40,427 nucleotides of DNA from Promethearchaeota archaeon (GTDB lineage: Archaea; Asgardarchaeota; Lokiarchaeia; Sigyniarchaeales; SOKP01), in the NCBI GenBank assembly GCA_004524535.1, contig SDNY01000019.1:1-40427 (forward strand), read 5' to 3'. The position numbers and the translations under genes are program-made. Shown one piece after another: positions 1 to 40,427 of this stretch (positions within the stretch are counted from its first letter, which is position 1; the number at the start of each line of letters is the position of its first letter). Under the pieces are notes generated by a model. The model worked only from the letters and a program-made list of their open reading frames with translations, ran no database searches and was not told where the DNA came from.

Positions 1-1
1 C

Positions 2-478
2 TCTTGGCCGTCCTACGATGAACAACTACTTACCCCAGAATCTGATTTTAAATGGAAGCTTATGAATAATATAATGGACGATATTAATAGCATTAAATTA
101 GCTATGAAAAAAGAAATATTAGAAGATATTTCAATCATTATAGCTGAAGACTGGAAATATAAATTCTATTCTCTCTTAATGTCTTCAATAGAAAAAACAA
201 AAAATCAAGGTGAACTCATGAAAAATATAATGAAAGAGGAGGAGTTAAGGAAACATAGCAAATATATTAGCAAAACCGTAGGAAAAATCTTAAAAAATAT
301 AGGAAAATATACTAAATTTACCATAACTCCTAATGAGGAATCTCAATTCTTCAGCGATATAAAGCCAATTATCGAGAAAAAGTATGGATGCACAGTCAAT
401 ATATATTTTGAAGGAGATTCAAAAGAAACTAAAGCTATTCAAGCTCTGCCAGGAAGACCTGCTTTAATTATTTCATGA
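2..478 (+). CDS. leuS: Leucyl-tRNA synthetase, C-terminal fragment (5' end outside window)
   Basis: The reading frame is open from base 2, upstream of the first ATG at 62, so this is the 3' end of a longer gene cut by the window edge. The first residues read SWPSYDEQLL, the conserved start of the archaeal/eukaryotic-type LeuRS C-terminal region. The end, with CTVNIYFEGD and IQALPGRPALII, matches the terminal domain that archaeal LeuRS uses to contact tRNA-Leu. The class I catalytic core (HIGH and KMSKS motifs) lies outside the window. The enzyme charges tRNA-Leu with leucine in the cytoplasm. Family assignment rests on recognised sequence pattern only. Confidence 0.85.
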   Translation, partial: SWPSYDEQLLTPESDFKWKLMNNIMDDINSIKLAMKKEILEDISIIIAEDWKYKFYSLLMSSIEKTKNQGELMKNIMKEEELRKHSKYISKTVGKILKNIGKYTKFTITPNEESQFFSDIKPIIEKKYGCTVNIYFEGDSKETKAIQALPGRPALIIS

Positions 479-592
479 AATTCTTATCTGAACCCTAAAA
501 ATTAAATTTTTATATTGTTATATTTTAATTAACAATGTAATTAGAGACATAGTTTTACTTCCCAGAAATCAATTAAATCAATTAATTTAACG

Positions 593-1192
593 ATGCTTAA
601 TTTAAACCTATTAGATCAAATATATTTTTTTAATATTGGAAAATATCAGACAAATGATACTTATTTTGAGTGGAATAATGCATCTCATCATAAATCCAGC
701 ATATTAGATGTGAGAATGACCAGAAATCCTCCAGTTAATAATATTTTTTATAGTATTTTAAAAGTAGATTTAAAAATTGTCTATTTCTTAAAAGATAAGG
801 TTGTGTTTTCAATAGGTTCAAATCCAGAAATTCAATCTCAGTTATTAGAGGCGATTTTAGAATATTTAATAGAAAAATTTTTCTTTATGTTTGATGAATC
901 TTTGCTCTTGACTTGTTATGGAGATGTTAGCAGTATTTTTAATAGTTTTACCTCTGTAGTAGAAAGCACCTTTAAAGATTACGATAGTCTCAACATTATT
1001 AAAACAGGATTAGTTACCTGTAAAGCTTGTAATAAAACTATCCCCGTAATAATAAAAAAGTCGTTAGTTGAAAATTCTAAGAAATCTAACATACCATTGG
1101 TATATAGCCATTCAGGTCATGCAATATTAATTTATTTCGATAAGCAATTCAAAATCAGAGGTAGTGAGCCGGTAGACGTCTCATTAGGTTAA
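593..1192 (+). CDS. Asgard-type protein with possible longin-like domain and CxxC-containing C-terminus
   Basis: 199 aa, no signal peptide or membrane segment. Residues ~50-135 alternate strands and helices (LKIVYFLKDKVVFSIG, then a long helix, then a short strand with GDVSSIFNSFTSVVES), a pattern resembling longin or sigma-adaptin folds. The C-terminal ~60 residues carry CKAC and a HSGHAILIYFD motif, suggesting a small beta domain that may bind metal through the CxxC. I do not recognise the exact family. The next gene in the same direction is another longin-like protein, which suggests a role around small GTPases or membrane traffic. That function is inference. Confidence 0.55.
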   Translation: MLNLNLLDQIYFFNIGKYQTNDTYFEWNNASHHKSSILDVRMTRNPPVNNIFYSILKVDLKIVYFLKDKVVFSIGSNPEIQSQLLEAILEYLIEKFFFMFDESLLLTCYGDVSSIFNSFTSVVESTFKDYDSLNIIKTGLVTCKACNKTIPVIIKKSLVENSKKSNIPLVYSHSGHAILIYFDKQFKIRGSEPVDVSLG

Positions 1193-1288
1193 AAAATTTG
1201 TTTAATTTAGAGAACAATAAAGGCAATTCTATTATTAAAATCTCTTTGAATTTTTTAGTTATTAACACAAATTAATTTCAATTCGTTT

Positions 1289-1321
1289 AAATTTATATAT
1301 TTAAATTATATATATAAATAA
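1289..1321 (+). promoter_or_regulatory. AT-rich TATA-like stretch upstream of the 286-aa gene
   Basis: A run of alternating A and T with several TTTATATA-like stretches lies ~35-65 bp before the ATG at 1355, where an archaeal TATA box would be expected if the leader is short. The background is very AT-rich, so the match is only suggestive. Confidence 0.3.
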
Positions 1322-1354
1322 AATAGATTTATTCAATTCAAGTAATTATTATTT

Positions 1355-2215
1355 ATGACAATTTACAGCATATCAGTAATTACAAGCTCCGGTTATCCTT
1401 ACTATAATAAAGATATCAGAGATTTACCCGAAGGAATTAAGTTATATCAGAGATTTTTTGATTTCACTGAAATTGAAAATACACCTTACAATCCAAACGG
1501 TGCTGTTTTTGAGTTAAATGCTGGGCTTGTCTCTGCGTTATTTGGATTTGCTAAAAATTTAAATAAAGAAATCAGAACCCTTGAGTTTAAATCCGTAAAA
1601 AGAGAAAATGATAAAGAAAATTTAGAAGAGAAAAATAAATATAAAGGAAATGTTTTAATTACTGCTCAAACTGAAACTTACTTGCTACATAAATCTGTTA
1701 GAGCAAAAATCGACCTTATATATAACTCAATTATCTCTCATAAAATTCCTCTCCAATCCGCTGAAATAATCAATGAAAATGAAGAGAAAAAAATTATTGA
1801 TATTTTGACTGATGCTAGCGCAAGAAATCGTGTTAATAATCATAAAAAAGACATACAAAACCTATCAAAAAAGTTTTTAACAGAAACTGGAAAGTATGGA
1901 TTATTTAATATTATCATAACCTCGTTTGATCTAAGTCCTATTGCTGTTTTTGGGGAAAAATACACTTTCAAAGAAATAGAAATAATATTAAGAAATATGG
2001 GGGATATACCAAATATAAGACCTATGGAATGGGAGCATCGCCAGAGCTTCTATAAGGATAATCAACTATGGGTCTATCTTATTAATTCAGCTATAGGAGT
2101 TACGGTCGATGGATTGTTTGAACCTTATTTTTACCTTTTATTTACTGATTTTGAATCTTATCTAGGGGAGTTCCCTGCAAAACTCACAAATAGCTTTAAT
2201 TATATACTTGGTTAA
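1355..2215 (+). CDS. Longin-like domain protein (Asgard)
   Basis: 286 aa. The N-terminus (IYSISVITSSGYPYYNKDI) has the first two strands typical of longin/TRAPP-sybindin folds. It is followed by GLVSALFGFAKNLNKEI, the helix seen in Asgard longin-like proteins, and then a strand around NVLITAQTETYLL. The C-terminal ~130 residues are mixed alpha/beta and not recognised. Longin-fold proteins serve as GTPase regulators or trafficking adaptors in eukaryotes and are numerous in Asgard genomes. Here the partner is unknown. The gene follows the CxxC longin-like gene in the same direction with a 162-bp gap, so it probably has its own promoter. Confidence 0.55.
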   Translation: MTIYSISVITSSGYPYYNKDIRDLPEGIKLYQRFFDFTEIENTPYNPNGAVFELNAGLVSALFGFAKNLNKEIRTLEFKSVKRENDKENLEEKNKYKGNVLITAQTETYLLHKSVRAKIDLIYNSIISHKIPLQSAEIINENEEKKIIDILTDASARNRVNNHKKDIQNLSKKFLTETGKYGLFNIIITSFDLSPIAVFGEKYTFKEIEIILRNMGDIPNIRPMEWEHRQSFYKDNQLWVYLINSAIGVTVDGLFEPYFYLLFTDFESYLGEFPAKLTNSFNYILG

Positions 2216-2229
2216 AAATTGTCAATTTG

Positions 2230-3000
2230 TTATAATCTAGTTTTATCAGCAGCCTTTATTATAGCGAATAATGAATCTACTTGGAGTGAAGCACCACCTA
2301 CTAATCCTCCATCAATATTTCCTTGTCTAAATAGTTCCTCGGCGTTATTAGGCTTAATTGACCCACCATATTGAATTCTAACAGAATCAGTTGTCTCTTT
2401 ATCGTATCTTTGAGTTAAAAGTTCACGAATAAACGCGTGAATCTCTTCTGCTTGTTCAGGAGTCGCTGTTTTTCCTGTACCTATTGCCCAAATTGGCTCG
2501 TAAGCTATTACTGTTCTTATCATTTCTTCTCTTGTAATCTCTTTAAATGTTCTATCCATCTGAGTTTGGATTATTTCTTTCGTTTTTCCAGCTTCTCTTT
2601 CTTCTAAATGCTCTCCTATACACACTATCGGACTCAAATCCATTGATAATGCTTTTTTAAGCTTTTTATTAATAAGCGCATCTGTCTCTTTGAAAATATT
2701 TCTTCTTTCGCTGTGGCCGAGGATTACATATTCACATCCTATAGCTTTCAAAAAAGTTGGAGAAATCTCTCCCGTATAAGCGCCCTTCTCTTCAAAATAC
2801 ATGTTTTGAGCTCCTAATTTAATATTTGTGCTTTCTAAAATCTCTTTTACGGCATATAGAGCAGTAAACGGTGGAGAGATTACAATGTCAACGGATTGGA
2901 TATCTTTAACCAGTGGTATCAATTGCTTTAACATTTCTGATGCTTCGGCTGGAGATCCCCTATTCATTTTCCAATTGCCCCCTATAATTGGCTTTCTCAT
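2230..3000 (-). CDS. tpiA: Triosephosphate isomerase
   Basis: 256 aa, cytosolic TIM barrel that interconverts dihydroxyacetone phosphate and glyceraldehyde 3-phosphate in glycolysis and gluconeogenesis. Visible motifs are GGNWKMN with the catalytic Lys near residue 13, VILGHSERR with the catalytic His, AYEPIWAIGTG with the catalytic Glu, and the phosphate-binding QYGGSIKP. The length is that of bacterial and eukaryotic enzymes (~250 aa) rather than the shorter (~225 aa) typical archaeal form, which suggests a bacterial-type gene. The start (ATG at 3000) directly precedes RKPIIGGNWKMN, as usual for the family. The gene is convergent with the upstream longin-like gene. Confidence 0.96.
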   Translation of the reverse strand: MRKPIIGGNWKMNRGSPAEASEMLKQLIPLVKDIQSVDIVISPPFTALYAVKEILESTNIKLGAQNMYFEEKGAYTGEISPTFLKAIGCEYVILGHSERRNIFKETDALINKKLKKALSMDLSPIVCIGEHLEEREAGKTKEIIQTQMDRTFKEITREEMIRTVIAYEPIWAIGTGKTATPEQAEEIHAFIRELLTQRYDKETTDSVRIQYGGSIKPNNAEELFRQGNIDGGLVGGASLQVDSLFAIIKAADKTRL

Positions 3001-3031
3001 TAATAATTACCTCATATAAGAAAATTTTACT

Positions 3032-3233
3032 TAAAAATTGAAATAATTCGTTATATTCAATTAAGTTTTAAACTCTATAAAATTCTAATGAAAATTTATT
3101 AATAAATAGTCTTTAAGAAAAAGTGGAAAAAATTTATTCTTTCTTCGGAAGCTTCTCTGTTAATTTTGTTGCTGTTAATAACTTTTTCACTTCATCCATA
3201 TCAGGAGGTATCACTGCGGGTAATCCTGATTGT
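3032..3233. repeat. Direct repeat copy A (partner at 5684-5885)
   Basis: This ~202-bp block matches 5684-5885 in the same orientation with 14 mismatches counted by eye (~93% identity) and no gaps. It holds the last ~32 codons of an hdrC-like gene plus its 3' flank. Together with copy B it brackets 2.45 kb containing the first LRR gene and a small unknown gene. Confidence 0.9.
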
Positions 3234-3239
3234 ATTGTA
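3134..3239 (-). pseudogene. Truncated hdrC-like tail
   Basis: On the minus strand this reads LPAVIPPDMDEVKKLL and continues to a stop at 3134-3136, almost the same C-terminus as the intact hdrC-like gene at 5786-6289. Homology stops at 3233, so no iron-sulfur part remains. Of 11 mismatches to the intact gene within the coding part, nine fall at codon third positions, so the source diverged as a working gene before being cut down. Confidence 0.8.
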
Positions 3240-3240
3240 C

Positions 3241-3312
3241 GAAAAAGGATATTATTATATTTATGACGCATATCCACAATATGAGGATTTTGATGGGTGG
3301 AATGAACTCTAA
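3241..3312 (+). pseudogene. Possible 3' remnant of an unidentified plus-strand gene
   Basis: Directly after the repeat the plus strand encodes EKGYYYIYDAYPQYEDFDGW then NEL and a stop, with protein-like composition but no start codon or upstream continuation beyond the repeat edge. It looks like the last 23 codons of a gene whose front was replaced. It touches the 3' end of the LRR gene. A chance open stretch cannot be excluded. Confidence 0.3.
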
Positions 3313-4919
3313 TTAAAAAGAAGACGATTTATCTTTTTTAGACTTGAAATCGTATCAGGAACTTCTTCAATAGAATTTATCTTTAATCTCAGCACTTCAA
3401 GGGAATTTAATTGAGAAATTACAGAGGGAAATTCATTGAATTGATTTTGGCTTAATTCCAATTCCTTTAGGAGTTTAAGATTACTCATTGAAGACGGCAG
3501 AGAAGTCAACCTATTTTTTAATAAATTTATTTTTTGCAGTTGAGTAAGCTTACCAATACTATCGGGGATTTCATTAAGGTCACATCCTTTTAAATTAAGA
3601 TCAACGATTCTTTTATTAACTATTCTCCTTCTTAGTAAATTTAGTTTAGGGGATAGGTCTAAGAAAAAAGGAATTTCGCTTTCTATTAAGATTTTTTTGA
3701 GGAATTTTTCGCTTTCATAAAATTCTTTTGCTTCTTGTATACCTAATTTTATCAGTTTTTCGAGAAATTTGGGGGCGATATCGAGATACTCTTCTGCTAT
3801 ATGTTCATAATCGATATCTCTAAAAAGTGCAGTGATATCCTCGATGCTATATTCATCTAATACGCCGCGTGTGATCTCATTCGCAATTTCATAAAAATCA
3901 AAATCAGTCTTTATCAAGTTGGCAATTAAATCTTTATATAGCTCTTTTAAATTGGGAGCCCCTAAGTACTTTAAATGTTTGAACAGAGTAAGCGCTTCTT
4001 TATGTTCCATAATATAGTTATAGTCTATCATATCAAATAACATCAATTTATCTTCTCTGTCAAGGAGATGTATCTGTCCGTGTATAATTAGGGATACTAT
4101 TTCTGAATTATTTCCGCTCTTGAACTTTTCGAAGATCCAATCCCTATAAAAGTTCTTAGCATTTGGTGCTTTTAATAATATTAATCTATTAAAGACTTGA
4201 TGACAGTAAGGATCCTCTCTTAAAATTAGACCATAATCAAAATTTTCAAATAAACGATTCAAATCATCACGATTAAGAGCTCGAATGTAGTTACTCTCGA
4301 TTAGGTTTTTAATGACAGGATAATCATAATGGTTAAGACTAAATAGAAATCTGTTTTTATTTATTCTAACTGTTCCTAATCTTGCATAGCAAATATGAAG
4401 ACCAATTAGAATGCCCGGCATTTGTCTTATAATAGATTCAAGATCAAGATCTTCAAATAGAGTTTCGATTTCCTCAGTATTTAAATAATCCAAATAACGC
4501 TCACAAAGTAAAAATTCAATGACAGAAGGGTGTCCACTTTTGACTCTTTTCGCAATCTCATCTTTGAAAACTCTTTTTGCTAACGGATCTCCTATTTGGG
4601 TTAATTTTTTTAATAAGGGAAATGCTAAATTTGAATGAAGGAGTCGAGTATCATAATTATTTTCTACCCATACCTGCAAATTTGAACAATGTACCCAGAA
4701 TCGTGTTTCAGGCGGGATATCTATTGGTAATGAAGGATCCAAATGTTCCGCCATTTCATCTACTGATTCGATATTTTCAAGAAAATCTTCCAATTTATAG
4801 ACAGTTTTCCTTATCAAGACATACTTACACTGAATAAATTTTTTGCCCTCTATATAAATATTAGTTCTACTATTCTCTAATTTCAGCGTGATATACTCAT
4901 TAACCTTAAACTCTCCCAT
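3309..4919 (-). CDS. Leucine-rich-repeat protein with Asgard N-terminal domain (paralogue 1)
   Basis: 536 aa, no signal peptide. Residues 1-~150 form a domain shared with the paralogue at 26160-27533: a beta-rich start (FKVNEYITLKLE, TNIYIEG), then PPETRFWVHCSNLQVWVE and LLHSNLAFPLLKKL. Residues ~150-425 are all-helical with HEAT-like or ankyrin-like repeating segments of ~45-50 residues (pattern Y.YI...ALTLFKHLKYLGAP.LKELYKDLI). Residues ~428-536 hold about four LRRs of the L..L.L..N.L..LP..I type. Such LRR proteins usually bind other proteins. The helical block is absent from the second paralogue, so the two share ends but not the middle. No GTPase domain is visible. Confidence 0.75.
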   Translation of the reverse strand: MGEFKVNEYITLKLENSRTNIYIEGKKFIQCKYVLIRKTVYKLEDFLENIESVDEMAEHLDPSLPIDIPPETRFWVHCSNLQVWVENNYDTRLLHSNLAFPLLKKLTQIGDPLAKRVFKDEIAKRVKSGHPSVIEFLLCERYLDYLNTEEIETLFEDLDLESIIRQMPGILIGLHICYARLGTVRINKNRFLFSLNHYDYPVIKNLIESNYIRALNRDDLNRLFENFDYGLILREDPYCHQVFNRLILLKAPNAKNFYRDWIFEKFKSGNNSEIVSLIIHGQIHLLDREDKLMLFDMIDYNYIMEHKEALTLFKHLKYLGAPNLKELYKDLIANLIKTDFDFYEIANEITRGVLDEYSIEDITALFRDIDYEHIAEEYLDIAPKFLEKLIKLGIQEAKEFYESEKFLKKILIESEIPFFLDLSPKLNLLRRRIVNKRIVDLNLKGCDLNEIPDSIGKLTQLQKINLLKNRLTSLPSSMSNLKLLKELELSQNQFNEFPSVISQLNSLEVLRLKINSIEEVPDTISSLKKINRLLFN

Positions 4920-5102
4920 CTTTTTAAAAAATAATTTTTCTAACTATTCTATGATAGTATCAGAATTCAAAAATTTTAATTTAACCTCCTTGAGAATTTT
5001 TCCATTCACAAGTTATTTTACTAATAAGTTATATTTTTTTACTTTGAATTGTATCTTTCTCATAGAAGGAAATATTTTTTTAAATCATATGGGAGAAGAG
5101 AA

Positions 5103-5624
5103 ATGCAAAAAACAATGTCTCAAATTATGAAAAAACTTACAGATGATCCTTTTTGGTTTGATGAGGAAGAAATGCTAGAAGCCATTGAACAATATGGCCA
5201 ACCACTATTAGATTTTTTACTTAATCTAGTGGTAGTACAAGATAGTGGAGAAATATTGTTAAACCGTATTGTTATAGGTTTTTTAATGACATTTTATAAA
5301 GACACACGTCAAACGGTTCTCACCAAAATTAGAAAGAGTCTTCCCAATTTACGTTTTGGAGGTTATGAATGGGGATTTAATGATGCAATTTATTCGATTT
5401 ATGCCACCCTAGGGGGTGAGATACTTCTAAGATGGTTAGATGGATTTAAAGATTTTTATGCAATTACTCTTAGTAAATCTGACATGCCCGACATGCCCCC
5501 TATTGAAACTATTCAGAGGGCAATCTCTGATTGTAAAGATAATGAAAATCCTAACCTTCAAGAAATAATCAAGAGTGTAAAGAAAAAGATTAACGATTTT
5601 TTTAATTCTTTTGGTTTACCCTGA
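5103..5624 (+). CDS. Hypothetical protein, 173 aa
   Basis: I do not recognise this protein. It is mostly helical, soluble and acidic near the N-terminus (DDPFWFDEEEMLEAIEQ), with a conserved-looking centre (RFGGYEWGFNDAIYSIY) and a basic helical tail. An open frame reaches an upstream ATG at 5049, but I prefer 5103 because a GGAG sits seven bases before it. The gene lies head-to-head with the LRR gene (divergent) and tail-to-tail with hdrC. It belongs to the segment bracketed by the two direct repeats. Confidence 0.6.
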   Translation: MQKTMSQIMKKLTDDPFWFDEEEMLEAIEQYGQPLLDFLLNLVVVQDSGEILLNRIVIGFLMTFYKDTRQTVLTKIRKSLPNLRFGGYEWGFNDAIYSIYATLGGEILLRWLDGFKDFYAITLSKSDMPDMPPIETIQRAISDCKDNENPNLQEIIKSVKKKINDFFNSFGLP

Positions 5625-5683
5625 AGAATTATGGTCTTTACTTCTTTTTAATGAAGTCAAATCGTTTAAATAAAAATTATACA

Positions 5684-5885
5684 TAAAAATTGAAATAATT
5701 AGTTATATTCAATTAAGTTTTAAAATCTATAAAATTCTAATGAAAATTTATTTATAAATAGTCTTTAAGAAAAAGTGGAAAAAATTTATTCTGTCTTTGG
5801 GAGTTTTTCAGTTAATTTTGTTGCTGTTAATAACTTCTTTACTTCATCCATATCAGGAGGCATCACTGCTGGTAATCCTAATTGT
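5684..5885. repeat. Direct repeat copy B (partner at 3032-3233)
   Basis: Second copy of the ~202-bp block. It covers the 3' end of the intact hdrC-like gene and ~100 bp of downstream noncoding sequence. The noncoding half differs from copy A at only three positions, against eleven in the coding half, which is the reverse of normal decay. Confidence 0.9.
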
Positions 5886-6289
5886 TCACGTCTTCTTTCA
5901 ATCGCGGGTTGGCTTGGTATGGCTTTACCATGCTCTAATACTGTTGAAGCTTGGCCTGTGTAATGTTCAGGAGCCTCGCCTCTCTCTACACTCATGTTTT
6001 TTAGAATTGTGAAGATCTCCGTCAGTTCTACTTTCTGAGGGCAAACCTCGTCGCATGTGTCGCACACAGTGCAGCCCCAAATGTTAAAAGCGTTTTCCTT
6101 TCCAAATATTTTTTCTTTTAATCCCAATAGGGCATCTAAAATTAGTCTTCTTGGATTATATCGACCTTCTGTAACTAGAGCCACAGGACATGCACCGGAG
6201 CACGTTGCGCATTGATAACAAAAACTTAAAGTTCCTCCAATCTCGTTTCCGAGAATCTGGTTTCGAAATTCAAAATCTAAAGTAGCCAT
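5786..6289 (-). CDS. hdrC: Heterodisulfide reductase subunit C-like 4Fe-4S protein
   Basis: 167 aa with two classical [4Fe-4S] motifs: CYQCATCSGACP near residues 23-34 and CTVCDTCDEVCPQ near 74-86. The rest resembles HdrC (a YNPRRLILDALLG segment between the clusters and EHYTGQASTVLEHGKAIPS after them). HdrC passes electrons between flavin-based electron-bifurcating HdrA and the disulfide reductase HdrB. Neither HdrA nor HdrB is in this window, so the partner must be elsewhere. The gene is divergent from a thioredoxin gene across a 169-bp gap, a suggestive but unproven thiol-redox link. Confidence 0.88.
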   Translation of the reverse strand: MATLDFEFRNQILGNEIGGTLSFCYQCATCSGACPVALVTEGRYNPRRLILDALLGLKEKIFGKENAFNIWGCTVCDTCDEVCPQKVELTEIFTILKNMSVERGEAPEHYTGQASTVLEHGKAIPSQPAIERRREQLGLPAVMPPDMDEVKKLLTATKLTEKLPKTE

Positions 6290-6458
6290 TTTAATAATAT
6301 TAATAATTTTTATTAATTAATGTAATGAATTATTTTTGAATTTTAAAATTATTTCTTTTCAATTTTTAATATCCTTATTTTAAATAAATAAAAAGAATAA
6401 AAGTGAGAAAACACTTAAATGAATTATAAATCTATTAACAATTTTAAGTGAATATTAA

Positions 6459-6803
6459 ATGAATATTGAAGAACTGAAGTCAGTCGGAATTGATGCCCCT
6501 GCGGAAGGGAAGCTTTTGATTGATGTGTATACTAATTGGTGCGGACCATGCAAATTTGTTGCTCCTATCCTTCATAAACTTAGGGATGAAGGGCTTATAA
6601 AACTCATTCAAGTTGATCTTGATCAAAATCGTCCTTTAGGTGAAAAGTTTGGAATAACGGCTATCCCTACATTATTATTTTTCAAAGACGGTGAACTTTT
6701 GAATGGCATTATTGAGATCCAAGGACAGCAGCTTGTAAAAGATGGAATAATGGTTGGAGCTGCTGGAGAAGCAATTCTCCGTGAGATCATTAATAAAATG
6801 TAA
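6459..6803 (+). CDS. Thioredoxin-like protein
   Basis: 114 aa with the thioredoxin active site WCGPCKF near residues 30-36, followed by the cis-proline motif AIPTLLFFKDGE. Thioredoxins reduce protein disulfides in the cytoplasm using electrons from a reductase that is not in this window. There is no signal peptide. It is divergent from the hdrC-like gene. The fold and the active site are unambiguous, but the particular substrate is unknown. Confidence 0.92.
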   Translation: MNIEELKSVGIDAPAEGKLLIDVYTNWCGPCKFVAPILHKLRDEGLIKLIQVDLDQNRPLGEKFGITAIPTLLFFKDGELLNGIIEIQGQQLVKDGIMVGAAGEAILREIINKM

Positions 6804-6995
6804 ATTAGAAGATTTCTTATTTTAAATTTATTTTTTCTATTTTGAAATTTAATGAAATATTAAATTGTATGAAGATTTATTAGAAGAAATCTTTTTAGAT
6901 TAGATATTTATAATATTTTTAATTAGATTAAAAGCTTTAAAACTGATCGTTATTTTACATTTATAATTTAATATAATTAACAATAATAATCGATT

Positions 6996-7505
6996 ATGAG
7001 CTATACAAGAAGTGATCTTTTCTTAGCAGAAGCAGCAATGAACCAAATGCGTAATAGCATCTATTTTCTTGCCCGTCTTATGGAAAAAAAGGGGAATATA
7101 GATATCATTGGAAGATTAAGAACTATGGGGCGCAATATTGCAAGAACTTTTATTAAATATTGGAAGCCAATAGAAATAGTAAATGGATCAAATATAAAAG
7201 ATGTTTTACAAACAATTTATCAAAAAATAGTAAATAGCTCTATTTCAATCGAAGTCAACAGTGAAGAGAAGATAATTATAATTAAAGATTATAAATGTTC
7301 ACTCTGTAAATATAATTACAAGGATATTAATATTGCAGGGTGCGAAATATTATTAGGATTAGTATCTGAACTTATTTTCCTTATAAATAATGAATTAAAA
7401 GATCCTTCGATCATTTTCTTGGAACCATATAAAGTTGAAGAATCAAGGGCCCGTGGAGATAATTTATGCTTACACGTTTTTAAATATAAAATAGGAGGTT
7501 CTTGA
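6996..7505 (+). CDS. V4R / TRAPP (Bet3)-like domain protein
   Basis: 169 aa. The long helix near residues 25-60 (LMEKKGNIDIIGRLRTMGRNIARTF, split) resembles the first half of Bet3/V4R folds. It is followed by strand IEVNSEEKIIIIKDY, then CSLCKYNYKDINIAGCE and a helix, then a closing strand ARGDNLCLHVFKYKI, like the GD..C.F.I ending of V4R domains. V4R domains bind small hydrophobic ligands and are related to eukaryotic TRAPP core subunits. The stop is four bases before the ATG of the next gene, which carries a second such domain, so the two are very likely cotranscribed and may form a heteromer (inference). Confidence 0.6.
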   Translation: MSYTRSDLFLAEAAMNQMRNSIYFLARLMEKKGNIDIIGRLRTMGRNIARTFIKYWKPIEIVNGSNIKDVLQTIYQKIVNSSISIEVNSEEKIIIIKDYKCSLCKYNYKDINIAGCEILLGLVSELIFLINNELKDPSIIFLEPYKVEESRARGDNLCLHVFKYKIGGS

Positions 7506-7509
7506 ACTC

Positions 7510-8961
7510 ATGGGGGCATTTCAATGGTTGATGAAGAAGATACTGGGGGCTTTTGGTCGAAATACTAATAGTTTATTTTATCAATTACTTTATCGTGAAA
7601 TCCTCAAAGAAATTAACGAGATTATTAAGGATGAAGAAGAAAGTATTAGTATTTTAAGAGAAATTTGTAAAAGAGCTGCTTTTGAATCTTGCGAACGACA
7701 TTCTAGCATTTTCAAGTTTATGCCTGGGAACCCGAAAAAAGTATTAACCTACTTCGAAATTTTATTCTCAATAGTCCTCGGAATGAATATGGGTGAATAT
7801 GATTTCGAGGAAATCCCAAAGGAAGGTGCAAAATACAATGATTACGTTTTAAACGTTACAGTTAATCCGATTTGTGCAGGATATGGAGATGATGCAGAAG
7901 ATACCTTTGATTTCAGCAAATTAAGTAAAGAGGTTGAGGGTTGTTCGGCAGGTTTGTGTGGTATGCTTGAAACTGTAGCAAACTTTATCCTAAAAGTAAA
8001 AAAGAACGATTTTCGCATAGGAATCACAGAAACGAAGTGCCTTATGAAAGGTGATGAATACTTACAAATTTATTGTAAAGTATATGATTTTAGAGAATGG
8101 AAAGAATTTCTGGATTCTAAACCAGAAATTAAATATTTCGAAGAAATCTTAGAGGAAGAAATTCATGAAGAGGCCAAATTAGATCTTATTGATAAATTAC
8201 AAGAAACTTTTTCTTTAGACAAATTGGATGATTTATTGGATGAACCTCTTGAAAGCATTAAAGAGAAAGTTGCTGAACTTATTAGAGATAAATTAAACAT
8301 GGAACCTAATCATTTCTTTGACTATTTCAGAAATTACGAGGATGATATGATTAGAATTGTTGGATTTTTAGCTGTTCATCTGATGAATGAGTATGGAGGT
8401 CTTGTGGAGAAATCATTAAGTAGCGATTTCACAGCTAAAATAATAGGTTATTTTTTTAAACATCTTAAAGAGATGACTTTACTATTTATACCCTTAGATG
8501 TGATTCGTGATTATAATGAATTATTTGTAAGTTTTTTGGAAGGACTAGCTCCTGTCGAAATGGTCGATAATGTTAGACAAATTACAGGAAAAGATACCAT
8601 AAACTATATTTTTGAAGGTTCTGAAATGGCATTAGAAAATTTAGGTATTGAATTTTCAGAGTTAAAGGAAAATGTATGGGAAGAACTGAAAAAAGAAAGG
8701 GAAGATGGATTAATTTCGGCAGAGCAATCAACGATGGAAAAAACCAGAGAAAACTTCCCGAAGATAATTAACATCCTTCAAGAACTTCTGATGATATTCA
8801 ACGAAATTATGACTCTGCCTATAAGAGTATTGATCTCTGAGAGCCATTATGGATTAAAAACAGCGATAAATTCAGTCGCTTCTGAAGAAGAGGGGCTTTA
8901 TGGCTCATTAAGAGAACGATTCGATAATATTTTTGATCAAATCCAAGAAATAAGGAAATAA
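7510..8961 (+). CDS. V4R / TRAPP-like domain protein with long helical C-terminus
   Basis: 483 aa. Residues ~15-200 show the V4R/Bet3 pattern: helix ILREICKRAAFESCERH, then NVTVNPICAGYG, the helix SAGLCGMLETVANFILKV, and the strand DEYLQIYCKVYDF after a cysteine (TKCLMKGDE). Residues ~205-483 are helical and unrecognised. The ribosome-binding site GGAGGT (7496-7501) lies at the end of the preceding V4R gene, so translation is probably coupled. The C-terminal part may be an interaction or tethering module. That is a guess from helical content. Confidence 0.6.
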   Translation: MGAFQWLMKKILGAFGRNTNSLFYQLLYREILKEINEIIKDEEESISILREICKRAAFESCERHSSIFKFMPGNPKKVLTYFEILFSIVLGMNMGEYDFEEIPKEGAKYNDYVLNVTVNPICAGYGDDAEDTFDFSKLSKEVEGCSAGLCGMLETVANFILKVKKNDFRIGITETKCLMKGDEYLQIYCKVYDFREWKEFLDSKPEIKYFEEILEEEIHEEAKLDLIDKLQETFSLDKLDDLLDEPLESIKEKVAELIRDKLNMEPNHFFDYFRNYEDDMIRIVGFLAVHLMNEYGGLVEKSLSSDFTAKIIGYFFKHLKEMTLLFIPLDVIRDYNELFVSFLEGLAPVEMVDNVRQITGKDTINYIFEGSEMALENLGIEFSELKENVWEELKKEREDGLISAEQSTMEKTRENFPKIINILQELLMIFNEIMTLPIRVLISESHYGLKTAINSVASEEEGLYGSLRERFDNIFDQIQEIRK

Positions 8962-8976
8962 TATTAAAAATTCTTA

Positions 8977-9420
8977 TTATTTTAACTTTTTACGCATTAC
9001 AAAGTGCTCAATCTCATCAAAAAGAAGGGGACCTTCTCCAATTATTACATAGTCAAGCTTTTCAAAAAATTCTTTTGCCGTTTTTCTGGCATTCAACATA
9101 ATGCTGGAGACTCCAAGACTTAGCGCGAATCCTTCAATGTATCGAATTAATTTAGTTGCAATTCTTTTTTTTCGGTATTCTTTTTCAACTGCAATATATC
9201 TTAATTGTCCTTCCTTTTCGCTATTTTTATGAAAGCGAGCAGTGGCTACAATTTTATTATTTAAAATAACAATGAAAGGATATGACTCATTTTCGAGGTC
9301 ATCTTTTTCTGATCCTCTTGGCTGATTCCAAGGCTTTCTTAACACTCTCCATCTCAAATCATACATATACGAATAATCTTCTTTAGAGAGTGGTCGTTGA
9401 ATTATTAGAGGTTCCTCCAT
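8977..9420 (-). CDS. GNAT family N-acetyltransferase
   Basis: 147 aa with the GNAT core: strand VATARFHKN, then GQLRYIAVEKEYRKKRIATKLI, which is motif A with the acetyl-CoA pyrophosphate-binding R-x-x-K-x-A, then SIMLNARKTAKEFFEKLDYVIIGEG, which is motif B. The N-terminus YDLRWRVLRKPWNQPRGSE resembles the ElaA/YitI-like group that acetylates small amines, but the substrate cannot be told. It starts 18 bp after the stop of the large upstream gene in the same direction, so the two probably form an operon. The 3' end is convergent with the V4R gene. Confidence 0.88.
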   Translation of the reverse strand: MEEPLIIQRPLSKEDYSYMYDLRWRVLRKPWNQPRGSEKDDLENESYPFIVILNNKIVATARFHKNSEKEGQLRYIAVEKEYRKKRIATKLIRYIEGFALSLGVSSIMLNARKTAKEFFEKLDYVIIGEGPLLFDEIEHFVMRKKLK

Positions 9421-9438
9421 TTAAAAAATCCCATAATT

Positions 9439-10956
9439 TTATTTTAAAGATCTTTTTGATGATATGTAGATCTCGTAAAACCAATCTATTATGTATTGAA
9501 AGAAAAATCGTTCTCGAAGGACATCGTAGTGTGATTTATTTTTTAGACTGGTCAATTTTGCAATATCTTCTGACTTAATCTTACCCTCGGCAATTAAATT
9601 CATTCTCGCCTTAAATTGGTCAATCATTGATATGGGCCTCAAAATAACTTCAATTGCATTAGAGATCTTGTTTATTAATTCGCGAAATTCTTTATTATAA
9701 TCATATTTAGATATTCGAGATTCGCTTAGAAAACTATTTATCTTCTTTAAGATTGGCTCCTTTTTATAATAATTAATTAATTCTTTTTGATCTATTACTT
9801 CTGAGAGATAATCTATAACTTTTTTGATAATCGAGGATTCAATTTGTAATTTTTTCATTTCTTTTTCTAATCGAACTAAAAATTGTTGCTTTAAAAACTG
9901 CTTATATTTCACAATAATTGCTTCGTTTTCTTTTATGTCTGAACAAATTTCGACAACCTCCCCCTTAGGGGTTGAGTAAGTGAAACCATGCCCTTGAGGT
10001 CCAAGGCCCCCAAGTAGGACCATTCCTAGAATATAAAATTTGTAATTATCCTTAGCAATAATATTATTCAGATTTATACTTATATTCTTTGGAGATATTA
10101 AATGCTTTTTAATTTCACTATATTCTCTTAACTCTTCAAAATCATAAAAATATGTATTGTAGCTATTTTTATAGTTAAATTCAATAAAATTTTCATTCTC
10201 AGTTAGTAAATCGCCTTGATTTTTATCTGATTGGTTTTTATGCTCTATAAGAATCTTATTAAATTCTCTAATGAATTTCTTTATTGAACCTAAATTTTTA
10301 ACACTAAGACCGTATATTGAGTATTGATTAAAAAAAAAATTTTTAATGTAAAATATTAATTGCTCTATATTCAAATTATATAACAGAAATCGATCGTTTA
10401 CTAAAAAATTGTAGAGATCTTGAGGCATAACTTTATATACATATAAAATCAAAGAATTAGATACCTTTCCAAACAAATCGTTTAAATTTGAGAGCAACAT
10501 TTTATCTTTCTTGAGTTCTTCTATGGTTTTTAAATCATCATTATCAAAATCTTTATCAAGCAAATTAAATTCGTTGAAAAATCTTAAAAGCTCTATTATT
10601 TTACCAAGTGAAGAAGTTTGATATTCTGTAGCTACTTCTTCTGTACAATTCAATAATAATTCTGAAATAATTTCAAAGCGATCAGGAATTTTTCTCACAT
10701 CAATAAAAATATCAAAATAGGATGATAAATTAAAAAACTCCCTAAAAATTTCAAATTTTTTATGTTTAAGATTTTTTGAAAGACATTTGTAAAAGTTCTC
10801 TTCAATTTTTTCTTTATAAATTTTATTTGAGGATGAGTTGATTAAATTTGTGAAGTTTTGTATTTCATTTTGCTCGATAACGCTTTTAATTTTAAATATT
10901 TCTCCAGATTTTAAAAAGTTAATTAGCGAATCAAAAAACTCTTCTAAAGGTATCAT
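9439..10956 (-). CDS. Hypothetical protein, 505 aa
   Basis: I do not recognise this protein. It is strongly helical and rich in Lys, Asn, Ile and Phe, with no signal peptide and no clear membrane segment. A distinctive stretch at ~residues 312-345 (YILGMVLLGGLGPQGHGFTY, then TPKGEVVEICSDIKENEAIIVK) breaks the helical pattern and looks like a small beta domain or active-site loop. The part after it is again helical, possibly coiled. It lies upstream of the GNAT gene in a likely two-gene operon. A phage or mobile origin is possible but not shown by any neighbour. Confidence 0.6.
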   Translation of the reverse strand: MIPLEEFFDSLINFLKSGEIFKIKSVIEQNEIQNFTNLINSSSNKIYKEKIEENFYKCLSKNLKHKKFEIFREFFNLSSYFDIFIDVRKIPDRFEIISELLLNCTEEVATEYQTSSLGKIIELLRFFNEFNLLDKDFDNDDLKTIEELKKDKMLLSNLNDLFGKVSNSLILYVYKVMPQDLYNFLVNDRFLLYNLNIEQLIFYIKNFFFNQYSIYGLSVKNLGSIKKFIREFNKILIEHKNQSDKNQGDLLTENENFIEFNYKNSYNTYFYDFEELREYSEIKKHLISPKNISINLNNIIAKDNYKFYILGMVLLGGLGPQGHGFTYSTPKGEVVEICSDIKENEAIIVKYKQFLKQQFLVRLEKEMKKLQIESSIIKKVIDYLSEVIDQKELINYYKKEPILKKINSFLSESRISKYDYNKEFRELINKISNAIEVILRPISMIDQFKARMNLIAEGKIKSEDIAKLTSLKNKSHYDVLRERFFFQYIIDWFYEIYISSKRSLK

Positions 10957-10998
10957 TTAACAGATGAATTATAATAAAACTTGCTATTAAACTTATTG

Positions 10999-11013
10999 AT
11001 ATATATATAAAGA
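10999..11013 (-). promoter_or_regulatory. TATA-like box for the 505-aa gene
   Basis: On the minus strand this reads CTTTATATATATATC, about 45 bp before the start at 10956 and inside the 73-bp gap to the Roadblock gene. Position and sequence suit an archaeal TATA box. AT-rich background lowers certainty. Confidence 0.35.
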
Positions 11014-11029
11014 AAGTTGATTTTTTAGT

Positions 11030-11401
11030 TTAATCTAAAAGGTCTGCAATCTTTTGGCTAACTGATTGGATGTTGAGGAAAACCATTCCAAGCGAGGCAT
11101 CTGCTTTGGTGAGAGTCGCCAAAATCGCATTATTACCTGCTTTTGATAATATTATTATTCCATCAACACCTTCTATAAGAATTCTCTTAAGACTTCCTCG
11201 AGCAAGCTCTTCAACTGCTCTCTCAGATACAGATAAAATAGCTGCGGACATGGCGGACACAATACCATCATTTACATCCCTCGCAAGAACTGAACAAATA
11301 GGAAGTCCTTGCACACTCACAATTGCAGATCCTTGTATGTCAGCGTTGACCGCTTCCATTTTTCGCAATAATTCTATAAGATCGCTGATGTTTTCACTCA
11401 A
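11030..11401 (-). CDS. Roadblock/LC7 domain protein
   Basis: 123 aa, a single Roadblock/LC7 domain filling the protein: starting helix ISDLIELLRKMEAV, strand GSAIVSVQGLPICSVL, helix VSAMSAAILSVSERAVEEL, strands KRILIEGVDGIIILSKAG and NAILATLTKADASLGMVF, and a final helix. Such proteins dimerise and regulate small Ras-like GTPases (MglB in bacteria, LAMTOR/Ego subunits in eukaryotes), and Asgard genomes carry many. No GTPase gene is adjacent. The gene is oriented away from the MetAP2 gene. Confidence 0.93.
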   Translation of the reverse strand: MSENISDLIELLRKMEAVNADIQGSAIVSVQGLPICSVLARDVNDGIVSAMSAAILSVSERAVEELARGSLKRILIEGVDGIIILSKAGNNAILATLTKADASLGMVFLNIQSVSQKIADLLD

Positions 11402-11533
11402 TGATTTATCAACTAAAAAAAAATGATGTTATTATTATTATATTCTAATTTAATTTTAAATATTTTTTATTCTTTTATTCTTTTTTATTTTTATTTAATA
11501 TTTTTTATTATTTTTTATTATTTTATTCTTTTT

Positions 11534-11588
11534 ATCAAAATAATGACTAATCTTTTTATCAAAATAATGACTGATCAAAATAATGACT
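11534..11588 (+). repeat. Three tandem copies of a 15-bp unit over the MetAP2 start
   Basis: The unit ATCAAAATAATGACT occurs at 11534-11548, 11558-11572 and 11574-11588. Each copy contains an ATG, and only the last is the in-frame start of the downstream gene. The first two ATGs are in other frames. The upstream 11455-11530 is a T-rich low-complexity run. Confidence 0.85.
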
Positions 11589-12548
11589 GAGGATAAAAAA
11601 ACTCTTTCTAAGGAAGAGTTAGAAAAAGAAAAAGAAGAAAAGGAAAATGAGATTAAAATAGATTCCTTAAGAAAGGCTGGTGGCATAGCAAGCAAAGTAA
11701 AAAAATTTATGAAACCTCGTTTAAAAGTAGAAGCAAAAGTTTTAGATTTAATTAACACTGCAGAGCAGAAAATCATAGAATTAGGCGGGGAACCTGCATT
11801 TCCTGTTAATTTATCAATTAATAACGTAGCGGCTCATTATACATCTCCAATAAGAGATGATGATTTAACAATAAAAGAGGGGGATATAGTTAAATTAGAT
11901 ATGGGTGTCCACATTGAAGGATATATTGTGGATACGGCATATACAATTAGTTTTAATGACGATATATTGCTAGAAAATATTATTCAGTCTACTGAGGTGG
12001 CGGTTGAAGCTGCTAAAATGATGGTCAAGCCAGGTATCAATACCAGAGAAATAGGGAAAAAAATTGAAAGCATAGTTAAAGGGTTTAAATATAATCCAAT
12101 TAAAGAACTTGGAGGACACCAAATAGAAAGGTGGATTGTTCACGGAAAAAAGGCTCTTCCTGAATTAGGAAATCAAAGTGGAGATGTGATGGAAGAAGGA
12201 GATGTATTTGGAATAGAAATATTTGCATCAACAGGTGAAGGGTCCGTTCATATGACTAATAATTCTTTTATATACGAATTAAATCCATATTCAGGAAGGG
12301 TTCCCTTGCGTCGGAAAGTTTCTAAACAAATTCTTGGGTTTGTGAATAAAAATTATAAAACATTGCCATTCGCAGAAAGATGGGTGGCAAAAGAATTTAG
12401 AATGGGTGTAGCATTTGGACTTCAAGAACTAGTAAAACAAAATAAATTACAGGCTCATTATGTGCTAGCAGAAAATAAAGGTGAGTACGTTGCTCAAACT
12501 GAGGAAACCATTATCGTGACTGAGGATGGATTTGAACAGTTAACTTAA
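11583..12548 (+). CDS. map: Methionine aminopeptidase, type II
   Basis: 321 aa metalloprotease that removes the initiator methionine from new proteins. Core motifs: FPVNLSINNVAAHYTSP with the substrate His, LDMGVHIEGYIVDTAYT with the two metal-binding Asp, LGGHQIERWIVHGKK with the metal-binding His, GDVFGIEIFASTGEG with Glu, and the last Glu in AQTEETIIV. The spacing between His and the Glu region includes the type II insertion. A charged N-terminal extension of ~25 residues (EELEKEKEEKENEIK) precedes the usual archaeal start and recalls the charged tails of eukaryotic MetAP2. The true start could lie at a later codon, but no later Met fits before the core. Confidence 0.95.
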   Translation: MTEDKKTLSKEELEKEKEEKENEIKIDSLRKAGGIASKVKKFMKPRLKVEAKVLDLINTAEQKIIELGGEPAFPVNLSINNVAAHYTSPIRDDDLTIKEGDIVKLDMGVHIEGYIVDTAYTISFNDDILLENIIQSTEVAVEAAKMMVKPGINTREIGKKIESIVKGFKYNPIKELGGHQIERWIVHGKKALPELGNQSGDVMEEGDVFGIEIFASTGEGSVHMTNNSFIYELNPYSGRVPLRRKVSKQILGFVNKNYKTLPFAERWVAKEFRMGVAFGLQELVKQNKLQAHYVLAENKGEYVAQTEETIIVTEDGFEQLT

Positions 12549-12592
12549 ATAATTTAAATATTTTATTTTAAAAAATCAATTTTAGTTTTTAT

Positions 12593-13702
12593 ATGAGAAA
12601 ACTAAACATTTGTCTTGTTTCTTTGACTATCGCTCCAGATAGTCAAGATGGAAGTGCTAAATTTTTTAGAGGGATTTTTGATTATTTGAAAAAACAAGGT
12701 CATAATGTATCTCTTTTAACTGGAAAATGGAGTTATCAGCTTTATAATCCTAACATTTTTCAAATAAATTTAATCAAGAAAAGTTATTTCTGGATACCTC
12801 AATTTAGTTTAAAGGTTAAAAAATATCTTAAGAATCATAATTTTGATATTATTCATGGAAATGGTCCAAAGGGATCATTGCCCCTTCTCTTCATCGGTAA
12901 GAAAAAATTTATATCGACACTTCATGACTTGGGACCATATGAAACCACGTTCTCACGAATTCCAATAGAAAAATATCTATTTAAAGCTGTTGCTAAAAAG
13001 GCTGACTATTTGACAACTTGTTCAGAATTCATTAAGAATGAAATTAAACATTATATTCCTCAAGTAGATCTTAATAAGATACATAATTTGTATTCTGCTA
13101 TTGAACCAAAATTCAAATGTTGTCCAGAAGAGGCTCAGGAATTAAAGAAAGTATTAAATATTCAAGGACCGATTCTACTCCACATTGGTCGTATAGCGCT
13201 ATATAAAGGTGTACACAATTTAATTTCTGCTTATCAAATAGCGAAAAAAGAAATTCCAGATCTTAATTTAGTTATTGGAGGAAAACCCGATTTTTATATG
13301 GAAAAATATTATAAAATTTGGAAACAAAAATATAAAGATATTCATTTTTTAGGATTTGTTCCAGAAGATGAGATCCCAATTTATTATTCTATGGGTGATA
13401 TTTTCGTAAATTATTCATATGCTACAGAGGGATTTGGGCTTACACCTCTTGAAGCGATTGCCTGTGGAACGCCAGTAATCTGTTCATCTATAAAGCCCTA
13501 CAAAGAAGTATTAAAAGATAATGCCATATTCGTTCCTCCAAAAAATCCTGAATTACTTGCTGAAGAAATTATTTCCTTAATACAAAATGATTCTCTAAGA
13601 AGAAAATTGGTCGATAAAGCTCAAAAATATATCGAAAGGTACACATGGGATGCTGTAGGTAAAAAACTCGAGAAAGTATACAGTAAATTTCTAAAAAATT
13701 AG
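12593..13702 (+). CDS. Glycosyltransferase, GT4 family (GT-B fold)
   Basis: 369 aa. N-terminal acceptor domain with FDIIHGNGPKGSLPLLF and STLHDLGPYE. C-terminal nucleotide-sugar domain begins at LLHIGRIALYKGVHNLISAY and has the E-x7-E motif in EGFGLTPLEAIACGTPVICS, the signature of retaining GT4 enzymes. It likely adds a sugar from a nucleotide donor to a glycan or lipid at the cytoplasmic membrane face. It ends 11 bp from the convergent DUF354 gene. Together with the next two genes it forms a glycan-related group. Donor and acceptor are unknown. Confidence 0.92.
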   Translation: MRKLNICLVSLTIAPDSQDGSAKFFRGIFDYLKKQGHNVSLLTGKWSYQLYNPNIFQINLIKKSYFWIPQFSLKVKKYLKNHNFDIIHGNGPKGSLPLLFIGKKKFISTLHDLGPYETTFSRIPIEKYLFKAVAKKADYLTTCSEFIKNEIKHYIPQVDLNKIHNLYSAIEPKFKCCPEEAQELKKVLNIQGPILLHIGRIALYKGVHNLISAYQIAKKEIPDLNLVIGGKPDFYMEKYYKIWKQKYKDIHFLGFVPEDEIPIYYSMGDIFVNYSYATEGFGLTPLEAIACGTPVICSSIKPYKEVLKDNAIFVPPKNPELLAEEIISLIQNDSLRRKLVDKAQKYIERYTWDAVGKKLEKVYSKFLKN

Positions 13703-13713
13703 AAATTAGATCT

Positions 13714-14823
13714 CTAGTTAATTTCTAATAATTTTTTCTTAACAAAATCAAAACAAATTAAATTGGGATTTTCAAATTTTTTAATTTTTTCACTGAATGA
13801 CAAATTGAATCTATCATTTGAAGATTTTTGATTAAGAATCTCAGTTGATCTTTCAATTATTTTTTCTGGGTCTTTAATATGTTCTAAAGGAAAGCCGTTT
13901 TCTATTAAAAAATTTTCTTGTGGTGCTGTTTCACCTGGAAAATATTCAATACTTGGTACATTTAAAAGACTTGATTCGCGGACGATAGTGCCTCCACCAC
14001 TTATTATTAATGCTCCATAATAACAAAGATCGACTAAATTTGATAAATAACGAGTGATTACAACATTTTTATTACCTGAAAAATTCTTAAGTTTACTTCT
14101 TAGAAAGTTTTCTTGTTTTGTCGTTCGGACTAATAGAAAATATTTATGATTCGGAAATTCTTTATAAAGTGGTGGAAAGAACTCTGTTATCAATGTTTCT
14201 TCCGCTTTAAGTTTTTCAATAAAATAAGACGCAAAACTCGGTTCGCTTCTTATTATGACATAAGTACCTTTTTCTAAATCAAATCTTTCTAAAATTTGAG
14301 GATTTGGAGTATATTCTGAAAGCCATCCTATCTCATCAATGCCATTATAACGTATTAATTTACTAGGATCAGCATTTAGGCGTATATACCATTCCTGAGG
14401 AACACATTGAGGAGTAATAATTTTATCAAGAAATGGTAAAATTAATTTACAAACTGGTTCATTACGAGGTTCATCATTAAAACCTATTGATTGTATTTTT
14501 ATTCCATAAGCAATTCTAGTCCCTTCAACAGATGAGAAGGTTACAAAATAGTCTGGTTTAAACCGCTTAACAACTGGAAAAAGTTCTGATAATCGTTCTA
14601 TATATTGTTTTAATTTATCTTCTAATTTTTCCCCTCCATGTTTTCCAATTTTCTCATAATTTACACCTTGATCGTCTAAAATTTGATAAGTAGAATCATA
14701 ATCCCTTGCTGTTATTTTTAATTCAATCCCTTCATTATGAAACATATTAATTAAGGGAATAAACATTTGTGCCGTTTTAGGCTCTTCTATGTCAAGCCAC
14801 AGCTTTTTATCCGAAATAGTCAT
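13714..14823 (-). CDS. DUF354 family protein (glycosyltransferase / UDP-GlcNAc epimerase-like fold)
   Basis: 369 aa from the preferred start. DUF354 proteins have a GT-B-like fold and are common in archaeal glycan clusters. Matching features are the start KLWLDIEEPKTAQMFIPLI, the ITARDYDSTYQILD segment, FVTFSSVEGTRIAYG, IGFNDEPRNEPV, and near the end ALIISGGGTIVRESSLLNVPSI. The frame extends to an ATG at 14874 overlapping the upstream gene by 10 bp. I chose 14823 because family members begin right at the first strand. The two genes are probably one transcript. The exact reaction is unknown. Confidence 0.85.
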   Translation of the reverse strand: MTISDKKLWLDIEEPKTAQMFIPLINMFHNEGIELKITARDYDSTYQILDDQGVNYEKIGKHGGEKLEDKLKQYIERLSELFPVVKRFKPDYFVTFSSVEGTRIAYGIKIQSIGFNDEPRNEPVCKLILPFLDKIITPQCVPQEWYIRLNADPSKLIRYNGIDEIGWLSEYTPNPQILERFDLEKGTYVIIRSEPSFASYFIEKLKAEETLITEFFPPLYKEFPNHKYFLLVRTTKQENFLRSKLKNFSGNKNVVITRYLSNLVDLCYYGALIISGGGTIVRESSLLNVPSIEYFPGETAPQENFLIENGFPLEHIKDPEKIIERSTEILNQKSSNDRFNLSFSEKIKKFENPNLICFDFVKKKLLEIN

Positions 14824-14864
14824 GTCATTAACTCTTTTTATGTTATTATGAAAAGGGAATGAAG

Positions 14865-15620
14865 TTATTTCCAATCATCTGGAATTTTTTTTAATCTTTT
14901 AGCAGGATTCCCGACTATTATATCTCCTTCTTCTGTATTTTTATTAACGACTGCCCCAGCTCCTACGATTGTACCTTTTTTTAATCTTATTCCAGGAAAA
15001 ATGATCGAATTTGCACCCAGTGATACATTATCTTCTATTGTAGGCCCGATTAACTCGAACTCCTTGCGCAACATATATTTATCATTAGTTAATTTACTAT
15101 AAGGGCCCATGAAAACATTATTACTTATTGAACAGAATAATGGAATATATGCACCTGTTTGAATATTTGCATTAATTCCAATTGAAACATTACCATCAAT
15201 AATGCAGTTTGTACCAATTAAAGAAGAATCCCCAATTTTTGTTTTTTCCCGGATCAATACATTATGACCCGTTTGGCATTTTGCTCCAATACGAACATCA
15301 GAATAAATTATTGTTCCCGCTCGAATTATGCAGTTTTCATCGATAATCACTTCTGTCCCTTCAAAATCAGTTACTGGTTTTTTGCTTGCTATTACTTCTT
15401 TTAATTGATTTCTTTGAAAATGTCCAATAATGCAATTTTCACCTATATAGGTGCCGGTTTTAATTATTGCTTTTCCATAGATTTTTACTCCTTTAGATAT
15501 GTAAACATCGCTCCCAATTGAAACCCCTTTACCAATTACGACAAAATCGTCGATGAAAGCTTTATTATTAATATTAGTTTCAGGGTGGATTATTGAGAAA
15601 CTTTTAGGACCTTTTTCCAT
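14865..15620 (-). CDS. Left-handed beta-helix acyltransferase-like protein (hexapeptide repeats)
   Basis: 251 aa built almost wholly of hexapeptide repeats ([LIV]-G-x4), from FVVIGKGVSIGSDVYIS to IFPGIRLKKGTIVGAGAVV, ending with the typical EGDIIVGNPAKRLKKI. Such trimeric enzymes N- or O-acetylate nucleotide-activated amino sugars, the donor being acetyl-CoA. The internal block ENVCIIxGN-like IGTNCIIDGNVSIG carries the substrate-binding region but the substrate cannot be read. Overlap or near contact with the DUF354 gene downstream supports an operon for making or modifying a surface sugar. Confidence 0.9.
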   Translation of the reverse strand: MEKGPKSFSIIHPETNINNKAFIDDFVVIGKGVSIGSDVYISKGVKIYGKAIIKTGTYIGENCIIGHFQRNQLKEVIASKKPVTDFEGTEVIIDENCIIRAGTIIYSDVRIGAKCQTGHNVLIREKTKIGDSSLIGTNCIIDGNVSIGINANIQTGAYIPLFCSISNNVFMGPYSKLTNDKYMLRKEFELIGPTIEDNVSLGANSIIFPGIRLKKGTIVGAGAVVNKNTEEGDIIVGNPAKRLKKIPDDWK

Positions 15621-15683
15621 ATAACCTCTCCAATTATAATTAATATATATTTTAATAATCTTTTTAAAGAACTTTTAAATTAT

Positions 15684-15977
15684 TTATTTTACGCATCGGC
15701 ATGGAATAGAATTGCATTTGCTACATTTATTTGGATACTTATCAAATAAAGCTTTTTCAACATCAATATCTAATAAATTTGCTAATGAATTAGCCCAAGC
15801 AATTACATCTGCTATTTCTTCCGAAGCTTTCTCTTTATTAATCTTTTGATCCTTTATAATTCTTGCTAATTCTCCTATTTCTTCAACTAACCAAATAAAT
15901 GTGGACTTTTTCCCTCTTTTAGAATCTCTATTGAAATATATTTCTTTTATCATTTTTTGAAAATCAGAGATTTTCAT
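15684..15977 (-). CDS. MazG-like nucleotide pyrophosphohydrolase with cysteine-rich tail
   Basis: 97 aa from the preferred start at ATG 15977 (the frame is open to 16004, but MKISDFQKMIKEIY is the family start). The EEIGELARIIKD and EEIADVIAWANSL motifs give the EExxE-12-28-ExxD metal site of all-alpha MazG enzymes, which hydrolyse (d)NTPs to monophosphates. The last ~15 residues contain four cysteines (CSKCNSIPCRC), a possible zinc knuckle seen in some archaeal MazG proteins. House-cleaning of nucleotides is the usual role. Confidence 0.88.
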   Translation of the reverse strand: MKISDFQKMIKEIYFNRDSKRGKKSTFIWLVEEIGELARIIKDQKINKEKASEEIADVIAWANSLANLLDIDVEKALFDKYPNKCSKCNSIPCRCVK

Positions 15978-16048
15978 AATTATTAAACCAACAAGTACTC
16001 TCAATGAAATTATATATTAGAGAAATTTATGGTTTTGAGTATCACTAT

Positions 16049-16195
16049 TTAGCCTCCTGCGCTTCCTGGAGTTAAAATCCAAGCAAAAATTCCAAGATGT
16101 CCTAGAATTACGATTAAAATTAAGGTTGTTGCCAGCAATACCGTACTTATTGGACCAATTTTTACACCTATGCTTGAATCCTCGAAGAAGCGCAT
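16049..16195 (-). CDS. Sec61 beta (SecG-type), membrane part of a gene split in two
   Basis: 48 aa. RFFEDSSIGVKIGPISTVL followed by a single membrane helix (LLATTLILIVILGHLGIF) is the conserved cytoplasmic-to-membrane part of archaeal Sec61 beta, the small subunit of the SecYE-beta protein translocon. A full archaeal protein carries an N-terminal stretch ending ..AGLI directly before RFF/RYF. Here that stretch is encoded in the separate small ORF 16213-16302 just upstream, in another frame. ORF2 begins with its own ATG exactly at the R-F-F point. No other Sec gene is nearby. Confidence 0.75.
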   Translation of the reverse strand: MRFFEDSSIGVKIGPISTVLLATTLILIVILGHLGIFAWILTPGSAGG

Positions 16196-16224
16196 TTAAT
16201 CTTTTAACAGATTTATTCTGTTAC
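16193..16224 (-). other. 32-nt intervening segment with hairpin inside Sec61 beta
   Basis: The segment separates the codon for the last Ile of AGLI from the codon for the Arg of RFF. It contains in-frame stops from either side. On the minus strand TAACAG and CTGTTA form a perfect 6-bp hairpin with a 7-nt loop (16205-16223), an outer GCGCA/TGCGC pairing (16234-16238 with 16190-16194) brings the flanking coding parts together, and a 4-bp TAAT/ATTA pairing is possible between them. This resembles, but does not match, the bulge-helix-bulge of archaeal introns. Confidence 0.55.
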
Positions 16225-16302
16225 AATTAGACCTGCGCCTCCAAGTGGCATCGGACTAGATTTACTTCTTCTTTTTTTTCGTCTTGACTGTCTACGAGAC
16301 AT
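16213..16302 (-). CDS. N-terminal piece of Sec61 beta (29-aa ORF)
   Basis: The ORF reads a basic tail (SRRQSRRKKRRSKSS) then PMPLGGAGLI, matching the cytoplasmic start of archaeal Sec61 beta, and then VTE and a TAA stop. If the 32 bases at 16193-16224 are left out, AGLI joins RFFEDSS in frame and gives a complete ~72-aa Sec61 beta. As it stands, the gene is two ORFs 17 bases apart. Whether both are translated, the RNA is spliced, or the gene is broken cannot be told here. Confidence 0.6.
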   Translation of the reverse strand: MSRRQSRRKKRRSKSSPMPLGGAGLIVTE

Positions 16303-16426
16303 AATTAAAATTGTGCTGCAATTTATTTTTAAAAAACTCTATTATAAAAAGATTATACTACTAAAGATTTAAAATTTTATCTTGAATAAATTTTTATTAT
16401 TAGTTTTAATTATCTTTAGATAATAT
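16303..16426. promoter_or_regulatory. Divergent promoter region, Sec61 beta and ribophorin I-like genes
   Basis: This 124-bp AT-rich gap lies between two genes read outward. A minus-strand TTTTTATAAT stretch at ~16340-16350 sits ~40 bp before the Sec61 beta ATG and could be its TATA box. On the plus side only undifferentiated A/T runs are seen. Shared control of the two secretory genes is possible. Confidence 0.4.
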
Positions 16427-18262
16427 ATGTTAAAAAAAAGAAAAATTTTATTTATACTAACTGGAACTCTTATAATTCTTGTTTTATTTTCATTCATTCC
16501 ATTTTCTTCCAAAGGATCCTTTAAAGATCAAACTATCATCGAATATCCCCAGAGTTCTGCTAGTTTAGAAGGTTCAGAAAATATTTTAATTACCAGTATT
16601 AATCGAGAGGCAGAATTAAACGGATATGGAGTAGCAAATATCATTGATTCGATCGTATTTAAAAATTTAAATACCAATCCAATCGATTCTATTTATATAG
16701 GCGTACCCTTAACATATTCAGATGATTTAATATTTTTTGAAGCAACTGGAGAGCAAGAGAATACATTATTAATTGAACGTAGTGAAAATATTATGAATGA
16801 ATATGAGATGTTCACGATTTATTTTGAGTCACCCCTATTACCGTATCAACCAAAAGAGATAAAATTTGCCCAAACTTATAAAGACATGTTAATTTATGAA
16901 AAAGAAGAAGGCCAGCTACAAAAAATTAACTACACCGCTATTGTGTATCCAGTTTTTCCATATAAAGCAGAAGGGACTATAATTGCGACGTTTGAAATAC
17001 CCTCTAGTTCAAAATTAATACCTCCAAACAAATGGGGGGATGAAGGTCCAGGGGGCAAATCAGTCATTTACGAAGTCTCCTCACTTGAACCCTTCTTAGA
17101 AGATTTAGAAGAAGAAACAATTACAATTGAATTTACAGATAATTCGATAACTAAATTAGAAATAAATGAACTACTTAGAGAAATTTATATAAATCCCTTT
17201 GGAACTATAAAAGTAAAAGAAGAGTATTTAATAAAAAACACTGGTGCTATCTCCATTGATGAGTTAAATTTTGAAATTCCAGGACCTGCCAAATCGATAA
17301 CCGTATATGATGATTTGGGTGAAATTTTAGGAGTAACTGTTGATCCTGAAGAAAATTATAGTAATCTAACTTATAAAGATCTAGAACTTGATTTATCTGA
17401 GAATCGCGTAAAAATTAACCCTGAAACTAAATTTAGATTCACAATTCAATATTTCTTGCCATTTGAAAAGTATATTTCGTTAAATTGGTTTCAACAATCA
17501 GTTAAAATGGATATTTTAACATCAATTTATCAATATTTAGGAAAAGATCAAACAATAAAAATAATAATAGAAGGATGTTTCAGCTTAGATTTTGCAAGCG
17601 ATGACCCAGATGCTATTGAGCATACTGCAAATTCTCTAATATTAGTATATACATCCGATTACGTCAGTCCTTTAGAAAGAAAAGAAATACAATTCACGTT
17701 TACAATTAATTTTTTCGATATTATATTAAGACCCTTAATTTTTATTATTTTAATTGCTTTATGCGCATCTGCTTATGTATTAGTAATTAAATCTAGAAAG
17801 GAAGAGGCTGCTATAGCTGCTTTTAGAAAAGAGTTAATTCCCATTAACGAAATCCGTGAATTCTGTTCTTTACTCGAAGAGAAAAACGCTTTAATTTTAG
17901 AAATTAGACAAGCAGAGGCAGATGTAAGGAGAAAGAAAATTATAAAAAAGAAATATAAAAATATTTTAAATAAAAATACTTTAAAAATACAAGAAATTGA
18001 AAAAGAAATTATTCCTTTTAAAAAAGAAGTTATGGAAATAAATACGACATTCGAAAATTTAGTAAAAAAAATAGAACTACTTGAGGTTGAGCGTGAAAGC
18101 GTTAAAGATAGTTTGAATCTTCTGGAAACTCGCTATAAAAGAGGACGATTGCCTTCTAAATCAGCTTATATGAAATTATCAGATAACTTTTTTAAACGAC
18201 AGAAAAAAATAGATAGAAGTATTGATAAAAGTATTCAACAATTAAGAAGCTACCTGCTTTAG
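16427..18262 (+). CDS. Ribophorin I (OST1)-like protein, putative oligosaccharyltransferase subunit
   Basis: 611 aa. N-terminal hydrophobic segment (residues ~7-26) as signal or anchor, a large extracytoplasmic beta-rich region to ~425, one membrane helix at ~428-452, and a charged coiled-coil tail of ~155 residues inside the cell. Ribophorin I has nearly the same length and plan. The best match is REIYINPFGTIKVKEEYLI followed by KNTGA at ~250-273, resembling ribophorin I's R-x-IEVSHWGNI-x-V-EE...K-TGA. PLLPYQPKEIKF recalls its P-L-P segment. In eukaryotes OST1 helps STT3 in N-glycosylation at the translocon. Homologues are known in Asgard archaea. The divergent Sec61 beta and the nearby ALG7-like gene fit that role. 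No STT3 is in the window. Confidence 0.7.
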   Translation: MLKKRKILFILTGTLIILVLFSFIPFSSKGSFKDQTIIEYPQSSASLEGSENILITSINREAELNGYGVANIIDSIVFKNLNTNPIDSIYIGVPLTYSDDLIFFEATGEQENTLLIERSENIMNEYEMFTIYFESPLLPYQPKEIKFAQTYKDMLIYEKEEGQLQKINYTAIVYPVFPYKAEGTIIATFEIPSSSKLIPPNKWGDEGPGGKSVIYEVSSLEPFLEDLEEETITIEFTDNSITKLEINELLREIYINPFGTIKVKEEYLIKNTGAISIDELNFEIPGPAKSITVYDDLGEILGVTVDPEENYSNLTYKDLELDLSENRVKINPETKFRFTIQYFLPFEKYISLNWFQQSVKMDILTSIYQYLGKDQTIKIIIEGCFSLDFASDDPDAIEHTANSLILVYTSDYVSPLERKEIQFTFTINFFDIILRPLIFIILIALCASAYVLVIKSRKEEAAIAAFRKELIPINEIREFCSLLEEKNALILEIRQAEADVRRKKIIKKKYKNILNKNTLKIQEIEKEIIPFKKEVMEINTTFENLVKKIELLEVERESVKDSLNLLETRYKRGRLPSKSAYMKLSDNFFKRQKKIDRSIDKSIQQLRSYLL

Positions 18263-18311
18263 TAGCTTATCTATAAAATATAATAATTTTACTTAAAATT
18301 TGGAGTTATTT

Positions 18312-18935
18312 ATGAAACCTTGGTTATTTGATATTCTTGCCTGTCCCATGGATAAATATTTCCCCCTAAAATTATTTATTTTTTCTTTTGAAACTAAACC
18401 CGATGAATTTCAATCAATTTTAGATATATATCAAGAAAGAGACCTTGATTTGATTAAAAAACAAAAAATTATTGAAATCTCGGAAGAAAAAGGAAATTTA
18501 TATGTTAAAGACAATATTATAATTGAAAAAAATACTGCCGAGACATATTTTAAACTTCTAATTTCAAGTATTAACGAATTAAACAATATTATAGATAAAT
18601 CAACTCATGATATTACTAAAAAATGTTTTGCTCTTATCTTAACTGAAATTCAAGATAAAATCTTAGAATTTTCTAAAAATATTAATGTAGAAAAAATTGA
18701 AAATCTATTACCTGAATTATATTTTGTAAATAAAATTAAAATTGAAACTGAGATTGAATCTGGATTAATATTCTGCGAAAAATGTAATCGTTGGTTTCCA
18801 ATAATAGAAACCATTCCCCAAATGCTTCCTGATGAATATAGAGATGAAGAAAAAGATACTCAATTCCTTAAAACCAATAAAAATTTATTGGATGACGAAT
18901 TTCTAAAACAAGATCTAAAACCTTTTAAACTTTAG
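18312..18935 (+). CDS. Trm112-like zinc-binding protein with long central insertion
   Basis: 207 aa. The first residues MKPWLFDILACPMDKYFPL and the end GLIFCEKCNRWFPIIETIPQMLPDE are the two halves of a Trm112/YbaR fold: the second half carries CxxC, the first only one Cys (ACPMDK), so the usual four-Cys site is incomplete. Between them ~120 helical residues are inserted. Eukaryotic TRM112 is ~125-135 aa. Trm112 stabilises and activates several methyltransferases acting on tRNA, rRNA and release factor. I chose ATG 18312 over an in-frame TTG at 18300 because GGAG at 18302-18305 is well placed for it. Confidence 0.85.
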   Translation: MKPWLFDILACPMDKYFPLKLFIFSFETKPDEFQSILDIYQERDLDLIKKQKIIEISEEKGNLYVKDNIIIEKNTAETYFKLLISSINELNNIIDKSTHDITKKCFALILTEIQDKILEFSKNINVEKIENLLPELYFVNKIKIETEIESGLIFCEKCNRWFPIIETIPQMLPDEYRDEEKDTQFLKTNKNLLDDEFLKQDLKPFKL

Positions 18936-18953
18936 ATTTCTATAAAATTTTGG

Positions 18954-19056
18954 AGCCCGGTGGTGTAGTGGCCAAGCATCTGGGGCCTTGAACCCCGTGA
19001 CTATTCGTTTCGATACGAGGCGAATCGCGAACACGGTTCGAATCCGTGCCGGGCTA
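18954..19056 (+). tRNA. tRNA, probably Gln (TTG), with ~30-nt hairpin insertion (likely intron)
   Basis: Acceptor stem AGCCCGG/CCGGGCT (7 bp, A1-U72 as in tRNA-Gln), a D arm of the archaeal Gln/Glu type (GTG...CAT), anticodon stem GGGG/CCCC with loop CCTTGAA giving anticodon TTG at 18988-18990, and T arm CACGG-TTCGAAT-CCGTG. No CCA is encoded, and the discriminator is A. Two oddities: position 33 is C rather than the near-universal U, and 34 nt lie between anticodon and T arms (18998-19031) where ~4-5 are normal. They contain a 10-bp hairpin (19003-19012 with 19016-19025, including two G-U pairs). A non-canonical archaeal intron is the best explanation. I see no clean bulge-helix-bulge motif. 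Confidence 0.8.
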
Positions 19057-19189
19057 TTTAAAATAATTTTGCGAGGATATTTCCAATAATTTTCTCTATA
19101 TTCTCATAATGGAAAATAAAAAATTTTATTGTAGTAAATATTTTAATTTTTAATTTAATCAGCTCAATGACAATAATATAAAAAAAAAA

Positions 19190-20566
19190 ATGACCTCTAT
19201 TATAAAACTTAAATGGGGGATTGTTGAAATCATATATTTAGTAATAATTTTTGCCATTGGCTTTCTGATCACCCTTTTAATTACTCCATATATCATAAAA
19301 TACATGAAAAAGAAAGGAAATGTTGGTTATGATATCCATAAAAATGCTCGACCTGAAGTTGCAGAATCTGGAGGAATAAGTCTAATCGTTGGAATATTTG
19401 CAGCAGCCATCCTTTCAATTATATTATTTCCTATTTTTTTTAATGTTATCTTGATTTTTATTATTACAATAGGTTTAGCCGCTGTTATAGGATTGATTGA
19501 TGATATAAAAAAATTGCGTTCAAGATGGAAAATAGCTTTAACAATTTTCACGGGAAGTGCTCTCTTTTTTGCTAATCTCTTTAATTTTATAAAAATTTCA
19601 TCTCCAGTACTCCCCTTTTTAGGTAAAACGAGATTGACACTGATATATCCATTATTAGTGCCGATAATCGTTGCAGTATTCGCCAACACAACAAACATGA
19701 TGGAGGGCTATAACGCGGAAGGGAGTGGAACGTGTTTAATTGCTGCATGCTTTTTATTTATTTGTGCTTTAATTTGGGACTCCTTTGAAGCCGTTCTTTT
19801 TACAATTATCGCTATTGCTGTTTTAATACCATTTTTTATCTACAATAGATATCCCGCAAAAGTTTTTCCGGGAGATATAGGTACATTAAGTATGGGTGTA
19901 ATGATTGCGTGTATCGCATTATTTGGTTCTCTCGAAGTTGTCATATTTTGCTTACTTCTAATGCATATCTTCAACAGCTTTATTCTTCTCAGTTCAGTCA
20001 GAGGTTTTCTCGAAAGCTCAAAAATTCAAAACTCTATGGATGATATTATACTTTTAGAAGATGATAGAATAAAAGCGTCAGATCAACAAAATGCTGCATT
20101 AACTTTACCCAGATTGATACTTGCCAAAGGGCCTTTAACAGAAAAAGAATTAGTTTTGAATTTTTTCATAATTTCGATTATTTGTGGCTTTTTTTCAATA
20201 ATCACACTACTAATTATTGCATGGACACATAGAAATTTAGATTTTATGTTTGTTATTATCACTGGCATTATTCTTTTAATCCCAACTATGTATTTTTTAT
20301 ATAAATTTAACAGAATCAGAGGTATCATTTTCTTAATGGTTGGGCTGTTAGTAGGAGGTGCATCTTTCTTAATTTTTGTTGATATATACATAATGCATCT
20401 CCCTTTTTCTGATATTGATTTGATTTTTATAATAATTCCAATAAAAGAATTAATAGCATTTGTATTATTTATTCCTGGGTTAGTATTATTTTATTTTATT
20501 ACAATTAAATACTTCTGGTTTCAAATTAATAAAGGAAAAAAAATAGAGACTAAAAAATCAGTTTAA
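19190..20566 (+). CDS. GlcNAc-1-phosphate transferase, ALG7/AglH/MraY superfamily
   Basis: 458 aa polytopic membrane enzyme with ~10-11 helices. Motifs in order: ARPEVAESGGISL, IGLIDDIKKLRSRWK (the DD pair binds Mg), NTTNMMEGYNAEGSG in place of N-x-x-G-x-NG, and RYPAKVFPGDIGTLSMG, close to the YPA-V-F-GD motif of eukaryotic DPAGT1/ALG7, then LLMHIFNS resembling its QVFNF. It transfers a sugar-1-phosphate from a UDP-sugar to a polyprenyl (dolichyl) phosphate, the first step of lipid-linked oligosaccharide synthesis for N-glycosylation. It stands near the ribophorin I-like gene. The exact sugar is inferred. Confidence 0.9.
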   Translation: MTSIIKLKWGIVEIIYLVIIFAIGFLITLLITPYIIKYMKKKGNVGYDIHKNARPEVAESGGISLIVGIFAAAILSIILFPIFFNVILIFIITIGLAAVIGLIDDIKKLRSRWKIALTIFTGSALFFANLFNFIKISSPVLPFLGKTRLTLIYPLLVPIIVAVFANTTNMMEGYNAEGSGTCLIAACFLFICALIWDSFEAVLFTIIAIAVLIPFFIYNRYPAKVFPGDIGTLSMGVMIACIALFGSLEVVIFCLLLMHIFNSFILLSSVRGFLESSKIQNSMDDIILLEDDRIKASDQQNAALTLPRLILAKGPLTEKELVLNFFIISIICGFFSIITLLIIAWTHRNLDFMFVIITGIILLIPTMYFLYKFNRIRGIIFLMVGLLVGGASFLIFVDIYIMHLPFSDIDLIFIIIPIKELIAFVLFIPGLVLFYFITIKYFWFQINKGKKIETKKSV

Positions 20567-20633
20567 TATTGTAATTTAAATCTCTAAGATAAGAAAAAAT
20601 ATTAAAAAATTTTGAAAAAATTAGGTATTTCTG

Positions 20634-23177
20634 TTGAAAAAATATAATAGATTCTTCTTATTGGTTTTTTATATAATCTTTTCACCCAGTCTATTCTATT
20701 TTTTTTATTTTATTGTATTTCCTCATGGTGTTGAGATTTTAACAGATTGGACTTTCTATCTTGTTATTATCTCTTTTCTCTTTTCTATAAATGAATTATA
20801 TCATTGGGCAAAGATAGGGAGACGTTCTGAATTAAGCGATCTAGTAGCTATCGCTCTTTTCTTTTGCATAATTTTTTTCATAACAAAAGATTTGTTGACA
20901 TCTCTTATGGGAGCCTTTTCCATTTATCTCTGGGTAGGTATTATTGAATTAAGAGAATATCCTGTAATAAATAAAATATTAATTATTTCATTAATTACCT
21001 ACAACGTAATCTTTGTTGCAGGTTTAGTATCTTTTTACTATGAAGATCCTTTTTATATTAATACTGCTTTTGCTTTCTCATTTTGGATCATTCTTATATT
21101 AGGATTTATTTTATTTGGGAGGAAGTATATTGTCGTCTGGAGGTTTATGTCTCCAGCCTATTTATTATTATTTTTATATGTTATAGCATGGATAGCGATT
21201 ATATTTATTAATCAATACACGCCACTTGAGTTTATATCTACATCTCCTCTAAACTCTGAAAGAATTCAGCCCATTGATTTCATTATGAATATTTATTTTG
21301 TTTTAATTGTTGTTAATTGGTTTGTTTATCTTATATCGGGTATCGTCCTGGATAAGCTACTCGGTATTAAAAAAGTTGAGGATGAAAACTTTTTAAAAAT
21401 TGTAGAAAATGTTAAGAATGATATTGGAATAAAAGGAAAAGTAAAAGTCGGTTTTGGTAGATATCCAATATTAAATGCAATGGCATATGGTGCCTTTTTT
21501 GATAAGAGAATTGCCATTATCGCTGAAGATATAGATCAAATTCCTGAAGATGAATTGAAAGGAATAGTTGCCCATGAATTAGCACACACTAAAGGAAAAC
21601 ATACTCTTATATTGACTTTCATCACTACTGCAGATTTAGTATTCCGAATGATAGTTGGTTTACCTGCTACATATTATGATTATACGTTTGGAGATCCTCA
21701 AATTCCAATGATCGGATTTATATTTTTAAATATTGTGCTGTATATGTTTATCTTTATTTTTATCAGATTTTTAGAGGGTAAAGCAGATTTAAAAGCAAAA
21801 AATTCGGGCTATGCTAAAGAACTTGCTAAAGCTCTTTATAATTTGGAAAGTTTTTATGCAACTGGACGGGAATTTGGGTTAAATACGATGCTTTTGTGTG
21901 AAGAAAGAATAACAAAAGATAATCAACTTTTAGATTATATGGATACTGCTGACTACATTCACCAATCAATAATTAAGCCTAAAAGAGGATCTCTTTTAGC
22001 TAATTTAATGAATTCACACCCTCCCACCTATTTTCGAATAGCAGCACTTCTAGGTGAAGAATTAAAACCTGGCAAGGAAGCTTTACTTCCATTTATCTGC
22101 TTAAAGAGATCGAAACAAAAAAAATACGCCAAAAAATTTGAAAAGGCTCGTTATGCGTTTAAAATTATTGCAAATGAAAAATTTAAAGATTATTTCAATG
22201 TTGAGAATGTATCATTATTATTAGAGAATTTAAGGAGGCGAGAAATATATAAGAGAGAATTAAAAAGAGATTTTATTTTTAAAAATAAAATTACAGACAA
22301 AATTATTTTTGGCAAGTTAGAAGATATTCAATTTCTTGATGATATTTGCGATTCTGATCAATATATTATCACGGATTTGAAAATGTCCCAAAAATTACAT
22401 TTAAATACTTCACTCTACACGAAAACGCAAGTAAATTTGAACAGTACATATTTCTTCAAAAAGAACGTACCAATGATTTTATCGGATATTGAACTAAACC
22501 TAGAAAAAATAGGTGGAAATTATGTTTTTTTAGATAAAGATGGTAATAAAATCCTTAAACCAATAAAAAAAACAAAATTACCTATTTCAGTTGATAATAT
22601 TAAAAAGTATAAAGATCAAGAGATTTTTTTAAAATTGAAAGGAGAACTAAAGATATATAGATGTACAAATATAATTTCTAAAGAAATTTTTAACGATTAT
22701 GAGTTAGAATTTAGTAGAACTATTGAAAATCCTATTGAACGTCAAGAATCTCTTAATTTCAAACTTAGTGAATTAATTATTAGACCTAGAAATATTTATT
22801 TCTCAATTAGTAGAAACGTATATTTTCGAAAATATGAAATAGAATTATTTAATTGGTTGTTAAACAATCAGATTCGTGTTTTTATATATCTTAAAAAACC
22901 CGTAAATAATTTAGAAATTGGAAAGATTCTTAAATTAAATGTTAATTTTGAAGGCATTGAAAAAGAATTAAATCATGATGATATAAAAAATAACGATTTT
23001 ATAATCGTAAAAAATATCTTTGGAAAGGAAATTAATATTCCATATAAACTCCTAGAATTGATAACTTTTAAATGGGATACCGCGATGATTCAAAAAAAAT
23101 CAGAGACAAGTTTTTTTAGCCGGATTGGATATAAAATTATGAACAAATTTAAACCAGAAAAGGTTCTCTATCAATAA
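20634..23177 (+). CDS. M48 family membrane metalloprotease (HtpX/Ste24-like) with large C-terminal domain
   Basis: 847 aa. Residues 1-~245 contain about seven or more hydrophobic helices. The zinc site HELAH lies at ~313-317 (GIVAHELAHTKGKH), with the third ligand Glu in FLEGKADLKA near 381, as in M48 peptidases. HtpX degrades misfolded membrane proteins, and Ste24 trims CAAX proteins. After ~residue 500 there are ~350 residues of soluble, charged, beta-rich sequence that M48 enzymes of ~290-430 aa lack and that I do not recognise. The start is TTG at 20634, with no better ATG near. The gene stands alone between gaps. Confidence 0.85.
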   Translation: MKKYNRFFLLVFYIIFSPSLFYFFYFIVFPHGVEILTDWTFYLVIISFLFSINELYHWAKIGRRSELSDLVAIALFFCIIFFITKDLLTSLMGAFSIYLWVGIIELREYPVINKILIISLITYNVIFVAGLVSFYYEDPFYINTAFAFSFWIILILGFILFGRKYIVVWRFMSPAYLLLFLYVIAWIAIIFINQYTPLEFISTSPLNSERIQPIDFIMNIYFVLIVVNWFVYLISGIVLDKLLGIKKVEDENFLKIVENVKNDIGIKGKVKVGFGRYPILNAMAYGAFFDKRIAIIAEDIDQIPEDELKGIVAHELAHTKGKHTLILTFITTADLVFRMIVGLPATYYDYTFGDPQIPMIGFIFLNIVLYMFIFIFIRFLEGKADLKAKNSGYAKELAKALYNLESFYATGREFGLNTMLLCEERITKDNQLLDYMDTADYIHQSIIKPKRGSLLANLMNSHPPTYFRIAALLGEELKPGKEALLPFICLKRSKQKKYAKKFEKARYAFKIIANEKFKDYFNVENVSLLLENLRRREIYKRELKRDFIFKNKITDKIIFGKLEDIQFLDDICDSDQYIITDLKMSQKLHLNTSLYTKTQVNLNSTYFFKKNVPMILSDIELNLEKIGGNYVFLDKDGNKILKPIKKTKLPISVDNIKKYKDQEIFLKLKGELKIYRCTNIISKEIFNDYELEFSRTIENPIERQESLNFKLSELIIRPRNIYFSISRNVYFRKYEIELFNWLLNNQIRVFIYLKKPVNNLEIGKILKLNVNFEGIEKELNHDDIKNNDFIIVKNIFGKEINIPYKLLELITFKWDTAMIQKKSETSFFSRIGYKIMNKFKPEKVLYQ

Positions 23178-23362
23178 AGTTTATTTTAAATGCGCTTTTT
23201 AAATTTTACAGCGCAGTCGATATTAAAATAACTATAACACACTAAAAGACTCCAAGAATAAAAAAATAAAAAATAATTTACCTTTTGGAATTCTAAGTTC
23301 ATTAATTAATTCATCACATTCATTTAGAAATTTATAGCTTTGAGTATTATTACTTTAGATAG
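23178..23362. other. Intergenic stretch without recognisable gene
   Basis: Between the M48 protease and the gene remnant the sequence is AT-rich, with multiple stops in all frames that I followed. I see no RNA gene or repeat. It is probably decayed sequence continuous with the remnant that follows. Confidence 0.4.
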
Positions 23363-23476
23363 GCTCGGGGAAGAGGATATCTTGTAGAAAAGAAAATTGA
23401 AGGTACGTTTATTATTAAGCTTGAGGATTATAAACAAGATGTTCTTAAGCTTAAAGAATCTATTAGCGTCCTATAA
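23363..23476 (+). pseudogene. Remnant of an unidentified gene (3' end)
   Basis: The plus strand is open for 37 codons (ARGRGYLVEKKIEGTFIIKL to VLKLKESISVL) and ends at a TAA at 23474-23476. A stop just precedes it, and there is no start codon. Composition is protein-like, with charged helix periodicity, so this looks like the tail of a lost gene. It abuts the 3' end of the surface protein gene. Function unknown. Confidence 0.4.
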
Positions 23477-25072
23477 TTAGTATTTATAATAAGGTTTTTT
23501 TATTTTCTTAAAATAGATTATTACCACTGCCGCTATGCCTCCAGAAACTCCTATTCCTATTACTACAGGTATCACAATATCAGGTTCTTCCTTAGCCTTT
23601 TTCTCACCATCATCGTCATCTCCACTTACAGGGGGTATCACCGGAGCCAAATACACTTTAGATTTAATCACGGTCACGTTCGCGAAGCCAATGTTTCCTG
23701 CGGTATCATTACAGTAAAAGATAATCGTAAAATTTTCTTCATACCCAATGGAATCCCATATTTTATCCCAATCTGCTCCATTTATCGTAGTATTTGTACT
23801 AAACGTACGATTCTCGGTATAATAAGTTCCATTGAATAATCGGTACCACATTTTATGGGGATTTTTCTCTCTAACAACTATGATAAAGGCAGCAGGACCA
23901 TCATTCTCGATGAATGTTTGATTCGCGACAGGCACAATGATCGTAATATTAGGAGCTATGATGTCTTTTCTCACAAGAATTTCATCAAACGCCCTTGGTC
24001 CAGTTGTTCTGTTCAAGAAGAATCGAATGATAACCGTCCCATTTTCAAATTGATTCCAGAGGTTATAATTAATCGTGTCTTCAATTACTCCTTCGAACAC
24101 ACTCTCAGAATAAGTAATATTGTTGGTGTAATCATTGCTATTTGTTCCGTTTATGAGCATATACCAAATAGTATCTAAGTTTCTGCCAGATACGGAAATC
24201 GTGAAATTCATTGCAACATTCCCAAAAATTTCGTTTGAAGTAGGTTTAGTAATAGCGATACTTGGTGGTTCAATATCTTTTCTTACGATTACTTCTGCCA
24301 TTCCAATGTTGTCTAACGAATCATTCGCAAAAATACGGATGATGACGGTTCCATTGCCCATTTGATTCCACGCAGTCTGATTGACTTGACCATTCCATGT
24401 GTAATTCTCCGTATAGTGAGTGCTGTCTGTTGCATTAATGAGCATGTGCCATTGAGCGTCAATACCACTCACGTCATTAAATAGAACATCACAATCTGCC
24501 ACACCGGGCGCGGTTGAGAAAAATAATTCATTCGGAGTAGGATTATTTATTGTTACTATCGGTCCCAGAATATCCTTCCTGACTGTGGTAGAATTCATCC
24601 TAAGATTCCCCAAAGTATCATTCGCATAGAATTCGATAATGACAGTACCATTCGGACGGTCATTCCATGCATCTTGGTTAATCTGTCCCAACCTTTGAGA
24701 GCCTAATCCCCCGATTGTATAATTTATTGACCAGTCAGTACCATTTCCGATCCGATACCATGTGTCGTTCAAATGAGCGTCTTTAAAGACCAAATTATAT
24801 GAAGGAGCCGTCGCGTTAAACAATTTATTATATTTAGGCTCAATGATCGTGATATTTGGAGCCATAGAATCTTTTAATACGGGTAAATCTATATTCCCAA
24901 TATAATTCCGTGAGTCATTTACATAAAAATGAATTATAACGGTTCCATTGTCTACTTTATCCCACCCTGTTTGGTTTATGTATCCTGATAGGCTTCCCGT
25001 AATATTATACATGGTTGGATCATTACCTAAAGTATACCATACTGTATCCTCAACGCCTTCCATAATGAACAC
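23477..25072 (-). pseudogene. Surface protein with Ig-like repeats, 5'-truncated
   Basis: 531 codons encode five to six repeats of ~85-95 residues, each with PNITI..P....F (start), WYR(I/L).NGT, a Q.(A/D)W....NGTVII.F..ND..GN core and a V.RKDI.(A/G)P linker. The many N-x-T sites suit an N-glycosylated exterior. A stalk rich in D/E/K (SGDDDDGEKKAKEEPD), a membrane helix (IPVVIGIGVSGGIAAVVI) and a short basic tail end the protein. There is no signal peptide: the frame opens in mid-repeat (NSPFYAVFIMEG), with homology fading at ~25093. The front was lost, so I call it a pseudogene, although GTG 25072 could start a shorter product. Confidence 0.65.
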
Positions 25073-25096
25073 AGCATAAAAGGGGGAATTACAAAT

Positions 25097-25690
25097 GTGT
25101 TAATTAAGAGAGGGATCGAGATTATTATTCCTTATAGTCAACTATTGGCGATAAGAGAGGAGATTTACTATACTCTGGTATTTTCTTCTCAGTCCCGTCA
25201 TCCTGAATGGGGTTTAATGTCTCCTGAAGGCTATTTTCTCCAGTTTTCTCTGCTTTGGTCTGATGAATTACAAGATAAAATTAAGAAAGCATATAATATT
25301 TTACTGGAAATGTTTGAATTTGGTTCGGACACATTCTATATAAAATTTCGTACCGAATCCGGAGGGGGTGTTTCAACATTAAGAACTTCACTCGATTACC
25401 ATTATGGTAAGTATGGATTTACTAATGATCCCATAAAATTTAAACCTCAGGACGCAAAGCATAGAGCTAGAGCTGCCCAGAGCATTCTTTTCTACAGCTT
25501 CGTGCTCCCCGATGTATTCACTGATGTTTTGATTGGTCCCGCCCCACAAGCCAAATCATTTTTACTCGCAAACATTTTTAGTACGTTCTCAGCCTCGGAA
25601 ATAAGAACTTCCACAGTACCCGAACCTAGACTGCCTACTTTGTTCTGGGAGGAATCGATCCGGCCGGAGCCGATAAAGATGTGGTGTTAG
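25097..25690 (+). pseudogene. Hypothetical ORF, probably broken or chimeric, 197 aa
   Basis: The first ~115 residues look like a soluble protein (REEIYYTLVFSSQSRHPEWG, LMSPEGYFLQFSLLWSDELQ, FYIKFRTESGGG). After ~residue 120 composition changes to a Ser/Pro/Phe-rich sequence, while the opposite strand of the same bases (~25500-25625) reads a more protein-like GTVEVLISEAENVLKMFASK then NDLACGAGPIKTSVNTSGS to a stop. That suggests a fragment of another gene joined in reverse. The frame ends at 25690 overlapping the next ORF by 10 bp. I do not recognise any part. Confidence 0.35.
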
Positions 25691-26115
25691 AGAATGTCTT
25701 GATGGATTGGTTGGACCCTCCAACCAAATGGGCAATCTTTAACTATTTAGAGGGCAATCCAAAAGCTACTGATGATCAGTTAATAGCACAATTCCCTCAG
25801 GAAGATCCGAATTATTTAAGAGATTTTAACAAAGAATTCAAATCCGCTTATGTCTCCATATTACAGTATGAATTCGGGCAAATCTTTTCCCCGACCGATA
25901 TCAGATATTTTCTCGGGTTTCATGATATGGGACGGGATACTCAAAACTCAGGGACTCAAAAGAGAATGATCCACTTTATTTGGCAAGTATTTTTCAAGGA
26001 ATTATTTGATAAAATGGCTAGAGAGGAACAAGATAGAAATCATGAAGGAAATTTGTATGATTTAACAATAGATGAGTATTTATCAAGGAGAAGGTGGCTT
26101 TTTCCACCACTTTAG
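25681..26115 (+). CDS. Hypothetical protein or gene fragment, 144 aa
   Basis: The protein is helical and acidic (DWLDPPTKWAIFNYLEGNPK, DDQLIAQFPQEDPNYLRDF), with an ending rich in Arg and Trp (YLSRRRWLFPPL). The LEGNPKATDDQLIAQFP part resembles a small helix-turn-helix. The same frame continues upstream of the first codon (GGIDPAGADKDVVLENVLMD), so the reading was probably longer once. It lies in a decayed region beside the LRR gene's 3' end. Unknown function. Confidence 0.4.
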   Translation: MVLENVLMDWLDPPTKWAIFNYLEGNPKATDDQLIAQFPQEDPNYLRDFNKEFKSAYVSILQYEFGQIFSPTDIRYFLGFHDMGRDTQNSGTQKRMIHFIWQVFFKELFDKMAREEQDRNHEGNLYDLTIDEYLSRRRWLFPPL

Positions 26116-26159
26116 AGGATGCAATGAAGGATAATTTAACGGGACACCATAAAGAGGTA

Positions 26160-27533
26160 TCACTTATTTTTTCCGAAATATAATTCTACTCCTTTTTTTT
26201 CCAAAGCATTTGCTAGAGACCAATTTCTGGTGATTTTTGTTTCATTTAAGTATATTATCCTTAAGGGAAGGTGTAATATCTCTTGCGGGAGACCTCTAAT
26301 TGGATTATGACTTAGACTTAATTTTTTAAGGCATTTTAATTTATAAATCGAATCTGGTATTGATGTAAGATTATTGCCAACAAGCTCAAGTTCTTCTAAT
26401 AATCTTAGATTCCCTATAGATTCTGGAAGCGAATCTAATTTATTATTCCAAATAGATAATTTTTTTAATGACATAAGATCTCCAATTGATTCGGGGATTA
26501 ATTTCAGTTTATTATTACTAAGTTCGAGATATTTAAGCTTTCTTAATTTACCGATGGATTCGGGAACAGTACTTATGTCATTTTCGCTCAGATCGAGATA
26601 TCTAAGAAAAGTAAGATCTCCTATGGAGTCGGGGATGTTCTCTATTTCATTGTGATGTACATCCAGACGTTCAAGGGATTTAAGCTCTCCTATCCATTCT
26701 GGTATTTTTTTTAGTTTTCCGACTTGTAGAACAAGATGCTTCAAAAACTTTAATTCCGATAACCAGTCCGGTAATTCTTCATTAGGTGGAGCATAAAGAA
26801 TCAGAATTTCAAGGTCTTTCAATTTTCTTATGGGCTCCGGTATCTCATTAAGTCCAGAACAATCGAAATTAAGACCCGCCACTTTACCTTCCTTCCACAT
26901 GATCGCATTATATATAGATTCTAATCGGGATACTCTAAACCATAATTGTCTTAATCCATGATGTTTAAGATTTTTAAGCATGATTCCCTCTAACTCCTCG
27001 ACGACCTCGATGTCCGATTTGAATAATACCCTTCGCTCCTCTTTTGTGAGGATATCTATATATCCTTTACTATTACAAAAGAATTCCCGTATTTTTTGCG
27101 GACCTTCCAAGAAGCGTTTTACGACTTCTTCTTTAAAGATTCTATTCGCAAGAGGATCCCCCGCTTCCGCCAATTCTTTCAGCAAAGGAAATGCCAGATT
27201 CGAGTGCAGCAGACGCATATCATAACCGCTCTCCGCCCAGACCTGAAGGTTGGACGAGTGCGCCCAGAACTCGGTTTCAGGAGGAATTCCATATACGGTC
27301 AGTGCATCTTCTTCTGAAGAAGGCGCATTTAGTGTCTCCATCGACTTATCCAATAAATCCGCCGCCTCGTCAATCGATTTAATCTCATCATATTTCTCTC
27401 TGTTCTCCTCACTGATATTGAAGAGTAGATATTTGCATTGCAAATATGGATAGTCATCTCCCTTTATGTAGATATTGGTTATTCCATCCTCTAATTTCAG
27501 CGTAAGATAGTCATTTACTTTGAACACATGCAT
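26160..27533 (-). CDS. Leucine-rich-repeat protein with Asgard N-terminal domain (paralogue 2)
   Basis: 457 aa, no signal peptide. The first ~150 residues match the LRR gene at 3309-4919: VFKVNDYLTLKLEDGITNIY, LQCKYLLF, IPPETEFWAHSSNLQVWAE, LLHSNLAFPLLKELAEAGDP. From ~residue 213 to 440 run nine to ten LRRs of 23 residues (for example LRYLDLSENDISTVPESIGK). The long helical block of the first paralogue is missing. LRR arrays usually bind proteins. The leader of both genes also matches (ATTCTATGATA about 30 bp before the start), so control may be shared. A few gene fragments lie at the 3' side of both. Confidence 0.82.
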   Translation of the reverse strand: MHVFKVNDYLTLKLEDGITNIYIKGDDYPYLQCKYLLFNISEENREKYDEIKSIDEAADLLDKSMETLNAPSSEEDALTVYGIPPETEFWAHSSNLQVWAESGYDMRLLHSNLAFPLLKELAEAGDPLANRIFKEEVVKRFLEGPQKIREFFCNSKGYIDILTKEERRVLFKSDIEVVEELEGIMLKNLKHHGLRQLWFRVSRLESIYNAIMWKEGKVAGLNFDCSGLNEIPEPIRKLKDLEILILYAPPNEELPDWLSELKFLKHLVLQVGKLKKIPEWIGELKSLERLDVHHNEIENIPDSIGDLTFLRYLDLSENDISTVPESIGKLRKLKYLELSNNKLKLIPESIGDLMSLKKLSIWNNKLDSLPESIGNLRLLEELELVGNNLTSIPDSIYKLKCLKKLSLSHNPIRGLPQEILHLPLRIIYLNETKITRNWSLANALEKKGVELYFGKNK

Positions 27534-27958
27534 TTTTTAAAAAATAACTTATTCAATTATTCTATGATATAATTTTAAATTCAGAAATATAAATTTGATC
27601 TCTCTTAAAATTTATTATGTTTTTAAGATTGATTTTTACATATTATTTAAAGGCAAAAAAGAAAATTTGATACATTTCTGTTCGGTTTTTCAGTTGATTT
27701 TTCATTAAGTCTCACTCTGATCCTTCCCATTCAGAGAATTCAGAGCATTTTTCAAAAAAGATTCAAATCTTAAATTCATAATAATAACATCTAAATTAAA
27801 TAGTATTAATCTTTTTTATTTTCTTTTTTTTATTTAGAACCCATCAAGATTTTAACTCTGATTTTTCCGTAAGAATAATTCAGATGATTTTTTACTTCTG
27901 ATTTATATACCTAAATTTTAAAAAGGTTTAATTTAAATGTAATTTTTGAAAAATTATA
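27534..27958. other. 425-bp intergenic region, AT-rich
   Basis: It separates the divergent LRR and UbiA genes. The first ~60 bp resemble the leader of the other LRR gene. I see no ORF worth reporting, no tRNA and no clear repeat. Promoters for both genes must be here, but AT-richness hides the boxes. Confidence 0.5.
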
Positions 27959-28894
27959 ATGTCTAGGAAAATCAAAAACCTTCTAAATCTTCTGAGATTA
28001 AGACAATGGTACAAAAATGGTTTAATTTTTGTAGGGGCATTTTTTAGTGGAAATATACTTGATTTCTTTGTTTTATCCTTACTCATTATTGGCTTCGCTA
28101 TCCTATGTTGTGCCTCTTCAATCAATTACATTATAAATGATATAAGAGATATTGAAAAAGATAAAAAACATCCAGAAAAATTTGAAAAACGACCTCTTGC
28201 ATCTGGAGAATTATCTGTTTTTTTTGCTATTCTTTTATTGGCACTATTAGTTGGAGTTATAGTTATCTTAACTTTCCTTTTCATCATTCCAAATTGGAAT
28301 TTTGTTATTATGGTAATATTAATCTTAATAACAGGTCAATTATACAATCTCCTTTTTAAAAACTATGCCTTTATAGATATTTTATCTTTGTCATTAATCT
28401 ATCTATGGAGGGCTTTAGCAGGATGCTTCTTAATTGAAGTTTTTATTTCACCTTGGTTATTCTTAGCTATTTTTGAACTCGCATTATTTTTGGTAATTGC
28501 TAAGAGGAAGGGCGATTTAATACTTATTGGTGAAGAAAAAGCCCTTGAGCATAAAAAAAGCTACGATCAGTATTCACTTACATTATTAGATCAATTTCAT
28601 GTGATTATAGCGGGATCTTTATTTATTACTTATTCCTTATACCTTATATTACATTTTGATCTATTTTCAGCGGAAAAAGTTAATTTACACGAATATATAA
28701 CGATTTTAACAATTCCATTGTCTCTTTTTATTATTATGCGATATATGTATTTAACTTCAGCTAAACCAAAGATTGCACGTAATACAGAAAAGGCACTATT
28801 AGATCCTGGAATATTAATTGCTGGTATATGTCTATTAGGAATATTAACGTATTCCTTTTATATAAAACTATTTCTAAAGTTACTGAATCTCTGA
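27959..28894 (+). CDS. UbiA-family prenyltransferase (decaprenyl-phosphate phosphoribosyltransferase-like)
   Basis: 311 aa with ~8-9 membrane helices. The start LLRLRQWYKNGLIFVGAFFS matches the R-x-x-QW-KN-L-F signature of decaprenyl-phosphate phosphoribosyltransferase-type UbiA proteins. The first Asp-rich motif is NDIRDIEKDKKHPEKFEKRP (residues 58-77), binding diphosphate through Mg. The second acidic motif is less clear around YDQYSLTLLDQF. In bacteria this group moves a phosphoribosyl unit to polyprenyl phosphate. In archaea members may act on other lipid carriers. It heads a likely operon with PHP and DUF362 genes (gaps of 19 and 10 bp). Confidence 0.85.
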   Translation: MSRKIKNLLNLLRLRQWYKNGLIFVGAFFSGNILDFFVLSLLIIGFAILCCASSINYIINDIRDIEKDKKHPEKFEKRPLASGELSVFFAILLLALLVGVIVILTFLFIIPNWNFVIMVILILITGQLYNLLFKNYAFIDILSLSLIYLWRALAGCFLIEVFISPWLFLAIFELALFLVIAKRKGDLILIGEEKALEHKKSYDQYSLTLLDQFHVIIAGSLFITYSLYLILHFDLFSAEKVNLHEYITILTIPLSLFIIMRYMYLTSAKPKIARNTEKALLDPGILIAGICLLGILTYSFYIKLFLKLLNL

Positions 28895-28913
28895 ATTTTC
28901 AAGGTTTTAAAAG

Positions 28914-29597
28914 ATGAATTCTATTAAGCTAGATCTTCACGTACATACATGTTATTCAGGAGATTCTCTAATTAAACCAAAAGACGTTGTTAACTATGTT
29001 AAATTAAAAGGCTTAGATGGCTTCGCTATAACGGATCATCAAACTTTAAAAGGTTTTAAGATATCAAATAAAATTGGTCGTAATAAAGATATCATTGTTA
29101 TCCCCGGTATGGAAATTAATACCCATATTGGAGAAATCATAATTCTCTTTATTGAAGATGATATTAAATTTAATGATAATAATTTTAATACTATTGTCGA
29201 GAAAGTAAAAGATAATAATGGTCTAATCGTAATCCCTCATCCTTTTGATTTTTTAAGAGATAATAGGCTAAAAATGAATCTCTTAAATGATAATATTATC
29301 AATAAATTTATTGATGGTATAGAAATTATAAATTCACGAATTATCTTTAAAAAATGTATTACCAAAGCAAAAAATTTTAATAAAAAATATAATCTATTTG
29401 AAACTGGCGGTTCTGATGCTCATACTTTAAAGGAAATTGGAAATGGCTACACATTAATTCGAGATGCTGATAAATCCTTCGAAAGTATCAAAAACTGCCT
29501 ATTAGAGAAAAAATCAAGGAGTATGGGAATGCTTTCAAGTCCTCTTGTCCATGTTAAAACCGTGTTCAATAAAATAAAAAAAGGACTCTACTTTTAA
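28914..29597 (+). CDS. PHP domain metal-dependent phosphoesterase
   Basis: 227 aa covering a complete PHP domain. Metal-binding motifs in order: LDLHVHTCYSGDS, FAITDHQTL, PGMEINTHIGE, VIPHPFDFL, and near the end ETGGSDAHTLKEIG. PHP proteins hydrolyse phosphate mono- or diesters such as 3'-phosphoadenosine or histidinol phosphate using a trinuclear metal site. The substrate here is not known. It sits in a tight cluster between the UbiA and DUF362 genes, which suggests a shared pathway, perhaps removing a phosphate from a prenyl-linked intermediate (inference). Confidence 0.9.
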   Translation: MNSIKLDLHVHTCYSGDSLIKPKDVVNYVKLKGLDGFAITDHQTLKGFKISNKIGRNKDIIVIPGMEINTHIGEIIILFIEDDIKFNDNNFNTIVEKVKDNNGLIVIPHPFDFLRDNRLKMNLLNDNIINKFIDGIEIINSRIIFKKCITKAKNFNKKYNLFETGGSDAHTLKEIGNGYTLIRDADKSFESIKNCLLEKKSRSMGMLSSPLVHVKTVFNKIKKGLYF

Positions 29598-29607
29598 TTA
29601 TATAGTT

Positions 29608-30807
29608 ATGCCAGAAAAACCTCAAATATTTGTAATAAAAACCTCTCCAAAAACAGTTCTAGAGGACTATGCAAAATTAATGCATATGGCTGAATATCAA
29701 AAACATTTTCCAAAAAATCTCCAGACGCTAATCAAACTCAACCTTAGTTGGTCTAAATTCTTTCCGTCATGTTCTAGCCCCCCATGGCAAGTAGAAGGCG
29801 TTCTAAAAGCTATGATAGAAGATGGTTATGATCCAAATAAGCTTTTTACAGCAGAAAATCGCACCGTTGTAACTAACATCGCGAAAGGTCTAGAAGGTAA
29901 TAAATGGAAACCAATAATTAAAAAGTATGGCACCTGGTTTGTGCCTTTAACTAAAATCCCCTTCATACCTTATAATGATCAGTTAAGATCAAAATTTGAA
30001 TCATTGAAAGATAAAGAATTACACGTTTTAGATTCAAAAATTTTTCCAAAAGGGTTCAGAATTCCGGAATTTTATATAGGAAAACCAATAATTCATTTAC
30101 CTACTATGAAGACTCATGGCCATACGGGAGCTATTGGTGGCTCTTTAAAAGATACAAGAGATGAGATGAAAAATGGTGGAATTACATGTGCGATGAAAAA
30201 TGCATTTGGTGGGCTTTTGACAAAAAGACGTCATTTTAGTCATCAATATATATCCGAAGTATTAGTCGATCTACTAATTATTCAAAAACAGATCCATCCT
30301 GAAATAATGGCAATTGTAGATGGAACTGTTTGCGGTGATGGTGCAGGTCCAAGAACAATGATTCCACGAATTAAGAATTATTTACTTGTGGGATATGACC
30401 AGGTTGCTGTTGATGCAGTTGTTGCAAAAATTTTAGGGTTTGATCCCCTTAAGTTACCCGCTATAAAAATTGCTCATGATGAGGGTTTAGGCTGCGGAGA
30501 TTTTAAACAAATTGAAATAATTGGGGAGGATTTATCTGAGATTAATTGGAATTTTAAAGTAAAAAGGAGTTTGGTAATTTGGGGTGATCAGATGGTAAGA
30601 AAAGGAAAATTATCCTTTTTACATCCGATGATGCATAATAAGCTTTTTATGGCTTTACCTATTTTAGGCTCACTTGTTTATCATGATATGGTTTGGTACC
30701 CAACTATCGGTAAAAAAAGGATCAAAAATTTTATGAAGACAAGTTGGGGAAAGATGTTTCAAAATTATCCTGCGAAAACTCAAGGCTTAATTAACCAACA
30801 TAATTAA
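29608..30807 (+). CDS. DUF362 family protein
   Basis: 399 aa. The DUF362 core shows HLPTMKTHGHTGAIGGSLKD, CAMKNAFGGL, IMAIVDGTVCGDGAGPRTM, LLVGYDQVAVDAVVAKILGF and KIAHDEGLGCGDF. The family is widespread in archaea and anaerobes, often with an added ferredoxin domain, and its enzymatic role is unproven. No extra 4Fe-4S cluster is present here. It ends with a four-base convergent overlap with the methyltransferase gene, and is the last gene of the UbiA-PHP-DUF362 cluster. Confidence 0.9.
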   Translation: MPEKPQIFVIKTSPKTVLEDYAKLMHMAEYQKHFPKNLQTLIKLNLSWSKFFPSCSSPPWQVEGVLKAMIEDGYDPNKLFTAENRTVVTNIAKGLEGNKWKPIIKKYGTWFVPLTKIPFIPYNDQLRSKFESLKDKELHVLDSKIFPKGFRIPEFYIGKPIIHLPTMKTHGHTGAIGGSLKDTRDEMKNGGITCAMKNAFGGLLTKRRHFSHQYISEVLVDLLIIQKQIHPEIMAIVDGTVCGDGAGPRTMIPRIKNYLLVGYDQVAVDAVVAKILGFDPLKLPAIKIAHDEGLGCGDFKQIEIIGEDLSEINWNFKVKRSLVIWGDQMVRKGKLSFLHPMMHNKLFMALPILGSLVYHDMVWYPTIGKKRIKNFMKTSWGKMFQNYPAKTQGLINQHN

Positions 30808-31586
30808 TCTAATAATTTTTTTACCCATTCCGAGTAATCAAAATCTATCTTTATCTTATCAATTCTATAATGAATTAAAAATTCAATCGAACCCCCTTTC
30901 CCTAAGAGGGGAGATTTTATTATTCCATAAGGAAAAAATAGATTGCTTTTACTCCAATTCAATAATTCAATCAAAATCTTATAGATCTTTTCTGGATCAA
31001 GGATAATTTTAAAAGTACTTTCCTGATGGAAATCAGTTTCAAATAATGGTTTTACTAATACAATAATATCTCCGCCTTTTTTCAAATAATTCTTTATATT
31101 TGGAAGAATGTCCTTTAAAGAAGCAAAAGTAATATCAATTGTACAAACATCGACTTTTTCTTCTAATTTATTTAGTACTCGGGCATCAATACCTAAAAGT
31201 GGAATCACCCGGTTCTTCATCTTTTCACATCTTAAAGATGGATGAAGAAGATCTTCGGCTGTATCAATTGCGTATACTTTTGAAGCACCATGCTTTAAAA
31301 GACAGTCGGTAAAACCCCCAACACTCGCTCCAACATCAGCACACACTTTATTTTCAATTGGTATTGAAAATTCTTTAATCGCTGCTTCTAGTTTAAGTCC
31401 CCCTCTTCCGACATAAGGAAATTCTTTTTTTAAACGAATATCGTACCTGTTATCTACTCTTTTTCCGGGTTTTTTTATTTCTACGCCATTCACAAGAACG
31501 TATCCGTTTCTAATCAACCATTGCGCTTTTGTTCTGCTCTCGACCAGTCGCTTGTCTACTAGCAATATATCTAATCGTTCTTTCAT
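30804..31586 (-). CDS. TlyA-type rRNA (2'-O) methyltransferase with S4 domain
   Basis: 260 aa. The N-terminal ~60 residues form an S4 RNA-binding domain (ERLDILLVDKRLVESRTKAQ, WLIRNGYVLVNG). The rest is an FtsJ/RrmJ-like SAM domain beginning at GRGGLKLEAAIKEF, with the SAM motif CADVGASVGGFTDCLLKHG, DTAEDLLHP and VKPLFE. TlyA methylates ribosomal RNA ribose in bacteria. In archaea it is less usual, so bacterial ancestry is possible. It is divergent from the KH-like gene and convergent with DUF362. Confidence 0.93.
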   Translation of the reverse strand: MKERLDILLVDKRLVESRTKAQWLIRNGYVLVNGVEIKKPGKRVDNRYDIRLKKEFPYVGRGGLKLEAAIKEFSIPIENKVCADVGASVGGFTDCLLKHGASKVYAIDTAEDLLHPSLRCEKMKNRVIPLLGIDARVLNKLEEKVDVCTIDITFASLKDILPNIKNYLKKGGDIIVLVKPLFETDFHQESTFKIILDPEKIYKILIELLNWSKSNLFFPYGIIKSPLLGKGGSIEFLIHYRIDKIKIDFDYSEWVKKLLD

Positions 31587-31640
31587 TCTATATTTAATTA
31601 ATTAAGAGGAGTTTAAATCTATTACATAAAATTTACTTAT

Positions 31641-32147
31641 ATGGATAGTTTATTAGAAGAAAAATCGTTTTTAACTCAGAAAGTAAAAATTAAAAAAAAA
31701 TACTCAAATAAAGAAATCCAACTTCATCACTTTTTTCATCAAAAGACTAAAATTTTTCCTGAAAACGTCATAATTCATAATCAATTCATTTTCTTTTTTG
31801 TAAAGAGCGAAGATTATTTTAAAGCGAAGCGATTATTGAAAAATTTAAGAACACAATTAATTGATAAAAAAATTTTAATTATTCGATCTGAGACAACATT
31901 AATAAAATTATTATTTAGCTTTTTTCCGGACACCTATATTCACGATATTACTTTAAGCATTGTAGAAAATACTGGAAAGAGGTTGGTTAAAATAATCTTT
32001 TTATTTTATGAAGATAGAGGAATAGCAGTCGGTCGCAGCGGAGATTATATTAATCTTGTTAATAAAATCTTTGAAAATTATATTACATTAGAAAAATTTA
32101 ACACTTCAATAGAAATAAAATGTGAAATTATTGAATTAGAATATTAA
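31641..32147 (+). CDS. Hypothetical protein with NusA-like KH motif
   Basis: 168 aa, soluble, basic N-terminus. The sequence EDRGIAVGRSGDYINLVNKI (residues ~128-147) resembles the GxxG loop and following helix of KH domains, close to the A-IG-GG-N pattern in archaeal NusA-like RNA-binding proteins. The preceding IHDITLSIVENTGKRLVKII gives matching strands. The N-terminal half (residues 1-100) could hold a second degenerate domain. RNA binding is inferred from the single motif. It lies between a methyltransferase and a membrane protein gene, so context says little. Confidence 0.5.
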   Translation: MDSLLEEKSFLTQKVKIKKKYSNKEIQLHHFFHQKTKIFPENVIIHNQFIFFFVKSEDYFKAKRLLKNLRTQLIDKKILIIRSETTLIKLLFSFFPDTYIHDITLSIVENTGKRLVKIIFLFYEDRGIAVGRSGDYINLVNKIFENYITLEKFNTSIEIKCEIIELEY

Positions 32148-32157
32148 ATATACTAAA

Positions 32158-33282
32158 CTATTCCCTACTATTTTCAAACTCTTTCTTTAATGCCACCACA
32201 TCAATATTTTCAAGCTTACATGCTAAAAAGATTGCCATCTTTCCCATTTGTACTTTTATAGAGAATTTTGATCTCCATCTTTTATGAATTGCTCTTAATG
32301 CTAATCCCATTAATGCTGATGTAATAAAAAAAGCAATAAAAAAATAAAATATACTTAGCTGACCATAAAATAGGAAAAATAATACATTGTGTCCCAAATA
32401 AACGGTAAGAGAATAATATGAGAAGTAATATGAAAACTTATAACTTTTCTTTGTATCGAAATAACCATATCCTTCAATAGTTAACAAAATTGACACCGCA
32501 ATTATAATAATTGATATCGAAAAGGGTACCCAAGCAAATGGGTAATCTATCCAAAATAATTCACCTATAAATATTACGCCGAGAATTAATATAACTATAC
32601 CAATTATAAATGAAGGAATTACAATCTTATTTCTTAAAGCTAACCTTCTTTTAGCAATATCTTCTATTTGAAATACTTCAAAGAGTAGATCTCCAAAAAC
32701 CGTACCCAATATATAAAAAGCATAGGAGACTAAAACCGGATATAAAAATAATGGATAATATAAAAGATGAAATAATATTCCATAGATGTTTAATTGCCCT
32801 TCATATGACCATAGAATAGTAATAATAATTTGATTAATAATTATAATAATAAATGAATAAATTAATCTAAAGAGTTTTGAAGTTTTAAAGAATGGATAGG
32901 ACATTAACATTGAAAACGCAAGAGCTAATAAAATAAACCATGCCCATATCCATGTTATATCGTAAATTACTAAAGCAACAACAATGTTATAACTAAAAGC
33001 AATAACCAATAATATTAATGCCCGAAAATAATACTCTTTTTTCATTATACGAGCATTATAATTCTCTAATTCTTTAGCTTTGATAGAAGCATTCCGATAC
33101 CATAAGATTAAACTTACACCTGAGAGCCATATAAAAGCTGGACCAAAAATTTTATCAATTAGAAGTCTAGAAATGTCATTAAACCATGCATCTTCCTTTC
33201 TAAGCCACCATGTACGTAAATGAACCCATACCATGCCGAGAATAATCAAGCCACGGGCAATGTCGAGAGTCTTTATTCTCAT
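32158..33282 (-). CDS. DUF1624 / HGSNAT-like multi-pass membrane protein (copy 1)
   Basis: 374 aa with ~10 hydrophobic helices. The start IKTLDIARGLIILGMVWVHL matches the R-x-x-x-D-x-x-RG-x-x-x-x-x-M-x-x-H motif of DUF1624 and heparan-alpha-glucosaminide acetyltransferase relatives, which carry an acetyl group from cytosolic acetyl-CoA across a membrane onto a sugar through a His. The His at HLRTWW fits that role. The end RWRSKFSIKVQMGKMAIFL is a cytoplasmic tail shared with the next gene. It follows that paralogue in the same direction 71 bp downstream. Confidence 0.8.
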   Translation of the reverse strand: MRIKTLDIARGLIILGMVWVHLRTWWLRKEDAWFNDISRLLIDKIFGPAFIWLSGVSLILWYRNASIKAKELENYNARIMKKEYYFRALILLVIAFSYNIVVALVIYDITWIWAWFILLALAFSMLMSYPFFKTSKLFRLIYSFIIIIINQIIITILWSYEGQLNIYGILFHLLYYPLFLYPVLVSYAFYILGTVFGDLLFEVFQIEDIAKRRLALRNKIVIPSFIIGIVILILGVIFIGELFWIDYPFAWVPFSISIIIIAVSILLTIEGYGYFDTKKSYKFSYYFSYYSLTVYLGHNVLFFLFYGQLSIFYFFIAFFITSALMGLALRAIHKRWRSKFSIKVQMGKMAIFLACKLENIDVVALKKEFENSRE

Positions 33283-33353
33283 TTCTTTAAATCTAATTGA
33301 TTAATTCAAGTTATTTATATAAAAATAATCTACTTTAGCCTTTATAATAATTT

Positions 33354-34454
33354 TTAAAAAGTAGTTTTTTTTATCTTTTTTTCTTCAATCTTTTTTGCTA
33401 GCCCGCTTGCTAATTTTCCTAGTTGAGCTTTTAAAGAAGCCCTATAACCCCATTTTTTATATATAAACCTGAAAATTAAACCAATGATAATAAATATCAC
33501 AGCAATATAAATCCAAATTTCAAATTTATTTAATTGACGGTAAAATAAGAAATATAATACATTATGGGCCAAATAAATAACCAGAGAATAATAAGAATAA
33601 TAGAATAGAAATTTATAGCTTTTTTTAGTTTTGTAAAATACAAATTCTTCAAAAAACAATAAAACTGATACTAGAGTTAATTGTATTCCTAAAGAATATA
33701 TTAACCAAATATAACTCCGATTTTTTGGAGGAAATTTAAAAGAAATACTATATATTATGAGAATTGGTCCTATTATCATTAAGGGAAGTAAATATTTTTT
33801 CATTAAAACCAATTTTCTCTCTTTTTGATTTTCTATACGATAAACATCGAATAATAATTCTCCTAAAACCGTTCCAAATAAGAAAAAAGGAAACATAGGT
33901 ACTATTGGATCAAGACTCCAATTATTATATAAAATATGGTATAATACTCCAAGGTAATTAGAATCATTTCGAAATGGATATAATGTTTCAAATAAGATTA
34001 TATGTGAAATCCAAAAGATTATTCCAAGAAAGATCCTGAATAATTTGGGAGTTTTCAACAACGGCCACCCAATAAATAATGAAATAGCAACCGTCAATAA
34101 AATAAACCATGTCCAGATCATATATGGATCACCTGTCCCTATTGCTATAAATACGTTATAAATCAAAGCGACTATTAATATGAAAAAGGCTCTTAAAAAA
34201 TATTCATTTCTTATGCGATTTTTTGTATATCCCTCCGATATTTCAATTTTGGCAATTCTATTATTTTGTGAAATCGCTGTGCTAATTCCTGAAACAAATA
34301 GGAATGCGGCAGCTCCTATAGGATCTAAAATATCAAATGTTAGAAGATAAAACCATCTATCCTTGTCTCTTATCCACCAAGCGAGCAGATGACCGATCAT
34401 CATCCATGTCATTGACAGTCCTCTTAAAATATCGATACTCTTGATACGTTTCAT
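33354..34454 (-). CDS. DUF1624 / HGSNAT-like multi-pass membrane protein (copy 2)
   Basis: 366 aa, ~10 helices, paralogous along its length to the gene at 32158-33282 (IKSIDILRGLSMTWMMIGHL, then FLFVSGIS, YNVFIAIG, YLAHNVLYFLFYRQLNKF, and a tail WGYRASLKAQLGKLASGLAK). Probably an acyl transfer enzyme acting on a membrane sugar or lipid. The two copies arose by tandem duplication and have drifted far apart. It is 11 bp downstream of the RuvC-like gene, so all three may be one transcript. Confidence 0.8.
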   Translation of the reverse strand: MKRIKSIDILRGLSMTWMMIGHLLAWWIRDKDRWFYLLTFDILDPIGAAAFLFVSGISTAISQNNRIAKIEISEGYTKNRIRNEYFLRAFFILIVALIYNVFIAIGTGDPYMIWTWFILLTVAISLFIGWPLLKTPKLFRIFLGIIFWISHIILFETLYPFRNDSNYLGVLYHILYNNWSLDPIVPMFPFFLFGTVLGELLFDVYRIENQKERKLVLMKKYLLPLMIIGPILIIYSISFKFPPKNRSYIWLIYSLGIQLTLVSVLLFFEEFVFYKTKKSYKFLFYYSYYSLVIYLAHNVLYFLFYRQLNKFEIWIYIAVIFIIIGLIFRFIYKKWGYRASLKAQLGKLASGLAKKIEEKKIKKTTF

Positions 34455-34465
34455 AATTAGAACTC

Positions 34466-35311
34466 CTAATATTTAAGGTTTTTTAACATTTCTGTTGATT
34501 CACTAAGAGAGAGTTTTCCATTTAATACTTTTTCTGCTATTTCACCAAAGCTTAATATATTGTTTGAATTTTCAATATTCTCTGCTAATAAATTCTGCTT
34601 ATTTAGTTTCTTTGAATTGATATATTTAATACCATTTTGAAAGCTTAGTATATTTACTTCAATTCCATCTCTAAAAGATAATACTAATGCTGAAGCCTCA
34701 TGCTTAGGAATCTTTCTTTTCTTTTTATAAATTTTTATTTTTGACGATTTTGATTCATCAATTAAATAGAATTTCATATCAGATCGATTTTTAAAAAGAC
34801 TATAAATGCTATTAATTAAATTTCTAGTAATTGGGAGAATCCCTTTACCAAATTTAAACTTCAAACTTATTAAATCATCTGTTTTCTGGAGCCCTTGCAC
34901 ATAATCTTTGATTTTTATTATTAAATCTTCTTTATTATAAATTGTATGAGAATTTAGATAATAATCATCTAGATAAATTAGTAGTCCAATGTGCTTAGTA
35001 CCGGGATCAATAGAAAAAATTAAATTAGAATATTGTTCTTTATATCCGATTCGATATGATGCTAGTATTCTCAAAATAAATTGATTAAAATTATCATTTT
35101 TATCGTAGGATAGAATGACAACCTTTCTATTCGGACTTTCAATTCTTTCAAGTTCCTTAACAGTTGTAATAATAACACAAGGAATACTTGGAATTTTATC
35201 ACCAAAATTTAAAATTTTAAATTTGATATTAAGATGATTTAATTCCCTATTTACTAAATAAAAGAAATTTAAATTTTCGGAATATATATATAAAATTTTA
35301 GACCTTCTCAA
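34466..35311 (-). CDS. Putative RuvC-like (RNase H fold) nuclease domain protein
   Basis: 281 aa. After an N-terminal ~95-residue alpha/beta domain, LIFSIDPGTKHIGLLIY at ~97-113 matches the first strand and D-x-G-x-x-x-x-G of RuvC folds. YLIDESKSSK has a Glu at ~186, and KHEASALVLSFRDG at ~203-216 resembles the closing H/D-A-A helix of RuvC. Three acidic or His positions (Asp102, Glu186, His204/Glu205) could form the metal site. The C-terminal helices are unrecognised. It is divergent from a RadB-like gene across only 43 bp, which supports a role in recombination or repair. I cannot prove catalysis. Confidence 0.6.
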   Translation of the reverse strand: MRRSKILYIYSENLNFFYLVNRELNHLNIKFKILNFGDKIPSIPCVIITTVKELERIESPNRKVVILSYDKNDNFNQFILRILASYRIGYKEQYSNLIFSIDPGTKHIGLLIYLDDYYLNSHTIYNKEDLIIKIKDYVQGLQKTDDLISLKFKFGKGILPITRNLINSIYSLFKNRSDMKFYLIDESKSSKIKIYKKKRKIPKHEASALVLSFRDGIEVNILSFQNGIKYINSKKLNKQNLLAENIENSNNILSFGEIAEKVLNGKLSLSESTEMLKNLKY

Positions 35312-35354
35312 AATTATAAATATAAATATTAAATAAAATTAAAATATTTTAACA

Positions 35355-36032
35355 ATGAATATGTTCCCAAGATTAAATAAGATTATTCCTTACCCATCTT
35401 TCATGTCTGTTTGGGGTGATTTTGGAGTTGGTAAAACTACATTCGCGCTTCAAACCGCTATAAATATGTCAATTCAAGGAAATAAAGTTATTTACATATA
35501 TAGTAAACCAAGTTTTCCCTCTGTAAGGATAGGAAATATTCTCAAGGATAATCAAAAAAAAGTACTTGATAATATTGTATTTATAAGAATTACAGATTTC
35601 ACAGACCTATATAATATCATTTTTAATTTAGAGTTTTTAATTTTAGATAATTTAAAAGAGAAAGCCAATTCATTTGGTCTTATTATTATAGATTCTATTA
35701 CTGATTTATATCGACTAGAATTAACTAGAGAGAAAAAAGAAAAAAATGTTAGTCTTAATTTTCAATTAAATCAGATTTTAGCGAATTTATCATACATATT
35801 TGAAACTTATGGCATCGAAGTTTTAGTTGTAAATGAATTAACTCGAAAAAGTCACAACGACCAAACTGAAGAAGTTCAAAGCGGTGGGAATGTTATGGAT
35901 TTCTGGGTCTCATATTCTATTAAAATAGAAAGAACAGAAAGATTAAGTGTAAGAAACTTGACCGTAAGAAAACATCGAGAGAATAAAGAATTTGAATTAT
36001 CATCCATTTTAACTAACAATGGATTTGAGTAA
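35355..36032 (+). CDS. radB: RadB-like RecA-superfamily ATPase
   Basis: 225 aa, the size of archaeal RadB (~220-240 aa), a RAD51-family paralogue lacking the N-terminal DNA-binding domain. Walker A is GDFGVGKT at 21-28, Walker B LIIIDS near 113-118, then NELTRKSHNDQTEEVQSGGN resembling the L2 part and a closing RNLTVRKHRENKEF strand pair as in RadB. It assists recombination alongside RadA. The neighbour across a 43-bp divergent gap is the RuvC-like gene. A second RAD51-like gene lies at 38750. KaiC-like relatives are an alternative but are usually longer. Confidence 0.8.
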   Translation: MNMFPRLNKIIPYPSFMSVWGDFGVGKTTFALQTAINMSIQGNKVIYIYSKPSFPSVRIGNILKDNQKKVLDNIVFIRITDFTDLYNIIFNLEFLILDNLKEKANSFGLIIIDSITDLYRLELTREKKEKNVSLNFQLNQILANLSYIFETYGIEVLVVNELTRKSHNDQTEEVQSGGNVMDFWVSYSIKIERTERLSVRNLTVRKHRENKEFELSSILTNNGFE

Positions 36033-36071
36033 TGTTAAAGAAAATTATCAATCAATATTCTGTATTTGACA

Positions 36072-37310
36072 ATGGATAAAAAAGAAATTTTTTTAAAAAA
36101 CGATTTTACGCTAATTAAAGAAGGTTCTGCAGATTTTTACATTCATGTTGCTGATATTCCATCAAAATCAATGAAAGTTTTTTATAATAAAAAGATGGAA
36201 ATTAATCGCGATCTCTCCTGTTTGGCTGTTAATGCGTATAGACATTTATTTAATCAAAAGAACCTCGTTATTGTAGATTGTATGGCAGCTTCTGGAATCA
36301 GTTCTCTTAGAATGATAAAAGAGTGTAATGATATAAAAAAGATTTTCATTAACGACATAAATCCAGTAGCAGTTGATTTAATACATAAAAATATTAAACT
36401 TAATAAAATAAATGGAAAATCTCCTGAAATAATAATAAGTCAAAAAGACGCAAATTTATTATTTTCTGAAATAACTCAAAACATATGTTCTCATGTAAAA
36501 AATTCACAAAAAAGACCAAATGTTATATCAATTGATCCTTTTGGAACTCCAAATCTCTATATTGATGGTGCTTTTAAAGCTATACAAAAAACAAACGGTT
36601 TAATGTGTATAACAGCGACCGATACAGCAGTATTATTTGGAGTAAGGCCACAGGCTTGCATTAGAAAATATATGTCTAAACCTCTTCACACTGAATATTG
36701 CAAAGAAATTGGCGCACGGATTTTAGTTCATTTCATTGCCCGCTTAGCAAATATCAATAAACTAGGGATCATTCCGATTTTAACTTTTTATTCAAATCAT
36801 TTTATTAGAGTTTTCGCTTTAACCATAAAAAATAAAAAAGAGATCTCTAAAAATTTCATTAATTATGGATTTGTTATTCACTGCAATAAATGCGAATATC
36901 GTACAATAATTCAAAATAATGTGTTTAAAATGCCTCATGAATGTCCAAATTGTGGTGAAAAGGAAAAATTAAATTATGCTGGCCCTCTATGGGTTGGAAA
37001 AATTCATGATGATCTTTTCATTAAGGAAATTTTAAATTTAAATAGTAAATTTAGTTATTCTAATCAAAAAAAATTAGATAAAATTCTTAATTTTACCTTA
37101 GATGAGATTAAAATGCCCGCTCTATATTATAACATACACAAATTAAGTCAGAAATTAAAGCTTCAGGAAGTTCCAAAAATGAAAGATATTTTAAATTTAA
37201 TTATGAAACAAGGTTATAGAGGTTCAAGAACTCATTTTGAATTTACATCAATAAAATCTGATATGAGTCTAGAGCTTCTTAAAGAGTTATTATTAGAAAA
37301 GTATAGCTAA
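36072..37310 (+). CDS. trm1: tRNA (guanine-26-N2)-dimethyltransferase Trm1
   Basis: 412 aa from ATG 36072 (the frame also has a TTG at 36066). The start FTLIKEGSADFYIH and NRDLSCLAVNAYRHLF are typical of Trm1. SAM binding is at VDCMAASGISSLRM, the catalytic segment is IDPFGTPNLYID, and further signatures are ATDTAVLFGVRPQACIRKY and LARLANI-like sequence. The C-terminal part has a zinc motif (CNKCEYRT ... ECPNCGEKE). It methylates G26 of many tRNAs with SAM. It starts 39 bp after RadB, and its stop directly abuts the next gene's TTG, so the two are cotranscribed. Confidence 0.96.
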   Translation: MDKKEIFLKNDFTLIKEGSADFYIHVADIPSKSMKVFYNKKMEINRDLSCLAVNAYRHLFNQKNLVIVDCMAASGISSLRMIKECNDIKKIFINDINPVAVDLIHKNIKLNKINGKSPEIIISQKDANLLFSEITQNICSHVKNSQKRPNVISIDPFGTPNLYIDGAFKAIQKTNGLMCITATDTAVLFGVRPQACIRKYMSKPLHTEYCKEIGARILVHFIARLANINKLGIIPILTFYSNHFIRVFALTIKNKKEISKNFINYGFVIHCNKCEYRTIIQNNVFKMPHECPNCGEKEKLNYAGPLWVGKIHDDLFIKEILNLNSKFSYSNQKKLDKILNFTLDEIKMPALYYNIHKLSQKLKLQEVPKMKDILNLIMKQGYRGSRTHFEFTSIKSDMSLELLKELLLEKYS

Positions 37311-37955
37311 TTGGTGAATAATATATCAAAAAGTCCTAAGTTTCATAAAAGAGATCCTGATTATAAAAAAGCTAAAAAGGAAGGATATAGAGCTCGTTCA
37401 GCATATAAATTACTTGATATTCAGAAAAAATTTAATATTTTTAAAAGAGCATTTTATATTTTAGATATTGGAAGCACACCAGGTTCTTGGCTTCAAGTAG
37501 CTAAAAAATTTGCTCAAGAAAATTTAGAAAAATATAATGACAAGCATTATCATAGAGATCATTTTAAAATTATGGGCGTCGATACAAAAAAAATAACTCC
37601 AATAGAAAATATAAAAATTGTGAAAATGGATGCGACATTACCCGAATTTCAAGAAGAACTCGTATCATATTTTCACGATAAATTAGATCTTATCCTCTCC
37701 GATGCCTCAATTCAGAAATCTGGCAATAAATTCAGCGATCAAGCAAGGCAATCTAATCTCTGCCATAAAATTCTCAACCTTGCTAAAAGAAATTTAAAAT
37801 TCAAAGGTTATTTTGTCGTTAAAGTTTTTCAAGGTCAAGATTTTAATCTTTTTCTTAAAACAATAAAAAAATCTCTATACGTAAAATCTTATAAACCTAA
37901 ATCTTCCCGAAAAGGCAGTAATGAGATTTATTTAATCGGTCAGAAAAAAAAATAA
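37311..37955 (+). CDS. rlmE: RlmE/FtsJ-type 23S rRNA ribose 2'-O-methyltransferase
   Basis: 214 aa. The start SPKFHKRDPDYKKAKKEGYR then ARSAYKLLDIQKKF is the RrmJ/FtsJ signature with the catalytic Lys in RSAYKL. SAM binding is at LDIGSTPGSWLQVAKKF, followed by DLILSDASIQKSG, LKFKGYFVVKVFQGQ (second catalytic Lys) and KSYKPKSSRKGSNEIYLI. It 2'-O-methylates U2552 or the equivalent of large-subunit rRNA. The start may be TTG 37311 or GTG 37314. The stop of Trm1 is immediately before, so coupling is likely. Confidence 0.94.
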   Translation: MVNNISKSPKFHKRDPDYKKAKKEGYRARSAYKLLDIQKKFNIFKRAFYILDIGSTPGSWLQVAKKFAQENLEKYNDKHYHRDHFKIMGVDTKKITPIENIKIVKMDATLPEFQEELVSYFHDKLDLILSDASIQKSGNKFSDQARQSNLCHKILNLAKRNLKFKGYFVVKVFQGQDFNLFLKTIKKSLYVKSYKPKSSRKGSNEIYLIGQKKK

Positions 37956-37957
37956 AT

Positions 37958-38581
37958 TTATTCTACACCAGATTCCAATCTATCCATAATATCATCAAAG
38001 TTAACGTTATACTTTTGGTTTTTCAGTGAAAGGGCAATCCATTGACTAAGGAATGGGCAATGTTCTGGATTAAATTGGTCCAAATTTGTATCATTACATT
38101 TGTCTATGAACGGACAAATAAAACAAGGTTGACGAGAAAACAAATTCCAAATGAAATCATCCTCTTTATTATTAATTTTTTGTGCTTTAACTTTAACCTC
38201 ATTAGAGTAATCCTCGATTGAGCTTATCTTTTTTGTCCAAGAACTACTTACGAGCTCACGACGAATCTTTATTTTTAATTGCAATGCTAGTATATCTAAA
38301 ATGTTTTCTAATTCATTACGATTTTTATTAGTAAGTTTTTGAAGATCCTTAAGATACAGTGATTTTTGTTTATTAATTATCTCAAGTACCATTTTCTCGT
38401 CTTTTCTTAAGGAACGCTTTAAAATCTTTTTTGTTTCCTCCATTCTTTCAATATGGCGTTCTACATCGGATTTATCCTCTGTTGCTCCTTCTATCCTCTC
38501 CTTAATTTTACATTTGTGCCGACTAAGATATGCAAAGGATTTTCCGCAGTATTGACAAGTTTCTTTTTTTTTCTTTGCCAA
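37958..38581 (-). CDS. RPC34/RPC39-like winged-helix protein with 4Fe-4S motif and N-terminal zinc finger
   Basis: 207 aa. N-terminus has a C2HC zinc finger (Cys9, Cys12, His22, Cys24 in CQYCGKSFAYLSRHKC). The middle (residues ~55-135) is helical with a winged-helix look (LYLKDLQKLTNKNRNELENI). The end has four Cys at 153, 156, 162 and 175 in CFICPFIDKC ... HCPFLSQW, matching the 4Fe-4S motif of RNA polymerase III subunit RPC39/RPC34 and its archaeal orthologues. These help promoter opening in transcription initiation. It is convergent with RlmE. The zinc finger is an addition not expected in RPC34. Assignment rests on the Cys pattern plus the winged helix. Confidence 0.7.
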   Translation of the reverse strand: MAKKKKETCQYCGKSFAYLSRHKCKIKERIEGATEDKSDVERHIERMEETKKILKRSLRKDEKMVLEIINKQKSLYLKDLQKLTNKNRNELENILDILALQLKIKIRRELVSSSWTKKISSIEDYSNEVKVKAQKINNKEDDFIWNLFSRQPCFICPFIDKCNDTNLDQFNPEHCPFLSQWIALSLKNQKYNVNFDDIMDRLESGVE

Positions 38582-38749
38582 TTGCTAAACTCTCTTTATT
38601 ATGATTTGTATAGTAGTTAATTTTTCCATTTTAATTTTTGCTTTTAAGAAATGTATTCTAAGCAGTATTTTAAGGAATTATAGAATTTTATAAATGTAGT
38701 GAAAATAAATACTATTGTTAACAGATAATAATAGGAGTATAAATTAAAA

Positions 38750-39577
38750 ATGGACTTAACTGAAACTTTAAACATCAATAAAGATAGAGTAATTCCATCA
38801 GAGTTTATATTAAATGAAATTCAAAATAGTAAAAATTTACAATATATACTCCCTTTAGGTTTAAAAACTTTTGATAAATCAATTTTGAATAGAGGATTTC
38901 ATCCTAATAAAAAATATCTTATTTTTGGAGTTAATAAATCTGGAAAAACTCAATTTTGTTATCAAATTTGCGTTCAAGCGTTTAAGCTTTTTTCAAAAGA
39001 GTTAGGTTATTCAAAAAAAGAAAATATTAAATTTACCTATTATCTTGATACAGAGAATACTTTTAGACCAGAGAGAATAAAACAAATCGCAATAGCAATG
39101 AATTTGGATTATTTTAAGATATTCAAAAGCGTAGATGTGGCAAAAATAATGAGTAATTATGCTTTACTGCTAAAATTAAAAGAAATAGAAGAACAAGAAC
39201 AATTACAGAATGTAAGAGTGCTTATAATCGATTCAATCAATAAATATTATAGATCTGAACAAGGAAATAAAGAAATTTCATATTATAATACTAGAAAAAC
39301 TTTTTTAAAAATTTTAAAAATAATTGACGATCTTACTGAGAAATTTAACTTGATCACTATAATAACAGCTCAAGTAGCTCCAAATTTTATTGATGACGCA
39401 ATCATTAGAGATATGCCCGTAGGAAATCAGTATTTAAATCATTTTTTCTCAGAATACTTATATTTAAGTCTTAAAGCTGATAAAAACTATATTCATCTTC
39501 TTAATTCGCAATTGCTCCCTGAGAATAAAGTGTCTTTTAAAATTACAACTAATGGAATTGAAGATCTTAAGATTTAG
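38750..39577 (+). CDS. RAD51/RadA-family recombinase paralogue
   Basis: 275 aa. Walker A is GVNKSGKTQ at 60-68, followed by YLDTENTFRPERIKQIA, a RAD51 family hallmark, then VRVLIIDSINKYYR (Walker B) and IITAQVAPNFIDD near the L2 region, with a closing beta part. It lacks the N-terminal helix-hairpin-helix domain of RadA (~60 residues) and has a divergent Walker A (GPESSGKT or E(Y/F)-x-GKT in others), so it is likely a paralogue in repair or regulation rather than the main recombinase. GGAG lies just upstream of the ATG. Divergent from RPC34-like. Confidence 0.82.
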   Translation: MDLTETLNINKDRVIPSEFILNEIQNSKNLQYILPLGLKTFDKSILNRGFHPNKKYLIFGVNKSGKTQFCYQICVQAFKLFSKELGYSKKENIKFTYYLDTENTFRPERIKQIAIAMNLDYFKIFKSVDVAKIMSNYALLLKLKEIEEQEQLQNVRVLIIDSINKYYRSEQGNKEISYYNTRKTFLKILKIIDDLTEKFNLITIITAQVAPNFIDDAIIRDMPVGNQYLNHFFSEYLYLSLKADKNYIHLLNSQLLPENKVSFKITTNGIEDLKI

Positions 39578-39586
39578 TAAAATAAA

Positions 39587-40417
39587 TTATTCAAGTATCA
39601 ATTTCTTAAACTCTTCTATCGAAATATATTTGAATTTCTCAGATATAACCTTGGAATTAACAAAATAAATCTCATTTTTAATTTTTTTTATAAACATCAA
39701 AATCAATTCTACCGCATATTGTAGTTTTTTAAGTTTGATTGGATTAGCCTTTTGATTATCTGTCATTTCTGGCTTAGAATATTTACCTATATTTTCTCCA
39801 AAATCCATTCCAATAAGAAATATATTTTGCTCTGGTAGAAGTAATGATCGCAAAAAATATAGAATTCTATCTCCATCTGTGAATCCACCGGCAGTAATTA
39901 TATTATTCAAAGACTTTACTTGAGCTGTACCAATAATCTTCTCAAAATTTAATATATCTTCTTCAAATTCTCTAATCTTATCCATATTATCTCCATGAGC
40001 ATGAATTACAACAAAATCAGAATAATTAAATTCGCTCTTAGTAATCCCATCTAAATCTGTGAAGATAGCATCAATGGGAATCCCTATCTCTTTTAATAAA
40101 ACAGAGGCACCATCAGCAGCTAAATTAACGTAATTATTAAACAATTTTATTCCTTTTTCTCTCATTAAATTTTTTACAGTGCTTTCCAGAGATGGGCCGC
40201 ATCCGTAAATTAATATAGAAGATTTACTCTGAATAGCATTTTTAAAAGAATTTAACGTCGTTTCAAGGTTCCAGTTCATACCTTTTTTGCTTAGTATTTC
40301 TGATAATAAATCACGTGCTTTATAATCTTTTTTCACATCGAATTTGAAATCTTTAATAATTTTTCGATACCAATGCTTAAATTCAGAGTAATAGTCAACT
40401 TGTTCCTTAAGAGTCAA
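39587..40417 (-). CDS. mptE: MptE-like 6-hydroxymethylpterin diphosphokinase (DUF115)
   Basis: 276 aa. The start (EFKHWYRKIIKDFKFDVKKD) and the core SILIYGCGPSLEST, AADGASVLLKEIGIPIDAIF, TDLDGI, VVIHAHGDNMDKI, AGGFTDGDRILYFL and IFLIGMDFGENIGKYS match archaeal MptE, which transfers diphosphate from ATP to 6-hydroxymethyl-7,8-dihydropterin in folate or methanopterin synthesis. The start is TTG at 40417, since an in-frame stop lies just before it and the next Met is far inside. The window ends 10 bp beyond. Convergent with the RAD51-like gene. Confidence 0.9.
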   Translation of the reverse strand: MTLKEQVDYYSEFKHWYRKIIKDFKFDVKKDYKARDLLSEILSKKGMNWNLETTLNSFKNAIQSKSSILIYGCGPSLESTVKNLMREKGIKLFNNYVNLAADGASVLLKEIGIPIDAIFTDLDGITKSEFNYSDFVVIHAHGDNMDKIREFEEDILNFEKIIGTAQVKSLNNIITAGGFTDGDRILYFLRSLLLPEQNIFLIGMDFGENIGKYSKPEMTDNQKANPIKLKKLQYAVELILMFIKKIKNEIYFVNSKVISEKFKYISIEEFKKLILE

Positions 40418-40427
40418 TATCTTTTAA

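Follow-up and report, generated by a model that had tools for sequence, protein, structure and literature searches.

An intron in the pre-mRNA of cbf5 was reportedly described by Watanabe in 2002. As of 2009, no archaeal pre-mRNA splicing besides that of cbf5 had been confirmed, and putative introns had been predicted in other genes (Yokobori et al., 2009, PMC2738675). A paper from 2020 again named cbf5 as the sole earlier mRNA example and added a BHB in a 5′ UTR of Haloferax (PMC7714728). A search of published, largely open-access papers found no earlier report of a BHB intron in any protein-coding gene of an Asgard archaeon. Analysis of a 40,427-nt stretch of Lokiarchaeia DNA (hereafter the window) indicates that a 32-nt segment of its Sec61beta gene is very probably such an intron, spliced by EndA and recently gained. 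Like the cbf5 introns of Sulfolobales and Desulfurococcales, it would be a BHB intron that interrupts a coding sequence, with each cut falling behind the second base of a bulge, acquired by a single lineage and carried by a host with a two-subunit EndA (PMC2738675). The two cases differ in that cbf5 encodes a pseudouridine synthase of Crenarchaeota, whereas Sec61beta belongs to the protein translocon of an Asgard archaeon; that most cbf5 introns have an unconventional BHB, whereas the Sec61beta motif is a canonical 3-4-3; and that splicing of cbf5 has been confirmed experimentally, whereas the Sec61beta intron is predicted from sequence. In the HVO_1309 mRNA of Haloferax volcanii the splicing endonuclease likewise cleaves an mRNA at a BHB, but there the motif lies in the 5′ UTR and interrupts no reading frame, whereas the Sec61beta segment splits one (PMC7714728).

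The Sec61beta gene occupies two ORFs in different frames of the minus strand, as the initial annotation had recognised. ORF1 (16213-16302; 29 aa, MSRRQSRRKKRRSKSSPMPLGGAGLIVTE) ends in GGAGLIVTE, and ORF2 (16049-16195; 48 aa, MRFFEDSSIGVKIGPISTVLLATTLILIVILGHLGIFAWILTPGSAGG) starts with MRFFEDSS. Each begins with an ATG, as also noted before, which makes separate translation conceivable and counts against the intron; the ATG of ORF2 is the ancestral internal Met codon. When joined, the two ORFs score 31.2 bits against the Pfam family Sec61_beta (PF03911, cut-off 27); ORF2 by itself stays just under the cut-off at 24.6 bits and ORF1 by itself has no Pfam match. The genome, which is 99% complete and comprises 3.66 Mb in 198 contigs, has no second copy of Sec61beta. 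Several other Lokiarchaeia genomes contain two Sec61beta genes each (CP070831.1; G063, G065, G026). Directly downstream of Sec61beta lies a small MazG-like ORF (15687-15977, minus strand), which is colinear in the sister species LW60_4.

The position of the excised segment can be defined from the frame that it restores. The initial annotation had proposed the removal of 32 nt at 16193-16224; the length stands, and the better-supported boundaries lie 3 nt away, at 16196-16227, a short AT repeat allowing the excision to slide by this distance. The former register joins the parts as AGLI-RFF. The shifted register brings together CTA and ATG to give AGL-M-RFFED, and only this one yields the Met of nearly all relatives and fits a canonical BHB. 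Accordingly placed, the predicted intron (16196..16227, minus strand, ATTGTAACAGAATAAATCTGTTAAAAGATTAA), bounded by a canonical 3-4-3 BHB in both species, would separate a 5′ exon of codons 1-25 (16228..16302, minus strand, MSRRQSRRKKRRSKSSPMPLGGAGL) from a 3′ exon (16049..16195, minus strand) that comprises MRFFEDSSIGVKIGP and the following sequence with the transmembrane helix. Cuts at CTA/ATTG...TTAA/ATG take out exactly 32 nt, leave no stop and recreate AGL-M-RFFED; the product is an uninterrupted protein of 73 aa in both species, and the spliced sequence aligns end to end with its relatives. The expectation that a canonical BHB cut would leave an in-frame TAA was incorrect. Where an intron, a split subunit and a recent break had all been left open, the intron is now preferred, and the doubt cast on a canonical BHB is not borne out.

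The predicted fold around 16196-16227 consists of a 9-bp outer helix, a 3-nt bulge, a 4-bp central helix, a second 3-nt bulge and an inner helix of about 9 bp. The outer helix (GGAGGCGCA/UGCGCUUCU, 9 bp) is formed by GGAGGCGCA in exon 1 (16234..16242) and TGCGCTTCT in exon 2 (16186..16194), which includes the codon CGC, accounting for 4.6% of the Arg codons in the window; the GCGCA/TGCGC pairing already seen in the flanks belongs to this helix. In the central helix, GGTC (16230..16233) pairs with GATT at the end of the intron (16198..16201). The 5′ bulge is TAA (16227..16229) and the 3′ bulge AAA (16195..16197), each with the predicted cut after its second base. The inner helix, wholly intronic (16202..16226), is made of TT/AA, a G-A mismatch and TAACAGA/TCTGTTA around the loop ATAAA, all on the minus strand. 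In both species, 3-nt bulges on opposite strands, a 4-bp helix between them and flanking helices on either side compose the complete hBHBh′ arrangement. The central helix is weak, with two G-U pairs in GGUC/GAUU, and folding programs give it a pair probability of only 0.3-0.5, which counts against the predicted BHB; this value nevertheless equals or exceeds those of the two tRNA introns of the same genome (0.01-0.3), which counts in its favour. The hairpin inside the segment, previously given as 6 bp, is present in the window with 7 bp, one of which is lost in the sister species. A hairpin within a gap that is not a multiple of 3 would also suit translational bypassing, in which ribosomes would skip the 32 nt, a process known from gene 60 of phage T4. 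This reading is extremely improbable: no take-off and landing codons matching the required frame can be read from the sequence, the hairpin is weaker in the sister species and the BHB geometry would go unexplained.

The same BHB scanner was applied to the tRNA genes of the genome, where it recovered a 28-nt intron in tRNA-Pro and a 20-nt intron in tRNA-Ser(CGA), both at position 37/38, and its BHB geometry is therefore validated. These introns share with the 32-nt segment of Sec61beta the hBHBh′ 3-4-3 geometry and the cut positions; they differ from it in that the host RNA of the latter is an mRNA, and there is no clear sequence similarity. In the whole window (80.9 kb, both strands), the Sec61beta site is the only one with at least 8 outer and at least 7 inner pairs. 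Chance formation was assessed by 10^6 simulations in which the exons were replaced by synonymous sequences of matched codon usage and the intron was shuffled: a full central helix with at least 7 outer and at least 7 inner pairs appeared in 3 of the 10^6 runs, and the observed 9 and 9 in none. The probability of a coincidental BHB is below about 1e-5. Moreover, the outer helix has 9 of 9 contiguous pairs here, against at most 6 in 56 distinct sequences of intronless relatives, and it is therefore the synonymous codons GGC, CGC and TTC that complete the helix in the interrupted lineage. A scan of 306 kb of the genome for BHB segments that join ORFs returned 21 candidates including the Sec61beta site, none of the others being a convincing intron, which counts against the proposed reading; the next best sits inside an intact ORF. 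No further copy of the 32 nt was found in this or the sister genome at up to 3 mismatches, and within that limit the segment is therefore not a repeated element. The cbf5 (TruB) gene of the genome has no interruption.

The genome encodes the enzymes that such an intron would need. It contains two EndA paralogs. The alpha paralog (L096) has as closest PDB chains 3p1z_B and 3ajv_B, of the Aeropyrum pernix enzyme, and retains the active-site His and Lys; the beta paralog (L104) is without the catalytic His. The pair represents a catalytic-plus-structural EndA arrangement. A gene for the RNA ligase RtcB is also present, so that splicing endonuclease and ligase occur together in this host; RtcB was not found in the sister genome LW60_4, which is 79% complete. 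A search with RF00005 gave no more than 21 tRNA matches although the genome is 99% complete, and introns may conceal additional tRNA genes. One tRNA that reads as Thr(TGT) (contig C106; L109 1501-1601, minus strand) carries an insertion of about 30 nt immediately 3′ of its anticodon stem; it may have an intron at a non-canonical position, or the gene may be misread, as ARAGORN assigns it to Gly. Another (contig C22; L116 1501-1601, minus strand) has an insertion in the anticodon loop that departs from the canonical 3-4-3 BHB and may follow a relaxed motif.

The Sec61beta loci of relatives were compared, as the initial annotation had suggested. Among 58 genomes searched, the sole other case is the sister species LW60_4 of the same genus, where the interruption lies at the identical site; in all other Sec61beta genes found in the class the site is uninterrupted. 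The two genomes are colinear over 10 kb at 94.4% DNA identity. An assembly or sequencing error might be suspected in a draft assembly of 198 contigs, but the independent assembly of LW60_4 has the same segment with two substitutions, and an error is therefore excluded. These substitutions (2 of the 32 positions) both fall in the inner helix, where U-A pairing replaces the G-A mismatch and a C-C opposition replaces one C-G pair; the outer and central helices are unchanged. With one inner pair gained and one lost between two sequences only, there is no clear compensatory covariation, a point against the proposed BHB. Sec61beta was found in 78 of 83 genomes of the class and is interrupted only in these two. 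At the retrieved loci in which the motif could be recognised, the sequence is GGN-Leu-ATG (or ATA/ATT/ATC)-Arg-TTY, encoding AGL-M/I-RFFED. L-M or L-I is therefore the ancestral state, with Met in nearly all intronless relatives. Within the genus, Sec61beta is intact in G001, and the two remaining members, both incomplete genomes, gave no match. Stop-containing Sec61beta matches in other genera were set aside, as they had the normal C-terminal stop or, judged by length, no insertion. On this distribution the interruption is derived, and the best reading is that it was recently gained inside one Lokiarchaeia genus.

The divergence between the two species also bears on whether the parts still function. 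Across the shared 10 kb, the synonymous divergence of the neighbouring genes is 11.8%. Exon 1, analysed as ORF1, has 1 nonsynonymous change where about 7 would be expected at the synonymous rate (P=0.005), and exon 2, analysed as ORF2, has 6 where 12.8 would be expected (P=0.02). The possibility that the gene is broken or decaying, with ORF2 alone or neither part working and the BHB-like fold a coincidence, is very unlikely on these grounds. It could appeal to the dispensability of Sec61beta in the eukaryotes studied (PMC2586087) and to a dN/dS near 1 for ORF2, calculated from 8 substitutions; yet both ORFs have stayed open in the two species despite that synonymous divergence, both show fewer nonsynonymous changes than neutrality predicts and the fold has the low chance probability given above. 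The main rival to the intron is reinitiation at the ATG of exon 2. The 32-nt insertion would then have broken Sec61beta into a membrane part, translated from the ancestral Met 17 nt past the stop of ORF1, and a separate basic peptide. This distance is short and operon-like, and the yeast beta subunit can function with nothing more than its transmembrane domain (PMC2770995, PMC2586087). However, ORF2 lacks a Shine-Dalgarno-like motif (the best match being 3 nt), a lack shared by many genes of the window, exon 1 has stayed conserved even though a split gene would reduce it to a free peptide of 29 aa, and the match of the insertion boundaries to a canonical BHB is left unexplained. We consider such a split gene improbable. 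Small as the numbers are, exon 1 is not decaying, and its conservation points to a joined product rather than to a leader peptide that could be dispensed with.

A canonical BHB intron is favoured because of the exact 3-4-3 geometry, the restoration of both the frame and the ancestral residue, the occurrence in two species and the presence of EndA alpha and beta together with RtcB. According to the proposed mechanism, the exon flanks and the intron of the Sec61beta pre-mRNA would fold into an hBHBh′, EndA, with alpha as catalytic and beta as structural subunit, would cleave both 3-nt bulges behind their second nucleotide, and the exons would be joined by RtcB into an mRNA for one normal Sec61beta. 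We infer that this cleavage and ligation take place in the cell, from an intron that one genus of Lokiarchaeia would have gained recently. A more speculative extension, which we hold to be rather unlikely, is a regulated switch in which the spliced mRNA gives the whole Sec61beta and translation of the unspliced one from the ATG of exon 2 gives the membrane part, EndA activity thereby tuning the translocon, with similar mRNA introns in further Asgard genes annotated as frameshifts.

If the intron is real, Sec61beta would be the second such gene after cbf5 in the literature searched, and its presence in the Asgard lineage, the closest to eukaryotes, would mean that EndA-type splicing of mRNA is more than an isolated case. 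The restriction of the gain to a single genus, together with the intronless sisters and the exact empty site, would make this a datable example of how an intron arises in an archaeal mRNA. The case also serves as a warning that short BHB introns may hide in archaeal genomes as apparent frameshifts.
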